64,000 bases of DNA from Fimbriimonas ginsengisoli Gsoil 348 (lineage in GTDB: Bacteria > Armatimonadota > Fimbriimonadia > Fimbriimonadales > Fimbriimonadaceae), in contig NZ_CP007139.1 of assembly GCF_000724625.1 (NCBI RefSeq), positions 682,001 to 746,000 of the forward strand. Reading direction: 5' to 3'. This document shows, in pieces, positions 1-64,000 of this stretch. The notes under the pieces were generated by a model. It did not search any database and was not told the origin of the DNA. It saw only the letters and a program-made list of their open reading frames with translations. The position numbers and the translations under genes are program-made. Positions within the stretch are counted from its first letter, which is position 1. Every line of letters begins with the position of its first letter.

Positions 1-2230
1 AGTCGCGCTGTTCGCCCGCCACGTAGGCTTGGCGCTCCATAACTCTGGCCGCCAAAATCGGGTTGTCAAGCCGATTGGCGATTTCCAGGGCGAGACTTGC
101 CTCTTGCTCGGCGCGGGCCCAGGATTCTTGATTTGCTAGAGCCCTTGAGAATTCCAACCGGAATTCGAACTCGAGGCCGGTGACGGCGTCGGAGTTACTT
201 ACGACAGCGAGACCGCGCTCAAAGAACTTGCTGGCATCGGAGAGATCATAAAGCTCCGACGCACATCGCCCTCGGCTAAGGAGAAGCGAGGCCATTTCCG
301 AATCGCTCGCGGATGCCCGTCCAAGCACAAACTCATCGAGCCACTTCGCCGCTATGGCATAGTCGCCCCGGCTCTCGCATATCGCCACGAGGGCTTCGGC
401 CAGCTTTCTTCCGCGGCGAAGATCCACCTCGGATTCCCGCATCAGCAACCGTTCGGCGGAAAAACGAATGCCCGACTCCAACGCGCGAGATGGCGGCTCG
501 ACGTCCCGGGCCTTCGCCTCAAAATAAGCGACGAGGAGGTCGATCACGTTTCTGGCACTTTCGAGGTTGTCGTCCAACCGCCTTAGTGCTAACTGGCGCA
601 AGGGGTTGACGGAGCGAAAGAGGCCTTCGCGGTTGGTAGTCACCAGGCCAGAGAGGACAAGCTCCTCGAAGTCCGAGAGCTCGAAGCCAAGCGCCGACAC
701 GATATCCGAAGACCAGGCAAACTCCAGCGGGCTAAGCGTCGAAAACAGCCGTTGGGCGCCCGGCCTCAGGCGAGAGAAGCTCCATTCGTAGGCGGCTTGG
801 ATGGACTTTGCGTGGTTGCCACGCGTACCGTCGATTAGGCTCACATCCTGCCGTAGGCCGGATAGGACGCTTTGCGGCGAAAGACCCTGAAGCTTGTGGG
901 CGGCAAGCTTGAGCGCAAGTGGGACGCCTCCTAGGAAGTCGCAAATCTCTTCGATGACGGTAATCACTTTGGAGTCGAGGAACGCAATGCCTTTCGGTAA
1001 ATAAGCGCTCAACAGCTCAAAGGCGTCGGAGGGCTGGGTTGGATCGACGGCCTCGAGACGTACCGGTTGAATATGGAACGGGTGTTCTTCGGCGATGCCT
1101 AACAGCTCTCGGCTGGTTGCCAGGATGGTTACTCCCGGACATGCGTCGAGGATTGCCGTAATGAATCTGCGGTCTTCGGAGGAAGCCGATTCGGCATTAT
1201 CGATGACCAGCAAGGCACTCAAGGGCTTGAGCCTCTCAAGGATGGTCGATTCCGCGACAGCGGTTCCCATCGTCTCGGCCACGATCGCGCTGAGCGATTT
1301 CGACGAGTCACCGCCCATCGAGAACCAGAACACTTTCCCCTCCCTCTGTTCGGCGACATGCGAAGCGAGGCGGGTCTTCCCCATCCCCCCGACTCCCACG
1401 ATGGTGACTGCGCGTTTATTTCGGAGCGAATCCAGCGTCGCCACCGCGTCGGTTCGCCCTACAAACGGTTCCCCGGTATAGGGGAGTTGCTTGCCATTGA
1501 GGGAGAGCGGGCGAAAGGACGGGGCTTTGAGAATCGCCTCAACGAGAGAATCCGTTTCGGGACTCGGAGCGAGATCCAGGTCCCAAGCGAGTCGTCTCCG
1601 TAATGATTTAAAGGCAGAAGGGATCTGGGCCTGGTTCCCAGCGCCCGCCATCGCCCGAAAGAGGGCTCTCCAAAGTTGCTCGTTGTAAGGCTCGATGGAA
1701 ATCGCGATCTCTAAAAAATCGATCGCATCGTCCGGGAGCCTATCCGCCATTCGTTGGTGGCTCGCGGTGAGAAGACCGTGCGCGAGGGTCGCCGAGAGTT
1801 CCATGCGGGCATCTTCGAGCCAGGTCCCGTGTAATCCTTGGAGGAGGGGGAGCGCGATTTGCTCGCGTTCGTCGTCGGTCAGGGCCAGCGGCTCACGCGA
1901 TCGCTTAATCTTTCGGAGAAGGGATGTGAGGGCACAGTGGACGGCGCCCTGGTCGAGAGTCAGCGAATCGCCATCGAAAACGAAGGCGGGGCCGGCCGAG
2001 CAGGCTCTCAGCTCCAAGAGAATGCGGCGAAGGTAGAACCGAGAACGTTCAGGCGGTGCTTCGGCCCAGACCTTGGAGGCCAGAACTTCTCGGCTAACCG
2101 GCGTCCCTCCGGCAAGGGCCAAGAGTGCCGTCACCTGCTGGGCAGGTCTCGAGAGGTGTACCTCCGAGCCATCGGATTCGAGTAAGAATCGACCGAGGAT
2201 TCGCAGCTTGAATGGAGTCAACGAGCTCAC
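1..2230 (-). CDS. AfsR/SARP-like transcriptional regulator with BTAD and NB-ARC ATPase (3' end outside window)
   Basis: Reading the minus strand from a GTG at 2230 gives an open frame of about 743 codons that runs off the left edge; an in-frame TAA lies upstream of this GTG. Residues 1 to about 90 look like the winged-helix DNA-binding domain of SARP regulators (starts LTPFKLRILGRF), followed by an all-helical bacterial transcriptional activator domain to about 250. A STAND/NB-ARC ATPase follows, with Walker A GVGGMGKT (Lys at about 285) and Walker B LLVIDNAE (about 340), then helical TPR-like sequence. The family couples nucleotide-dependent sensing to transcription activation. No clear Shine-Dalgarno precedes the GTG, and a TTG three codons in is the alternative start. 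The target is unknown; the nearest neighbour is the arabinofuranosidase gene, on the same strand and upstream. Confidence 0.85.
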   Translation of the reverse strand, partial: MSSLTPFKLRILGRFLLESDGSEVHLSRPAQQVTALLALAGGTPVSREVLASKVWAEAPPERSRFYLRRILLELRACSAGPAFVFDGDSLTLDQGAVHCALTSLLRKIKRSREPLALTDDEREQIALPLLQGLHGTWLEDARMELSATLAHGLLTASHQRMADRLPDDAIDFLEIAISIEPYNEQLWRALFRAMAGAGNQAQIPSAFKSLRRRLAWDLDLAPSPETDSLVEAILKAPSFRPLSLNGKQLPYTGEPFVGRTDAVATLDSLRNKRAVTIVGVGGMGKTRLASHVAEQREGKVFWFSMGGDSSKSLSAIVAETMGTAVAESTILERLKPLSALLVIDNAESASSEDRRFITAILDACPGVTILATSRELLGIAEEHPFHIQPVRLEAVDPTQPSDAFELLSAYLPKGIAFLDSKVITVIEEICDFLGGVPLALKLAAHKLQGLSPQSVLSGLRQDVSLIDGTRGNHAKSIQAAYEWSFSRLRPGAQRLFSTLSPLEFAWSSDIVSALGFELSDFEELVLSGLVTTNREGLFRSVNPLRQLALRRLDDNLESARNVIDLLVAYFEAKARDVEPPSRALESGIRFSAERLLMRESEVDLRRGRKLAEALVAICESRGDYAIAAKWLDEFVLGRASASDSEMASLLLSRGRCASELYDLSDASKFFERGLAVVSNSDAVTGLEFEFRLEFSRALANQESWARAEQEASLALEIANRLDNPILAARVMERQAYVAGEQRD

Positions 2231-2336
2231 CGTTACTAGAACTCTGAGCTCTATTGGGTCGGCTGCGACTTACCTAGCTCTGGAATTCTCCGCATTCTTA
2301 GTGTCCCACAATCGGGCGGCGTCCGGGAGGAACACG

Positions 2337-2367
2337 CCGTAGCATCGGCTGGGAGCCGATGCTACGG
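2337..2367. repeat. Hairpin repeat, 14-bp perfect stem, GGG loop, overlapping a stop codon
   Basis: Arms at 2337-2350 and 2354-2367 (CCGTAGCATCGGCT and its exact complement) enclose only GGG. The TAG stop of the arabinofuranosidase gene (minus strand, 2362-2364) lies inside the right arm. No T-tract follows, so it is not a standard terminator. The same word ATCGGCT-N3-AGCCGAT recurs at 13364-13380. Confidence 0.85.
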
Positions 2368-4539
2368 GAGGGTTTTGGCCTGGACCGATGCGGGGGCGGA
2401 GTAGCCGGCGCTGTTTAGGGCGGAGACTCGGAGGGTGTAGGTGGTGTTGGGAGTTAGGTTGGTTAGAGTGAACGTGGTGGTGTTGGCTCGGACGGTGGCG
2501 TATTGGGTGAAGGAGCCGCCGGTGGAGATTTCGATTCGGTAGGCGTCCTCGTTTTTGGCGTTGTCGGCCCACGTGAGTTTGATCTGGTTCGACGCGGGTG
2601 TCGTCGCGACAAGAGATGTCGGAGCGGCAGGGTAGGGGACGTCGGTGGGAGGCGCGGTGGTGATGTTGAAGACGGTCACCGAGTAGCGAGGGAAGGTATA
2701 CGTGAAGTCCGGCCCCATGGCCATCTTGCCCGCGATGATGTCGGTAGGGCCGGTACCGGTTCGCGCGGCTTCGTCTTGAGTGATGCCAAATGAGTAGTAG
2801 CGACCGCTAAGAACGCTTGGAGCGCCGGGAATCTGGATCTCGCCGGGGAGCGATTTGTCGCGACTCTTGTTGATCACCATCACCGAGTAAGAGTTGTCGG
2901 GGCGCTTCACGGCGTAGGCGGAAACCAGCGAATATTCGCTCGACATGTCGACCACCAGGTCGCCCGGCTTGGCGAACTTCGACAGCATTTGCATGGCGAA
3001 GAAGCTCGGATACCGGTCGTCGTTCGGGCTGACCACGCCGTAGTCGCCGTACATCCGCCACCCATAGAGATTGGCGTTCATATTCGTCCCCTGGAGCGGG
3101 CCGTTGCGCAGGTCCCACCAGCAGAGCATGTTGAACTCGGTCTTGAGGAACTGGCCGAAGCTGTCGCACATGAAGAGGGCGTTCACCAGGCTGGTGGTCT
3201 GCTTGCCGGGGTTGCTCGTGACCGAGTTGTTCTCGGTGCAAGTGAGCTCGACGTTGGCAGCATCGGCGCCGAGGTAGTCGTTCAGCATCTCTCGAAGACG
3301 TGCGGCGTCGTCGGCCCAGCTCTTACTCGACTTCAGAACGAACGCGTCGCTCTCTTGGTAGGGAAGCTGATCGTAGCGGTGGTGGACGACGAAGTCGGGA
3401 ATCACGCCGAGCTGTTTCATGCGGGTCAGCACGATCGGCGTCCAACCGTGCACGGTGTTTCCGGTGCGCGGGTTGATCACGCTTTCGTCGGAGTAGTTCT
3501 GATACTCGTTATCCCAGGATGCGGCGACCACTCCGATCTTTATGGTGGGGTCGACCGCTTTCATCGCGCGGATGTAGTCGGCGGCGCGGTTGGCGTAAGT
3601 GACCGGGTCGTGGGGGCGGTTCTGGCCGTCGGTCTCCCAGTCGCCGTAGCACTCGTTGCCGACTTCCCAATGCTTGAATCCGTACTTCTTGGTCACGTTG
3701 GAATAGCGGACCCAGTCGGCGGCCTCTTCGGGGGTGCCGGTGCCGTAGTTGACGGTGACGATGGCATCCGCGCCGATCGCCTTGGCGTTGGCGGCAAACG
3801 CGTCGAACCCAAGCGCCCAGCTCCAGTTGTTGTTATTAGAGGCGCCGGTCTTCCAGTGATACTCGTCGGAGAGCGATCCGCCGGGGAAGCGGAGCAAAGT
3901 GGTGCCGAACCCCTTGAGGAAGGCGGGGGTGCTGGCGGTGTCGAAGAGCTGGTCCCAGGCGGCGGCGTTGAGGCCGAACGACCGGGCGTCGACGCGGCGG
4001 CCGCCGGTACCGGGGGTGACGGTCAGGTGAATCGGATTGGGGATCGGCTTGCCGTCCCACTGCACGTCGTCTAGGTACCACGTCGGCTGGGTCTTGCCGC
4101 TCCGGTCTTGAATCCAGAAGCCGTCGAGATCGTTGACCCCGGCGACGCCCATCTGGTCGAGGGTGATGGTGACCTTCTGCCATCCGATCGTGAGCGGACT
4201 GAGCGGAACGACGGTTTGGGAGCCGCCGTTGCGGGTGGCTTGAAACTGGAGGAGCTGGCCACCGGTGGTTCCGCCGTGGATCCAGAACGAGATCCCGGTG
4301 ATCATCGAAGTATCGAGGGCGGTGTGGTGGAGGTAGATCGCGCTCCACGGGCTGGCGGTGACGCCGATGGACTTGGCCCCGGAGTGGACAAAGGCGGTGG
4401 CCGAGGGGTTGACGGTCGCCCAACTCCAGTTGTCCCACCCGGCGTTGAACGAGTCGGTGTAGACGGTCTCCGTCTGAGCGGCGGCGGTTCCTACGATGCC
4501 GAGCACGAGGGCGGCGGCGATGGTTTTTCGGTAATTCAT
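2362..4539 (-). CDS. Secreted alpha-L-arabinofuranosidase-like glycosidase (GH51-like) with N-terminal CBM-like and C-terminal FN3 domains
   Basis: 725 aa. Residues 1-21 form a signal peptide (cleavage near TAAAQ). About 23-165 is a beta-rich carbohydrate-binding-like module ending in YLDDVQWDG. About 170-610 is a clan GH-A catalytic domain with LLRFPGGSLSDEYHW, the acid/base motif WEVGNECYG (Glu296) and a likely nucleophile in LTCTENNS (Glu436). About 635-725 is a fibronectin type III domain (SLVATTPASNQIKLTWADN). The family releases arabinofuranosyl residues from plant arabinans and arabinoxylans; substrate here is inferred. It is divergent from the GH1 gene, and the shared promoter gap carries an inverted repeat at 4654-4685. 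The stop codon lies in a hairpin repeat. GH39-like or another GH-A family cannot be excluded. Confidence 0.85.
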   Translation of the reverse strand: MNYRKTIAAALVLGIVGTAAAQTETVYTDSFNAGWDNWSWATVNPSATAFVHSGAKSIGVTASPWSAIYLHHTALDTSMITGISFWIHGGTTGGQLLQFQATRNGGSQTVVPLSPLTIGWQKVTITLDQMGVAGVNDLDGFWIQDRSGKTQPTWYLDDVQWDGKPIPNPIHLTVTPGTGGRRVDARSFGLNAAAWDQLFDTASTPAFLKGFGTTLLRFPGGSLSDEYHWKTGASNNNNWSWALGFDAFAANAKAIGADAIVTVNYGTGTPEEAADWVRYSNVTKKYGFKHWEVGNECYGDWETDGQNRPHDPVTYANRAADYIRAMKAVDPTIKIGVVAASWDNEYQNYSDESVINPRTGNTVHGWTPIVLTRMKQLGVIPDFVVHHRYDQLPYQESDAFVLKSSKSWADDAARLREMLNDYLGADAANVELTCTENNSVTSNPGKQTTSLVNALFMCDSFGQFLKTEFNMLCWWDLRNGPLQGTNMNANLYGWRMYGDYGVVSPNDDRYPSFFAMQMLSKFAKPGDLVVDMSSEYSLVSAYAVKRPDNSYSVMVINKSRDKSLPGEIQIPGAPSVLSGRYYSFGITQDEAARTGTGPTDIIAGKMAMGPDFTYTFPRYSVTVFNITTAPPTDVPYPAAPTSLVATTPASNQIKLTWADNAKNEDAYRIEISTGGSFTQYATVRANTTTFTLTNLTPNTTYTLRVSALNSAGYSAPASVQAKTLP

Positions 4540-4619
4540 GTTCGATTTTCGGGTTGCACGGCGATGGGCAATTAGAGGATGCAGAACGGGTACGGGCGAG
4601 TTGGCCGCCGGGGATACGA

Positions 4620-4685
4620 GTTGGGACCAGGGGCCTAAAGGAAGTTTGGGGAGGTTGGGACAGGTTCAGGCATGTTTGTCCCAAC
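4620..4685. promoter_or_regulatory. Candidate operator in the divergent GH51-like/GH1 promoter region
   Basis: GTTGGGACA at 4654-4662 and its exact complement TGTCCCAAC at 4677-4685 form a 9-bp inverted repeat with a 14-bp spacer; a further direct copy of GTTGGGAC is at 4620-4627. The right arm ends 29 bp before the GH1 start codon, which fits a regulator binding site. No regulator gene is adjacent. Confidence 0.5.
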
Positions 4686-4714
4686 GACCTACCGAGTAAG
4701 ATTGCCGGACTAAG

Positions 4715-6100
4715 ATGTCATTCCCTAAGGAGTTTATGTGGGGCGTTGCGACGGCCTCTTATCAGATTGAGGGGTCGCCGTATCGCGCCGGGGGCGGGCG
4801 AAGCGTTTGGGATATGTTCTGCGACCGCCCGGGGAAGATCCACGATGCGAGCAGCGGCGCGGTCGCCTGCGACCATGTCCATCGGTATCGTGAGGACGTG
4901 GCGCTCATGCGGGAGCTTGGGATTCCGCATTACCGGTTCTCCATCTCTTGGCCGCGCGTGATGCCGGAAGGAACCGGGCGCATCGACCCGGAGGGGCTAG
5001 CCTTCTACGACCGGCTAATCGACGAGTTATTGGCGGCGGGGGTGCAGTCTCACGTGACGCTGTTTCACTGGGACTTACCGTACGACCTCTATCTGCGGGG
5101 TGGATGGCTAAACCGCGACTCGGCGGATTGGTTCGCGGACTACGCCAAGGTTGTCATTGACAAGATCGGGGACCGGGTTGCGAGCTGGATGACCCTGAAC
5201 GAGCCGCAATGCTTTATCGGCCTCGGCATGCATCAAGGGCTGCACGCCCCGGGAGACCAGATCGGATTTCGAGAGGTGCTCTTGGCAGGGCACCACGCGT
5301 TACTGGCCCATGGCAAGGGAGTGCAGGCGATCCGCGCAGGGGTAGATAAGCCGACCCGCATCGGCTGGGCCCCGGTGGGAGCGCCAAAGATTCCTAAAAC
5401 GGAATCGGCGCTGGACATCGAGGCGGCCCGAACCGCGACTTTCCAAACGGAAGGAAAGACAGTTTGGAGCAATACTTGGTGGAACGACCCGGTCTTCTTT
5501 GGCAAGTATCCGGAGTTCGAGGTTGAGCATTTCGGCAGCGATGCACCGGTTCCGCGGGACGGGGATATGGAGCTGATTGCTCAGCCGCTCGATTTCTTCG
5601 GCGCCAATATCTATAACGGGCAGGTCGTGGAGGCGGGTCCGGAGGGCAAGCCCGTCGAGATTTCGCATCCGATCGGGGCGGCCCGGACGCTGTACCATTG
5701 GCCGGTCACGCCGGATGCGCTGTACTGGGGTTGCCGATTCTTTCACGAGCGATACGGCAAGCCGATCGTTATCACCGAGAACGGGCTTGGCCTGTCGGAC
5801 TGGGTTGGGAGCGACGGCGAGGTGCACGATCCGCAGCGGATCGACTTCTTAAACCGCTACCTGCTCTCGCTTCGGCGGGCGAGCGAGGACGGGATTCCGG
5901 TCGACGGGTACTTCCAGTGGACGCTCATGGACAACTTCGAGTGGCACGAGGGATACCGCATCCGATTCGGGCTGGTGCATTGCGACTTCGATACGTTGAA
6001 GCGGACGCCGAAGGAGAGCGCGTATTGGTACCGGGAAGTGATCCAGTCGAACGGCGATAGCTTGAAGCCGCCCGTCGCATCGTCTGGGCCGACGATCTAA
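4715..6100 (+). CDS. Beta-glucosidase, glycoside hydrolase family 1
   Basis: 461 aa, the usual GH1 length, with no signal peptide, so cytoplasmic. The N-terminal GH1 signature FMWGVATASYQIEG is at residues 7-20. The acid/base is Glu163 in TLNEP and the nucleophile is Glu355 in VITENG; the C-terminal aglycone-site stretch DNFEWHEGYRIRFG is present. The family hydrolyses beta-linked gluco- or galactosyl units from oligosaccharides by a retaining mechanism. The ATG at 4715 is chosen because it gives the normal family N-terminus; no strong Shine-Dalgarno is visible. It would process oligosaccharides imported after extracellular cleavage. Six bases after the stop begins a GC-rich inverted repeat also found behind the XdhC gene. 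Confidence 0.96.
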   Translation: MSFPKEFMWGVATASYQIEGSPYRAGGGRSVWDMFCDRPGKIHDASSGAVACDHVHRYREDVALMRELGIPHYRFSISWPRVMPEGTGRIDPEGLAFYDRLIDELLAAGVQSHVTLFHWDLPYDLYLRGGWLNRDSADWFADYAKVVIDKIGDRVASWMTLNEPQCFIGLGMHQGLHAPGDQIGFREVLLAGHHALLAHGKGVQAIRAGVDKPTRIGWAPVGAPKIPKTESALDIEAARTATFQTEGKTVWSNTWWNDPVFFGKYPEFEVEHFGSDAPVPRDGDMELIAQPLDFFGANIYNGQVVEAGPEGKPVEISHPIGAARTLYHWPVTPDALYWGCRFFHERYGKPIVITENGLGLSDWVGSDGEVHDPQRIDFLNRYLLSLRRASEDGIPVDGYFQWTLMDNFEWHEGYRIRFGLVHCDFDTLKRTPKESAYWYREVIQSNGDSLKPPVASSGPTI

Positions 6101-6110
6101 AGTGAGGCGG

Positions 6111-6175
6111 CCCCCTCCTCGTCGCACGCAAAAGTCGGTCCAAATCGGAAGCCTTTTATTGCGATGAGGAGGGGG
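6111..6175. repeat. GC-rich inverted repeat with G-rich tail, copy 1
   Basis: Arms CCCCCTCCTCGTCGCA (6111-6126) and TGCGATGAGGAGGGGG (6160-6175) match at 15 of 16 positions with a 33-bp AT-richer centre, and are followed by GTTGGGGGTGG. The flanks (GGCGGCCCCCTC on the left, GGGGGTTGGGGGTG on the right) are shared with the element at 25819-25865. Both lie directly behind a stop codon. Confidence 0.7.
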
Positions 6176-6236
6176 TTGGGGGTGGAGAATTCCCCGCTCA
6201 CCTACAAACGATTGGCGAACACGATAGCCCCCAGAA

Positions 6237-6389
6237 TCACCACTTCGCCCCCATCATCGCGTCTGGATTAGGCTCCCGCCAAATACCCAACGGCGAATAA
6301 ATACGAGTCGAAAGTTGCCTTGCCATCTCCGACAGGAAGACGATGAACGCAAGGATCAAACCGTCCCATATATTCACAAAAGGATTCAA
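6237..6389 (-). CDS. Predicted 50-aa single-span membrane protein, coupled to the upstream gene
   Basis: Starting from TTG at 6389, which overlaps the TGA stop of the upstream gene as TTGA, an open frame of 50 codons ends with TGA at 6237. It has one hydrophobic segment (WDGLILAFIVFLSE, residues 8-21) and then a basic and Pro-rich tail ending MMGAKW. A GTG at 6377 would give 46 aa. The stop/start overlap is of the same kind as the other junctions in this operon, which is the main support. I recognise no family; it could also be spurious. Confidence 0.4.
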   Translation of the reverse strand: MNPFVNIWDGLILAFIVFLSEMARQLSTRIYSPLGIWREPNPDAMMGAKW

Positions 6390-6772
6390 CCTAGTTTGTG
6401 CCGGTACAACGTGATTCGCATTGTCGCGTCCAACTTAGCGATTCGCTTTAGACTCTCCGTAGAGATAATCCAGTCCAATCCGAATGGCTCGTCTCCTCCC
6501 TGAAAGCCCATATCGAATTCTCGGGTAGTGCAAGCTTGCCAGCTAATTCGAGATTCTGCAGAAAGCGAATCGACCGCCAACAACAAGGCTCCGATGCTTG
6601 AATTGGGGTCGCAGTAGTCCTGCGACGTTTCGAAATTGGCGTCCCACGTCCCCGGGTCGCTTTGATTTACCGACAAGCAATGCAAACCGGCATCCTCAAG
6701 GACTCGCGCAAGAGGCTCGAGATCGAAACCTGCTCGAAGCGTGAGATCCGTGTTGACATAGGCAGACTTCAT
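6386..6772 (-). CDS. Conserved hypothetical protein, 128 aa
   Basis: 128 aa, soluble, acidic, with no signal peptide or membrane segment. It begins MKSAYVNTDLTL and ends with SLKRIAKLDATMRITLYRH; the central QACTTREFDMGFQGGDEP looks like a family signature. I believe similar uncharacterised proteins occur in several proteobacteria but cannot name a domain. The start ATG (6772) overlaps the TAA stop of the cNMP-binding gene by one base (TAATG), so it is the third gene of a tightly coupled operon. Base composition is more AT-rich than that of the neighbours, a possible sign of later acquisition. Confidence 0.7.
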   Translation of the reverse strand: MKSAYVNTDLTLRAGFDLEPLARVLEDAGLHCLSVNQSDPGTWDANFETSQDYCDPNSSIGALLLAVDSLSAESRISWQACTTREFDMGFQGGDEPFGLDWIISTESLKRIAKLDATMRITLYRHKLG

Positions 6773-7242
6773 TACAAGGCGTGGTGCCAGACGTCGTGCT
6801 CGAGGTCCATGAGGGCGTCGAGGCGGCCGTCGGCATTGCGCAACCTCGCGGCCAACAGGCGCGACAGGTTCGCCAATACGATGAAGCCGACGTTTCGGTC
6901 GCGGGAGAGATGGGCTCGGAGCTCTCGGGCGGGGAATTTGATGGCGGTTACGAACCCTTGGGCCACCGCGTGGGCGTGGCGGGGGCCGGCGTCGACGAAG
7001 GAGACTTCACCGAGAATGCCCGCCGGGCCAACCTCGCCCAGCTTGTCGGAGTCGTGGGTCAGCAAATTGACATGCCCTTCGACGATCACGAAGAGGTCCG
7101 CTTCATGGGCGCCGATGAGAGAAATGTGCTCGCCCGCTACGAAGTTGGCTTTCTTCCCCAGTGCGGCGATCGGCTCGATCTGCTCGGGAGTGAGGCCGTA
7201 CACGAGCAGGCTGCTGTTCAAGGCATCGATGATTTCGGTCAT
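6772..7242 (-). CDS. Cyclic-nucleotide-binding-domain (CRP-like sensor) protein without DNA-binding domain
   Basis: About 156 aa from the ATG at 7242, which overlaps the upstream TGA as ATGA; an ATG three codons earlier is less likely. Residues 15-125 form a cNMP-binding beta-barrel: GKKANFVAGEHISLIG, then VIVEGHVNLL, then a phosphate-binding-cassette-like stretch LGEVGPAGILGEVSFVD. There is no helix-turn-helix after the barrel; the C-terminus is a helix rich in Arg/Leu (LANLSRLLAARLRNADGRLDALMDL is the tail region, about 120-150). The protein may sense a nucleotide and act on a partner. It is the second gene of a four-gene coupled operon of otherwise unknown proteins. Confidence 0.85.
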   Translation of the reverse strand: MTEIIDALNSSLLVYGLTPEQIEPIAALGKKANFVAGEHISLIGAHEADLFVIVEGHVNLLTHDSDKLGEVGPAGILGEVSFVDAGPRHAHAVAQGFVTAIKFPARELRAHLSRDRNVGFIVLANLSRLLAARLRNADGRLDALMDLEHDVWHHAL

Positions 7243-7469
7243 GCCTTCCACTGCCGGCCGACGACGACGTAGTCGTTCCCAAGCGCGGTTGTCCGACTGA
7301 TGAAGAAGGTGGGCTCGTAACCGTCCGCGGTCGCTTCGCGAATGTAACGAATGTCGCCCTGGTCGATCAGGAGCTTGCCTCCACCGGGGACATCGACGAA
7401 ACCGTGGTAGGTTGGCTTGCCGATCTCGTGGTAACTCACGCGAAAGACGTTGTCGCGGATCGTGGTCAT
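7239..7469 (-). CDS. Hypothetical protein, 76 aa
   Basis: Start set at the ATG at 7469 (MTTIRDNVFRVSYHE); the longer frame from 7517 would overlap the promoter region of the divergent nitrilase-family gene. The protein is soluble and beta-rich (YHGFVDVPGGGKLLIDQGD, then NDYVVVGRQWKA). No domain is recognised. The stop overlaps the start of the cNMP-binding gene as ATGA, making this the first gene of the operon running 7469 to 6237. Gap to the divergent gene is only 55 bp. Confidence 0.65.
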   Translation of the reverse strand: MTTIRDNVFRVSYHEIGKPTYHGFVDVPGGGKLLIDQGDIRYIREATADGYEPTFFISRTTALGNDYVVVGRQWKA

Positions 7470-7524
7470 GCGCCCTCTAGTTTGCCACACGGCGTCGCGG
7501 CGGACGGCGAAGTACACTCGTCAA

Positions 7525-8388
7525 ATGGCCTTCAAGGTCGCATGCGTTCAATTTGCTCCCCAGAAGGCGGAGGTCGATAAGAATCTCGACACCATCGCCG
7601 AGGCGATCCTTCAGGCCCAAGACGAAGGGGCCGAGCTGGTTTTGTTACCGGAGGCTTGCACCAGCGGCTACTTCCTCGAGGGAGGAGTGCTGGAGTCTTC
7701 GCTTACCTCCGCTCAGCTCCAGGCGGCGCTTTGGAAGCGGGTCGCCGGCAAGATCACCCGCCCGATCGACGTGGTTCTCGGTTTCTACGAGAACGCGGAG
7801 GGAACGCTCTACAACGCGGCGCTCTACACCGAGCTGTCTCCCAAAGGCCCACGCCACGTGGGCACTTACCGGAAGTTTTTCCTCCCGACGTACGGCGTGT
7901 TCGACGAAGAGAGGTTTGTCTCTCGAGGGCGCGATCTGGGGGTTTACGAGACCCGGCTGGGAAAGATCGGCATTCTTATCTGCGAGGACGTGTGGCACGG
8001 GGTGCTGCCCACGCTTTGCGCGGTGCATGGGGCGCAGCTCATTCTCATTCCGGCTGCCAGTCCGGCGCGCGGCTTTTCGGGCGAGCGGATTGAGAATCAC
8101 GACCGGTACCGCCGGCTGTTCGTCGCGGTCGCGGAGGAGCATGGCGTTTACTGCGCTAGCGCGCAGCTCTGCGGATTCGAAGGAGGCAAGGGGTTTATCG
8201 GCGGCTCCAAGATCGTGGACCCGACCGGGCAGGTGGTGGTGGAAGCTCCGGTTGCCGAGGGGCATATGATCATAGGAGATATCGACACCGACCTTGTCGC
8301 GATCACTCGCGCCCAGTCGCCGCTTCTCAGCGATCTCCAGAGCGCTTGGTCCGATATCCGCCGGCTGGTTGGGGAGACAGACTTCTGA
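7525..8388 (+). CDS. Carbon-nitrogen hydrolase, nitrilase superfamily
   Basis: 287 aa from ATG 7525 (MAFKVACVQFAP), a start matching the family's first beta-strand; an upstream in-frame start at 7450 would add an unrelated leader. The Glu-Lys-Cys triad is visible: Glu43 (LLPEACTSGY), Lys117 (TYRKFFLPTYGVFDE) and Cys153 (ILICEDVWH). Family members hydrolyse nitriles or amides; the FFLPTYGVFDE loop resembles the glutaminase domain of NAD synthetases and omega-amidase-like enzymes, so an amidase is likely, but the substrate is unknown. The stop overlaps a possible CTG start of the downstream WYL regulator, so the two genes are probably co-transcribed. Confidence 0.9.
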   Translation: MAFKVACVQFAPQKAEVDKNLDTIAEAILQAQDEGAELVLLPEACTSGYFLEGGVLESSLTSAQLQAALWKRVAGKITRPIDVVLGFYENAEGTLYNAALYTELSPKGPRHVGTYRKFFLPTYGVFDEERFVSRGRDLGVYETRLGKIGILICEDVWHGVLPTLCAVHGAQLILIPAASPARGFSGERIENHDRYRRLFVAVAEEHGVYCASAQLCGFEGGKGFIGGSKIVDPTGQVVVEAPVAEGHMIIGDIDTDLVAITRAQSPLLSDLQSAWSDIRRLVGETDF

Positions 8389-9302
8389 CCCGGGTCGAGC
8401 GGCTCACCGCGCTCCTTGTGCTTCTCCACGACCGAAAGCGGACCGCGGAGACACTTAGCGACGAGCTCGGAGTCGCCCGGCGAACGGTGCTGCGGGATGT
8501 GCAATCGCTGACCGCGATGGGCGTGCCGGTAATCGCCCTGAGCGGGCCGAACGGCGGATACGAGATTCCGCGAGACGCGACGCTGGCCCCGCTTCATCTG
8601 ACGTGGCGCGAGGCGCTTTTGCTTACGCTGGCGGTGGAAGGGCTGGCGAAGATGTCGGACACGCCGTTTCGGGCGGACCGTGCTTCGCTGGTGGCCAAGC
8701 TGCGATCGATCATGCCGGAGTCGCAACGCGACCGAGTGGCGGCGATTCTCGACCGGGTCGAGCTCGAGGTACCGGCCCGGCCCCAGCGGACTCCGTTGCT
8801 CGAGCCACTGCTTCAGCTCGCCGGCGGGTGGGCCGAGATCGAGTATGACGGCGAGAGGCGGGTGGTGCGGATCGACCGGCTCTTCGCCGACCGGGGCCTT
8901 TGGTACGTCGACACGATCGGCAACGGAAAGTCGCGCCGATTCAGGGCGGATCGAATCACTGCGGCCGTTCCCTGCCCGCCCCCCGAACGAATCGAGGAAC
9001 CGCTTCCTTACGACGACCCATCCCATCCGCTCGTCCGAGTCCGGCTTTCGCCGAAAGGGGTGCGGCGGGCGCAGAGCGATCCCAACCTTGGGCCGCATCT
9101 GCCGGAGAACGGAGAGTTAGCGTTTCGGTGCCCTCCCGACGAGTTGGAGTGGTATGCGCGATACTTCGCGGGTTTCGGGGAAGACGCCCTGGTCGAAGCG
9201 CCCCGCGAGCTCATCCAACGAATCTTGGAGAACGCAAAGCGGATTGAAAGCCAATACGCTTTTGAGGGATCGGAACTTGCGCCGCGCGCGTCTGGTAGCT
9301 AA
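8346..9302 (+). CDS. WYL-domain helix-turn-helix transcriptional regulator
   Basis: Up to 318 aa. The N-terminal winged helix (RVERLTALLVLLHDRKRTAETLSDE region, with ARRTVLRDVQSL as recognition helix) is typical of the DeoR-like/WYL group; the C-terminal half (LLQLAGGWAEIEYDG to RRFRADRI) is the WYL ligand-sensing domain and WCX-like tail. The frame opens at a TTG (8346) inside the previous gene; CTG at 8385, which overlaps the TGA stop, gives the usual N-terminus (TRVERL) and may be the true start. No ATG is available near this point. Family members bind small ligands or nucleic acids and often control metabolic or defence genes; here the partner is the nitrilase-family gene. Confidence 0.85.
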   Translation: MVRYPPAGWGDRLLTRVERLTALLVLLHDRKRTAETLSDELGVARRTVLRDVQSLTAMGVPVIALSGPNGGYEIPRDATLAPLHLTWREALLLTLAVEGLAKMSDTPFRADRASLVAKLRSIMPESQRDRVAAILDRVELEVPARPQRTPLLEPLLQLAGGWAEIEYDGERRVVRIDRLFADRGLWYVDTIGNGKSRRFRADRITAAVPCPPPERIEEPLPYDDPSHPLVRVRLSPKGVRRAQSDPNLGPHLPENGELAFRCPPDELEWYARYFAGFGEDALVEAPRELIQRILENAKRIESQYAFEGSELAPRASGS

Positions 9303-9338
9303 GGTCAGTGCGAACGGCGCACGGCAGGAATAGAAAAG

Positions 9339-10541
9339 ATGAGTGCGCGTTTTTTACCACTTGCGATAGTTGGATTCACGGCAGCATGGTGGGGGCACTC
9401 TGCCCAACCGAGAACGATAGGGAATCCGCCCCTTCGCGCCCTCGTGGTGGGCGGCGGGCCGAACAAGAAGTACAACCAGGTCGGGATCGAGAGCAACGTT
9501 CGGTATATGGAGAGACTGTTGCCCAGCGCCGCGCCCCGTCGAATTTTGTTCGCGGACGGCGACCCGCAAACCCCCTCGGTCCTCTTTGAAGACCAGCCAG
9601 GCAAGGAGCAGTTCCGCAAACCTAAGATCGCCCAGATCGACGGCTCCTCCAGCTATGCGAACGTGCAGGCCGAGTTGCAGACCTTGGGCGGGCAGCTCGA
9701 ATCCGCGCCGGGTACCCCGGCCCTCCTCTATTTCACCGGTCACGGAAGCCCGAACGCCGAAGGAAACGTGGATAACAATGCCTACGACCTTTGGGGTGGG
9801 CACGAGCTAACGGTGAAGGAGCTCGCTCGCTCACTGGCGCCGATTCCGAAGTCGACCCCCATCGTCGTGGTGATGGTGGAGTGCTTCTCCGGAAGCTTTG
9901 CCAACCTCATGTATGAGGGAGGAGACCCAAAGGGTGATCTTACGGGCCGGCGTCTGTGCGGGTTCTTTGCCAGCGTCGCCGAGCGGATGTCAGCGGGGTG
10001 CACGCCGACGACCGACGAGTCGGAGTATCACGACTTTACGAGTTACTTCTTCGCCGCTCTCACCGGTACCGACCGAGTGGGTCGGAAGGTGACGGGCGCC
10101 GACTACGACCACAACGGACGAGTTGGGATGAACGAAGCGTTCGCGTACACGCTTATCAACGACGATTCGATCGACACCCCGGTCTGCACCTCGGACGCGT
10201 TTTTGAGACGCTTTGTCACGACTTCGGACGCCGACATCTTCGCGGTGCCGTACTCGAGAATCCACCGGTGGGCGTCACCGGCCCAGCGGGCCGCGCTCGA
10301 CGCGCTTTCCACCTACCTAAAGGCGACGGGAGAGGATCGGGTGAAGAGCTCGTATGACGAAATGGTAAAGACGCGGATCGATACCGAGAAGGACCACGAC
10401 GTCCGCCTATACCGCTTCGTCCGCCTCGCCAAAAGCGTGGTGCTCGCCCACAACCTCCGCAGCTCTTCGGACGAGCCGGCCAAGCGGGCTTTCGAAGCGC
10501 TGATCAAGGAAGAGTCGGGGAATCCTTTGTCACCGAAGTAG
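9339..10541 (+). CDS. Secreted caspase-fold (clan CD, C13-like) cysteine peptidase with an EF-hand-like loop
   Basis: 400 aa. The N-terminal 22 residues form a hydrophobic signal segment. The clan CD dyad is visible: His135 in LLYFTGHGSP and Cys182 in VVVMVECFSGSF, each after a hydrophobic strand as in legumain and caspases. Residues 255-266 (DYDHNGRVGMNE) fit a complete EF-hand calcium loop with Asp at 1 and 3, Asn at 5, Gly at 6 and Glu at 12. The legumain/C13 family cleaves after Asn or Asp, but specificity here is unknown. Located ahead of a secreted S9 peptidase on the same strand (about 100 bp apart); extracellular or periplasmic proteolysis is inferred. Confidence 0.85.
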   Translation: MSARFLPLAIVGFTAAWWGHSAQPRTIGNPPLRALVVGGGPNKKYNQVGIESNVRYMERLLPSAAPRRILFADGDPQTPSVLFEDQPGKEQFRKPKIAQIDGSSSYANVQAELQTLGGQLESAPGTPALLYFTGHGSPNAEGNVDNNAYDLWGGHELTVKELARSLAPIPKSTPIVVVMVECFSGSFANLMYEGGDPKGDLTGRRLCGFFASVAERMSAGCTPTTDESEYHDFTSYFFAALTGTDRVGRKVTGADYDHNGRVGMNEAFAYTLINDDSIDTPVCTSDAFLRRFVTTSDADIFAVPYSRIHRWASPAQRAALDALSTYLKATGEDRVKSSYDEMVKTRIDTEKDHDVRLYRFVRLAKSVVLAHNLRSSSDEPAKRAFEALIKEESGNPLSPK

Positions 10542-10646
10542 GTCCAAGCCCGGGGTGTCGTCGAAAAGGTTTCGACAGAAAACGCTCGCCATGATAGTCT
10601 GGTGCACACCATCTCGCCGGATGGCGAGGGATGGCCATATCTATCC

Positions 10647-13304
10647 ATGCGCTCATATCAGCTCACCCCGACTTTGCATCGCCGGATGGCGCTGCTCGCG
10701 TTTTCGGCGACCGCATTGCTCGCCTCCGCTTCGGCCCAGGCGCCGGCTCCCGTGAACCGGGCCAACTGGAAGCTTGCCGACCGATTCAGCAACGAGGCGT
10801 TGCGGCCCTATCTTTACAGCACGGGCATGACGCCCGGGTGGATCAACAAGGGGGACACGTTTTGGTATTCGTGGCGCGATGCAGACGGGATCAAGTTCTG
10901 GAAGGTCGATTCGCGGGCTCACAAGAAGACTCCCTTATTCGATGCGGCGCACATGGCCGCGCTGCTTAGCGAGTCGACAAAGAAGCCTTACGACACCACG
11001 AACCTGCCGATTACCACGGTGACGTTCGACGAAAAGAACGACGACCTGATGCGGTTCACCGTGGAGGGGACCCGCTTCGAGTACGACCTTTCGAAGGACG
11101 TGCTGAAGAACCTTGGGGCGGCTCCAAGGGGAGGCGCGGGAACGCCTCCGGCGGGCGGCCAGGGCCGCGGCGGGCGAGGAGGCGGCGGAGGGGGCCAAGG
11201 CGGCCCGGGGCGAGGGAGCCAGACCGGGTTCCGCAACTTCTCGCCCGATCGCAAGGCTTACGTGTACGCGATGGACGACAACCTTTACTACGTGGAGGTC
11301 GAGAACGATAAGGAAAAACCGCCGGTTCAGTTGACCACCGACGGGGAGAAGTACTACAGCTTCGGGAGCAAGCGCGATCAGGACGAGCAGCGGCAACAGC
11401 TCGTGTTGACGCAGCAGCTTCAGCAACAACAGCAACGCCAGCAGGACGACCAGAACGTCGACGACACCAGCCAGACCGGAACCGGCGCGGCGAACCCGAA
11501 CGAGAAGCGAGTGCGGGCGAACGTGACTTGGTCGAAGGATTCCAAGCGGTTCTACGTCACCCGCCGGGATGAGCGGAAGGTGAAGGACCTGTACCTGGTG
11601 AACTCGCTCACCGAGCCTCGGCCGACGCTGATGACCTATCGTTACTCGATGCCGGGGGAGGCCGACGTTCCCCAGACGGAGCTGTTCGTGTTCGACCCCT
11701 CCGTGCACCGGCTTCATAAGGTTCCGGTGGACAAATACAAGGACCAGGTCCTCATGAACGTTCATTGGCAAGACAACACCTCGGACTCGTTCCGGTTTGT
11801 CCGACGCGACCGGCTGCAGCGCAATCTCGAGCTGTGCGAAGTCGACCTGAAGACGGACGCGGTGAAGACGCTGCTGACCGAGTCGGTTCGAGACACTTCC
11901 CTCGAGGTTCAGCCGGTCCGATACGTGAAGCCGGGCGGCGACATGATCTGGTGGTCCGAGCGGTCTGGCTGGGGACACTACTACCTTTATTCGAACGATG
12001 GGAAGCTGAAACGAACCCTGACGTCCGGTCCGTTTCGGGCGGACCGGATCGTGGACGTGGATGCGGACAAGGGGACCCTCTTCTTTACCGCGGTCGGGCG
12101 CGAGGCGGGGGAAAATCCGTACTACCACCACCTGTACCGCGTAAACCTCGACGGGAAAGGTTTGGCCCTGCTCGATCCGGGCGATGCCGATCATGCTTCG
12201 TCGCTTAGCGACGACAAGAAATTCGTCGTGGACGTCTATTCGCGAACCGACAAGGAACCGACGGCGGTGCTCCGAGACGAATCTGGGAAGCAGGTCTTGG
12301 AGCTGGAGCACATGGATCTCAGCCGGCTCAAAGAGACCGGATGGAAGATGCCAGAGACGTTCAAGGTGAAGGCAGCGGATGGGGTTACGGACATCTACGG
12401 CAATATGTGGAAGCCGGTCGACTTCGACCCGAATCGGAAGTACCCGATCATTGCGAACGTGTACCCGGGTCCCCAGACCGAGAGCGTGAGCACGGCGTTC
12501 AGCGCGGCCGCGACGAACCAGCGGTTGGCGCAGCTCGGGTTTATCGTGATTCAGATCGGCAACCGGGGCGGCAATCCGGCGCGTTCGAACGCGTACCAGA
12601 GCTACGGCTACTACAACCTTCGAGACTACGGCCTCGCCGACAAGAAGGCAGGGATCGAGCAGCTCGCTTTGCGTTTTCCCTGGATCGACATCGACCGGGT
12701 CGGTATCTACGGCCACTCGGGCGGCGGGTTCATGACAGCGGCCGCGCTGATGTCGCCGCCTTACAACGACTTCTTCAAGGTTGGCGTTAGTAGCTCGGGT
12801 AACCACGACAACAACGTCTACAACCAGAACTGGAGCGAGCAGTATCACGGACTAAAAGAAGTGCCGGTGAACCCGCCGGCGGCGAGCACGGGTGGAGGGA
12901 CCGGGCGGACTCCCGACGAAGAAGACGAGTGGGATCTCGGCTTTCCCGACGGACCCGCTCCGGTTCCTCCCGCCGCGCCCCAGGGGGCGACGACCACGAC
13001 GGCTGGACAGACAAAGCTCGAGATTCACGTTCCGACGAACGCGGAGCTGGCGCCGAACCTAAAGGGGAATCTGTTGCTGGTCCATGGAGACATGGACAAC
13101 AACGTGCACTACGCGGGCACGGTGCGATTGATGAATGCGTTGATGCGGGCGAACAAGCGGTTCGACTTCCTGCTGATCCCCGGCAAGCCGCACGGATACG
13201 GCGACCTCCAGCCATATTTCACTCAGCGAATGATGGAGTACTTCGCCGAGCACCTACTCGGCGACCGATACGGGAGCACGGCGGATATGACCGAGCACAA
13301 ATAG
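10647..13304 (+). CDS. Secreted S9-family prolyl oligopeptidase / dipeptidyl peptidase IV-like serine peptidase
   Basis: 885 aa from ATG 10647, which gives a signal peptide (cleavage near ASASAQA); an upstream in-frame start at 10602 is less likely. The N-terminal two thirds are a beta-propeller with DPP IV-like WWSERSGWGHYYLY. The C-terminal alpha/beta-hydrolase has Ser691 (YGHSGGGF), Asp817 (HGDMDNNV) and His849 (KPHGYGD). Unusual additions are a Gly/Arg-rich stretch (about residues 165-195), a Gln-rich stretch (about 245-265) and a Pro/Thr/Ala-rich insertion of about 50 residues inside the hydrolase domain between Ser and Asp. The role is extracytoplasmic peptide digestion. A cluster of hairpin repeats begins directly at the stop. 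Confidence 0.95.
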   Translation: MRSYQLTPTLHRRMALLAFSATALLASASAQAPAPVNRANWKLADRFSNEALRPYLYSTGMTPGWINKGDTFWYSWRDADGIKFWKVDSRAHKKTPLFDAAHMAALLSESTKKPYDTTNLPITTVTFDEKNDDLMRFTVEGTRFEYDLSKDVLKNLGAAPRGGAGTPPAGGQGRGGRGGGGGGQGGPGRGSQTGFRNFSPDRKAYVYAMDDNLYYVEVENDKEKPPVQLTTDGEKYYSFGSKRDQDEQRQQLVLTQQLQQQQQRQQDDQNVDDTSQTGTGAANPNEKRVRANVTWSKDSKRFYVTRRDERKVKDLYLVNSLTEPRPTLMTYRYSMPGEADVPQTELFVFDPSVHRLHKVPVDKYKDQVLMNVHWQDNTSDSFRFVRRDRLQRNLELCEVDLKTDAVKTLLTESVRDTSLEVQPVRYVKPGGDMIWWSERSGWGHYYLYSNDGKLKRTLTSGPFRADRIVDVDADKGTLFFTAVGREAGENPYYHHLYRVNLDGKGLALLDPGDADHASSLSDDKKFVVDVYSRTDKEPTAVLRDESGKQVLELEHMDLSRLKETGWKMPETFKVKAADGVTDIYGNMWKPVDFDPNRKYPIIANVYPGPQTESVSTAFSAAATNQRLAQLGFIVIQIGNRGGNPARSNAYQSYGYYNLRDYGLADKKAGIEQLALRFPWIDIDRVGIYGHSGGGFMTAAALMSPPYNDFFKVGVSSSGNHDNNVYNQNWSEQYHGLKEVPVNPPAASTGGGTGRTPDEEDEWDLGFPDGPAPVPPAAPQGATTTTAGQTKLEIHVPTNAELAPNLKGNLLLVHGDMDNNVHYAGTVRLMNALMRANKRFDFLLIPGKPHGYGDLQPYFTQRMMEYFAEHLLGDRYGSTADMTEHK

Positions 13305-13309
13305 CGTGG

Positions 13310-13458
13310 CACGGCGCTTCCAGCCCGTGCGTATCACGACCACCCTGGTCGTATGAACGTAGCATCGGCTCCCAGCCGATGAACCCCACGGCCCTCCCGG
13401 CCATGGGAAAAGGGCCAAGGGCAGGATGCCCTTGGGACCCACTGGCAAGATGCCAGTG
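13310..13458. repeat. Cluster of five small hairpin repeats behind the S9 peptidase gene
   Basis: Hairpins at 13310-13329 (CACGG...CCGTG, TCC loop, one bulge), 13336-13352 (ACGACCA-CCC-TGGTCGT), 13364-13380 (ATCGGCT-CCC-AGCCGAT), 13415-13435 (CCAAGGGCA-GGA-TGCCCTTGG) and 13440-13458 (CACTGGCA-AGA-TGCCAGTG). Four have perfect stems and all five have three-base loops. The first starts six bases after the stop codon. Several words recur at 46401-46496. Confidence 0.85.
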
Positions 13459-13532
13459 CCACGTTGGGAACTTAGTATTTGGGGTTGGGAGTCACACCCT
13501 TTGCCCTTGTCGAGGCGCTTAGGAAGTGATAT

Positions 13533-14282
13533 TTGAATCCGATTCAACCAACCCGCGAGGCCCGCGTCGACTGGTCACTCCTCGTCTCCGACGAGGAGTG
13601 GGAGCTTTACCGACCGGTGCTGGATGCTGCCGACGCGCGGGGGGTGCGCTATGCGTTAGGAGGCGGACTGGCCTTTTCCGAACACTCGTCGCGTGCTCGC
13701 AATACGAAGGATATCGACCTCTACATTCTGCCGGCGGACAAAGACCTGGCGATCGAGGCGGTTCTTTCGGCAGGTTTCCACGACCTCTTCGATGAGAAGC
13801 CTTACGATCGGTCGTGGATCTACCGGGGCACGCGAGATGGCGTCATCGTAGACCTGATCTGGAGCAGTCCCAACCACCGGATGGATGTGGACGAGTCTTG
13901 GCTCGAGAGTGGACCAGCTATCCAGCTTCGGGACCGGGTGATCCGGCTTCTACCGGCGGAGGAGCTGATCTGGGCCAAGCTCTACATCGTCCAAAGAGAT
14001 CGATGTGACTGGCCTGATCTGCTGAACATCTTGAATGCGGAGGGGGAACACTTAGATTGGAGGCGACTCCTCGCGGAGGTGGGAGAGCGCGACGCGCCGC
14101 TCTTGGGAGGGCTGCTCAGCACGTTTCGGTGGTTGTGTCCGGAGACGGCCCAAGCATTTCCAAAGTGGGTCTGGTGCCATCTCGGCCTGATTCCTCCGGA
14201 TGGAGGACCGCCTTCCCCAGTTGGCGAAGAGCGTGAAAAAATCTTGGACAGCCGGGACTGGTTCGGACCCCAGGCAGCATAG
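13533..14282 (+). CDS. Nucleotidyltransferase-fold protein, AbiEii-like
   Basis: 249 aa from TTG 13533, preceded by a good Shine-Dalgarno (AGGAAG). Residues 35-65 carry YALGGGLAFSEH and then RNTKDIDLYI, the GG...H...R-T-DID signature of the nucleotidyltransferase superfamily; a further acidic strand (GVIVDLIWSS) gives the third carboxylate. A helical region with EELIWAKLYI follows. Family members include type IV toxin nucleotidyltransferases and aminoglycoside-modifying enzymes, but no antitoxin-like gene is adjacent, so a toxin role is not supported. Neighbours are a peptidase upstream and a sugar isomerase-like gene 26 bp downstream. Confidence 0.75.
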   Translation: MNPIQPTREARVDWSLLVSDEEWELYRPVLDAADARGVRYALGGGLAFSEHSSRARNTKDIDLYILPADKDLAIEAVLSAGFHDLFDEKPYDRSWIYRGTRDGVIVDLIWSSPNHRMDVDESWLESGPAIQLRDRVIRLLPAEELIWAKLYIVQRDRCDWPDLLNILNAEGEHLDWRRLLAEVGERDAPLLGGLLSTFRWLCPETAQAFPKWVWCHLGLIPPDGGPPSPVGEEREKILDSRDWFGPQAA

Positions 14283-14308
14283 GCTTGTGAACCCATGGGA
14301 GACGAAGC

Positions 14309-15085
14309 GTGAAAATCGGCACGATGAACCATCCTCAGCGAGACGTCGCGCGGGAGATTTACTTACACGCCGAACTCGGAATGGAGTTCATCGATATGAC
14401 ACTCGAGCCGCCAGCCGCGGCTTCTTGGCTAGTGGACGTGAAGGAGATTTGCCGGGCGCTTCATGAGACGGGGTTCGAGGTCGTGGGGCACACCTCTTAC
14501 TACCTACCGATGGACAGCCCGTTCGAGGAAGTACGCCAAGGAGCGGTGACGGAGTTGAAGCGCTGCCTCCGGATCTTCGGCGAGCTTGGGACGAAATGGA
14601 TGAACCTTCACCCGGGGCGGTACACGCCGATGCACCCGCGGTCGTTTTACATCCAGCGTAATCTGCAGACCTTCCGCGAACTCGCGCCCCTTGCGCAGGA
14701 ATGCGGCGTCGGATTGATGATCGAAAACTTACCGGGGGACTACAACAACGCCGATCAGCTTGGCGACCTGCTCGACCCGATGCCCGAGCTTGGCCTGCAT
14801 CTCGACATCGGCCACGCCAATCTGATGATCCACCCGAATTCGACGGAGCAGATCTTGGAGCGATACGGTGACCGGCTTCGGCACGTCCACATCCACGACA
14901 ACAAAGGGGGCGACGCAGACCTCCACTTGCCGCTCGGGGCGGGGAATCTGGATTTGGAGAAGCACGTTAGATCGCTGAAGCGGTGCGGCTACGACGGTCC
15001 GGTCACGCTGGAGGTATTCACGGAAGATCGGACCTACCTTGTCCACAGCGCCAAGGTACTGCGCGAGGTTTGGGACCGGGTGTAG
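14309..15085 (+). CDS. Sugar phosphate isomerase/epimerase-like TIM-barrel protein
   Basis: 258 aa from GTG 14309. The AP-endonuclease-2/xylose-isomerase-like TIM barrel is seen in WMNLHPGRYTPMHP, GLMIENLPGD, LGLHLDIGHANLM, RHVHIHDNKGGDADLH and VTLEVFTEDRTY, which together supply the His, Glu and Asp metal ligands on successive strands. Cytoplasmic. Family members isomerise or epimerise sugars and sugar acids, or act as endonuclease IV; the short length favours the sugar group. The stop codon TAG is part of a hairpin repeat (GTAGCGTCGGCG). Confidence 0.85.
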   Translation: MKIGTMNHPQRDVAREIYLHAELGMEFIDMTLEPPAAASWLVDVKEICRALHETGFEVVGHTSYYLPMDSPFEEVRQGAVTELKRCLRIFGELGTKWMNLHPGRYTPMHPRSFYIQRNLQTFRELAPLAQECGVGLMIENLPGDYNNADQLGDLLDPMPELGLHLDIGHANLMIHPNSTEQILERYGDRLRHVHIHDNKGGDADLHLPLGAGNLDLEKHVRSLKRCGYDGPVTLEVFTEDRTYLVHSAKVLREVWDRV

Positions 15086-15086
15086 C

Positions 15087-15104
15087 GTCGGCGCCCTCGC
15101 CGAT
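15087..15104. repeat. Hairpin repeat directly after a stop codon
   Basis: GTCGGCG-CCCT-CGCCGAT directly follows the TAG stop (15083-15085). The same GTAGCGTCGGCGCCCTCGCC string, including the TAG stop, is present behind the MntR-like gene at 39309-39328. Confidence 0.75.
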
Positions 15105-15120
15105 GATCTGCTGCACACTG

Positions 15121-15148
15121 ATATCAAACATCACATATCAAACATCAC
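15121..15148. repeat. Tandem duplication of a 14-bp AT-rich unit
   Basis: ATATCAAACATCAC is present twice, back to back (15121-15134 and 15135-15148), in the gap between the converging isomerase-like and Pnkp genes. No function is evident. Confidence 0.85.
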
Positions 15149-15156
15149 CCCCGGAC

Positions 15157-17769
15157 TCAGAGGCGGGGGTCTACCGGTTCGCTCTCTAAGGCCAGTACGC
15201 CGAAGGCGCATTCGTGGACTCGGCGGAGAGGCTCTCGGCGGACGAAGCGCTCGAGCCCTTCTACGCCGAGCGCGAACTCGCGCAAGGCGAGAGAGCGCTT
15301 GACGCCGAGGCCACGTTTGCGGAGGCGTTGTAGGTTCTCCGGAATCGAATATTCGGGTCCGTAGATGATTCGCAGGTACTCGCGGCCGCGGCACTTTACG
15401 GCGGGCTGGATGAGGCCGCGGGCGCCGGTGACGATGAAGTCGAGCGGCTTGACCACCATTCCTTCGCCGCCCTTTCCGGTGAGTTCCTCCCACCAGGCGA
15501 CGGCAGCGGCGACTTCGTCGGGGTCACCGGTTTGCACCACCCGGTATGGGGTGGCAAAGAGGAGGCCGTCGCCGCAGAAGCGGCCGAGCATTTCCATATG
15601 CCATGTGTGCGGCTTGTCCGTGTGCACGGCTCCTTCGGTGGCGAGGAGATGGAAGGGGGCCAATCGGTAGTCGTCGAGCGAGTTAACGGGCCAGCAGTAG
15701 CGGCGGTAGCCCTCGACGTAGGCCTCGGCCAGCCCAGCGCGGGCGGCGTTGCGACCGCGAAGCTCGCCCAGCTCCTGATCGTCCAGTCTCGGGGCTTCTA
15801 AGAGGGCGGTTGCGGCGCGGTGGGCGTGGATTGCCGCCGCGCCGACAGGCGCATACTGAGTGCGAAGCAGCTCGCGCGCCTTGGCCGACCATGGCATCAG
15901 TTCGGCGTCAAGCACCATCCAATCCGTCTCCAGCTCCTCCCAAAGTCCGGCCGAGGAGATCCCTTGGGCAACTCGGCCGAGCAGCTCTTGCTCGACCAAC
16001 GCATCTTCGAAAAAGCGCCGGCCGGTCCGGGTGATGACGGTTCCCATTCCCTCGCCGAGAACCCCGAATCGCTGCCGCGCGACCTCCTCGTCGCGGCACA
16101 ATATCACCACCGCCCGCGACCCCATGTGCTTCTCCTCGCACACCACCGTCTCCACTCCGTTGTCACGGTAGTAGGCGATCGCTTCTTCGGGGTATTCGAG
16201 GTAACCATCGCGATGCGACGTCTCCGACGGAGACATCGTTGGCGGAAGGTAGACGAGCCATTTCGGATTTACCGCGAACCGGCTGATCGTCTCCAACGCC
16301 GCCGTCGCGTTCTCTTCCCGAATCGTCACCACATGCTTCAGGCGGGTTGCTATCAGTCGCTTGCCAGAAACGTCCTCTAGGTCGAGGACGTCGTCGACGA
16401 CCTGCTGGGCGGAAAGATCGGGCGGCGCGGTCTCCAGGAATGGACGCTTGGACGCGGCATACATCTGGCGGGCCGGCACGGAGACGACTTCCCGCTCCGG
16501 ATATCGAAGGGCAGTGAGCTTGCCGCCGAAAACACAACCGGTATCGATGTTGATCGTCCCGTTCAGCCATTCGGCTTCGGGAACCGGGGTGTGGCCGTAA
16601 ACCACCATCGCGGAACCGCGGTAGTCGCTGGCCCAGGGATAGCGGATCGGGAGCCCAAACTCGTCGGTCTCGCCGGTAGTGTCGCCGTACAGGCAGAATT
16701 CTTTGACACGGCCGGATGCCCGGCCCTGCATTTCCGCCTTGAGGCCGGCGTGGGCGATGACGAGCTTTCCACCGTCGAGCACTGCGTGACTGACGAGCGA
16801 ATCGAGGAAGCGAAGCGCGTTCGCCACGAACTCTTCCGGCTGTTTCGCAAGCTGGTCGATCGTTTCTTGCAGCCCGTGACTTATCGATACCGGCCGCCCG
16901 CGCAGGTGGCGAATCAGCTTGACATCATGGTTGCCGGGCACGGCCACCGCGGCGCCCGATCGGACCATGCTCATCGCCAGCTTCAGTACCCGCGGGGAAT
17001 CCGGTCCGCGGTCGACGAGGTCGCCGACGAACGCCAGCATCCGCCCTTCGGGTGGAACGACGTCGTAATAGACCGGCACCGTGTGCATGCCCACGAACGG
17101 GCGGCCGCCGACCGGTTCGGTATCGAGCACCCGCGGCTCGGCTAACTCTTCGATTTTGTAGCCCAGCTTATCGAGGAGCTCGAACAGCTCGTCGGCGCAG
17201 CCATGAACGTCGCCGACGATGTCGAACGGGCCGGTTAGCTCGCTACGATCCGGCCAGAGCGGCACCCGCTCGATCGCGGCTTCTTCGACGTCTGCCTCAC
17301 TTCGGAGCCCGAAGACGTACTTGAAACCTTCCCTTTCGAGGCGGCCGTACGCCCGGCGCATGTCCTTGAGCTGGTTCTTGATGACATGAGGGCCGAACTG
17401 TCGATCCGGCCGGTCCGCGTTTCGTCGATGACATACCGATTCAGGGAGGTCGAAGACAATCGCCGCGGCCGGAACGTGGAATTCGTCTGCGATTCGCAGC
17501 AAAGAACGGCGGGCTCCCTCCTGCACGTTGGTGGCATCGACGACGGTGAGCTTCCCGCGTCGCAGGCGGGTTCGGACGATGAAGTGAAGGAGGTCGAACG
17601 CGTCCTCGGTGGCGTCCTGAGCGTTCTCGTCGTCGCTCACCACCCCTCGACAACTATCGCTGCTGACCACCTCGGTCGGCAAGAAGTGCTTTCGACCAAA
17701 AGTCGACTTGCCGGATCCAGAAGGCCCGATCAGGAGGACGAGAGAAAGCTTGGGCAGAGTAAGAGTCAT
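15157..17769 (-). CDS. pnkp: Bacterial polynucleotide kinase-phosphatase-ligase (Pnkp), RNA repair
   Basis: 870 aa, matching the length I recall for Clostridium thermocellum Pnkp. Three domains are visible. Residues 1-170: 5'-kinase with P-loop GPSGSGKST and VDATNVQE. Residues 180-480: metallophosphatase with GDVHGCADE, GDLVDRGPDS, PGNHDVKLIRH and IAHAG. Residues 490-870: adenylyltransferase (ligase) with nucleotidyl lysine Lys547 in CEEKHMGSR, then ELMPWSAKA and EGMVVKPLD. The enzyme heals both ends of ribotoxin-cleaved RNA and, with Hen1, seals them. Its ATG overlaps the Hen1 stop as ATGA, so the pair is translationally coupled. All key motifs are intact. Confidence 0.97.
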   Translation of the reverse strand: MTLTLPKLSLVLLIGPSGSGKSTFGRKHFLPTEVVSSDSCRGVVSDDENAQDATEDAFDLLHFIVRTRLRRGKLTVVDATNVQEGARRSLLRIADEFHVPAAAIVFDLPESVCHRRNADRPDRQFGPHVIKNQLKDMRRAYGRLEREGFKYVFGLRSEADVEEAAIERVPLWPDRSELTGPFDIVGDVHGCADELFELLDKLGYKIEELAEPRVLDTEPVGGRPFVGMHTVPVYYDVVPPEGRMLAFVGDLVDRGPDSPRVLKLAMSMVRSGAAVAVPGNHDVKLIRHLRGRPVSISHGLQETIDQLAKQPEEFVANALRFLDSLVSHAVLDGGKLVIAHAGLKAEMQGRASGRVKEFCLYGDTTGETDEFGLPIRYPWASDYRGSAMVVYGHTPVPEAEWLNGTINIDTGCVFGGKLTALRYPEREVVSVPARQMYAASKRPFLETAPPDLSAQQVVDDVLDLEDVSGKRLIATRLKHVVTIREENATAALETISRFAVNPKWLVYLPPTMSPSETSHRDGYLEYPEEAIAYYRDNGVETVVCEEKHMGSRAVVILCRDEEVARQRFGVLGEGMGTVITRTGRRFFEDALVEQELLGRVAQGISSAGLWEELETDWMVLDAELMPWSAKARELLRTQYAPVGAAAIHAHRAATALLEAPRLDDQELGELRGRNAARAGLAEAYVEGYRRYCWPVNSLDDYRLAPFHLLATEGAVHTDKPHTWHMEMLGRFCGDGLLFATPYRVVQTGDPDEVAAAVAWWEELTGKGGEGMVVKPLDFIVTGARGLIQPAVKCRGREYLRIIYGPEYSIPENLQRLRKRGLGVKRSLALREFALGVEGLERFVRREPLRRVHECAFGVLALESEPVDPRL

Positions 17770-19163
17770 ATCGCCTGGAAAACCGCCATCTGGCTGGGGG
17801 CGCCGAATTGCTCGCTGACGGGACCGATCGGTTGGAACTCGACGGCGTAGCCGTGACGGTCCGCGACTTCACGCGACCAGCTTTCGAACTCGGCACGGGT
17901 CCACTCGAACCGGTGATCGGGATGGCGCAGCTTGCCGGGCTCCATCGTTTCGAAAAGCGCGTTGTATTCGCGGTTGGGAGTCGTAACGATCACCCGCCCA
18001 GGTCGGGCGAATTCGAACACGGCTCGCTCCATCGACGCGAGCCTTGATGGGTCGAGGTGTTCGATAACCTCGACAATGGCGACCGCGTCGTACCCTTGCA
18101 GGCGGCGGTCTCGGTACACGAGCGACCCGTGGATCAGCTTCATCCTGGACGCTTTCCGTTCGGGCTGCCGCTCGAGCCGCAGGCGGAGCTTCGCCTTTTC
18201 CAGCGGGGTGATGGAGACATCCATGCCGACGATCTCCTCGAACTGCTTCTCGTTCATGAGGAGCTTCAGCAGCTTTCCCTCGCCGCAGCCGAGGTCGAGG
18301 ACCCGCTTGGCGCCGCTCGCCTTGAGCACGTCGAGAACGGTGAGCAAGCGCTGATCGTGCAGTGAAATCGGCCGCTCGACCGCCTCCTCTTGCGCATCGC
18401 CGGCAGCTTCTTGCTCTTCGGGTTCGACCAAGCCATCGATTTCGCTAAGGCGGTCCAGCGCCTCTCGGGTCAGCGTCCGATCGCGTTTTAGATAGCGGCG
18501 AGAAATCTCTTCCCTTAACGGATGCGTCGCCAACCACGCGCCGCCGCGCAGCAATAGCTTGTCGACCTCGGCCCGGCCGATGTAGTAGTGCTTCCGGTCG
18601 TCAAGAACCGGGATCAAAACGTACAGGTGCTTCAGCAAATCCTGCAGCTTGACCTCTCCTTCCAATACCAACCGGTAGTAAGGCGACTCGCCCCACTCGG
18701 GGAATTGGTCGTCCAGCGGGAGCCGCTCGACGGTTACCTCGTAACCTAGCGGCTTGAACAGCTCCTTCAGGAATCGCTCGCCCCCTCTTGCCGGGAGGAC
18801 GGGGATCTCCGCTCTCAGCGGGATGGGGGTCTCGGCCAATTCGGGACGCTCTTTGCTCGTGCCGCTCATGGCGGTACCGAAGAACTCGGCTATCGCCGAG
18901 CTGAGAAAAGACGACGCCACGTACGGCCGGTCGTTTACGTACTGGTCGAACTGTCCACCCCCCGGACCGCTGCCTCGCACCAGTGCCACCGGGTCGACTT
19001 CGACGAGAACCGCCACCGTGCACCGCTCCTCGGTCGCTTCCGGATAGAAGAGGTGCGCCCGGCCCATCGACAGCTCGGCGTGCTGCGCCCGTTCGGGGTT
19101 CTTACGCAGCAGGTATCCCAATTCCGTCGCCGGCCGGTGGGTGGTGGTGATGGTGAGCAGCAT
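17766..19163 (-). CDS. hen1: Bacterial Hen1, 3'-terminal RNA ribose 2'-O-methyltransferase
   Basis: 465 aa, matching the length I recall for the C. thermocellum protein. Residues 1 to about 240 are the bacterial Hen1 N-terminal domain that partners and activates the Pnkp ligase. Residues about 270-465 are a SAM-dependent methyltransferase with motif I RVLDLGCGEGKLL, the metal-site motif VEVIEHLD (Glu, Glu and His ligands) and a second His in HRFEWTRAEF. The family 2'-O-methylates the 3' end at the break, so that the sealed RNA resists a second cut by the same ribotoxin. First gene of a two-gene operon with pnkp. Start at ATG 19163 (MLLTITTTH), the normal family N-terminus. Confidence 0.97.
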   Translation of the reverse strand: MLLTITTTHRPATELGYLLRKNPERAQHAELSMGRAHLFYPEATEERCTVAVLVEVDPVALVRGSGPGGGQFDQYVNDRPYVASSFLSSAIAEFFGTAMSGTSKERPELAETPIPLRAEIPVLPARGGERFLKELFKPLGYEVTVERLPLDDQFPEWGESPYYRLVLEGEVKLQDLLKHLYVLIPVLDDRKHYYIGRAEVDKLLLRGGAWLATHPLREEISRRYLKRDRTLTREALDRLSEIDGLVEPEEQEAAGDAQEEAVERPISLHDQRLLTVLDVLKASGAKRVLDLGCGEGKLLKLLMNEKQFEEIVGMDVSITPLEKAKLRLRLERQPERKASRMKLIHGSLVYRDRRLQGYDAVAIVEVIEHLDPSRLASMERAVFEFARPGRVIVTTPNREYNALFETMEPGKLRHPDHRFEWTRAEFESWSREVADRHGYAVEFQPIGPVSEQFGAPSQMAVFQAI

Positions 19164-19212
19164 TGAGCGCGTGGAAGCGTACCGGAGGCAGCAGCTTTTG
19201 GGGCTACTTTGG

Positions 19213-20238
19213 CTAATTCAGAGCTTTTGCCGACGGGAGGATCGCGTCCCGCCACTTGCGAAGAGTCGCGGGATTCAATGAGGACATCTCTTTGGCGGTC
19301 GTTCCCTCCGGCAGCGGAACCATTCGGCGGAGCGCTTGGATGAGAGCGGTCCGGTTGTACGGTGGAATTCGCGGGACCAGGTGCCAAAGGGTCAGCGCAT
19401 CTTCTTTTCGGGCGCCGGCGACCGTCTGGCTCAGGGCGAGCTCGTCGAAGTTATTCCGGTCAAGGCGCTGGACCGCATCGCGGAAGTCCGGGGAGGCATC
19501 GTCGAAGATTGGGGTTCCGACCCCAATTTTTGCTTCGCTCCGGCAAGACGCTCCTTCCGGGACGATCGAGGTCATTACCTTGGATTGGAGGATCACGAAC
19601 CCCAAGCGGACGTGCAAGCGGGTCGCGCCGTCAGATTCCGTCGCCAAAGTGTACGCACATCCCATATCGACGGCGGTCGCGGTCGGAGTCTCGACGACGA
19701 ACATCCTCGGCGGCGTGCTGACGAACGCTTCGATCATCCCCTTCATCAGCTTCAGTCGGCGCTCGTTCGGCTGGGCTTGCACGAGTTGAACCTCCGAATT
19801 CGGCTTGACGTTGACGTGCCCCTTCCCTTCCAAATCGATTTGCGCCGCCGATCGCCCGTCGGTTTGGATACACTGCCCCGGCTCGAATCGGCCAATCTCG
19901 ACAACCGGTTTGCCTTCGAGTAGAGGCGAACCTTGTAGCTTGGCAACGGTAAGCGGGCGGTCGGGGGTGTACCAGAGCCAAACGGCCAGGACGAGAACGG
20001 TGGCCACCGCCGCCACGGATGTGTAGTTCCAATACCGGGGCGGCTTTCGTGTTATTTCGGTCGAGACGGCGGCTTCCGGCATGAACTTGAGCGCGCGGTG
20101 GACCGAGGCCAGTTCTCGGTATTCCTCCCGGCACTGCTCACACGATTTCAGATGCCGGCAAACACGGAGCTTTTCGCCTTCGGTCAGCTCATTGTGCAGA
20201 TAGGCCACGAGGAGGGTGGAAACGTGGCGGTTTATCAT
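19213..20238 (-). CDS. Membrane protein with zinc-finger (zf-HC2) and FecR-like domains
   Basis: 341 aa. Residues 1-45 have the anti-sigma zinc-finger pattern H..H...C..C (RVCRHLKSCEQCREEY). A single membrane span is at about 70-90 (VAAVATVLVLAVWLWY). The remaining part is a FecR-like beta-rich domain (VVEIGRFEPGQCIQTDGRS, GHVNVKPNSEVQLV). Such proteins sense or relay signals across the membrane and hold sigma factors. No sigma factor is adjacent: upstream lies 228 bp without a gene and then the divergent aldehyde oxidase operon. Its partner must be elsewhere, or it controls the neighbours indirectly. Confidence 0.8.
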   Translation of the reverse strand: MINRHVSTLLVAYLHNELTEGEKLRVCRHLKSCEQCREEYRELASVHRALKFMPEAAVSTEITRKPPRYWNYTSVAAVATVLVLAVWLWYTPDRPLTVAKLQGSPLLEGKPVVEIGRFEPGQCIQTDGRSAAQIDLEGKGHVNVKPNSEVQLVQAQPNERRLKLMKGMIEAFVSTPPRMFVVETPTATAVDMGCAYTLATESDGATRLHVRLGFVILQSKVMTSIVPEGASCRSEAKIGVGTPIFDDASPDFRDAVQRLDRNNFDELALSQTVAGARKEDALTLWHLVPRIPPYNRTALIQALRRMVPLPEGTTAKEMSSLNPATLRKWRDAILPSAKALN

Positions 20239-20508
20239 CGTCCGTCCCTCATGAGCACGGTTCCTTTAACGTCGCCGGGAAGGTCGGCGTCGCCTTGCGA
20301 GCAATAACCGGCAATTGGAGCGACAAAGCCGCAACCTTTCGGCGGTAGCTCGAACTGATCCGGCCTCTTAACCTCCCCTCGCATACCGATTCAGCGTACG
20401 AGAAGGAACTGGCGGGGAGTTTCTTCGATCAATGCTTACGTCGAAGTTAGGCTCGCCGCGTCCCAAATGCGGGCGCAGAAAATGCCGGCAAAGGGAGAAG
20501 CACGACCG
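20239..20508. promoter_or_regulatory. Divergent intergenic region between the FecR-like gene and the aldehyde oxidase operon
   Basis: About 230-270 bp without a convincing gene. It must hold both promoters. The stretch AAAGGGAG at about 20489-20496 is a plausible ribosome binding site for an ATG at 20509. I see no riboswitch-like structure or terminator that I can defend. Confidence 0.4.
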
Positions 20509-21540
20509 ATGGAAAGTGGAATCGGGATCGAGGCCGCAACAGTAGCGGTCGGCGACAAAGCACCGGACCTGGAATTATCGGAAGGGGTTTGGCTGAGCGA
20601 TTTCAGAGGCTCGCCGCTCGTACTCGCCTTCTTTCCCGATGACTGGGATCCAGCGCGAACAAGCCAGCTAGGCGTATATCAAGAGCTTCTGGAGAACCTT
20701 CCCGACCATCCCCGCCTCGTGGGGATCAGCTTGCGCGGAGACTGGTACGACGTCGAGATCCAAGGTGAAGTCCCGGTCCGCTTTCCTCAGCTTTCTTCGG
20801 ACGGAGATCTCGGTCGGCGCTTCGGCGTCACGGGACGGCAGGCGCTGTTCCTCATCGACTCGGACGGCGTCGTTCGCTGGAGTCACGCTTCGCCTGTGGG
20901 CGTCCACCCAAGAGTCGACGAGGTCGAACGGGCGCTGCAAGAGCTGACGGCGAAGCCGGGAATCTCACGGCGCGAGCTGCTCGTCGCCACGGTTGCCGTT
21001 ACGGTGGCTTTGACCGTGCTCCCCGGGATCTCGAACGCGGCTGGAGTGGCGAAGCGGAAGTCGGGTGGGCGAACGATCACCCTTAACGTGAACGGCAGCG
21101 ACTATAAGATTGACGCCGATCCGCGGGTAACGCTACTCGACGCGCTTCGCGAACGGATGGGGCTCCCCGGCACCAAGAAGGGTTGCGATCATGGGCAGTG
21201 CGGCGCCTGCACGGTTCACGTCAACGGGCGGCGCGTCAATTCTTGCCTGATGCTCGCGATGCAAGCCGAAGGAGCCAAGGTTCGGACGATCGAAGGGCTG
21301 GCAAATGGGGACGCGCTCCACCCGGTGCAGGCGGCGTTCATCAAACACGACGGATTCCAATGCGGCTACTGTACTCCCGGGCAGATCATGTCGGCGGTCG
21401 CATGTATCCAAGAGGGACACGCGGGAAGCGACGAAGATATCCGGGAGTTCATGAGTGGGAATATCTGCCGGTGCGGGGCTTACCCGGGCATTTGCGCGGC
21501 AATTAAAGAGGCGCGGGAAGGGATGGGAGGAGCACGGTGA
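20467..21540 (+). CDS. Aldehyde oxidase [2Fe-2S] subunit (PaoA-like) fused to an N-terminal cysteine-less redoxin domain
   Basis: 357 aa (343 if the ATG at 20509, which has a better ribosome binding site, is used). Residues about 25-160 are an AhpC/TSA-like redoxin fold (VGDKAPDLELSEG, LVLAFFPDDW, ALFLIDSDGVVRWSH), but the peroxidatic position reads DPARTSQ and the whole domain has no cysteine. Residues 166-195 look like a Tat signal (SRRELLVATVAV...SNAAG). Residues 203-357 bind two [2Fe-2S] clusters: Cys240, 245, 248, 260 and Cys299, 302, 334, 336. The stop overlaps the next gene's GTG as GTGA. The Fe-S part passes electrons from the molybdenum site to FAD. Confidence 0.92.
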   Translation: MRAQKMPAKGEARPMESGIGIEAATVAVGDKAPDLELSEGVWLSDFRGSPLVLAFFPDDWDPARTSQLGVYQELLENLPDHPRLVGISLRGDWYDVEIQGEVPVRFPQLSSDGDLGRRFGVTGRQALFLIDSDGVVRWSHASPVGVHPRVDEVERALQELTAKPGISRRELLVATVAVTVALTVLPGISNAAGVAKRKSGGRTITLNVNGSDYKIDADPRVTLLDALRERMGLPGTKKGCDHGQCGACTVHVNGRRVNSCLMLAMQAEGAKVRTIEGLANGDALHPVQAAFIKHDGFQCGYCTPGQIMSAVACIQEGHAGSDEDIREFMSGNICRCGAYPGICAAIKEAREGMGGAR

Positions 21541-22517
21541 AGCCGTTCGAATACCAGCGCGCAGGCAACGTAGGAGAGGCGATCCGCGATGTCGCGCGAG
21601 ACCATGGGGCGAAGTTTCTCGGCGGAGGAACGAACCTGATCGACCTGATGAAGTACAACGTCGAGCAGCCCGACCGGCTCATCGACATCACCCACCTTCG
21701 GCTCGACCGGATCGAGAAGCTTCCGAACGGAGGCCTCCGGATCGGGGCGTTGGTGCGAAACAGCGACCTCGCCGAAGATTCCCGCATCAAGCGCGACTAT
21801 GCGGTGCTCTCCCAAGCCTTGCTTGCCGGCGCGAGCCCCCAGCTCCGGAACATGGCGACCACGGGCGGCAACTTGCTCCAGCGGACCCGGTGCTACTACT
21901 TCTACGATACGGCCTTCCCGTGTAACAAACGGGAGCCGGGGAGCGGGTGCAGCGCAGTGGGAGGATTCAACCGGATCCACGCGATCCTTGGACAAAGCGA
22001 CGCCTGCATCGCGGTTCATCCGAGCGACATGGCGGTGGCGATGGCGGCGCTTGACGCGGTGATTCAGGTCGAGGGTCCTCGTGGTAAGCGGGCCATTCCG
22101 GTCCTGGAATTCCACCGGCTTCCCGGCACGACGCCGCACGTCGACACGAACCTGGCCCGAGACGAGATCATTACCGCGGTCGATCTGCCGGCGCCAACGG
22201 GACGGTCGGCTTACCTCAAGGTGCGGGACCGAAATTCGTACGCTTTCGCCCTCGTTTCGGTCGCGGCCGGGTTGGAAACCGACGGTTCGACCATCCGGCA
22301 CGCCCGGCTCGCCCTGGGAGGGGTTGCGCACAAGCCTTGGCGCGCGCAGGAGGCCGAGCGGTCGCTCCAGGGGCAACCGGCGAATGAAGAGAGCTTCCGC
22401 CACGCGGCCGAGGTCGCGCTGGCGGGGGCGAAGGGGTACGAGCACAACAGCTTTAAGATCGAGCTTGCCAAGCGCTCGATCGTAAAGGCATTTCGCGGGC
22501 TGACGGAGGTGGCGTGA
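21537..22517 (+). CDS. Aldehyde oxidase FAD and [4Fe-4S] subunit (PaoB-like)
   Basis: 326 aa from GTG 21537. FAD-binding domain of the xanthine dehydrogenase family, with KFLGGGTNLIDLMK at 26-39 and GASPQLRNMATTGGNLLQ at 98-115. Cys119, 129, 138 and 157 lie in RTRCYYFYDTAFPCNK, GSGCSAVGG and SDACIAVH; this is the extra-cluster loop known from E. coli PaoB (YagS). The C-terminal CO-dehydrogenase-flavoprotein-like domain ends the protein. Middle gene of the operon, overlapping both neighbours. It would accept electrons from the Fe-S subunit. Confidence 0.93.
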   Translation: MKPFEYQRAGNVGEAIRDVARDHGAKFLGGGTNLIDLMKYNVEQPDRLIDITHLRLDRIEKLPNGGLRIGALVRNSDLAEDSRIKRDYAVLSQALLAGASPQLRNMATTGGNLLQRTRCYYFYDTAFPCNKREPGSGCSAVGGFNRIHAILGQSDACIAVHPSDMAVAMAALDAVIQVEGPRGKRAIPVLEFHRLPGTTPHVDTNLARDEIITAVDLPAPTGRSAYLKVRDRNSYAFALVSVAAGLETDGSTIRHARLALGGVAHKPWRAQEAERSLQGQPANEESFRHAAEVALAGAKGYEHNSFKIELAKRSIVKAFRGLTEVA

Positions 22518-24778
22518 TGGCCCAGAACGAACAGAAGAAGGGGGTCGTCGGACAGCCGCTCGACCGGGTCGACGGCAAGCTGAAGGTCACGGGAGGCGCA
22601 CGTTACGCCTCCGAGTTCGAGGCGCCGAATCTGGCGCACGCGGTTCTGGTGCAGAGCACCATCGCCAAGGGCCGAGTGACACGGATCGACACTCGCGAGG
22701 CCGAACGGTCGCCCGGCGTGGTCGCGGTCATCACCTTCGAGAACATGCCGAAGGCGGCGAGGCCCACGAACCCGCCGGGTGGGCAGACGATCCCCCTGCT
22801 TAGTCCAGACATCAAGTATTCAGGTCAGAACCTTGCGGTGGTCGTGGCCGACACGCTTGAGGAGGCGCAGTATGGAGCGGAATTGGTCCGAGTCGAATAC
22901 GCGGCCGAGCCGCCGGATACGGATTTCGAGAAGCACCTCGATCAGGCATTCGCCCCGCGTTCCGCTCGCGGGAACACAAAGCGCGGGGATTTCGCCGCCA
23001 ACATCGGCGGGGCGACGAAGAAGCTCGATCAGGTCTATCGAACGCCGATCGAGCATCACAACCCAATGGAGCCGCACGCGACGGTAGCGGTTTGGGGTCC
23101 CGACGGACTGCTCGCCTACGACGCGACCCAGGGGGTTTCGAACAGCCAAAGGAACCTGGCCGAGGAGTTCGGCTTGCCGCAAGACAAAGTCCACGTGATC
23201 AATCCGTTCGTTGGGGGCGGCTTTGGCTGCAAGGGGCAGGCTTGGCCACATTCGCCGATCGCGGCGATGGCCGCGAAAGCCGTCGGACGTCCGGTGAAGC
23301 TGACGCTCACTCGGCGGCAAATGTTCACGTCGAACGGGCACCGGCCACCGACGCATCAAAAGGAGGTGATCGGTACCGACGCGGGCGGCAAGCTCGTAGC
23401 CTTGCAGCACCAGAGCGTCAACCACACTTCGGAGGCCGACATTTTCCAGGAGCCGACCGGCTCGGTGGTGGGAATGCTCTATTCGTGCCCGAACGTCGAA
23501 GTGGAGCACAAACTTGTGCGCGTGAACGTCGGCGCTCCGACTTATCAGCGGGCTCCCGGGGAATCGACCGGCTCGTTCGCCCACGAGACGGCGATGGATG
23601 AACTGGCGTGGGAGCTGGGGATCGATCCGGTCGAGCTAAGGCTACGGAATTATGCGGAGAAGGACGAGTCGGAAGACAAGCCGTTCTCCAGCAAGTCGCT
23701 TCGCGAGTGTTACGAGCAGGCTTCGGCACACTTCGGATGGTCGAGGCGAAACCCGAAGGTCGGCTCGATGCGCGACGGCAACTTCCTGGTGGGATATGGA
23801 ATGGCGACAGCGTCGTATCCCGCCAACTTCTGGCCAGCGGCGGCGAAGGCACGGATGCTTGCGGACGGGCGGGTGCAGATCATGTGCGGCACTCAAGACC
23901 TGGGGACCGGCACCTACACGATCCTGACCCAGATCGCGGCCGACGGGGTGGGCGTACACCCGAGCCAAGTGCGGGTGGAGATCGGCGACAGCTTTCTGCC
24001 GGGAGCCCCGGTCTCCGGTGGCTCTTGTTCGGCCGCGAGCGCCGGAAGCGCGGTCCAGCTCGCCGCCGAGGCGTTGAGGGGAGCGGTGATCGCCTATGCC
24101 ACCGGCGATGCCAATTCGCCGCTGGGCGGCCTTTCCGCTCAAGACCTCGACGTGAAAGACGGGCGCGTCTTCTCTAAGGCAAACCCATCCAAGGGGATCA
24201 CCTACCCGGAGATCCTAGCCAAGTACGGGAAGACGGTGGTCGAGCAGCAGGCGTTCGCTCGCCCGGGAATCGAGCGCGGCCCCTCCGGCCCCAGGACCAA
24301 CCAGGGCCAAGCGCAGGGAGATAAGGGGAAAGGCGAAGGTTATTCCATGCATGCCTTCGGCGCGCAATTCTGTGAGGTGCACATCGACCCGGATATCCGC
24401 ATGGTAAGGGTCGCTCGCTGGACCGGGGCATTCGGTATCGGCAAGGTGTTGAACGAGAAGACGGTTCGGAGCCAGCTGCAGGGCGGCATCGTTTGGGGAA
24501 TCGGAATGGCGCTGCTCGAAGAGTCGCTACTTGACCCTCGGTATGGGCGATTTGTGAATTCGAACCTCGCGGAGTACCATGTCCCTGTCAACAAAGATGT
24601 GCCGCCAATCGAAATCCTGCTGATGGACGAGAAGGACTCGGTTGTGAGCCCGGTTGGGGCGAAGGGAGCGGGGGAGATCGGCATCACGGGAGCGGCGGCC
24701 GCCATCGGAAATGCGATCTACCACGCCACCGGTAAGCGGGTGCGAGACTTGCCCATAACGCTCGACAAAATTCTGTGA
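22517..24778 (+). CDS. Aldehyde oxidase molybdenum-binding large subunit (PaoC-like)
   Basis: 753 aa from ATG 22517, which overlaps the previous stop as TGATG. N-terminal aldehyde oxidase a/b hammerhead domain (GQPLDRVDGKLKVTGGARYA), then the molybdopterin domains with NPFVGGGFGCKGQAWPH, APGESTGSFAHETAMDELA and GTGTYTILTQIAADG. The C-terminal catalytic Glu lies in VGAKGAGEIGITG. No Tat signal of its own, so export would ride on the partner subunit, as described for PaoABC. The enzyme family oxidises (aromatic) aldehydes to acids. The stop overlaps the XdhC gene. Confidence 0.95.
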   Translation: MAQNEQKKGVVGQPLDRVDGKLKVTGGARYASEFEAPNLAHAVLVQSTIAKGRVTRIDTREAERSPGVVAVITFENMPKAARPTNPPGGQTIPLLSPDIKYSGQNLAVVVADTLEEAQYGAELVRVEYAAEPPDTDFEKHLDQAFAPRSARGNTKRGDFAANIGGATKKLDQVYRTPIEHHNPMEPHATVAVWGPDGLLAYDATQGVSNSQRNLAEEFGLPQDKVHVINPFVGGGFGCKGQAWPHSPIAAMAAKAVGRPVKLTLTRRQMFTSNGHRPPTHQKEVIGTDAGGKLVALQHQSVNHTSEADIFQEPTGSVVGMLYSCPNVEVEHKLVRVNVGAPTYQRAPGESTGSFAHETAMDELAWELGIDPVELRLRNYAEKDESEDKPFSSKSLRECYEQASAHFGWSRRNPKVGSMRDGNFLVGYGMATASYPANFWPAAAKARMLADGRVQIMCGTQDLGTGTYTILTQIAADGVGVHPSQVRVEIGDSFLPGAPVSGGSCSAASAGSAVQLAAEALRGAVIAYATGDANSPLGGLSAQDLDVKDGRVFSKANPSKGITYPEILAKYGKTVVEQQAFARPGIERGPSGPRTNQGQAQGDKGKGEGYSMHAFGAQFCEVHIDPDIRMVRVARWTGAFGIGKVLNEKTVRSQLQGGIVWGIGMALLEESLLDPRYGRFVNSNLAEYHVPVNKDVPPIEILLMDEKDSVVSPVGAKGAGEIGITGAAAAIGNAIYHATGKRVRDLPITLDKIL

Positions 24779-25809
24779 AAGAACAAATCGATCTGATTAA
24801 AGAGTGGCGCCGGCTTCCCGCCGGTAGCCCGATCGTGCTGGTGACGGTCGTCGCCACGCAGGGCTCGACCTACCGCCGGCCCGGCGCGCGGATGCTGCTG
24901 ACTCCCGAGGGTTGGGCCGCCGGTTCGATCAGCGGCGGCTGCCTGGAAGGGGACGTCGTCCGCACAGCCTGGGAGCGGACGGAAAACGGCCCCGCGCTGG
25001 TGACGTACGATGCCAGCGCGGACGACGATATCGTCTGGGGTTTCGGGCTGGGCTGTAACGGAATCGTTCAGGTCCTTATGGAGCGGATCCCCGCCGATGG
25101 CGGCGTATTGGCTTTTCTCGCCGACTGCATTGAGAATCGTCGTTCCGGAGTGGTGGCGACGGCGGTAACGGAGGGTCCACGGCTCGGGGAGCATCGGTAC
25201 GAGGTTCCCGAGGATGACTCCGTCGCATGGCTCGTGGAGCGGATCGACCCGCCGCGCTCGCTGGTGATCTTCGGGGCGGGACACGACGCGATACCTCTCG
25301 TGTCGATGGCCAAGTCGGTCGGTTGGCATGTGTCCGTGGTCGACGGCCGGTCCGCCTACGCCCGGACCGACCGTTTTCCCGGCGCGGATGCGGTGATCAC
25401 GGCGCCGCCGCATCGAGCGGGCGACATCGGATACGACGAGCGCACGGCCGTCGTCCTCATGACCCACAACTACCTCCACGATTTGGAGCTTCTTCGCGTG
25501 GTCCTGCCATCGCGGGCCGGGTACGTCGGCCTGCTCGGCCCCCACCGCCGAGCGCAAAAACTGCTCGGCGAGCTGCGTCGCGAGGGGTATTCCCCGTCAG
25601 AGGCCGAGTTGGCCAAGCTCCACGCTCCGATCGGCCTCGACATCGGGGCCGAAGGGGCCGATGAAATCGCCCTCGCGGTCGTCTCCGAGATCCAAGCCTT
25701 CTTCGCCTCCCGCCCCGCCGGCCACCTCCACGGCTTTTCGGAGCCGCTCCACCCGCCCCAAACGCTGCTGGTCGCTAGCAATCGCCAGTCGATTAGTTGC
25801 GACATGTGA
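24775..25809 (+). CDS. XdhC/CoxI-family molybdenum cofactor insertion chaperone (PaoD-like)
   Basis: 344 aa from GTG 24775 (GTGA overlap with the large-subunit stop). The N-terminal XdhC_CoxI domain has VVATQGSTYRRPGARML and SISGGCLEGDVV; the C-terminal Rossmann-like XdhC domain has LVIFGAGHDAIPL and TAVVLMTHNYLHDLELL, then GLLGPHRRAQKLL. Known members bind Moco, favour its sulfuration and load it into the large subunit. Fourth gene of the paoABCD-like operon, in the expected order. A GC-rich inverted repeat and three hairpin repeats follow the stop. Confidence 0.92.
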   Translation: MKEQIDLIKEWRRLPAGSPIVLVTVVATQGSTYRRPGARMLLTPEGWAAGSISGGCLEGDVVRTAWERTENGPALVTYDASADDDIVWGFGLGCNGIVQVLMERIPADGGVLAFLADCIENRRSGVVATAVTEGPRLGEHRYEVPEDDSVAWLVERIDPPRSLVIFGAGHDAIPLVSMAKSVGWHVSVVDGRSAYARTDRFPGADAVITAPPHRAGDIGYDERTAVVLMTHNYLHDLELLRVVLPSRAGYVGLLGPHRRAQKLLGELRREGYSPSEAELAKLHAPIGLDIGAEGADEIALAVVSEIQAFFASRPAGHLHGFSEPLHPPQTLLVASNRQSISCDM

Positions 25810-25818
25810 CTCCGGTGG

Positions 25819-25865
25819 CCCCCTCTCCCTCCTTCGGATGTATGTGCCGAACGAGGGAGAGGGGG
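25819..25865. repeat. GC-rich inverted repeat with G-rich tail, copy 2
   Basis: CCCCCTCTCCCTC (25819-25831) pairs perfectly with GAGGGAGAGGGGG (25853-25865); inside, TTCGG pairs with CCGAA after one C-C mismatch, leaving a 9-base loop. GTTGGGGGTG follows, as in copy 1 at 6111-6175. It begins ten bases after the XdhC stop. Confidence 0.75.
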
Positions 25866-25882
25866 TTGGGGGTGAGGGAGAG

Positions 25883-25952
25883 TCTGGTGTACCTTCGGTA
25901 CACCAGACCATGGGCGGGCCGCCCATGGGTACACACGGGCGAGCCGCCCGTG
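25883..25952. repeat. Cluster of three hairpin repeats between converging genes
   Basis: TCTGGTGTACC-TTC-GGTACACCAGA (25883-25907, 11 bp), CCATGGGCG-GGC-CGCCCATGG (25908-25928, 9 bp) and CACGGGCG-AGC-CGCCCGTG (25934-25952, 8 bp), all perfect with three-base loops, followed by CCACCTAAGCCC. They lie between the XdhC and PilT-like genes. Confidence 0.85.
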
Positions 25953-25956
25953 CCAC

Positions 25957-26985
25957 CTAAGCCCGGTGGATGCTGGCCGCTTCCTCCGTAACCTCGCCAG
26001 CGGCAACAAGAGTGTCGAGGGTCGCGTTGAGCGATTGGCAATCGGGGTCGGTGCCTTGCAACTCTTCAAGTCGAGCCAAGTCGCCGGTAAGGAGAGCTTC
26101 GCGGGTAGCGGGGTTTGCGGAGATCCAGGAGTAGGCGGGGACGCGGCCGGAGCGCTGGGCGCGGGGGAAGAGGCGTTGAGAGGTCACGGCCACCAGGTTC
26201 TGGGCGAGAGAGCGGCGCAATGCTTCGGCCTCCGAGCCGGCGGAGCCGAGAAGCCGCTGAAGTGCGTCCACGACGCTGTCCGCGTGCATGTTGGCGATCA
26301 CCAGATGGCCGGTTTCTGCGAGGATCAGCATCTGCCGAAGCGCCTCCGCAGTCGGAATATCGTCGAGGGCGACGACGTCCAAATCCGCCTGTTGAGCGAT
26401 CTCCAGCGCCCTCGTGTAGCTGTCGCAATCCTGGCCAACGTGGAGTTGGGTCACGAGGCTCTGCTTGCTGCCAAACCGAAAGTTCGGATGAGACTCCACC
26501 ACGAACAGCCGGGCGGCCTTCTCCCCGTTGATCTTGTCGAGGATGGAGCACACGGTGGTCCACTTTCCGCTACCGGTCGGGCCGGTGACGAGGACGAGCC
26601 CGCGGGAGGTTTCGGCAATGCGATTCATAAGCGGCAGCGCGCCTTCGCCAATCTGCTCCAGGGGAGGAACTCCATTCGAGAGCATGCGGAAAGTCGCCGC
26701 GATTCCGTCGTCGCCGGACCGGAAGAAGATCCCGACGAATGCGAGATCCCCGTGGATGACGGTCTTCTCGACCGGCAGCCCGGAATCGACCCGGATTTTC
26801 GCCTCCATCGGCAGCACCGGTTCGAGAATGGCGGAGAGGACCGCTCGGTCGAGCGGCTGCATGTCGAGGCGGACCAACTTGCCGGCGATTCGTACGCACG
26901 GGGTTTCGCCAGACGCGAGGTGGAGATCGGACGCTTTTCGTTCCTTGGCTTCGTCGAAGAGGGTGGTCAGGTTCATGGCATTCAC
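25957..26985 (-). CDS. PilT/PilB-like secretion ATPase with degenerate nucleotide-binding motifs
   Basis: 342 aa, PilT-sized. The N-terminal PAS-like domain opens with KERKASDLHLASGETPCVRI, typical of PilT. The core has Walker A GPTGSGKW (135-142), where the conserved Ser/Thr is Trp142; the Asp box reads VVESHPNF instead of the usual EDPIE; Walker B reads VVALDDIPTAE instead of the usual GE-RD-ET pattern. The His box HLVIANMHAD is kept. Normal members power pilus retraction; this one may be a non-hydrolysing paralogue. Third gene behind an ECF sigma factor and a 97-aa coiled-coil protein. ATG 26985 or 26976 are both possible. Confidence 0.8.
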   Translation of the reverse strand: MNAMNLTTLFDEAKERKASDLHLASGETPCVRIAGKLVRLDMQPLDRAVLSAILEPVLPMEAKIRVDSGLPVEKTVIHGDLAFVGIFFRSGDDGIAATFRMLSNGVPPLEQIGEGALPLMNRIAETSRGLVLVTGPTGSGKWTTVCSILDKINGEKAARLFVVESHPNFRFGSKQSLVTQLHVGQDCDSYTRALEIAQQADLDVVALDDIPTAEALRQMLILAETGHLVIANMHADSVVDALQRLLGSAGSEAEALRRSLAQNLVAVTSQRLFPRAQRSGRVPAYSWISANPATREALLTGDLARLEELQGTDPDCQSLNATLDTLVAAGEVTEEAASIHRA

Positions 26986-26991
26986 TCGAAG

Positions 26992-27285
26992 TTATTGAAG
27001 TCGGATGAGCCCTTCGCTCGGGGCGAAGGGGGCAATGCGGACGGCGGGGCGGCTGGTCAGCTCCAAGCGGAGGCGGAGCATCTCCTCGTGAAGACGGAGC
27101 GTTGTGAGGCGCAGCTCGCCCATTTCCTGGCGCATGGATCGCAGCTCCGCCAAAAGCTCGCCCGCTTCGGATGCGGGGTGCGCAACGCCTCCAATCGCGG
27201 AAGCGACGCGGGCGGTTAGGTCGGTGGTCTCCACCGACCAGGCGGAGGCCAAGTTATCGGCGAAGAGGTTGTCGTCTTGATTCAT
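26992..27285 (-). CDS. Small coiled-coil protein in a sigma factor operon
   Basis: 97 aa, no membrane segment, no cysteines. Residues about 40-75 (ELLAELRSMRQEMGELRL and onward) form a strong heptad-like coiled coil. The start overlaps the sigma factor stop (ATGA), and the PilT-like gene follows 6 bp after its stop. By position it could be a sigma regulator, but it has none of the usual zinc-finger anti-sigma residues. No family recognised. Confidence 0.7.
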   Translation of the reverse strand: MNQDDNLFADNLASAWSVETTDLTARVASAIGGVAHPASEAGELLAELRSMRQEMGELRLTTLRLHEEMLRLRLELTSRPAVRIAPFAPSEGLIRLQ

Positions 27286-27848
27286 TGTCGTAGCTCCAAG
27301 AGGTCGTCGTTCCAGGCGGCGAGCCGCCCTCGCAATATCGAGATCGCGTGATTCTTGCGGCTTGCGACGGTGCCGGCGGGAATCTCCAACGCGGCGGCGA
27401 TCGCGTCGTAGCTCATCCCCTCGTAGACCGAGAGAACGAGGACGGCTCGGTGGCTTTGCGGCAACTCCATCACCGCGTCTCGCACCGCTTGGGCGAGCGC
27501 CGTCTTCTCTACCCGCGCATCCAAGGATTCGCCAGGCGTTCCAAAGTCGGCGTCGAGAGGTTCATGGATCCGCTCGCCGAGCAGGTCCAGGCATTGGCGA
27601 TAGGCGCTCTTGAGCAGCCAGGCGCCAAGCTGGCCGCACGATCGGAACGTACCGCGACTCTCCCAGAGTCGGAGGAACGCGCCGACCGCCACGTCGGCGC
27701 CGCGAGCGGAATCGCCCCCAAGCATCCGGGTGGCAAACCGCTGAAGCCGATGCTGATGCCGTCGAACGATCCGGTCGAAGGCGGCGGTATTTCCTGCCGC
27801 TGCCTTCTCCATCAAACTATCGTCGCTCTCGTCGTCGTGGATCACCAT
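27282..27848 (-). CDS. RNA polymerase sigma factor, ECF type
   Basis: 188 aa. Region 2 is at about 15-85 (NTAAFDRIVRRHQHRLQRFA, then AFLRLWESRGTFRSCGQLGAWL); region 4 is at about 115-175 (AVRDAVMELPQSHRAVLVLSV, then EGMSYDAIAAALEIPAGTVASRKNHAI). It directs RNA polymerase to a dedicated promoter set. First gene of an operon with the 97-aa coiled-coil and PilT-like genes. No canonical anti-sigma gene follows. ATG at 27848 used; Met13 is a possible alternative. Confidence 0.93.
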   Translation of the reverse strand: MVIHDDESDDSLMEKAAAGNTAAFDRIVRRHQHRLQRFATRMLGGDSARGADVAVGAFLRLWESRGTFRSCGQLGAWLLKSAYRQCLDLLGERIHEPLDADFGTPGESLDARVEKTALAQAVRDAVMELPQSHRAVLVLSVYEGMSYDAIAAALEIPAGTVASRKNHAISILRGRLAAWNDDLLELRQ

Positions 27849-27921
27849 TGCCTCGCTGCATGGTTAACGGTTTTCGAGGCCGGTTCCTTCACAGAATTTG
27901 CTGGATGACAAACGGGACGGT

Positions 27922-28491
27922 CTAACGACTTGTCAGCAGCTTATTGGCGTGTTCGCGAATGTCTGCGGGCCAAGCAGCGGTTAGTTCGCCGAACCTGACC
28001 TGGTCTTCAGCGAAAAGAGCTCGGCTGGCTTCTTCGAAGTTCGGGAGATTGCCGGCCATCGAGGAGAGAAAGCGGTACGTCGCTTCGATGGCTTGACGAG
28101 CCCGGTCTTTGTCGACCGACGACCGCATCGCATCGTGAACCAGTTTTCGCAGGGCAACGGAAGCGCCGCCGGATTGGGCGTTCAACCAATCCCAATGACT
28201 CTGCAGCAAAGTGACCTCACGTGGAACGACCCCCAGCTTCGGGCGACCCGGTCCCCTAGGTGGTTCGGCGGCGGGGGCGTACCGCTGCCGAACGTCGTCC
28301 GACGTCCCCCGAACGTCGATGTCGAATTGAGCGCCCGTGAAGTCGTCGAAGATCAGAATCGGAAGTGATTCTCCTCTACCAACCTCTTCCTTAACCGTCA
28401 AGGCGACCTCCCAAAGCTCGCCGGATGCAATCTGCCTTTCTCCGGCAAATGCCGTACAGGCTCTAGCCTGCGATTCTATCTCGTAACTCAT
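27922..28491 (-). CDS. DUF2239 family protein
   Basis: 189 aa from ATG 28491 (MSYEIESQARACTAFAGERQ); a TTG at 28500 would lie too close to the predicted promoter. Recognised from TAFAGERQIASG, ILIFDDFTGAQFDIDVRG, GRPKLGVVPREVTLLQSHWDWL and GGASVALRKLVHDA, the conserved core of DUF2239. Soluble; function unknown in the family. The upstream sequence holds a near-consensus promoter flanked and overlapped by an 11-bp inverted repeat, so expression is probably tightly repressed. It sits alone between two sigma factor operons on the same strand. Confidence 0.9.
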   Translation of the reverse strand: MSYEIESQARACTAFAGERQIASGELWEVALTVKEEVGRGESLPILIFDDFTGAQFDIDVRGTSDDVRQRYAPAAEPPRGPGRPKLGVVPREVTLLQSHWDWLNAQSGGASVALRKLVHDAMRSSVDKDRARQAIEATYRFLSSMAGNLPNFEEASRALFAEDQVRFGELTAAWPADIREHANKLLTSR

Positions 28492-28500
28492 GTCGACCAA

Positions 28501-28546
28501 GTTTTACCCGGACAAAATACCGCATGTCAATATTATCCGGGTAAAA
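28501..28546 (-). promoter_or_regulatory. Promoter with flanking operator arms for the DUF2239 gene
   Basis: TTTTACCCGGA (28502-28512) and its exact complement TCCGGGTAAAA (28536-28546) form an 11-bp inverted repeat. On the minus strand, TTGACA lies between the arms and TAAAAC (28501-28506), 18 bp further on, is a fair -10 that overlaps the proximal arm. The start codon is only about 10 bp beyond the -10, so the mRNA would be leaderless or nearly so. A repressor bound to the arms would cover the promoter. Confidence 0.65.
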
Positions 28547-28547
28547 A

Positions 28548-29417
28548 CTAAGTCGGAGAAAAAATGCCCGGTTTGATCGGCTGGTTGAACTCGAATTGGA
28601 GCGTGCCTTCGGTCTCCCAGCGGCCGTCGACCTGTTTTTGCTGCTCACCTTTGACCGGGAGCGAGCTCTCCGGGTCGAGGAGGAAGATGGTTCGGAGTGG
28701 ACTTCCGTCGAGGCCACGATCGCGCACGATCAGGGCTCGATAGTTTGTCCCGTGCCAGGAGACGCCATCTTCGGTTTCAACGGCGACGCCGTTGATCCGC
28801 ACGATCCCACTCAGCATCACTTCGAGGGTGGGAACCCGGCAGAGAGATACCGCTTGAGCCGGGAGCTGGCCCTGGCCGGCCCGGATCAAACGCATCCCAT
28901 GATGCTCGAGGATGGCGGTGGTCCCTCCCGCTTCGTCCCAGCGGCTCGTCGAACCGTCGCGCCAGATTTCGCGCTGAGTCATCATCTTCTCGTGATCGGT
29001 GGGCTTGTACCAGCGGCATGTCATGTGAAGGGTCCGGCTTTGCCGTACCGCGGTCTCCATCCTATCTAGAATCTCACCTGCCGGATCGTGCCTCGGCCAA
29101 CAGATATATGCCCCAGAGGCAACCGCCATCGCGGCGGCCAGAGCGGGCAAACCCCACCGAATCTTGGGCCTCCGGTGAAGGATTCCGCCTTTCGACGCGG
29201 CTTCCCGAAGTGCCGACAAGACGCGCGATCGCAAGTCGTGCGAAGCGGTGTCCCCTCGAAGGGCGATCAAGGCCACGCCCGAGTCTCGCAACGTCTCTAA
29301 CTCGTGGCGGCATTCGTCGCAGCGAGCGACGTGTCGCTCCAGCAGCCGCGCATCGCTTGCGGCGAGATCGCCATCCAAGTACGGAGCCAACAAGGAGCGG
29401 AAGTCGAAACAGTTCAA
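28548..29417 (-). CDS. Anti-sigma factor-like membrane protein with zinc finger and MucB/LolA-like domain
   Basis: 289 aa. Residues 1-45 carry the zf-HC2 pattern with H..C..C (RHVARCDECRHELETL). One membrane span is at about 90-110 (GLPALAAAMAVASGAYICW). The extracytoplasmic part (LDRMETAVRQSRTLHMTCRWY to FNQPIKPGIF) resembles LolA/RseB-like lipoprotein-sensing folds. The ATG overlaps the ECF sigma stop as ATGA, so it is the cognate regulator: it would hold the sigma factor at the membrane until a cell-envelope signal arrives. Confidence 0.85.
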   Translation of the reverse strand: MNCFDFRSLLAPYLDGDLAASDARLLERHVARCDECRHELETLRDSGVALIALRGDTASHDLRSRVLSALREAASKGGILHRRPKIRWGLPALAAAMAVASGAYICWPRHDPAGEILDRMETAVRQSRTLHMTCRWYKPTDHEKMMTQREIWRDGSTSRWDEAGGTTAILEHHGMRLIRAGQGQLPAQAVSLCRVPTLEVMLSGIVRINGVAVETEDGVSWHGTNYRALIVRDRGLDGSPLRTIFLLDPESSLPVKGEQQKQVDGRWETEGTLQFEFNQPIKPGIFSPT

Positions 29418-29950
29418 TACGACTCCCCCGATTCAAAGCCTGGCATCAGGGTGCGCATACGAATCAAGCCTTCGAAAACCCAATACTGGACGGTGCCGGT
29501 CGGCACGCCCAGCACGGCGGCGGCCTCGCGATACTTCAACCCTTCGACCTTAACCAGGAGGAGCGATTCCCTGAGGTTATGCGGAAGTTGCAACAGCGCC
29601 TCTTCCAGGGAGATGGCGTCGGCGGTTGCAGTCATGCGCGGATCGTTTGTTGGGACGTCCACGAGAATCGGCATCGTGCGAGGGGCCGATCGCCGGATTT
29701 CCCGACGGCAACAGTCGAGCGCCAGCCGGTAGAGCCATGTCCCGAGCGCGGAGCGCCCTTCGAATTTTTGACGGCTTCGGAACGCGGCGACGAAAGTCTC
29801 CTGCGCGAGGTCTTCCGCCTCGGCGCGGCAGCCGCTCAAACGATAACAAATACGAAACACACTATCCCCATAGACCCGGAACACAGCCTCGAACCCCTCG
29901 GGATCGCCCCGTTGGAATTTCTCGACCCATTGCTGCTCTAATTCCTTCAT
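29414..29950 (-). CDS. RNA polymerase sigma factor, ECF (SigE-like)
   Basis: 178 aa. Region 2: DPEGFEAVFRVYGDSVFRICYRL, then AEDLAQETFVAAFR and WLYRLALDCCR; region 4: LEEALLQLPHNLRESLLLVKV, then GLKYREAAAVLGVPTGTVQYW. Promoter selectivity is set by these helices. Coupled to the downstream anti-sigma gene. First gene of its operon; the region upstream should hold an autoregulated promoter but I cannot point to it. Confidence 0.94.
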   Translation of the reverse strand: MKELEQQWVEKFQRGDPEGFEAVFRVYGDSVFRICYRLSGCRAEAEDLAQETFVAAFRSRQKFEGRSALGTWLYRLALDCCRREIRRSAPRTMPILVDVPTNDPRMTATADAISLEEALLQLPHNLRESLLLVKVEGLKYREAAAVLGVPTGTVQYWVFEGLIRMRTLMPGFESGESY

Positions 29951-30189
29951 CGGCCTCCCTCGGCTTCGCCGGTCGGCAGCACGACGAGCGGTGACACTCG
30001 CGAACCGTAGAACGACATTTTAGGGGCTCACCGTGAAACTAGGGCCTCTTACCCTTAAGGGCGCCTTGGAGGCGTTCGTAAGTTAGTTGTGCTAACCGCC
30101 ACGTTTGTTGGTGGTCTTCTCGATTTTCTGCTCGTAAACTATTTACCCATGCGGCCCCGATTCAAATCGGACTCGAGCTTCGGGACGCG
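29951..30189. other. Intergenic stretch without recognisable gene
   Basis: About 240 bp between the ECF sigma start and the pseudopilin stop, both on the minus strand. It should contain the sigma operon promoter. Short inverted pieces such as GATTCAAATC are present, but nothing strong enough to call a terminator or operator. Confidence 0.5.
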
Positions 30190-30897
30190 TCACCAGGTCG
30201 GGTCGAACTGGTCGATCGACGGCTTGACTCCTGACGACTGATGCCACAATCGGCTAAATCTCGATTTCTTCGCGTGGAAGTCGGAGAACAGATAGTTGGA
30301 TCCACCTGGGTGCCGTAACTCGTCGAGCGGCTTCGGTTGGTGGATTGCGGCGTTCCACTGAGATTCTTGGCGGAGAGCATCGGTGACCAAGGACGGCGTG
30401 CCCCAATACATCGGTGAGAAGTGATCTTCCGTCCACGTCTCCGCCAGTTCGGCCACGAGCACGCACTCGGATGGATGGTTCACTTGGTCGAGCTTGAAAC
30501 CGAAGAACGGGGGATGGTTCGGTGCGAAGAACGCGTTCAAGCCGTACGAGGTTTGGCGGGGCTCGATAAGCGCTTCCCAGTTCGGGGACTCGTCGGCGGG
30601 GCATCGATAGATGAGGCGAGACTTGGAGTACGGCTGCACCGTGTCGAGCCAACTGTCGCCACCGATCTCCGAACCGTCGGCGTCGTTCGATTGATCCTCG
30701 CCCGCACCGGGAAGTCCATCGTCAAAGTCGACGGCGTAGAGGCCGAGCGCCACCCCAAGCTGCGCCTCGTGGGCGATGCACGCGGAGGACTTGGCCGCCC
30801 TCTTGGCCGAGCTCAGGACCGGGAATAGAATGGCCGCGAGCAGGGCCAAAATGGCCACCACCACCAGCAATTCGATCAGAGTGAAACCGCCGCGCAT
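30190..30897 (-). CDS. Type II/IV pseudopilin-like protein with N-terminal methylation motif (H-X9-DG type)
   Basis: 235 aa. The prepilin peptidase motif GFTLIELLVVVAILALLAAI follows a four-residue leader (MRGG), with cleavage before Phe. The C-terminal part has HPGGSNYLFSDFHAK, a variant of the H-X9-DG motif of the planctomycete/armatimonad pseudopilin families. It would be processed and inserted in the inner membrane as part of a secretion or pilus-like structure. One of three such genes scattered in this window, none next to secretion machinery. A 7-bp hairpin lies just upstream of its start. Confidence 0.9.
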   Translation of the reverse strand: MRGGFTLIELLVVVAILALLAAILFPVLSSAKRAAKSSACIAHEAQLGVALGLYAVDFDDGLPGAGEDQSNDADGSEIGGDSWLDTVQPYSKSRLIYRCPADESPNWEALIEPRQTSYGLNAFFAPNHPPFFGFKLDQVNHPSECVLVAELAETWTEDHFSPMYWGTPSLVTDALRQESQWNAAIHQPKPLDELRHPGGSNYLFSDFHAKKSRFSRLWHQSSGVKPSIDQFDPTW

Positions 30898-30900
30898 CGC

Positions 30901-30927
30901 TCAGCCCTGTTTCATGATACGGGCTGA
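30901..30927. promoter_or_regulatory. Hairpin just upstream of the pseudopilin start codon
   Basis: TCAGCCC (30901-30907) and GGGCTGA (30921-30927) are exact complements with a 13-base loop. In the minus-strand mRNA the stem ends three bases before the ATG and includes the only Shine-Dalgarno-like bases. It lies four bases after the stop of the DapA-like gene, so it may instead be a weak transcription stop. Confidence 0.4.
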
Positions 30928-30931
30928 TTTC

Positions 30932-31873
30932 TTAAAGAAGATCCAAGCGAATCGCGCAGTCTCGTAGGATCTCCGCTTCCCATGCTGGGCGGGTAGGCGC
31001 GCGAGGGTGAGTCCGGTCGGTCGGGATCTTACCGAGTAGGTGCAGGAACACCGCCGCGCTGTGCTTGTAAGCGGGAACGGGAGCCCGGAAGGCGAGATTC
31101 CCCAGGTGCTGGAGAGCATCCGCGAGCGCCAAGTAGCCCGGATCGCCGGCTGCCCAGAGCCGGTCACGTTCGGCAAATTTGGCGGGCGAAAAGGTGGCCA
31201 GCCCAAGAAGGTAATCGCTCCCGAACTCGATCATGTCGATGCCGAGGTCGTTGCCGGTGAAGATAGAGAACTCCGGCCGAATACGATCTCTAAGATCGAG
31301 GCGGGCCAGCTCGACTATTCGATCGAGGCTGGAGTGCTTCATCCCCTTAATCTCCGGGATCTCCATGATTCCGGTCACCACTTCCTCCGACCAGATCTCC
31401 CCGTTCGGCGCAAACACTCGGCCAAGCTCGAAGGCATAGGCCCGCTCCACTCCCGCCACCGCGCAGGCGTAGGTCGACACGACCTCCTGGGCCGGGACGT
31501 TGTGAAGTCGAGAGGTTTGAAAGAGGATCGGGGTGCCGCCGAAGCGTTCGATTTCCCCGATTTCCCGGCGGTACAACTCGACCAAATCGCCCGACCGACC
31601 TTCGACAAACGCGCCCGCCACGAACTCACGGCCGTTTGCGGCTTCTCGGGTGAGGTGCAAGACGCGGGTTCGCTCCTCGTCCGTGATGAGGTTGGCGTAT
31701 CCGGTGTCCATGTTGACGGCCGGCGTAAGGCCCGCGTCTAGTGTCTCGCGGACCAGCGCCATGAACGACTCTTCAGCGATCCGGTCCTGATCGTCGAAAG
31801 GCAAGAGGATGGCCGCCATCCCTTCGATCTGCCGGCCCATCCGCCGCTTGCCGTAAATCTCGTTGAGGTTCAT
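30932..31873 (-). CDS. Dihydrodipicolinate synthase (DapA)-family aldolase/lyase
   Basis: 313 aa from ATG 31873 (MNLNEIYGKRRMGRQIEGMA), which overlaps the stop of the oxidoreductase gene. The N-terminal half has AILLPFDDQDRIAEESFMALV and LTPAVNMDTGYANLITDEER, in line with the family's substrate-binding strands, and GTPILFQTS further on; a Lys in IPEIKGMKHSSLDRI is the Schiff-base candidate. TIM barrel, cytoplasmic. The family catalyses aldol-type addition or cleavage of sugar acids and related compounds. Last gene of a cupin/oxidoreductase/aldolase operon, so a role in sugar or sugar-acid catabolism is inferred rather than lysine synthesis. Confidence 0.75.
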   Translation of the reverse strand: MNLNEIYGKRRMGRQIEGMAAILLPFDDQDRIAEESFMALVRETLDAGLTPAVNMDTGYANLITDEERTRVLHLTREAANGREFVAGAFVEGRSGDLVELYRREIGEIERFGGTPILFQTSRLHNVPAQEVVSTYACAVAGVERAYAFELGRVFAPNGEIWSEEVVTGIMEIPEIKGMKHSSLDRIVELARLDLRDRIRPEFSIFTGNDLGIDMIEFGSDYLLGLATFSPAKFAERDRLWAAGDPGYLALADALQHLGNLAFRAPVPAYKHSAAVFLHLLGKIPTDRTHPRAPTRPAWEAEILRDCAIRLDLL

Positions 31874-33009
31874 CACCGCGGGAGCTCCGGTATGTCGATC
31901 CAACGGCGTTGCTTCCACGATTCGAGACCGCACTCGGCGAGCTGCACCCCTTTTGCTCCTTCCCGGAGATCCCACGGGAACGGCTCGTCGGCGACGACGT
32001 GACGTAGGAAACGCTCCCACTGGGCTCGGAACGCGTTCTCCTCCGGCTCGTTCGTGGGTACGAGCGTCCAGCCTTCCGCGTAGTCGATCGGGCTCGGCAC
32101 GTCGGGATTCCAGACCGGGCGGGGAGTCACCGACGAAGGCTGGATGCGACATTCACGGAGGCCGGCCACCGCCGATCCGTGGGTTCCGTCGACTTGGAGA
32201 GTCAGCAGATCGTCCCGGCGAACCCTCACCGCCCACGACGAATTGAAATGCGCGACCACGTCTCCCTCGAGTTCGAAAGTTGCGTACGCGGAGTCGTCGG
32301 CGGTGACGTCGTATGGCTGTCCGCTCTCGTCCCACCGCTTCCCGATGTGGGTCGCGCCGAGGCACGAGACGGAACGGACGTCGCCGAAAAGGTTGTCCAG
32401 CACGTACCGCCAGTGGCAGAGCATGTCGACGATGATCCCGCCTCCCTCTTCTCCACGGTAGTTCCAAGAAGGGCGCTGCGGCGCGATGCCGTCTTCGCCG
32501 GTGAAGACCCAGTAGCCGAACTCGCCGCGCACGGAGAGGATCTTCCCGAAGAAACCGGTGTCGATCAACCGCTTCAGCTTTCTCACGCCCGGAAGCCAGA
32601 GCTTGTCCTGAACGACCCCGTGCTTGACTCCCTTCGCCTTGGCTTGGAAGAAGAGTTCGAGGGCGCCTTCGGTCGAGGTCGCGCTTGGCTTTTCGCAATA
32701 GATATGTTTACCGGCTTCGATCGCGTCCTTGACCGCCTCCACCCGCTGGTTGGTGATTTGTGCATCGAAGTAGATCGGGGCGGTGGAATCACCGAGGGCA
32801 GCGGCAAGGTCGGTCGTCCATTCGAGCCCTCCGGCCCGCTTGGCGAGCGCTTCCAGTTTCGCGGCGTTTCTCCCCACCAGGATCGGTTCGGGGACGACCG
32901 TTCGGTCTCCGATCCGGAGTCCCCCTTCGTTTCGAATCGCGAGGAGAGATCGGAAGAGGTGTTGGTTCGTCCCCATCCGGCCGGTAACGCCGTTCATTAC
33001 GATGCGCAT
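31873..33009 (-). CDS. Gfo/Idh/MocA-family NAD(P)-dependent oxidoreductase
   Basis: 378 aa from ATG 33009 (MRIVMNGVTGRMGTNQHL), overlapping the cupin gene stop as TAATG. The N-terminal Rossmann fold has the nucleotide loop GVTGRMG, with GKHIYCEKPSATSTEGALEL (about 125-145) supplying the family's catalytic EKP lysine. The C-terminal half has GEFGYWVFTGED and GGIIVDMLCHWRYVLD, matching the substrate-binding sheet with D..CH. Family members oxidise or reduce sugars, inositols or sugar acids. Placed between the cupin and the DapA-like gene, it likely handles an intermediate of the same pathway. Confidence 0.92.
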   Translation of the reverse strand: MRIVMNGVTGRMGTNQHLFRSLLAIRNEGGLRIGDRTVVPEPILVGRNAAKLEALAKRAGGLEWTTDLAAALGDSTAPIYFDAQITNQRVEAVKDAIEAGKHIYCEKPSATSTEGALELFFQAKAKGVKHGVVQDKLWLPGVRKLKRLIDTGFFGKILSVRGEFGYWVFTGEDGIAPQRPSWNYRGEEGGGIIVDMLCHWRYVLDNLFGDVRSVSCLGATHIGKRWDESGQPYDVTADDSAYATFELEGDVVAHFNSSWAVRVRRDDLLTLQVDGTHGSAVAGLRECRIQPSSVTPRPVWNPDVPSPIDYAEGWTLVPTNEPEENAFRAQWERFLRHVVADEPFPWDLREGAKGVQLAECGLESWKQRRWIDIPELPR

Positions 33010-33455
33010 TAACCGGCGGCTCCCGTGATCTGGGCGTGGGCGCCTTCGGGGAGCGGCGGGGCTTCGATTCCGGCTTTGGGCAGCGTGCCATCCAATTCCT
33101 GCCTCCAATGCGCCACATCGCCGGCGGGGCCGTAGCAGTAGACGAGCCTCAGCGGCGAAGCACCGACATTGGTGAGCTGATGAAACACCCCCGAAGGGAT
33201 GTAAACCGCCTGCCCGCCGGAGACCTCTTGGCGCTCCTCGCCCAGACAAAACTCGGCGGTCCCTTCCAGGATGAGATAGACCTCTTCTTGGTCGTGGTTA
33301 TGCCACGGCACCTGGCCGCCATTCGGCTTTAGGGTCACCAAACCGAGGCAGAAGGCATCGGCCTGGATGGCGGAGAGACCGCCCGCCACATTACGGGTCG
33401 TCCTTCCGGCCGGAAACGTGCGTCCCGCCATCTTGTTGAGGTCGGCAATGATCAT
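33009..33455 (-). CDS. Cupin domain protein
   Basis: 148 aa. Single cupin barrel: GGQVPWHNHDQEEVYLILEGTAE gives motif 1 (His, His, Glu), and GGQAVYIPSGVFHQLTNVG gives motif 2 (His). This is a metal-binding beta-barrel used by sugar isomerases, dioxygenases and small-molecule binding proteins. First gene of the operon; its stop overlaps the oxidoreductase start. Substrate unknown. ATG 33455 gives MIIADLNKMAGRTF. Confidence 0.9.
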   Translation of the reverse strand: MIIADLNKMAGRTFPAGRTTRNVAGGLSAIQADAFCLGLVTLKPNGGQVPWHNHDQEEVYLILEGTAEFCLGEERQEVSGGQAVYIPSGVFHQLTNVGASPLRLVYCYGPAGDVAHWRQELDGTLPKAGIEAPPLPEGAHAQITGAAG

Positions 33456-33475
33456 GCTGCGGAGTCTAGCGGAAA

Positions 33476-34123
33476 TTAGAACAGGCTGTCTTGTAACGGC
33501 AGATCAGCCTTCTTTCCCATTGGCCCCGCATCTTCGACAATGGTCGCCTGCGGCGGGCACGGGACCATCAGCGAATGCAGCTCGCTCATGCTCGCCTGTG
33601 GATCCAGCCATCTTTCCGCATCCTCCTTGGTGAGAATGACCAGCATTCGATCCTGGATCGGCGCGATCAGCTCATTTGGTTCGGTAGTCACCATCGTGAA
33701 GGTTTGAACGTTGCTGACCGAATTCGCCGGTTCGTATAGCCCAGCTACCAGCAGAACGTCTTCCGATGGAGGGCGGAACCGGATCCACCGCCCTTCGCCG
33801 GTTTCATAGAACGCGGTCATTGGAACGATGCAGCGCCTCTTCCGAAACGCCTCTCGAAACGTCGGCTTCTCGAGCAAGGTTTCCGAACGCGCGTTGTACG
33901 CGCTCTTCCGCCCGTAGGCAGCATCTTTCGCCCACGGCGGCACGAGTCCCCACAATCCCATTTGAATGACCGGTTCCCCTTGTTTTCTGCGGACGAGGAT
34001 CGGGGCCTCGTAACCGGGAAAGGTATCCAAACCCTCGGTCCAATCCTCGATCGGCATCCAAGCCTTGATAACCTTGGACCACTTCACCATTCGGTTCAAA
34101 TCCTTGTCGTAGCGGATACACAT
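33476..34123 (-). CDS. SRAP (YedK/HMCES) family abasic-site DNA-protein crosslinking protein, variant active site
   Basis: 215 aa from ATG 34123, chosen because it places Cys at position 2, the residue that becomes N-terminal and crosslinks to abasic sites. Visible motifs: MCIRYD, GLWGLVPPWAKD, YNARSETL (Asn77) and FYETGEG (Glu107). The usual HDRMP motif reads PIQDRMLVIL, with Gln157 where the active-site His normally sits. The family protects abasic sites in single-stranded DNA. The gap to the divergent PPC-repeat gene is 55 bp. Whether the variant crosslinks reversibly is unknown. Confidence 0.92.
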   Translation of the reverse strand: MCIRYDKDLNRMVKWSKVIKAWMPIEDWTEGLDTFPGYEAPILVRRKQGEPVIQMGLWGLVPPWAKDAAYGRKSAYNARSETLLEKPTFREAFRKRRCIVPMTAFYETGEGRWIRFRPPSEDVLLVAGLYEPANSVSNVQTFTMVTTEPNELIAPIQDRMLVILTKEDAERWLDPQASMSELHSLMVPCPPQATIVEDAGPMGKKADLPLQDSLF

Positions 34124-34178
34124 CTTTGGTCGAGTCCCTTGGGTAACGATCCGTTCGCTGCCGCGTCCTAAAGCCACC

Positions 34179-35837
34179 ATGCGGTTTTGGTTGGTTCCTC
34201 TGCTCGGCTTGTCGGTAACGCTCTTCATCCAGCAAGGCGGGTTGGGAGGGGGCGGCTTTGGAGGAGGTGGATCGAGCATCGCAACCGCGCCCGATGGCGA
34301 CCCCGTTGCTCAAACTCACATTCTAACGCCCGGAGATCGTGGTGAGTGGCCGATCCAGGCAAAGGAAGGAGAAACGATTATCGTTTCCGCCGACAGCGAA
34401 GTGTTCGATCCCGCGCTCGAGGTGGTGGACGCGGCCGGTAAGGTGCTAGCTCAAAACGATGACGTTCGCCCCGGTCAGCAAAATCCCCTGCTCGTGTACC
34501 GCTTCGCAGCCGCCGGCACCTACAAGGTCTTAGTAAAGGGCTACAAATCAGCCGCGGGTGGCCAGTACCGATTCATGATCCGACGATTCGCTGCCAAGGA
34601 CGCCACCATAGGCGAGCGAACTGCCCATTCTACGAGTAAGTCCGGCAATGGATGGCTCAGATACAAATTTGATGCCGGTAAAACTATCGTGGTGGCCGCC
34701 AGAGGAGCGACCTTTCGGCCCGAACTAGAGCTCATCGGTCCAACCGGAGAACCGGTCGCGCCGGTGAAAGAATTCGAGAACCCAGGGCAATCCCGCTGGT
34801 TGGCCTATCGAGCTGCTGCCTCCGGCGATTACTACCTACGAGTCCAGTCAAATCAAAGTGGGCAAAGTTTTGCGATCACTGCGGTCGCCGCTCATGAGGG
34901 CATAACCTCGGTGGGAGGCCCTACCATCGAGCACACCCTCGAGCCGGGCGGGTTCGATATCTGGAAGTTCAAGGCAAAGGCAGGGGACATCGTCCGGGCT
35001 GAGGCCAAGTCCCGCTCCGCTCCCGTAATCGCGCAACTATCTCAGTCTCCTAAGAGCGATGAAATCGCGGACCCGCAGCCCGCGACCGCCCCTTTTCTTG
35101 GGCTGACGGGCGACGGCAAGGATAGAGAGACCGTCAACGTGCTCGTCCTCAAAACCGGGGAGTACCAGATCAGCGTTTACCACCCGAGTGGCAATCCGTC
35201 GCACTATTCGCTCGCGGTCTCGTCCGGCGCGAAGCCCTTAGACGCCATGGAGGTAAACAGTTCGCTTGCGCTCGGTCGCGCCGATTTCTGGATCTTCGAG
35301 GGGCAAAAAGGACAGATCGTTCGACTTGAGGCCCTCTCCACGCAATTCGACACCTTCCTCGAGCTGGACGACTTCAACGGCTCCTCTCTAGCCCAAAACG
35401 ACGATGGTGCGGGGGACCGTAATGCGGGCCTGACTCTCCAGCTTCCCAGTTCCGGCCTGTTCCTCGTCCAAGTCTCATCTCGTGGTGGCGGCGGTAGCGG
35501 TTCTTACACGCTGAAACGGAGCACTGCCGAGGTTCATCCGTTGCTTGAGAACGTTCGCGGCGATGGAACGCTGGGCAGCGGAGGCGTCGATTTCTGGTCG
35601 TTCAGCGGAAGGGCCGGTCAGACGATCGTTCTGAGCGCCCGTTCGCCGCAATTCGATACCGTGCTGCACCTCATCGGCCCCGACGGATCGGAGGTCGCCG
35701 CAAACGACGATAGCGGCGACGGCACGGACAGCCTCATCACCATTCGTCTCCCCCTTTCGGGAACCTACACGGTCCGGCTGACGGGCAACGATGGAGGCGG
35801 CCAATATTCCATCCGTTGGATCGATCTGGACAGATAA
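34179..35837 (+). CDS. Secreted protein with five tandem PPC-like beta-sandwich repeats
   Basis: 552 aa. N-terminal signal peptide (LVPLLGLSVTLFIQQGG), then a Gly-rich linker. Five repeats follow, starting at about residues 45, 142, 237, 350 and 447, each with a G-x-x-W/DFW core, a strand V..A.S..FD..LE, and in repeats 1, 4 and 5 the tag AQNDD or AANDD. This is the pattern of bacterial pre-peptidase C-terminal (PPC) domains. No catalytic domain is attached, so it is probably a cell-surface or binding protein. Repeats 4 and 5 are the most alike, pointing to recent duplication. Confidence 0.8.
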   Translation: MRFWLVPLLGLSVTLFIQQGGLGGGGFGGGGSSIATAPDGDPVAQTHILTPGDRGEWPIQAKEGETIIVSADSEVFDPALEVVDAAGKVLAQNDDVRPGQQNPLLVYRFAAAGTYKVLVKGYKSAAGGQYRFMIRRFAAKDATIGERTAHSTSKSGNGWLRYKFDAGKTIVVAARGATFRPELELIGPTGEPVAPVKEFENPGQSRWLAYRAAASGDYYLRVQSNQSGQSFAITAVAAHEGITSVGGPTIEHTLEPGGFDIWKFKAKAGDIVRAEAKSRSAPVIAQLSQSPKSDEIADPQPATAPFLGLTGDGKDRETVNVLVLKTGEYQISVYHPSGNPSHYSLAVSSGAKPLDAMEVNSSLALGRADFWIFEGQKGQIVRLEALSTQFDTFLELDDFNGSSLAQNDDGAGDRNAGLTLQLPSSGLFLVQVSSRGGGGSGSYTLKRSTAEVHPLLENVRGDGTLGSGGVDFWSFSGRAGQTIVLSARSPQFDTVLHLIGPDGSEVAANDDSGDGTDSLITIRLPLSGTYTVRLTGNDGGGQYSIRWIDLDR

Positions 35838-35905
35838 GGTCTCGTTCCGGCGACCGTCTCCCAAGCTGTCTCAGCAATCGACGATCACCAATCAACCATC
35901 AGCCC

Positions 35906-37087
35906 CTAGAACCTTCCCATCGGGTTCACCGCTCGCTTGCCGACGTGGACTTCCCAGTGGAGGTGGGGGCCTTTGGCGAGGCCGGTCGAGCCGACGGCGG
36001 CGATCTGCTGGCCGCGGCGGACGGATTGCCCGGTCGACACGTACAGCCGAGAAGCGTGAGCGTACACCGTCGACAGCCCGCCGCCGTGGGCGATGATGAC
36101 CATATTGCCGAACGAGCGGGAATAGCCGGCCTTGATCACCTCGCCGTCGGCTGCCGCTACGATCGGCGAACCGGCGGGGGCGCCGATGTCGATGCCGTTG
36201 TGAGGGCGGGTGAAATGCAGGATCGGGTGATATCTCATCCCGAATCCGCTGGTGATGGGCCCGTGCGCCGGCTTTAGGAATCGGCCGATGAACTGGGCCG
36301 GCAACTGCTTCTCGCCCGGCCGCCGAACTCGCCGAGCGAAGGCGGCGATTTCCGACTCGATGGAGCTCATGTCGGCATCGTACTGGGCAAGCATGCGCTG
36401 AAGCTCCCCCTGTTTGGCGCGCAACGACTCTAAAACCTGCCCCTTTTCTTCTCTGGTGTCTCTGAGATTTCCCTGCTGTCGAATCTGATCTGATCGCAGC
36501 CCACGGATGCTTGCCACCAGCTCATCTTGCCGGCGCTTCTTCCTATCGATCTCCTGACGCAACGACCGGTACTCGACGAAGAGCTGGTGGTCGTATTTCG
36601 CGATCGCCTCCAAGATCTGTTGCCGGGTCAGCAAGTCGTTGACGCTCCGCGTGCCGGCGAGCGCGGAGAGGAACGTGGTCTGCCGTCGCATGTACATGTC
36701 CGCGATGCGGCGGCGGACTTGCCCTTTCACTTGCTCCAACCGTTTCGTGGCGGCGGCCAGGCGGGTCGCGAGCTCTCGCTGTTCGGCGCGGCTGTCGCTT
36801 AGCCGCTTCGTCGTGCGGTCGAGTTCGTCGACTATCCGCTCAAGTCGCGCATCGACGACGTGCAAATCTTCCGCCACCACGTGGCTCTGATGCTTGGTTT
36901 GGCGTAACTGCTTCCGGATGGCCGCCCGTTGGCTTCTCATCTGGTGAAGCTTGTTTTTAAGCTGTCCGGCGCTCTTTCCCGATGAATGGCGGTGTCCCTT
37001 TCGCCGGTGGCTCTGCGCCGCTACCGGCGCGGACAATCCGGCTGACAGGACCAGCGCCGCCAATAGGAAACCGAAAAACCGCATCAT
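35906..37087 (-). CDS. envC: EnvC-like murein hydrolase activator (coiled coil plus M23/LytM domain)
   Basis: 393 aa from ATG 37087, which overlaps the ftsX stop as ATGA. A signal peptide (FFGFLLAALVLSAGLSAPVAAQ) is followed by a long coiled coil (about 40-260) and a LytM domain with HNGIDIGAPAGSPIVAAADG and HLHWEVHVGKRAVNP; the His/Asp and HxH zinc ligands are all present, so it may be an active endopeptidase, unlike E. coli EnvC. The coiled coil would dock on the FtsX extracellular loop. Third gene of ftsE-ftsX-envC. Confidence 0.93.
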   Translation of the reverse strand: MMRFFGFLLAALVLSAGLSAPVAAQSHRRKGHRHSSGKSAGQLKNKLHQMRSQRAAIRKQLRQTKHQSHVVAEDLHVVDARLERIVDELDRTTKRLSDSRAEQRELATRLAAATKRLEQVKGQVRRRIADMYMRRQTTFLSALAGTRSVNDLLTRQQILEAIAKYDHQLFVEYRSLRQEIDRKKRRQDELVASIRGLRSDQIRQQGNLRDTREEKGQVLESLRAKQGELQRMLAQYDADMSSIESEIAAFARRVRRPGEKQLPAQFIGRFLKPAHGPITSGFGMRYHPILHFTRPHNGIDIGAPAGSPIVAAADGEVIKAGYSRSFGNMVIIAHGGGLSTVYAHASRLYVSTGQSVRRGQQIAAVGSTGLAKGPHLHWEVHVGKRAVNPMGRF

Positions 37088-37950
37088 GCCTGATTCCGTA
37101 GCCGCAGGGCGATCGCGGAACAAAACACTCCGTACACGGCCCCCGCCGCCGCGAAGATCATCAACACTTGAGAGGTCGGGAAGATCGGCAACGCCTTGTT
37201 GAGCTTGTCGTAAACCCAGATTTCGACGGCGTGGTTCGTCAGCCAGACGAACCCGGCGGCGAGCGAGCCTCCGATGACGCCGTGAACCAGACCCTCCAGC
37301 AGGAACGGGATGTAGATCATCGGGCGCGAGGCGCCCACGAGCTGCATGATTCGAATCTCGGTGCGTCGGGCGAGGATCGCCTGCCGGATCGTATTGAAGA
37401 TCAATATCCCCGCGATCACCAGCAGAAGCGCCCCGGCCGAGCTGAGCCAGCGAATCAGATTCAAGATGCCGTTGACGAGGCGCTGCTCTTCTCCGAAGTA
37501 TTTAACGCCGTCCGGTTGTACGGCGGGGAGTTCCTTGATCGCTTCGGCCACCGCATCTCCTTTGCCGAGATCGGTTAGGGTGACCTTGTAGGAATCGGGC
37601 AGAGGGTTATCCTCGATTCCGGCGGTGGTGTCGGGGTCCTGCTGCTTCAGGAGCGCCCAAGCTTTATCTTTGGGAATCCAGGAGACGACTCCGGCGCCGT
37701 CGATCTTCCGGATCGCCTCAGCGGTTTCGGTGATCGCCTTGAACTCCGTTCCTGGGCGGAGGTAGACGTAGATCTCAAATTTACTGCTGATATTCCGGGT
37801 GCTCTGATCGACGTTTACGTACAGGTAGCCGAGCCCCCCAAGCAGGTACAGCGCGATTGCCACCGTTGTGATCGCGCTAAACGTCATGAAGCCGTTGCGA
37901 CGCAATGCGATCATCGCTTCGCCAATGACGAAGCTGATCCGATCAAGCAT
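37084..37950 (-). CDS. ftsX: FtsX cell-division ABC transporter permease-like protein
   Basis: 288 aa from ATG 37950 (MLDRISFVIGEAMIALRRNG), overlapping the ftsE stop by 8 bp. Four membrane spans: near 25-45, then a large extracytoplasmic loop (YVNVDQSTRNISSKFEIYVYLR to KYFGEEQRLVNGI), then three spans in the last 120 residues (LLLVIAGILIFNTIRQAI, the LLEGLVHGVIGGSLAAGF region, and LMIFAAAGAVYGVFCSAIA). It transmits ATP hydrolysis by FtsE to periplasmic peptidoglycan hydrolases; the next gene encodes the hydrolase or activator. Confidence 0.94.
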   Translation of the reverse strand: MLDRISFVIGEAMIALRRNGFMTFSAITTVAIALYLLGGLGYLYVNVDQSTRNISSKFEIYVYLRPGTEFKAITETAEAIRKIDGAGVVSWIPKDKAWALLKQQDPDTTAGIEDNPLPDSYKVTLTDLGKGDAVAEAIKELPAVQPDGVKYFGEEQRLVNGILNLIRWLSSAGALLLVIAGILIFNTIRQAILARRTEIRIMQLVGASRPMIYIPFLLEGLVHGVIGGSLAAGFVWLTNHAVEIWVYDKLNKALPIFPTSQVLMIFAAAGAVYGVFCSAIALRLRNQA

Positions 37951-38731
37951 CGGGGGCTTCCTCCGTTGTCTCCTGCCCTTCCGTAGACGGGGGCGGAGAT
38001 GCGGTCGGAATATCGAGGGGTGAACCGGTCCAGATGACGTTCGTCGCCGGCACATCCTCGGTGACCCGGCCATGATCGAGGGTCACGATCCGCTTACCCA
38101 TCCTATGGATGACCAACATATCGTGGCTGGCGACCAGAACCGTGGTTCCCTTGAGGTTAAGCGCCTTCAGCAACTCCATGATTTCCCAGGAGTGGTCCGG
38201 ATCAAGGTTGCCGGTCGGCTCATCGGCAAGGAGCAGAGGCGGATTGTTGATCAACGCCCGGGCGATGGCGACGCGCTGCTGCTCGCCGCCGGAGAGCTCG
38301 GCCGGAAAGGCATCGGCCCGATGCGCGATGTTGACCTGCTCGAGGATATCGGGAACCCGCTGCCGCACGTCTCGCCGGGAGTGGCCGACGGCCCTCATAG
38401 CGTACGCGACGTTCTCCCAAACCCGTTTGCGAGGCAGGAGGGCGAAATCTTGGGGCACGATTCCCATTCCGCGGCGAAGCTTCGCGATATCTCCGCCCGG
38501 GATGTCGCCGACGCTCTTTCCCTGAAGCAACACCCGCCCCGCAGTCGGCCGAACCTCCCGGGTAACCAGCTTGATAAGCGTGCTCTTCCCCGCTCCGGTC
38601 TTACCCACAAAAAAGACAAATTCCCCTTTTTGAACGTCCAGCGTGACTCCGTTGAGTCCCGAAACGTGCCCGGCGTACTCGACGCGGGCATCTTGGAAGG
38701 AGATATAAGGATTCGTGGAAGCTGAGTTCAA
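37943..38731 (-). CDS. ftsE: FtsE cell-division ABC transporter ATPase
   Basis: 262 aa. Walker A VGKTGAGKSTLIK (about 43-55), Q-loop VPQDFALLP, signature LSGGEQQRVAIARA, Walker B PPLLLADEPTGNLD, and H-switch VASHDM. A Pro/Thr/Glu-rich tail of about 30 residues after the ATPase core is longer than in E. coli FtsE (222 aa). ABC ATPase partner of FtsX; first gene of the ftsE-ftsX-envC operon. Confidence 0.95.
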   Translation of the reverse strand: MNSASTNPYISFQDARVEYAGHVSGLNGVTLDVQKGEFVFFVGKTGAGKSTLIKLVTREVRPTAGRVLLQGKSVGDIPGGDIAKLRRGMGIVPQDFALLPRKRVWENVAYAMRAVGHSRRDVRQRVPDILEQVNIAHRADAFPAELSGGEQQRVAIARALINNPPLLLADEPTGNLDPDHSWEIMELLKALNLKGTTVLVASHDMLVIHRMGKRIVTLDHGRVTEDVPATNVIWTGSPLDIPTASPPPSTEGQETTEEAPDA

Positions 38732-38756
38732 GCGGCCTCAGGAAGTCGAAGACTGT

Positions 38757-38903
38757 AGATTGTAGATGGAAGGTTACCGATGATCCGCGGCGGACTGGGT
38801 TTTTTCATGGATAGGGGTCGAAGATTGCGGTGGGTCTGCAATCAGAGACGCCCAGGAACGGCGATCGACTCGATACAAAACCGCGATCTTCCATCTACAA
38901 TCT
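38757..38903. repeat. 16-bp inverted repeat spanning the ftsE/mntR divergent promoter region
   Basis: AGATTGTAGATGGAAG (38757-38772) and its exact complement CTTCCATCTACAATCT (38888-38903) are separated by 115 bp, one close to the ftsE start and the other 11 bp before the mntR-like start. The spacing is too long for a simple operator; it could be a mobile remnant or paired sites for one regulator. Confidence 0.7.
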
Positions 38904-38913
38904 TTCAGCCGTC

Positions 38914-39312
38914 ATGACGAACCGCTTCCAACGCACGCGAGACGACCATAGCCGGGAGAGGGCGGAAGATTACGTCGAATTGATCGACTCCCTAACTCAC
39001 GACAAGGGCGAGGCGCGGGCGGTGGACATGGCGGACCGGCTGGGCATTAGCCACGTCTCGGTGTCCCGCACGCTCCAGCGCCTGAAGCGAGATGGGTACG
39101 TGACGATGGAGCCGTACCGTTCCATCTTCCTCACCGATAAGGGGAAGGCGCTAGCCGGCGCCGCCCGAGAGCGCCACGATCTCGTCCTTCGCTTCCTCCT
39201 AGCCCTCGGCGTCCCCGCCGAGGTGGCCGACACCGACGCCGAAGGGATCGAGCACCACGTCAGCGACGAAACTCTCGCCGCGATGCGAAAGTTCTTAAAG
39301 CCCACCCCGTAG
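38914..39312 (+). CDS. mntR: DtxR/MntR-family metal-dependent transcriptional regulator
   Basis: 132 aa from ATG 38914 (MTNRFQRTRDDHSRERAEDY), matching the start of E. coli-type MntR. Winged helix: DMADRLGISHVSVSRTLQRLKRDGYVTM. Dimerisation and metal-binding region: ERHDLVLRFLLALGVP, then DTDAEGIEHHVSDETLAAM, with the E-x-x-HH type ligands. No SH3-like third domain. It represses metal uptake genes when Mn(II) (or Fe(II)) is plentiful. No transporter lies next to it. The stop TAG is part of a hairpin repeat. Confidence 0.85.
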   Translation: MTNRFQRTRDDHSRERAEDYVELIDSLTHDKGEARAVDMADRLGISHVSVSRTLQRLKRDGYVTMEPYRSIFLTDKGKALAGAARERHDLVLRFLLALGVPAEVADTDAEGIEHHVSDETLAAMRKFLKPTP

Positions 39313-39332
39313 CGTCGGCGCCCTCGCCGACG
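39313..39332. repeat. Hairpin repeat directly after a stop codon
   Basis: CGTCGGCG-CCCT-CGCCGACG, a perfect 8-bp stem, starts on the base after the TAG stop of the MntR-like gene. Together with the stop it repeats the sequence behind the isomerase-like gene at 15082-15101. Confidence 0.8.
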
Positions 39333-39343
39333 ATCCGGTCCAG

Positions 39344-40858
39344 TTACTTGCTTAGCTCTAGCGTAGTGACGCTGAACGGGGCCGCGGTTAGGGTGACGAC
39401 GCTGGTCTTGACCCGGGCGGAAGCCGCTCGAGGGGTTCGATAAGCGTCCGAGGTCACCGCAAAGGCGCGCACGTTGCGGGCGCGGAATCCTCGGAGGGAG
39501 AGGGTTAGCGGCATCGGGACGCCGGTCTTGTTAATCGCCACGATTGTCATTCTCCGGCGGTTTTTCGAGTCGAGCGCGGCGTAGACCGAGTTCGCTTCTG
39601 CGTTCGTTCCGGTCACCTTGAGGCCCAGATCGCCGAAGCGCGAGCCGTGACGGTCGAAATCGGCAAACGCGTCGAAGCCGGCCAGCATCATCTGATCGCG
39701 AGGGTTCAGGCCCCAGTTGCAGGCCGCGAAGAGGCCGTACCGGCCGAAGATGCCCAGTACGTCAGCCTGGGCGACGGCGCCCGAGATGTGATTTCCGCCG
39801 CCATAGTTGTATTCGGTGATCGCGAATTTGGTGCCGGGATAGTGCTGGGCGATTTGAGTTTGAATTCTCGGCAGCAGCTCGATCGGCTTCTTGCCAAGGC
39901 TGTCGGCGATCCAGCTTGTCTCGACGTAGGTGGGATCCCAGAGCGAACGCGGCGCTTGGATGCGCGCGGCAGCGGTGCCCGGTTTGTCGTTATTGTCGGT
40001 GATCCGCACGTTGTCGCCCCTCGCCTCCGGGTACCAGTGGACGTCCAGCACGTCGAGCAGGCGACGGCGCCCCTTGCGCTCCGCTTGGTGAAGAGCGTCG
40101 AGATACGTGTTTAGGAAGTCGCGCCCATTTGCGTCCGCCGCGTCTTGGAACCGGCGAAATCCTTGCCATCCGTAGTTAGCCGGGCCGAAAACGAGCGCTT
40201 TCGGCGCAACCCGTTTAATAGCCATCGCGAACTCGACGTTATTGGCGATGATCTGGGCATATGTCGGATTCTTAGGCCAGATCCGCTGATGCGTCGAACC
40301 CCAGAGGTCGGGCTCGTTGTCGAGGCTGAACCAGACGGGGGTGCGGTTCGACTTGATCTTTTCCACCCAGGCAACGAATTCGTCCTGGTAGACGGCTCGG
40401 TCCTTGGTGTTCGGCGGGTAGGTGAGCCGACCCGGCTTGTGAGCGTAGGACTTCAGGAAGCGGACGGAGAGGTAGTTCGGGGTTTTGGCAACGTCGCCGT
40501 CGCCGTTCTTGTCGGCGGCAACGTAGCCGGCGGTGGGAACGGTGAGAATCGCCGCCGCCCCGTGACTCTGCGCCGGCCTGAGAAAATTGCTGACCGTCCA
40601 ACCAGGTTCGTTCGAAGCGCCAAGGTAGTTGTCGTTCTGGTGGTGGTAATCGTTCCCAGCGTTGCTGGCATTCGTCTCCCAGTTATACGCGGTCATGCGA
40701 TTCCCGCCTTGGCGAGCCAGCGTAACGCCGCGGCCGATCCCTTTCCAGTCGGGATTGTTAATCCCATAAATAAATGGCGAGATCGGCCGCACGTCGGAGG
40801 CATCGATGACGATCGTAGGGGCGGCCGAAGCCGACAGAACAAGAAGCGAAAAAATCAT
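39344..40858 (-). CDS. Glycoside hydrolase family 44 (endoglucanase/xyloglucanase-like)
   Basis: About 504 aa from ATG 40858; a TTG at 40915 would add a basic leader but sits in the T-tract of the upstream terminator. A short hydrophobic signal (MIFSLLVLSASAA) is followed by the GH44 start RPISPFIYGINNPDW, then LARQGGNRMTAYNWE and NASNAGNDY. Acid/base Glu182 in SLDNEPDLWG; nucleophile Glu349 in AITEYNYGGGNHISG. The C-terminal residues form the small beta-sandwich of GH44. The family cleaves internal beta-1,4 bonds of cellulose, xyloglucan or related glucans; the enzyme acts outside the cell. Confidence 0.92.
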   Translation of the reverse strand: MIFSLLVLSASAAPTIVIDASDVRPISPFIYGINNPDWKGIGRGVTLARQGGNRMTAYNWETNASNAGNDYHHQNDNYLGASNEPGWTVSNFLRPAQSHGAAAILTVPTAGYVAADKNGDGDVAKTPNYLSVRFLKSYAHKPGRLTYPPNTKDRAVYQDEFVAWVEKIKSNRTPVWFSLDNEPDLWGSTHQRIWPKNPTYAQIIANNVEFAMAIKRVAPKALVFGPANYGWQGFRRFQDAADANGRDFLNTYLDALHQAERKGRRRLLDVLDVHWYPEARGDNVRITDNNDKPGTAAARIQAPRSLWDPTYVETSWIADSLGKKPIELLPRIQTQIAQHYPGTKFAITEYNYGGGNHISGAVAQADVLGIFGRYGLFAACNWGLNPRDQMMLAGFDAFADFDRHGSRFGDLGLKVTGTNAEANSVYAALDSKNRRRMTIVAINKTGVPMPLTLSLRGFRARNVRAFAVTSDAYRTPRAASARVKTSVVTLTAAPFSVTTLELSK

Positions 40859-40918
40859 GGCGCTTATTGAATAACGTACACCTAATCGCCGGGAATCGCT
40901 CCAGCTAACGATCAAAAA

Positions 40919-40948
40919 GAGGGTGCCACTGAGACCAGTGGCACCCTC
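40919..40948 (-). terminator. Intrinsic terminator behind the lipoprotein gene
   Basis: Minus strand: GAGGGTGCCACTG-GTCT-CAGTGGCACCCTC, a perfect 13-bp stem followed at once by TTTTT. It lies about 100 bp after the lipoprotein stop and just before the GH44 gene. The stem reuses the CACTGG word of the hairpin repeat family. Confidence 0.85.
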
Positions 40949-41046
40949 AAGATGGGGAAAGTAGCAAGAATTGAGCCGTTTCCCCTGGTTTCGCCCGATC
41001 TTATCTAGGTGAGAAAGGGCTACCGCTTAAGTCAGACAAAATGAAA

Positions 41047-41334
41047 CTAGCCGCCGGTCTTGGGGGTCGTTGCGGTGCCGGGAACGGGCGCACTATCGGT
41101 CGCCTTGCCGATTGGGATACCGCGTGCGTCGACGCCGGCTTTCGCGTTAGCGTCCATTTGAGCCTTAGCGAGCTCACCTTGGCGCTTCATTCCTTCGATC
41201 GCTTCCTTAGGGATCGTCTTAGGAGGGTTCTTTAGCGCATCGACTTCTTGTTTGGACATTTCGCTACTGCTGCCAGAGCATCCACAAAGCGCGGCGCCGA
41301 CGAAGGCGATCAGAAAGAGTTTATTAATCTGCAT
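41047..41334 (-). CDS. Small predicted lipoprotein
   Basis: 95 aa. Type II signal peptide with lipobox LCGC (Cys at residue 19: FVGAALCGCSGSS), after which the mature part is short, Lys/Pro-rich and ends in a Pro/Thr/Gly tail. No known domain. It would be anchored to a membrane by the lipid. It has its own downstream terminator (40919-40948) and an upstream one (41349-41378), so it is probably a single-gene transcript. Confidence 0.75.
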   Translation of the reverse strand: MQINKLFLIAFVGAALCGCSGSSSEMSKQEVDALKNPPKTIPKEAIEGMKRQGELAKAQMDANAKAGVDARGIPIGKATDSAPVPGTATTPKTGG

Positions 41335-41348
41335 AAGACCTCATAAAG

Positions 41349-41378
41349 ATGCGGCCCCGGAATCGTCCGGGGCCGCAT
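41349..41378 (-). terminator. Terminator-like hairpin behind the pseudopilin gene
   Basis: ATGCGGCCCCGG-AATCGT-CCGGGGCCGCAT, a perfect 12-bp stem, eight bases after the pseudopilin stop on the minus strand, followed by CTTTAT. The weak T-tract leaves some doubt, but position and strength fit an intrinsic terminator. Confidence 0.75.
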
Positions 41379-41386
41379 AGTTGTTC

Positions 41387-42250
41387 TTACCGGGAGCTGT
41401 CCCAGAGGTTCTTGGAAGGGTCGGGGCCAGGGTTAGTGGCGACCGGGTTCATCGACTTGGCGTGGCCGTCGGCCCACACGTAGTTGGTGGTGCCGCTGCT
41501 CGGGCTCGTGATGTCGACCGAGTTCACACCGCCGTTGCGGTTATTCTTCGAGAAGACTACTGCCGAACCATTCGGCGAAACGGTATAAGGCGTACCGTCT
41601 CGGCGGCCATCCGGAATCCAGCCGCCAACTCCGACGAAGTCCCACCAGTTGATGCTGGTTAGGAAGTTGCTCGGGCCCCACAGCGGGTAAGCGCCGTAGA
41701 CTTCCGAGAACATGATCGTGCTCGCGGGCTGGGTGACTTGGGTCTCGTTAGTGTCGCCCCGATCCATCCACGAACCGCAACCTGTGCCGCTGGTGCCGTC
41801 CTGCCGGGCGACTTCCACATGGGCCTGGTCCATGCCCATGATTCCGTACATTCCCCAGCCGCTTCCGTCCCACTTCATGAATCCGTTGGCGGCGAACGAA
41901 ACGTTAACGCCACCCGCGCCGGCCATCCAGGACGGCCAGTTGTCGCGTCGCTTGGAATCCAGCGGCGAGAGAAGGATCTGAGTGTTCTTGATGTATGGCT
42001 GAGTCGTGTAGGCCCAGTTGTAATCGAGGGTGCCCCACCAGCAAGCGCGAACGCCCGCCGGGAACATGCCATCCTCGTCATTGTTGTACAGCATGGTAGC
42101 GATACCGAGCTGCTTGGCGTTGGACAGGGAGGCAGTCTTCTTCGCTGCGGCCTTGGCCTGGGCGAAGACCGGGAACAGAATGGCGGCGAGGATCGCGATG
42201 ATAGCGATGACGACGAGAAGCTCGATGAGCGTGAAACCGCGATGTTTCAT
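41387..42250 (-). CDS. Pseudopilin-like protein with H-X9-DG motif
   Basis: 287 aa from ATG 42250 (MKHRGFTLIELLVVIAIIAI), preceded by AGGAAAG. Prepilin cleavage motif after a four-residue leader, then the family's AAILFPVFAQAKAAAKK. The C-terminal part has GTTNYVWADGHAKSMN, the H-x9-DG-like ending. The type resembles DUF1559-related pseudopilins of planctomycetes and armatimonads. It lies 15 bp downstream of the lacI-family gene on the same strand and is followed by a terminator. Confidence 0.92.
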   Translation of the reverse strand: MKHRGFTLIELLVVIAIIAILAAILFPVFAQAKAAAKKTASLSNAKQLGIATMLYNNDEDGMFPAGVRACWWGTLDYNWAYTTQPYIKNTQILLSPLDSKRRDNWPSWMAGAGGVNVSFAANGFMKWDGSGWGMYGIMGMDQAHVEVARQDGTSGTGCGSWMDRGDTNETQVTQPASTIMFSEVYGAYPLWGPSNFLTSINWWDFVGVGGWIPDGRRDGTPYTVSPNGSAVVFSKNNRNGGVNSVDITSPSSGTTNYVWADGHAKSMNPVATNPGPDPSKNLWDSSR

Positions 42251-42264
42251 ATTAGATGGCTTTC

Positions 42265-43290
42265 CTATATAGATACGGGACTGGTGGACTCTCTTATATC
42301 GAGGCCACATGGTAACACGACGTGGGGCGATAGAGGCGGAGCGCCGCCGATGATCTCCATCAGCAAGTCGATCGCGCGCTCACCCATCATGGCGAGTGGT
42401 TGATTAACCGAAGTAAGAGCCGGGCGTAGTTCCCGACAATAAGCAGTAGAGTCAAAACCTATAACGGATAGTTGGTCCGGTATGCGCACACCCAACTTCG
42501 GTGCTCGCTCCAAGATTTGGCCGGCGAGCTTGTCGGTATGCGAGATGACGGCAGTATGCCGATCCTTCGCCCGAAGGAATTCGTCGAGCTCCTCGAAATC
42601 GGGCGAAATGTGAACGATGTCGCAATCGTTGACGGGTGCGTCGCGCCGAGCCATCGAGTTTTGGAAGGCCGTAAGGCGGCTAAACGACTCAATCGTGATG
42701 ACGTCTCCGCCCAGCGCGAAAGCGATTCGTCGGTGTCCCAAGTTAAACAGGTGCTCGACGGCTAAGTCGATTCCCTGGTCGTTATCGCAGATGACGGTGG
42801 GCAGTTGATCTCCAAATTCCCCCTTATGGCCGTGAATAACCACGAGAGGAACGGTTGCTTCGAGCAGCATCCGACGATTCTCTTCGGAAGGGGCCGCGCT
42901 GTACCACACAAGGCCGTCGAACCTTCCATCGTTCATCGCTTCCTGGGGGGTGCTTCCCAGCAGGTGCGGGCAGAGAGTAACCGAGTATCCGTGCTTGAAA
43001 GCTCCCTCGACCACTCCATCCATAAGGCACGCGAAGTAGCGGGGCCCCTGGTCGAAGCTGGGACGCTCGAAACCAACGCCGTGGAGCACGCCGATCATTC
43101 GCGTCTGCTGATTGCGGAAGTTGCGGGCTAAGACGTTGCAGCGGTAGCCGAGCTCTTTGGCGGCCTCCCGAACCCGGATGGCGGTGGCCTCGCTGACGCG
43201 AACGCTCGTGGCCTTGTTGTGAAGTACACGAGAGACGACTACCGGCGATACGCCAGCCTTGGCGGCCACTTGGCGAACGGTTACGGGCAT
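42265..43290 (-). CDS. LacI-family transcriptional regulator
   Basis: 341 aa. N-terminal LacI helix-turn-helix VTVRQVAAKAGVSPVVVSRV and hinge helix (ATAIRVREAAKELGYRCN). Periplasmic-binding-protein-like sugar-sensing domain: DGLVWYSAAPSE, VICDNDQGIDLAVEHLFNLG, LSVIGFDSTAYCRELRPALT, and QPLAMMGERAIDLL. It is divergent from the GH2 gene, whose upstream region has a 20-bp palindrome centred on CG at 43551-43570, the usual form of LacI-family operators. It likely represses the GH2 gene until the sugar is present. Confidence 0.95.
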   Translation of the reverse strand: MPVTVRQVAAKAGVSPVVVSRVLHNKATSVRVSEATAIRVREAAKELGYRCNVLARNFRNQQTRMIGVLHGVGFERPSFDQGPRYFACLMDGVVEGAFKHGYSVTLCPHLLGSTPQEAMNDGRFDGLVWYSAAPSEENRRMLLEATVPLVVIHGHKGEFGDQLPTVICDNDQGIDLAVEHLFNLGHRRIAFALGGDVITIESFSRLTAFQNSMARRDAPVNDCDIVHISPDFEELDEFLRAKDRHTAVISHTDKLAGQILERAPKLGVRIPDQLSVIGFDSTAYCRELRPALTSVNQPLAMMGERAIDLLMEIIGGAPPLSPHVVLPCGLDIRESTSPVSI

Positions 43291-43420
43291 GAATGCCTCT
43301 CCGCCGCCTTAGATTTGGGGGGGAGAGCGTAAACGACGCACATGCTACGAGACCGATCACGCCGGTCCCACCTCTCGGGATTTGTTATCGAGATGTTAAG
43401 CATTGCAGCCATCGTGGCTC

Positions 43421-43449
43421 TTCCGAAAGCCCCCATTGGCTTCCGAAAG
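43421..43449. repeat. Direct repeat in the lacI/GH2 divergent promoter region
   Basis: TTCCGAAAG occurs at 43421-43429 and 43441-43449, exactly 20 bp apart (two helical turns), each preceded by GGC(T). The 320-bp region between the two genes also holds the palindrome at 43551-43570 and no gene. Confidence 0.5.
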
Positions 43450-43550
43450 GGATGATACACCGGTATAGCTAGCTGACCCAAGACCTTATTCAAAATTGCT
43501 GCTTAAATTTGATCCAAAAAGACCATCGCCTCAGATGAATCGTTACATCA

Positions 43551-43570
43551 CCATCTAATCGCTTAGATGG
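43551..43570. promoter_or_regulatory. Candidate LacI-family operator of the GH2 gene
   Basis: CCATCTAATCGCTTAGATGG is a 20-bp palindrome with a central CG and one mismatched pair, 40 bp upstream of the GH2 start codon. An outer pair CCTCAGA/TCTGAGG surrounds it. Size, symmetry and central CG are those of LacI-family operators, and the adjacent divergent gene encodes such a regulator. Confidence 0.7.
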
Positions 43571-43610
43571 GTCTGAGGATTTCCGCCCATACTTCTTCTG
43601 GTTGCCGCTC

Positions 43611-46397
43611 ATGAATCCAGTTTTCGTTCCGCTTCGCCGCCTCTTTCCGCTGCTCGCCCTCCTGCTCCTCGCCGCCACCTCAGGCTGGGCGTCGCCCCGC
43701 CTCCGGATCCGGTTCGACGACGGGTGGCGTTTCCGTAGGGACGCCGATCCCAAGTCAGGAGGGGAGATGGGGCCACTTTCCTGGCAGTGGAAGCCGGCCG
43801 ACCGTGACCTGGATTTACAGACCCTTCCGTCCGACATCGATTCCGGACCGTGGAAGCCGACGCGGTTGGGACGGAACGAGCTCCGGAACGGAATCCGTTT
43901 CGGGTGGTTCCGAGCCGATCTGGGTTCGAATCCTCTCGATCGGGAAAAGGTGCTGCATTTCGAGTCGGTCGACGACAACGCAGTGGTCTTTGTCAACGGA
44001 ATCCGGCTGAAGAGGCAGGACGGGTACGGGACGCCGTTCGACGTTCCGGTCTTCAGAGCCTGGAGCGCTTCTGGACCGAACCGGCTCGTGGTCCTCGTCG
44101 AGAATACGGGCGGATGGGGCGGGATCAACGGCAGCGTCACCTTCGCCAAGCCGCCGCCTCCCGAGTCTTTGCCTGCTGAAGCCGCGACTGGGTTCTCGGA
44201 CAAAGCTTGGCGGACGGTGCACCTTCCCCACGACTACGTGGTGGAGGGAACGTTCAAACAAGGCGAGAACGTGTCGCACGGCTCGCTGCCTAGGCCGACC
44301 GCCTGGTATCGGAAGACCTTTACGATTCCCCCTTCCTACCGCGGCAAGAGGGTTTGGATCGACTTCGACGGGGTGTACCGAAACAGCACCGTCTATCTCA
44401 ACGGCCGAAAGCTCGGGCACGAATCCAGCGGCTACATCGGATTCCGCTACGACCTCACCGACCGGCTGCAATACGGAAAGCCGAACGTCTTGGCCGTCCG
44501 AGTCGATCCGACGAAGGACGAGGGATGGTGGTACGAGGGCGCGGGCATCTACCGGCACGTCTGGCTAAACGTGACATCGCCGGTGCATGTCGTACCGGAC
44601 GGAACGTTTGTGACGTCGAACGTTGGCGCCGGGCGGGCGTCTTTGACTATCTCGACCTCCATTGCAAATGACTCTAGCCATCCGACAAGGGTGGTGTTAA
44701 CCTCGGAGATCTACGATCCGGCCGGACATCGAGTCGCAACAATCCGAAAGGTCGACTTGATCGAGGCGGGCAAGAGTGTCACGGTCAACCAGCATTCAGA
44801 TGTAGTCAAGCCCACGCTCTGGTCCTTAGAAAGCCCAAGGCGATACCAGCTTAAGACCTCGATCCAGGCAGTGGGCGATCCAACGTATCACACCATCAAG
44901 AGCGACGAGGTCAACACTCCCTTCGGTATCCGGACCATCCGGTTCGACAAAGACAAGGGATTCTTCCTGAACGGCAAGCCGGTGAAGCTGAAAGGCACCT
45001 GCAACCACCAGGACCATGCCGGAGTCGGAACCGCGATGCCGGACGGGCTGCTCGAGTGGCGAATCCAGCGGTTGAAATCGATGGGCTCGAACGCCTATCG
45101 CTGCTCGCACAACCCGCCGGCAGCGGAGTTGCTCGACGCCTGCGACCGGCTCGGAATGCTCGTCATGGACGAAACCCGCCATCTCGGCGACGCGACCCAA
45201 CCGAAGTCGCCGCGAGGCACCACGGCCGACGACCTATCCGAGCTCAAGCGGCTCGTCCTACGCGACCGAAACCACCCGAGCGTGATCATGTGGTCGCTCT
45301 TCAACGAGGAGCCGCTTCAAGGATCGCCGGAAGGCGCGGCTATCTACGAGAAGATGGTTGCCGCCGTTCGGAAGTTGGATCCGACGAGGCCGTGCACCGG
45401 CGCGGCGAACGGTGGATACGGCAGCGGAATCCAACTCGTGAGCGAGTTATTCGGCTTCAACTACAACATCGGCGCCTACGACAACTTCCATCGGCGCTTC
45501 CCGAACCAGCCGATGTACGGCAGTGAAACGGCGAGCACCGTCAGCACCCGCGGAATCTACGCCAACGACACCGTCCGCGGCTACGTGAGCGCCTATGACG
45601 TGAACCATCCGGCGTGGGCCGAGACCGCCGAGCATGCCTGGAAACCGATCGCCGAGCGCCCTTGGATGGCCGGCGGCTTCGTCTGGACCGGGTTCGACTA
45701 CAAAGGTGAGCCGACGCCGTACGGTTGGCCATGCGTCAATTCGCACTTCGGCATCCTCGACATCTGCGGATTCCCCAAGGACAACTTCTACTATTACAAG
45801 GCCTGGTGGGGAGATAAGCCGGTCGTGCACCTGCTGCCGCACTGGAACTGGCCCGGGAAAGAGGGACAAAAGATCAACGTCTGGGTTCAAAGCAACGCGG
45901 ACCGGGTGGAACTGCTTGTAAACGGCCGGTCTGTTGGTTCGAAGCCGGTGCCGAGGTTCGAGCACGCCGAGTGGGATGTTCCTTACGAGCCGGGGATGCT
46001 GGAGGCTCGGGGATACCGGGGAAACAAGCTGATCGCCAGCGACCGGATCGACACCACCGGTGCGCCGGCCGCGATCCGATTGAAGACCACCCGATCGCGG
46101 CTCTTGGCCGACGAGGAGGATCTATCGCCGGTCGAAGTGGAGATCGTCGATGCCCGCGGGCGCGTCGTGCCGACCGCGGACAACATGGTCAAGTTCTCGA
46201 TCTCGGGTCCCGGGCATGTCGCGGGCGTCGGCAACGGCGACCCAAGCAGTCACGAGCCGGACAAAGCATCGAAGCGCCACGCCTTCAACGGTCTCTGCAT
46301 GGCGTTAGTGCAGGCCACCAACCGGCCCGGCCGGATCGTGGTCACCGCCACCTCCCCCGGCCTGAAGGGCGCGTCGTTGGTCTTGACGAGCCACTAG
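43611..46397 (+). CDS. Secreted glycoside hydrolase family 2 (beta-galactosidase-like)
   Basis: 928 aa from ATG 43611 with a signal peptide (LFPLLALLLLAATSGWAS). GH2 sugar-binding, Ig-like and TIM-barrel domains: VHLPHDYVVEG, WIDFDGVYRNSTVYLNGRKLG, EGAGIYRHVWL, then MGSNAYRCSHNPPA. Acid/base Glu566 (SLFNEEPLQG), nucleophile Glu639 (MYGSETAS). The C-terminus has DUF4982-like and Ig-like modules. The family removes terminal beta-galactosyl or other units; the exact substrate is unknown. Likely under the divergent LacI regulator through the palindrome 40 bp upstream. Hairpin repeats start just after the stop. Confidence 0.94.
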   Translation: MNPVFVPLRRLFPLLALLLLAATSGWASPRLRIRFDDGWRFRRDADPKSGGEMGPLSWQWKPADRDLDLQTLPSDIDSGPWKPTRLGRNELRNGIRFGWFRADLGSNPLDREKVLHFESVDDNAVVFVNGIRLKRQDGYGTPFDVPVFRAWSASGPNRLVVLVENTGGWGGINGSVTFAKPPPPESLPAEAATGFSDKAWRTVHLPHDYVVEGTFKQGENVSHGSLPRPTAWYRKTFTIPPSYRGKRVWIDFDGVYRNSTVYLNGRKLGHESSGYIGFRYDLTDRLQYGKPNVLAVRVDPTKDEGWWYEGAGIYRHVWLNVTSPVHVVPDGTFVTSNVGAGRASLTISTSIANDSSHPTRVVLTSEIYDPAGHRVATIRKVDLIEAGKSVTVNQHSDVVKPTLWSLESPRRYQLKTSIQAVGDPTYHTIKSDEVNTPFGIRTIRFDKDKGFFLNGKPVKLKGTCNHQDHAGVGTAMPDGLLEWRIQRLKSMGSNAYRCSHNPPAAELLDACDRLGMLVMDETRHLGDATQPKSPRGTTADDLSELKRLVLRDRNHPSVIMWSLFNEEPLQGSPEGAAIYEKMVAAVRKLDPTRPCTGAANGGYGSGIQLVSELFGFNYNIGAYDNFHRRFPNQPMYGSETASTVSTRGIYANDTVRGYVSAYDVNHPAWAETAEHAWKPIAERPWMAGGFVWTGFDYKGEPTPYGWPCVNSHFGILDICGFPKDNFYYYKAWWGDKPVVHLLPHWNWPGKEGQKINVWVQSNADRVELLVNGRSVGSKPVPRFEHAEWDVPYEPGMLEARGYRGNKLIASDRIDTTGAPAAIRLKTTRSRLLADEEDLSPVEVEIVDARGRVVPTADNMVKFSISGPGHVAGVGNGDPSSHEPDKASKRHAFNGLCMALVQATNRPGRIVVTATSPGLKGASLVLTSH

Positions 46398-46400
46398 TGC

Positions 46401-46496
46401 CACTGGATTCCAGCCAGTGGGTCCAAGGGCAGGATGCCCTTGGACCCCGTTCACACGACCAGGATGGTCGTGATACACATGGGCTGGAAGCCCATG
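46401..46496. repeat. Cluster of four hairpin repeats behind the GH2 gene
   Basis: CACTGG...CCAGTG (46401-46419), GTCCAAGGGCA-GGA-TGCCCTTGGAC (46421-46445, 11 bp perfect), CACGACCA-GGA-TGGTCGTG (46454-46472, 8 bp) and CATGGGCT-GGA-AGCCCATG (46478-46496, 8 bp), then CCACGTT. The second word is also at 13415-13435 and the third at 13336-13352 with a different loop. The gap separates converging GH2 and nitroreductase genes. Confidence 0.88.
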
Positions 46497-46501
46497 CCAC
46501 G

Positions 46502-47119
46502 TTAAGCCGCTCTCAGGATCGTTTCCACCGGATGGCGGTGCTTTGGAAATCCTTCCTCGGCGGGGTGGCCGATGGAGACCAAGGCGACGATCTCGACGTG
46601 CTGCGGCAGTCCCAGAACCGCCCGGACGGCATCGGCATCGAAGCCGAGCATCGGCGACGAGCCATAGCCCATCGACTCCAGAGCGACCAAGAGGTAGCCG
46701 AGGGCGATATTCGTCTGGTTCCGTCCCCATTCGGCCCGCTGCTGAACCGTCAAGCCGCCGAACATGCTTTCCAGATAACCCTTTGTGCCCACCCGCTTCT
46801 CTTCCGGCAATCCGGGATGTAGGACGTCTTCGAGGTTCGCCATCACATCTTCCATGTCGCTCGTGAGAACCAGCAGGACCGGCGCCGCGCCTACCTGCGC
46901 CTGATTCATCGCGGCAGCTTGGAGCCGGCTCTTCGTCTCGGAGTCGCGGACGACATGGAAACGCCAAGGTTGCAGGTTAAACGCCGAAGGGGCATTGCCC
47001 GCGAGCTCGATCGCCTCCAAAACGTCCTCCTGAGGGACAGGTGCATCCGTATACCGACGGATGGAAACCCTAGAGCGCATGGCGTCGGCGGTGGTATTGA
47101 GCTTCTTAGTGTCGATCAT
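46502..47119 (-). CDS. Nitroreductase family FMN-dependent oxidoreductase
   Basis: 205 aa. FMN-binding signature SRVSIRRYTD at 16-25 and GNAPSAFNLQPWRFHVVRD at 41-59, then NIALGYLLVALESMGYGSSPM and a C-terminal VALVSIGHPAEE. Dimeric flavoenzyme fold acting on quinones or nitro compounds with NAD(P)H; substrate unknown. It has a strong promoter (TTGATT, 16 bp, TATAAT) with inverted repeats over the -35 and -10 and a clear Shine-Dalgarno (GAGGAAC), suggesting repression by a redox-type regulator not encoded next to it. Confidence 0.93.
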   Translation of the reverse strand: MIDTKKLNTTADAMRSRVSIRRYTDAPVPQEDVLEAIELAGNAPSAFNLQPWRFHVVRDSETKSRLQAAAMNQAQVGAAPVLLVLTSDMEDVMANLEDVLHPGLPEEKRVGTKGYLESMFGGLTVQQRAEWGRNQTNIALGYLLVALESMGYGSSPMLGFDADAVRAVLGLPQHVEIVALVSIGHPAEEGFPKHRHPVETILRAA

Positions 47120-47161
47120 TTCGTGTTCCTCTATTCCTATCTCGCACTTGTGATTGCGTGT

Positions 47162-47202
47162 GCAACTATTATAGCACGACTACTTGCGCAATCAATAGTT
47201 GC
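47162..47202 (-). promoter_or_regulatory. Nitroreductase promoter with inverted-repeat operator
   Basis: Minus strand: -35 TTGATT (47190-47195), 16-bp spacer, -10 TATAAT (47168-47173). GCAACTATT (47162-47170) and its complement AATAGTTGC (47194-47202) form a 9-bp inverted repeat that overlaps both elements. Confidence 0.7.
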
Positions 47203-47259
47203 CTAGAGAATATAACTGGCGCCCCAGGAAAAAGGGTGAAGGCGTCAACATTAATAGCG

Positions 47260-47808
47260 ATGAGCAGTTCCGACCCGGCGCGAACGCTAGTAACGGGCTT
47301 CGGCCCGTTTTTGGATGTGAAAGAGAACCCCTCGGCAATCCTCGCGGAAGGTACCGGGCGGCCTTTCCGCATTCTGGAAGTCGCGTTCGAGGCGGTCGAT
47401 GAATTCCTCGCTTCTCTCGACCCGGCGAGCTTTGACCGCCTCGTTCTGATGGGGGTCGCAACGGGGCGAACCCAGATCACCCCCGAGCTCTTTGCCCGCA
47501 ACCAGATCGGCCATACCCGCGACGTGCGCGGAAACGACCGTTTCGGCCCGATCGACCCAGCCGCACCACTCCTTCTGGAAGGAACGCTCTGGATCGAGAG
47601 CTCGATGGTCGAGCTCTTCCCTAACCCGGACTTAAAGATCAGCCTGGACGCCGGAAGCTATCTCTGTAACTACTCTTATTTCCGAGCGCTCCAGCGATTT
47701 CCGCAGAAGCAAATCGGGTTCTTACATGTTCCGCAGCCGGCGAAGATTCCGCTGGAGCGGCAGCAAAAGCTCGTGTCGAGTCTCATCGAGCATGTCGAGA
47801 GTCGCTAG
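47260..47808 (+). CDS. pcp: Pyroglutamyl-peptidase I (peptidase family C15)
   Basis: 182 aa from ATG 47260. The start LVTGFGPFLDVKENPSAI is the family signature. Catalytic triad candidates: Glu76 (TPELFARNQ), Cys136 (GSYLCNYSYF) and His156 (FLHVPQP). Cytoplasmic; removes N-terminal pyroglutamate from peptides. Somewhat shorter than the about 215 aa of classic enzymes, with a compact middle region, so a related function is possible. Divergent from nitroreductase and converging by 4 bp with the following small gene. Confidence 0.85.
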   Translation: MSSSDPARTLVTGFGPFLDVKENPSAILAEGTGRPFRILEVAFEAVDEFLASLDPASFDRLVLMGVATGRTQITPELFARNQIGHTRDVRGNDRFGPIDPAAPLLLEGTLWIESSMVELFPNPDLKISLDAGSYLCNYSYFRALQRFPQKQIGFLHVPQPAKIPLERQQKLVSSLIEHVESR

Positions 47809-48188
47809 ACGAACCGGCGGTCGGCAACCGCTTCGATCAGCTCTTCCAAGGAGGTCTCTTCCGCTTCTGGCCACATTTCAAAGGTGCCGAGGTCGAACGG
47901 GAATGGGTGGCCGATCACGGAGACCCCGGTAATAAACCGGCCATTCCAAGAGCCCTCGTAAGAGACGAGGAGAATCCGGTAAGCCTTCATCAGTTGGACC
48001 GTCTCCGTGCCCGGATCGTAAGTCCCGGAAAGCGTGAACGGCCCGTCGTTATCCGAACCGCCGCCCGCAATGCGGCAGCCGTCGAAAGTGAGGCGCATCG
48101 ACATGGCCCCTCGTATGTCGTCCTGCGTCCAGAGGCCCCGCCAAGGGCCGGAGCACTCTCGTATGTCTCGCATCTGGTTTCTAACCAA
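47805..48188 (-). CDS. Conserved hypothetical protein
   Basis: Up to 127 aa; the true start may be Met6 (MRDIRECSGPW). Soluble, beta-rich, with FTLSGTYDPGTETVQLMKAY, SYEGSWNGRFITGV and FPFDLGTFEMWPE, which read like strands of a small barrel. I recall similar uncharacterised proteins but no named domain. Ends by overlapping the pyroglutamyl-peptidase stop on the opposite strand. Confidence 0.65.
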   Translation of the reverse strand: MVRNQMRDIRECSGPWRGLWTQDDIRGAMSMRLTFDGCRIAGGGSDNDGPFTLSGTYDPGTETVQLMKAYRILLVSYEGSWNGRFITGVSVIGHPFPFDLGTFEMWPEAEETSLEELIEAVADRRFV

Positions 48189-48235
48189 ACACTAGGACGA
48201 AAAATGGGGTTCCGAAGGTTGCTCGAAGGCGGGCT

Positions 48236-48649
48236 CTAGCGCCCCATTAAGCCAGGGATATACCCGTTGTGGCCGACGGTAGAGCAGGTGATGCCTATTC
48301 CGTTGGCGGGAATCGTGGTTGCGACGCCCGCGCTGTCGTTCACGGTGCCGCTGGCGGTGATCGTGTAGGTTCCGCCGTCTGGGCAGCGCGGAATTTGGCC
48401 CAGGTCACCGAGGAGCGCCGAGGCGGTAAGAGTTGAGAAGTTCGGCACCCGGTTCTTGGTCTTCCACGCTTGGGCGGCGTTCACAATCGACTCCATATTA
48501 TGCCGGCAAGTCTTCTTACTGGAATCGCTGAGCGCACTTACGTAAAGCGGAAGGGCGACGGACATCAAGGTCGAGATGATGAGTACGACGACCAAGAGCT
48601 CCACGAGCGTAAATCCACGTCGGCGCGATTTTTTGGTGATTGGAGGCAT
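48236..48649 (-). CDS. Type II secretion GspG-like pseudopilin
   Basis: 137 aa. Longer basic leader (MPPITKKSRRR) and cleavage motif GFTLVELLVVVLIISTLMSV, then helical YVSALSDSSKKTCRHNMESIVNAAQAW, as in GspG-like minor pilins, and a short C-terminal beta domain with two Cys (PRCPDGGTYTI, GITCSTVG) that may form a disulfide. Inner-membrane pseudopilus component. Its roughly 150-bp upstream region can form a nested RNA structure (48731-48802). Confidence 0.88.
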   Translation of the reverse strand: MPPITKKSRRRGFTLVELLVVVLIISTLMSVALPLYVSALSDSSKKTCRHNMESIVNAAQAWKTKNRVPNFSTLTASALLGDLGQIPRCPDGGTYTITASGTVNDSAGVATTIPANGIGITCSTVGHNGYIPGLMGR

Positions 48650-48730
48650 GACTCTGAGGCTTACTCCGTTGCAGCCCGGGCGAATACTCGCCTTAATCCG
48701 GGTCTTCCACTAGAGTGGTCGGCGGATTTG

Positions 48731-48802
48731 CGGGAAACTGCAGGCTATGTCACACCAAAAGAGGTAGCTGACATCAAGGGACGGCGGCGTGTACGTTTCC
48801 CG
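48731..48802. promoter_or_regulatory. Candidate structured leader upstream of the GspG-like gene
   Basis: Outer arms CGGGAAAC (48731-48738) and GTTTCCCG (48795-48802) are exact complements. Inside, ATGTCA (48747-48752) pairs with TGACAT (48769-48774), with ACC/GGT extending towards a loop. The 72-nt nested structure lies about 80 bp before the pseudopilin start and just after the stop of the isomerase-like gene. Could be a cis-regulatory RNA or a terminator-like element. Confidence 0.4.
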
Positions 48803-48806
48803 ATGA

Positions 48807-49649
48807 TTACAAATACTTCCGCGCGTTCGCAATCGATCGAGGAACCGCGGCTAGCGGGTCCTCGGGGCCTTCGTATTCGACGCTTAGCCAGCCGTCGAAC
48901 CCGGAATCCTTGAGGATCTGGATACACCGGGCCAACTCAACGTCTCCCTCTCCGACTGCGGTTCCCACGTACCGACGCCCGTCGAGGGCGGCATACACGT
49001 TGCTCTGGTCTTCGTCCGACGCGGCCCGGAAATCTTTGAAGTGGACCATGTAGGCATAACCCGCGACGCGTTCGATCGCCTCATGGCTCGGCTGGTTCAC
49101 CAGGAGAAAATTGCCCGTGTCCGGATTCGCGCCAAGGGCGTCGTTCCCGCTCTTTTGTCGAACGTCCTCGATTAATCCCGCGACCTGGTCTCCTCGCCCC
49201 GCGAGGGTGCCGTGGTTTTCTAGCGCAAGCCGAACCCCCTGCTCCTGAGCGTAAATCGACGCCTCGGCGAGCCCCTCCACGATCCAAGAGCGAGCTTGGT
49301 CGAACGTCACCTCGGGAGAAACGTCGCCCGCAAAAACGCGGACCACCTTCGCCCCGTAGTGTTGGGCCTCATCGACCCCAAACCGGATCTTCTCCAACTC
49401 CGCTTGGCGTTGACCGGCATCCGGCTTGGCGAAGTTTTGGCTGATCGAGAAGATGGGGCAGGTCAGCCCGGTCTCCCGGAGCGCCACGAGCGCCCTTTCT
49501 CGGTCTGCCACGATGTCTTTGTAAAAGGGTGCGAGGAGCTCCACCCCTTCGGCGCCGGCCCTTTTCGCCTCGTGGATAAACGCCGGAATATCCATCCGGC
49601 CGTCGCGCACGTGCGCGTAAAAGCTGTACATGCTGACGCCGATGCGCAT
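48807..49649 (-). CDS. Sugar phosphate isomerase/epimerase-like TIM-barrel protein
   Basis: 280 aa. Barrel strands with metal-site candidates: IGVSMYSFYAHVRDG, GVELLAPF, VRVFAGDVSPEV, VRLALENHGTLAGRG (Glu), LGANPDTGNFLL (Asp), YMVHFKDFRA (His) and GWLSVEYEGPEDPL (Glu). AP-endonuclease-2 superfamily; sugar or sugar-acid isomerase role likely, substrate unknown. The start lies only 3 bp after the nuoN stop, so it is probably the last gene of the complex I operon transcript. Confidence 0.88.
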   Translation of the reverse strand: MRIGVSMYSFYAHVRDGRMDIPAFIHEAKRAGAEGVELLAPFYKDIVADRERALVALRETGLTCPIFSISQNFAKPDAGQRQAELEKIRFGVDEAQHYGAKVVRVFAGDVSPEVTFDQARSWIVEGLAEASIYAQEQGVRLALENHGTLAGRGDQVAGLIEDVRQKSGNDALGANPDTGNFLLVNQPSHEAIERVAGYAYMVHFKDFRAASDEDQSNVYAALDGRRYVGTAVGEGDVELARCIQILKDSGFDGWLSVEYEGPEDPLAAVPRSIANARKYL

Positions 49650-49652
49650 GGA

Positions 49653-51131
49653 TTACTTCCCGTTAAACAAGTTGACGACCTGCGGCGCCAGGGCGCCGAG
49701 GACTCCGATTAGACCGAGCGCGCACGCACCGAGAACGCCGAGGTTCGTTCGAGCGGGGCGCGGCTCGGGCGTTGATTCGCTGACGGAATCGCCGCCCGTG
49801 TAGACCGCCATCGCGATCGACAGATAGTAATAGACCGAGATGATCGAATTCACCGCCAGAACCACCGCGAGCCAGGTGAGACCGGCCGAGCTGATGTCCC
49901 GAATGATTTGGAACTTGCCCCAGAAACCGGCGGTCGGCGGCAGACCGACCAGCGAGGCGATAAAGATCACTAACGTCGCCGCCGCGAACGGAGCTCGTTT
50001 GGCAAGCCCATTCAGTTCGGTAAGGAGCGTTCCCTCCTTACCGTCCTTCGCAGCCATCGAGAGCACGGCAAAGGCGCCTGCCGTCATTGCGGTGTAGCCA
50101 AAGAGGTAGTACGCGATGGTCCCGTAGCCGACGGTGGTTGGGCTTTGCAGGTGGGCGATCACCGCCACCAATACATATCCCGCCTGCGCGATCGAGCTGT
50201 AGCCGAGAATCCGCTTCGCATCCTTCTGCGTCAGCGCCACCAGGTTGCCGACCGTCATTGTCAAAACCGCGAGTACGCAGAGCGCGGGAATCCAAATTCC
50301 CACCATCTCGCGGACGACAACCGCGTCGAGAACCCTGACGAGGGCGGCAAACGCGCCGACCTTGGAGACGGTCGCCATAAACGACGTCACATTGGTTGGC
50401 GCCCCTTGATAGACGTCGGGGGTCCATTGGTGGAACGGCACGAGGCTCGCTTTGAAGCCGAGCCCGATGACGATCATCCCAACTCCGAAAACGATCAGCG
50501 GGCGGGCGGCGGGGCCACCCGAGATCCAGGCTCGGGCGACCTCTTCCAGGTGCAAGGTACCGGTCGCCCCGTAAAGGAACGAGATGCCGTAAAGCAAGAA
50601 TCCGCTTGCAAAAGCGCCGAGAAGAAAATATTTCAGCGCCGATTCGCTCGACTTCTCTTCGGTTCGGCTCATGCCCGCCATTACGTAGAGAGCGACGGAA
50701 AGAATCTCGAGGCCAACGAAGATCACCAACAGGTTCTTCGTCGAAGCCATGATCATGGCGCCGGTCGACGACCAGAGCATCAGCGGATAGAACTCGCCAA
50801 ACGGGATCCTCTTATTGCGTAGATATCCTTCGCTGAATACGATGCTCAGCAGCGTTCCCAACACGATGACGATCTGCATGATCGACCCGAACCGGTCGAC
50901 CAGATACGTGTCGCTAAAGGTCGAGAACTCCAGATCCCCCAGGTTCCGGAAGGCGAGGAAGCCGGCGACGGCGAGACCGAGCAACGAGATTGCCACGATC
51001 GCGTCGTTGTTGTGCTTCGGCCGGGCCATCTCGACGATCAGCGCGAGAATGCCGGTGAGCATCACGATGACGACCGGCAGGATCGCGAAGAGGTCCGCCT
51101 CCGGGACGGGGAACATGAAGGGTGGGTTCAC
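49653..51131 (-). CDS. nuoN: NADH-quinone oxidoreductase subunit N
   Basis: 492 aa, about 14 membrane spans, antiporter-like. Conserved Lys in KYFLLGAFASGFLLYG and in the GFKASLVPFHQWTPDVYQGAPT motif mark the proton channel. The start overlaps the stop of the URO-D-like gene as ATGA. Part of the membrane arm of complex I, pumping protons. Last nuo gene of this cluster. Confidence 0.96.
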   Translation of the reverse strand: MNPPFMFPVPEADLFAILPVVIVMLTGILALIVEMARPKHNNDAIVAISLLGLAVAGFLAFRNLGDLEFSTFSDTYLVDRFGSIMQIVIVLGTLLSIVFSEGYLRNKRIPFGEFYPLMLWSSTGAMIMASTKNLLVIFVGLEILSVALYVMAGMSRTEEKSSESALKYFLLGAFASGFLLYGISFLYGATGTLHLEEVARAWISGGPAARPLIVFGVGMIVIGLGFKASLVPFHQWTPDVYQGAPTNVTSFMATVSKVGAFAALVRVLDAVVVREMVGIWIPALCVLAVLTMTVGNLVALTQKDAKRILGYSSIAQAGYVLVAVIAHLQSPTTVGYGTIAYYLFGYTAMTAGAFAVLSMAAKDGKEGTLLTELNGLAKRAPFAAATLVIFIASLVGLPPTAGFWGKFQIIRDISSAGLTWLAVVLAVNSIISVYYYLSIAMAVYTGGDSVSESTPEPRPARTNLGVLGACALGLIGVLGALAPQVVNLFNGK

Positions 51132-51790
51132 GTACGGGGCTTCTCCAAAACTTTAGTGGCGCTAGATAGCGGGTGGACGATCCGAAGGTCGGCCGATTCG
51201 TCGAACGTCGCGACCGCTCCGTCCCGCATCGCCCGGCCTTGCTCGGTACCGATACCGGACGTTCGGTCGTCCCATCCGAAGAAATGCGCGGGCAGATCGC
51301 TGACGAAATCGAGATATAGATCCGCGTCTCCGACGACGAAGAGCAAATTGAGGGTCGCGCCTTTCACCGATTCGAGCAGCTCGCGATCCCGCTCCAGATA
51401 GTGGCCGCCGTACTGCATCGGGGTGCAGTGAACGGAAGTGGCGCCGTGAAGGCGGTAGAGAACGCCGTCGGCCCCCGCATCCAGGCAACGGCTCATCATG
51501 GTCCGGATCGCCTCGGCAAATTCGTCCAGGATACGAGCCCCTTCCTTCGGGTCCTTCGCTAATTCGGCGTTTAAGTCGATCCCCCGCGCCCATGCTCGTC
51601 CGAATGGATTCGGAACTTCGATCAGCTTCGGCCGCTCGTCTTTGGCCGAGTGGGCGGCGACGAATTCCGGATCGGGAGCGAGGACGACGACGTCGGACCG
51701 GCTATCCGTCATCCCAGGCCAATAAATCAGCGGTTGGCGATCCGGCTCGCCTCGGCGAGCCGCCGCGAAGAGGCGCTCGCGAGTGTTCAT
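51128..51790 (-). CDS. Short uroporphyrinogen decarboxylase (URO-D)-like protein inside the nuo operon
   Basis: 220 aa from ATG 51790 (ATGA overlap with the nuoM stop); its own stop overlaps the nuoN start. The N-terminus MNTRERLFAAARRGEPDRQPL is typical of URO-D/methyltransferase-type TIM barrels, and CLDAGADGVLYRLHGATSVH with SDLPAHFFGWDDRTSG resembles the later strands. It is far shorter than the about 340-aa URO-D enzymes, so the middle and end of the barrel are missing or remodelled. No link between this family and complex I is known to me. Function unknown. Confidence 0.75.
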   Translation of the reverse strand: MNTRERLFAAARRGEPDRQPLIYWPGMTDSRSDVVVLAPDPEFVAAHSAKDERPKLIEVPNPFGRAWARGIDLNAELAKDPKEGARILDEFAEAIRTMMSRCLDAGADGVLYRLHGATSVHCTPMQYGGHYLERDRELLESVKGATLNLLFVVGDADLYLDFVSDLPAHFFGWDDRTSGIGTEQGRAMRDGAVATFDESADLRIVHPLSSATKVLEKPRT

Positions 51791-53385
51791 CCCCGATCCT
51801 CCCTCGCCGGCTTCATCGCGACGCCGGTTCCGGTGGTGGCGCTCTCCCAAGTGGGGCGATGGCCTTCCGGAAGAACTACCATGTCGCGCGTCGTGCGGAC
51901 GCTTTGCTCCATCTGGTTCGTAAAGAGCCGAGAGTAGAGGCCGCCTACGATAATGAGGACGGCCAGCGAACCGCTTAGCGCGATCTCCCAGGGCTTGATG
52001 TCGCGAAGACGGCGATTGGTCGGGTTAGCGTTCTCTCCGTAGAAGATCTGCTGGAACATGTACAGCATGTAGACGGCGACGATCACCATGCTGGCCCCGG
52101 CGGCAATCGCATACCCCAGGCTGATTCCGTAGAGTCCGGCGAATCCGGTGGTGTAGATCCCGAACAGCGCGAGGATCTCTCCAACGAACCCGTTGGTTCC
52201 CGGAAGGCCCAAGGACGCGAGGGTCGCGATGAGGAAGATCGCCGCGAAGATCGGCATTTGACCTTTCAGCCCACCGAAGTCGCGCAGCATCGTAGTTCCC
52301 CGTCGCTGATAGAGGAAGCCCAGGAGTAAGAAGAGCAGCCCGGAGACGATTCCGTGATTAAGCTGCTGATAGCTTCCGCCGATCATTCCCACTTCGTTCA
52401 GGGAGAAGATGCCGAGCATCACCATCCCCATATGGGAAATGGAAGAGTAGGCGAGCAGCCGCCGGGCATCGGTTTGCACCGCGGCGACGATCGCCGCGTA
52501 AAGCACGCCGATAACCGCCAACGCCGCCAGAATCGAAACCGAGTTCTTCGCCGCGTCCGGGAAGAGGGGGAGGCAGAAGCGGAGGAAACCATACGACCCG
52601 AGTTTCACCATCGCGCCGGAAAGAATCGGACCCGCAGTCGGCGACTCGCCGTACGTGTCCGGAACCCAGGTGTGGAACGGGAAGATCGGACTTTTCACCA
52701 GGAAAGCCGCCGCGAAGGACCAGAACAGGAACGCCTCCGCTTGCAAAGCGTTCCGCCAGAGACCGCCGTTCGCCACGCTCGACTGAATCTGAACGATGTC
52801 GAACGTGAGCGCGTGGCCGGTCGATTTGCAGTGCAACGCCAACCCGATCATTCCCACAAGGAAGAAGATCGATCCCGCGAAGGTGTAGATCAAAAACTTG
52901 TTTGCCGCGTATGCCCGTCGCTCACCGCCCCAGACGAGGATCATCAACCACATCGGGATCAGGGTCGCCTCGAAGAAGGTGAAGAAGAACACCAGGTCAA
53001 GCGAGCAAAACGCTCCGATCATCGCGCCTTCGAGTAGCAGGATCAACGCCATGAACGAGCGCGGGCGCTTATCGACATACCAGCTAAACGCCACCGCCAC
53101 CAGCGAAAGCAACGCGGTGAGCAGGATCAGCCACATCGAGATCCCGTCTACGCCGAGGTGATACGACACCCCGAGGTCCGGGAACCACGCGTGCTGCTCC
53201 TCAAACTGAAAGCCGGACGACGCGGATTGGAACGTCGGCAGCAAGCCGATGATTCCGAACACGAGAGTCAGAATCGTGAGCGCGAGCGCCAGTAGCTTGG
53301 CAAGCTTTGCGTTCTCTTTCGGCAAGAACGCCAGTAGCAAAGCGCCTAGGAGCGGGAGGAAAGTGAGAATGCTGAGGATCGGCAT
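51787..53385 (-). CDS. nuoM: NADH-quinone oxidoreductase subunit M
   Basis: 532 aa, about 14 spans. Key sites: FFEATLIPMWLMILVWGGERR (Glu of TM5), LVKSPIFPFHTWVPDTYGESP (Lys) and the later YSSISHMGMVMLGIF. Family-typical antiporter-like proton-pumping subunit. The start codon directly follows the nuoL stop. The C-terminal about 40 residues are hydrophilic and slightly longer than usual. Translationally coupled to the URO-D-like gene. Confidence 0.96.
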   Translation of the reverse strand: MPILSILTFLPLLGALLLAFLPKENAKLAKLLALALTILTLVFGIIGLLPTFQSASSGFQFEEQHAWFPDLGVSYHLGVDGISMWLILLTALLSLVAVAFSWYVDKRPRSFMALILLLEGAMIGAFCSLDLVFFFTFFEATLIPMWLMILVWGGERRAYAANKFLIYTFAGSIFFLVGMIGLALHCKSTGHALTFDIVQIQSSVANGGLWRNALQAEAFLFWSFAAAFLVKSPIFPFHTWVPDTYGESPTAGPILSGAMVKLGSYGFLRFCLPLFPDAAKNSVSILAALAVIGVLYAAIVAAVQTDARRLLAYSSISHMGMVMLGIFSLNEVGMIGGSYQQLNHGIVSGLLFLLLGFLYQRRGTTMLRDFGGLKGQMPIFAAIFLIATLASLGLPGTNGFVGEILALFGIYTTGFAGLYGISLGYAIAAGASMVIVAVYMLYMFQQIFYGENANPTNRRLRDIKPWEIALSGSLAVLIIVGGLYSRLFTNQMEQSVRTTRDMVVLPEGHRPTWESATTGTGVAMKPAREDRG

Positions 53386-55605
53386 TTAGTGGTTGCCTCC
53401 CGTTCGATTGAGCATCACCAAGAGATAGCCCAGGAAGCCAACCCCGCCGAGAAGCATCACCAGGGCATACAAGCGGACGTAACCGGATTGAGCCACTTTT
53501 AGGAGCGAGCCGATACCGGCCGCCAACCGGCCAAGGCCGTTGACAATTCCGTCGACCAAGCCGACGTCGATGTACCGCCAGATACCCCGCGCAAGGTCTC
53601 CGCCCCCTTCGACGCTCGTAACCGTGAGCGCCTCATCGAAGCCGAACTGGCGCGCGGCGTCGCGTCGCCATCCTGCCCACCGGCCTTCGTCCCATCCCTG
53701 ATCCTTCGGCAGGCCTCGAATGTAGAACGCCGCTCCCAAAAGGATGCCGAGGGCGGCCGCCACCGCGGAGTAGACGGCGAGGTTCGGAACTTCTGACGGG
53801 ACGTCTTTCAAGACCGGAAGGCCAATTGGATATAGCCAGTGCTTGAAGGCGTCGCCCCTCGCGAGCAGGAAGCCCCCACCAACCGACAGCGCGGCGAGAA
53901 CCACAAGCGGAACCCACATGCTAGGCGGCACTTCGCGCGGCGTATGGTTCTCGTCCAATTCGTGGTGCTCTTCGTGCGATTCCGCGTGCGGGTCGGATGC
54001 GTAGTAGAAGCCGTGGGGGTCCTCTGTGAGCTCCTGGGGAACCGATTCGATTTCCGCCTCGGCCGGAGCCTCGACGTGGACCTCGGTCGTGTAATCGAGC
54101 GAGGTCTCCTCGTGGACCGCGTGCGCCTCATCGGAATGGACAGGGGCGTGGGCCGGTATGAGCCGCCATCGCTCCTGAGTCCCGAAGAAGGTTAGGAACG
54201 TAAGCCGCGACATGTAAACCGACGTCAGCAGCGCGACGAAAAGCCCGGTCCAACCCGCGATCTGCCCGAGGTTAACCCCGTTGATGACCGCGTGATTGCC
54301 GGCGATCGCCGAGCCGAGAATCGCCTCCTTACTGTAGGCGCCGGCAAATCCGAGAACTCCGCCGGGAAGCGGGATCGCGATCGCCGCGATCGCAAGCCAC
54401 CCGATCACCATCGTCCAGGTCGTAATCGGCAGATACTTACGGAGGTTGCCGTAGTTCCGCATGTCCTGGTTGTGGGCCATCGCATGGATCACCGCGCCCG
54501 CGCCAAGGAACAGTAGCGCCTTGAAGAAGGCGTGGGTCGTTACGTGGAACATCCCCGCCCAGAACGCGCCCGCCCCGCAGGCGATGAACATAAATCCAAG
54601 CTGGGACACCGTCGAAAAGGCGAGCACCTTCTTGATATCCGTCTGCCCGAACGCAATGACCGCCGCGAAGAGGGCGGTGAATGCGCCGACGATCGCGATA
54701 ATCGCGCTCGCCACCGGCGACATTTCGAAGACGATATGCATCCGGTTCAGCAACACCACGCCCGATGTCACCATCGTGGCGGCATGGATGAGCGCGGAAA
54801 CCGGAGTGGGGCCGGCCATCGCGTCCGGGAGCCAAAGATAAAGCGGAAACTGCGCCGACTTGCCCGCCGCGCCGATGAAGAGCAGAATGGCGAGCATCGT
54901 CGCCGCCGCCGGGTTCTGAGCGAGGATGCGCCCGAGCTCGGGCAGCATCACGTCGTAGCTCAGAAAGCGCGCCCCCTCCGCCTTGACGTTGCTCGTCGTC
55001 AACAGGGCGAAGATCATGAAGAGGCCAAGGCCAAGTCCCCAGTCGCCGATTCGATTGACGATAAACGCCTTGTTCGCCGCCCGCGCGTTCGCCAGATCCT
55101 TGTACCAAAAGCCGATCAGCAGGTACGAGCAAAGCCCAACCCCTTCCCAGCCCATGAACAGGAGAAGCAAGTTGTTCCCGAGCACCAGGATCAGCATCGA
55201 GGCGATGAAGAGATTCAGGTAGGTAAAGAACCTCGCGTAATCGCGCTCTTCCGCCATATAGCCGGTGGCGTAAAGGTGGATCAGGCCGCCGATTCCGGTG
55301 ATGATGAGCACCATCGTCATCGACAGCGGGTCGATCAGAAATTCAAACGGCACCTTCAACGACTCGATGTCGATCCAAGGAATCCCGGTGACGATCACCG
55401 CCCGTTGCGCTTCCGCCAGGCCGGACAGATCCAGAGTGACCATCACCGCGGCGGCAAACGCCAGCAGAATCGGGATCACTGCCAGCGCGCCGACGACTCG
55501 CTTGCCCATCGACTTCGCGAGCCGCTTGCCGAGGAAAGCCTGGACAAGGAAGCCGACCACGGGCAGAAGGAGAACCGCCCAAATCAGACTAAAATTGCCG
55601 TTCAT
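53386..55605 (-). CDS. nuoL: NADH-quinone oxidoreductase subunit L with a His/Glu-rich loop
   Basis: 739 aa, longer than the about 610-aa E. coli protein. Antiporter-like core with GWEGVGLCSYLLIGFWYK, GKSAQFPLYLWLPDAMAGPTPVSA and a long C-terminal amphipathic helix. Between about residues 470 and 560 is a hydrophilic insertion rich in His and Glu (HEETSLDYTTEVHVEAP, HAESHEEHHELDENHT), which could bind metal ions or be a flexible loop on the outside. First of the three large antiporter-like subunits. Confidence 0.96.
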   Translation of the reverse strand: MNGNFSLIWAVLLLPVVGFLVQAFLGKRLAKSMGKRVVGALAVIPILLAFAAAVMVTLDLSGLAEAQRAVIVTGIPWIDIESLKVPFEFLIDPLSMTMVLIITGIGGLIHLYATGYMAEERDYARFFTYLNLFIASMLILVLGNNLLLLFMGWEGVGLCSYLLIGFWYKDLANARAANKAFIVNRIGDWGLGLGLFMIFALLTTSNVKAEGARFLSYDVMLPELGRILAQNPAAATMLAILLFIGAAGKSAQFPLYLWLPDAMAGPTPVSALIHAATMVTSGVVLLNRMHIVFEMSPVASAIIAIVGAFTALFAAVIAFGQTDIKKVLAFSTVSQLGFMFIACGAGAFWAGMFHVTTHAFFKALLFLGAGAVIHAMAHNQDMRNYGNLRKYLPITTWTMVIGWLAIAAIAIPLPGGVLGFAGAYSKEAILGSAIAGNHAVINGVNLGQIAGWTGLFVALLTSVYMSRLTFLTFFGTQERWRLIPAHAPVHSDEAHAVHEETSLDYTTEVHVEAPAEAEIESVPQELTEDPHGFYYASDPHAESHEEHHELDENHTPREVPPSMWVPLVVLAALSVGGGFLLARGDAFKHWLYPIGLPVLKDVPSEVPNLAVYSAVAAALGILLGAAFYIRGLPKDQGWDEGRWAGWRRDAARQFGFDEALTVTSVEGGGDLARGIWRYIDVGLVDGIVNGLGRLAAGIGSLLKVAQSGYVRLYALVMLLGGVGFLGYLLVMLNRTGGNH

Positions 55606-55613
55606 CCTTCTTG

Positions 55614-55964
55614 TTAGCCTCTAAGCAAATTCAGCTCGTCGATGTCGACGTTTTCCCGCAGCCGGAAGATCGACATGATAATCCCCAGTCCCACCGCCAC
55701 CTCGGCCGCCGCGACCGCCATCACGAAGACGACCATCATCTGGCCGGCCACTACGCTTCGCTGAGCCGCCAGGCTGTCGGCCGCGCCGACGTTCGAAATC
55801 TGGTACTTGGCGAAAGCGAGGAACGTAAGGTTGACCGCGTTCAGCATCAGCTCGATGCACATAAAAATCACGATCGGGTTCCGGCGAATGATGACGCCGA
55901 CGACCCCGGTCGCAAACATGAACAGGCCGAGCGCCAGATAAGCCGCAAGTGGAACTCCGTTCAT
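55614..55964 (-). CDS. nuoK: NADH-quinone oxidoreductase subunit K
   Basis: 116 aa from ATG 55964, overlapping the nuoJ stop as ATGA. Three membrane spans: [39 protein letters not shown] (with the conserved membrane Glu) and [20 protein letters not shown] (second Glu). Complex I membrane arm, quinone-linked proton path. Eight bases separate it from nuoL. Confidence 0.96.
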
Positions 55965-56485
55965 ACGCGCCTCTTTGCCAGCAGGATCGAGCCGACGATG
56001 CCGACGAGCAACAGGATGCTCACCGCTTCGAACGGGAAAATGTAGTCCGTAAATAGCGCCCGGCCGATTACCGGCGGCGCTCCAAATCCTTCCATCGCAT
56101 GCGGCTGCGTGGCGCCGATGAAGTGCGGCAGAACCTGCGAACCAACCACCGCGAAGAGCCCAAGCCCCAAGATTGCGCCCGCCGCCTTCTTCCAGTCCGC
56201 TTTTTCCTTGAGCACGACCGGCGCACCTAGGTTGAGCAGCATGATCACGAAGAGGAACAGCACCATGATCGCGCCGGTGTAAACCACGATCTGGGTCACG
56301 CCGAGCGTTTCCGCGTTCAGCGAGAAGTACACGAACGCCAGCAGGAAGAAATTCACCACCAGGCAAAGCGCGGACCGGATCGGATTGTTAAACGCCACGA
56401 CCCCAATCGCGCAAAGCACGATGGCGCCCGCCAGCGCTCCGAACAGCAACAAGTTCGGGGTGATCTCGACCCCACCCAGGTTCAT
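55961..56485 (-). CDS. nuoJ: NADH-quinone oxidoreductase subunit J
   Basis: 174 aa, five membrane spans, with the conserved [20 protein letters not shown] and [21 protein letters not shown]. Complex I membrane arm. About 106 bp after the nuoH stop, a gap filled partly by an 8-bp tandem repeat. nuoI, which usually sits between nuoH and nuoJ, is absent here. Confidence 0.95.
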
Positions 56486-56553
56486 ATCTTTCGCATACCC
56501 CCAAAATCATTGCTCGATGAGGAGAATCTTGTGGGCCGGCCTACGTGGCCTCC

Positions 56554-56593
56554 AGCAATCAAGCAATCAAGCAATCCAGCAATCAAGCAATTC
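56554..56593. repeat. Octamer tandem repeat at the nuoH stop codon
   Basis: Five consecutive 8-bp units (AGCAATCA, AGCAATCA, AGCAATCC, AGCAATCA, AGCAATTC) end inside the nuoH stop codon (56592-56594). On the minus strand the unit reads TGATTGCT, so the stop TGA begins the series. Confidence 0.9.

Positions 56594-64000: not shown

Follow-up and report, generated by a model that had tools for sequence, protein, structure and literature searches.

Bacterial complex I is usually regarded as a bare core of 14 subunits with few accessory proteins. A subunit of the Paracoccus denitrificans complex, CI-PIMT, belongs to a methyltransferase family and has lost its catalytic residues, and a canonical copy of the same protein, Free-PIMT, coexists with it (PMC11522691). 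Enzyme folds have also been recruited to the membrane arm on its matrix side, which corresponds to the cytoplasmic side. They are ACAD9, a part of the MCIA complex, and the gamma-carbonic anhydrase domain of plants, and ND2, the equivalent of NuoN, is at the core of both the MCIA model and the plant intermediate (PMC10910544). The Thermus complex carries two lineage-specific small accessory proteins, Nqo15 and Nqo16, and the former has a borrowed frataxin-like fold (PMC11522691 and general knowledge).

The gene analyzed here, U, lies between nuoM and nuoN of Fimbriimonas ginsengisoli in a window (the whole stretch of DNA that was analyzed) of 64,000 nucleotides. We lean towards the view that its product is a miniaturized pseudo-methyltransferase that may now be a dedicated accessory or assembly protein of complex I. 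Like CI-PIMT, it would be a methyltransferase-family protein that is specific to complex I and has lost its catalytic residues, with the metabolic job done by a separate gene, Free-PIMT there and hemE here. However, CI-PIMT has a SAM-dependent Rossmann fold, sits on the hydrophilic arm at NDUFS3 and has been proven by cryo-EM (PMC11522691), whereas U has a predicted TIM barrel, its gene is placed between two membrane-arm subunits, and it is known here from genes and a predicted fold. ACAD9 and the gamma-carbonic anhydrases differ from U in that their folds are unrelated, they are eukaryotic and they are not encoded in a complex I operon. Nqo15 and Nqo16 resemble it as small lineage-specific proteins, but they are subunits of the hydrophilic arm and are unrelated in sequence. 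If our view is true, a phylum-old gene between two proton-pumping subunits encodes a new accessory or assembly protein of this complex, and complex I has captured a methyltransferase-family protein a second time, independently of CI-PIMT. It would also mean that a metal-site enzyme has turned into a minimal pseudoenzyme beside NuoM and NuoN. A literature search confined largely to freely accessible journals returned no URO-D-like gene tied to nuoM/nuoN or to complex I of Armatimonadota.

The nuo locus of F. ginsengisoli

The genes are arranged in the order nuoH-J-K-L-M-U-N, with the following features in window coordinates:

49653..51131, minus strand: nuoN
51128..51131, minus strand: GTGA overlap of the nuoN start and the U stop (sequence)
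51128..51790, minus strand: U (P0001), a 220-aa miniature UroD/MtaA-superfamily barrel and presumed pseudoenzyme (open reading frame, Pfam, predicted fold)
51787..51790, minus strand: ATGA overlap of the U start and the nuoM stop (sequence)
51787..53385, minus strand: nuoM
51798..51802, minus strand: Shine-Dalgarno-like GGAGG inside the 3' end of nuoM (direct sequence)
53386..55605, minus strand: nuoL
55614..55964, minus strand: nuoK (start inferred; overlaps the nuoJ stop)
55961..56485, minus strand: nuoJ
56592..57947, minus strand: nuoH

The reading frame of U runs from 51790 to 51128 over 220 codons. A plus-strand reading of the same interval is ruled out by several stop codons. The strong GGAGG is located 7 nt upstream of the ATG (51790-51788). 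An earlier note on this DNA had described a 220-aa URO-D-like frame, about a third shorter than known URO-D enzymes, that overlaps the nuoM stop as ATGA; the frame is real and lies on the minus strand, and both its size and this overlap are as claimed. The note had also given the overlap with the nuoN start as ATGA, whereas the actual letters are GTGA, and an in-frame ATG is present 15 nt inside from this GTG.

NuoD and NuoF are encoded at coordinate distances of roughly 3.0 and 4.3 Mb (G000:C1:3754793-3755605 and 5063323-5063847) in the single-contig 5.23-Mb genome. Hence, the membrane-arm block has stayed together while other nuo genes were dispersed. We saw no nuoI between nuoH and nuoJ within 49653-57947. 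Elsewhere in the window, large secreted glycoside-hydrolase-like proteins are encoded at 39344-40915 and 43602-46397, and near them lie a LacI-type regulator (42265-43290) and a type II pilin-like protein (41387-42310), all with functions read from the translations only.

Fold and motifs of the U protein

The Pfam URO-D model (PF01208) matches U with 29.7 bits against a gathering score of 23.9. The match is partial, as it covers only residues 75-178 of the protein and positions 167-271 of the 346-position profile, and the NCBIfam models gave no match to the window protein. The same URO-D model detects a separate full-length hemE in the genome (G000:C1:1009796-1010788) with 432 bits over profile positions 5-344. 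It does not match anything at all in several relatives that carry U, for example G006, G008, G001 and G028. Genes of the UroD superfamily are greatly expanded in G012, G026 and G027 (22, 10 and 26 matches, respectively), and several close relatives have none.

Many homologues of U are full-length proteins. Their scores with the NCBIfam MtaA/CmuA/MtbA models (66 bits) are well below the cut-off of 244, and among solved structures MtaA of Methanosarcina mazei (4ay7, E 1e-13) comes closest to them, ahead of any HemE. The corrinoid:thiol methyltransferases MtaA, MtbA and CmuA (4ay7; NF004889, TIGR01463) share the barrel fold with U, MtaA being the nearest solved structure by sequence profile for the full-length form and by fold for the window protein.

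The structure prediction proposed in the earlier note gave a confident (beta-alpha)8 barrel. AlphaFold2, run on an input of 27 sequences, produced a model of U with a pLDDT of 93.5, a pTM of 0.89 and eight short strands. When this model was compared with the PDB, MtaA (4ay7) was the best match with a Z-score of 18.9 and 209 of the 220 residues aligned, followed by HemE structures (Z about 17-18) and MetE (Z about 12-13). At the level of the predicted fold, U is a barrel of the UroD/MtaA type. The full-length form was predicted as a complete barrel with a pLDDT of 91.4. Compared with it, the short form retains all eight strands but lacks the loops and helices that separate strand 1 from strand 3, as well as the helix preceding strand 8. 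According to these models, U is a complete but stripped barrel and not a fragment. It shares the Pfam family match and the fold with HemE, but it is 220 aa long, covers only a part of the profile, is less similar to HemE than to MtaA, and coexists with a separate hemE. With that gene in the genome, the identification of U as HemE was rejected.

Three places in the short form stand out in the alignment:

51287..51316, minus strand: YLDFVSDLPA (residues 159-168), kept by almost every short form (alignment)
51332..51340, minus strand: F151-V-V153, the site of the lost H-x-H pair of the full-length relatives (alignment)
51377..51424, minus strand: TPMQYGGHYLERDREL (residues 123-138), motif gained by the short clade in the loop after strand 4 (alignment)

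H225, H227 and C306 do not vary among 24 divergent full-length proteins, and in the alignment they fall on the H-x-C of MtaA and on its late C. We take these MtaA residues to be its zinc ligands. The full-length relatives therefore keep residues at the three ligand positions as MtaA does, but in the form of H-x-H...C instead of H-x-C...C. In the window protein, which is about 120 aa shorter than MtaA, all three are missing: F151 and V153 occupy the H-x-H positions and the C-terminal part contains no Cys. We counted these motifs over all loci in hand, taking distinct proteins only. The H-x-H pair was found in all 43 full-length proteins (41 by pattern and two, FLHIHG and SLHVHG, by eye), the GC motif in 42 of them and PM[QE]YGG in none. 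Among the 49 short proteins, neither H-x-H nor the GC motif occurred even once, whereas a PM[QE]YGG-type motif (pattern PM[QES][YF][GS]G) was present in 48, the remaining one reading PMQYGS. A second conserved stretch of the short forms is Y(L/I)DFVSDLPA..F.W. Judged by secondary structure, the conserved residues of the short form would sit in loops that follow strands 4, 5 and 6, on what was once the catalytic face. That a single clade has replaced one motif so cleanly with another is explained better by a changed function than by mere decay. The suggestion of the earlier note that U might be a cofactor-linked protein is unlikely for the short form, since it has lost the residues of the metal site.

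In a maximum-likelihood tree, the short forms (the family of the window, f1, and its sister f5) split from all full-length forms with a support of 100/100. The linked or unlinked state changes about four times on it, although the short-form branches are long and details inside the tree are not to be pressed.

Conservation, loss and selection

Homologues of U were found in 32 of the 41 relatives searched, mostly between nuoM and nuoN. The order nuoM-U-nuoN occurs in 12 of 20 genomes of the same genus; in the class, U is present in 86 of 113 genomes and the order recurs across five families. A full-length U (305-330 aa) fills the slot inside the class in f3, f4 and two f2 genomes, and a full-length U is placed likewise in f10, f12, f14 and f19, four Armatimonadota families outside the class. 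The order that the earlier note wanted checked in relatives is thus widely kept, the gene being neither absent from all of them nor frameshifted there. Dozens of genomes have this frame in the same position and with these overlaps, the proteins being 30-50 % identical.

Among the matches listed, the short form adjoins nuoM and/or nuoN in 68 of 68 genomes. These are made up of 60 of the 60 f1 genomes with U (54 nuoM-U-nuoN, four nuoM-U and two U-nuoN) and eight of eight in f5, where in one genome (G040, locus L011) U adjoins nuoN. Where nuoN or nuoM has been relocated, U remains with the other one (G089, G072, G046, G090 and G071). The linkage of U to core complex I genes is therefore stable across divergent lineages. 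The full-length form behaves differently: among the matches listed, it is unlinked to nuoM/nuoN in 14 of 16 f2 genomes, in all those found in f11, f23, f32, f38, f39 and f44, and in two of f12. No consistent neighbour or metabolic partner emerged at 12 such unlinked loci. As the full-length form is often found away from nuoM and nuoN, the ancestral protein could do without being linked to them. Judging from these gene orders, the arrangement is probably old in Armatimonadota and has been broken repeatedly. A scan of genome contigs with one peptide pattern, which by itself does not prove a restriction to the phylum, returned 31 loci, and those titled with a phylum or a lower taxon were all from Armatimonadota.

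The gene is absent from eight of the 20 same-genus genomes and from one genome of another genus. In all of these, nuoM directly adjoins nuoN, mostly overlapping it or lying a few bases and at most 30 away, which leaves no room for U. Hence, U was lost cleanly several times; it is dispensable, and complex I works without it. In seven pairs of relatives with measurable dS, the dN/dS of U was 0.05-0.26 compared to 0.02-0.13 for nuoM/nuoN, i.e. about 1.3-6 times higher. This indicates purifying selection that is weaker than that on the core subunits. The dN/dS values and the recurrence in relatives rule out a chance open reading frame or a pseudogene. In-frame stops had been flagged in G099 and G071, but the open frames in both reach their own stop cleanly and no broken copy was seen.

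Proposed origin and role of U

We propose that the gene of a full-length ancestor from the UroD/MtaA superfamily, probably a zinc-dependent methyltransferase-type barrel, settled between nuoM and nuoN early in the history of Armatimonadota. The metal-site residues would have been lost in the common ancestor of f1 and f5, and in f1 about 90-110 residues of helices would have followed, with all eight strands kept. The new motif PM[QE]YGG would have become fixed in the loop after strand 4. The product would then be a soluble cytoplasmic pseudoenzyme, presumably devoid of catalysis and synthesized in step with NuoM and NuoN. It would most likely bind to the membrane arm on its cytoplasmic face, or to an assembly intermediate of it, and act as an accessory subunit or an assembly or stability factor. 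A link with complex I, drawn from gene order only, explains the conserved embedding most economically. For the earlier note, which had offered a new assembly factor or an unrelated insertion, this means that the former option stands as the more economical one, whereas the latter was dropped because the order recurs. It must be kept in mind that gene order alone can outlive function, and this counts against a complex I role, as do the losses of U in the same genus, the many unlinked full-length forms and the higher dN/dS of U compared to nuoM/nuoN.

Three other explanations were considered. U may still be an enzyme or a ligand-binding protein that merely shares the nuo transcript, with the PMQYGG mouth of the barrel as a new active or binding site, for example a methyl carrier or transferase working on a corrinoid, folate, quinone or thiol. 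New active sites can be marked by new invariant motifs, the conserved residues cluster after strands 4-6, which by secondary structure would be the catalytic face of such barrels, and full-length relatives with an intact putative metal site are often found outside nuo loci. We nevertheless regard this as unlikely, since H-x-H...C is gone from all 49 short proteins, several loops and helices have been removed, the unlinked loci have no consistent metabolic neighbours, and among the matches listed the short form is linked to nuoM/nuoN without exception. That U is the uroporphyrinogen decarboxylase of the cell, or a heme-cofactor protein linking heme supply to respiration, is highly improbable. 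Apart from the above-threshold Pfam match, the evidence is against it: the separate hemE is full-length, several U-bearing relatives have no match to the model, and the full-length forms align better with MtaA than with any HemE.

It is also rather improbable that U is a decaying passenger of the operon, with little or no function as a protein, whose frame is kept open by translational coupling between nuoM and nuoN. The shrinkage from 327 to 254, 220 and 169 aa, the repeated losses with clean re-coupling and the faster evolution compared to nuoM/nuoN could all be explained in this way. However, its dN/dS is far from about 1, the new motif is fixed in 48 of 49 proteins and the predicted fold is compact and confident; low dN/dS together with such a fold argues against a mere translational spacer. 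Furthermore, most of the genomes that lost U couple nuoM and nuoN directly or nearly so (ATGA/GTGA), and hence an intervening frame is not needed for the coupling.

Our reading of U as a complex I accessory or assembly protein can be taken further, albeit tentatively. In Fimbriimonadales, the stripped barrel could be a stoichiometric subunit on the cytoplasmic side of NuoM/NuoN, and its ancestor could have been a catalytically competent enzyme that modified complex I or its quinone or lipid environment. The phylum would then display the stages from an enzyme to a structural subunit, at 327, 254, 220 and 169 aa and finally loss. In any case, the series of sizes is a natural experiment on how much of itself a TIM barrel can lose. 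At three loci from the same genus (L021, L023 and L025), the U between nuoM and nuoN is only 169 aa long and its N-terminal segment is gone, too. These proteins may rank with the smallest barrels of this type in nature, or else have fewer strands. Also of note is that one relative, G027, carries two complex I sets (C12 and C16; L039 and L047), one with U between nuoM and nuoN and one without it.
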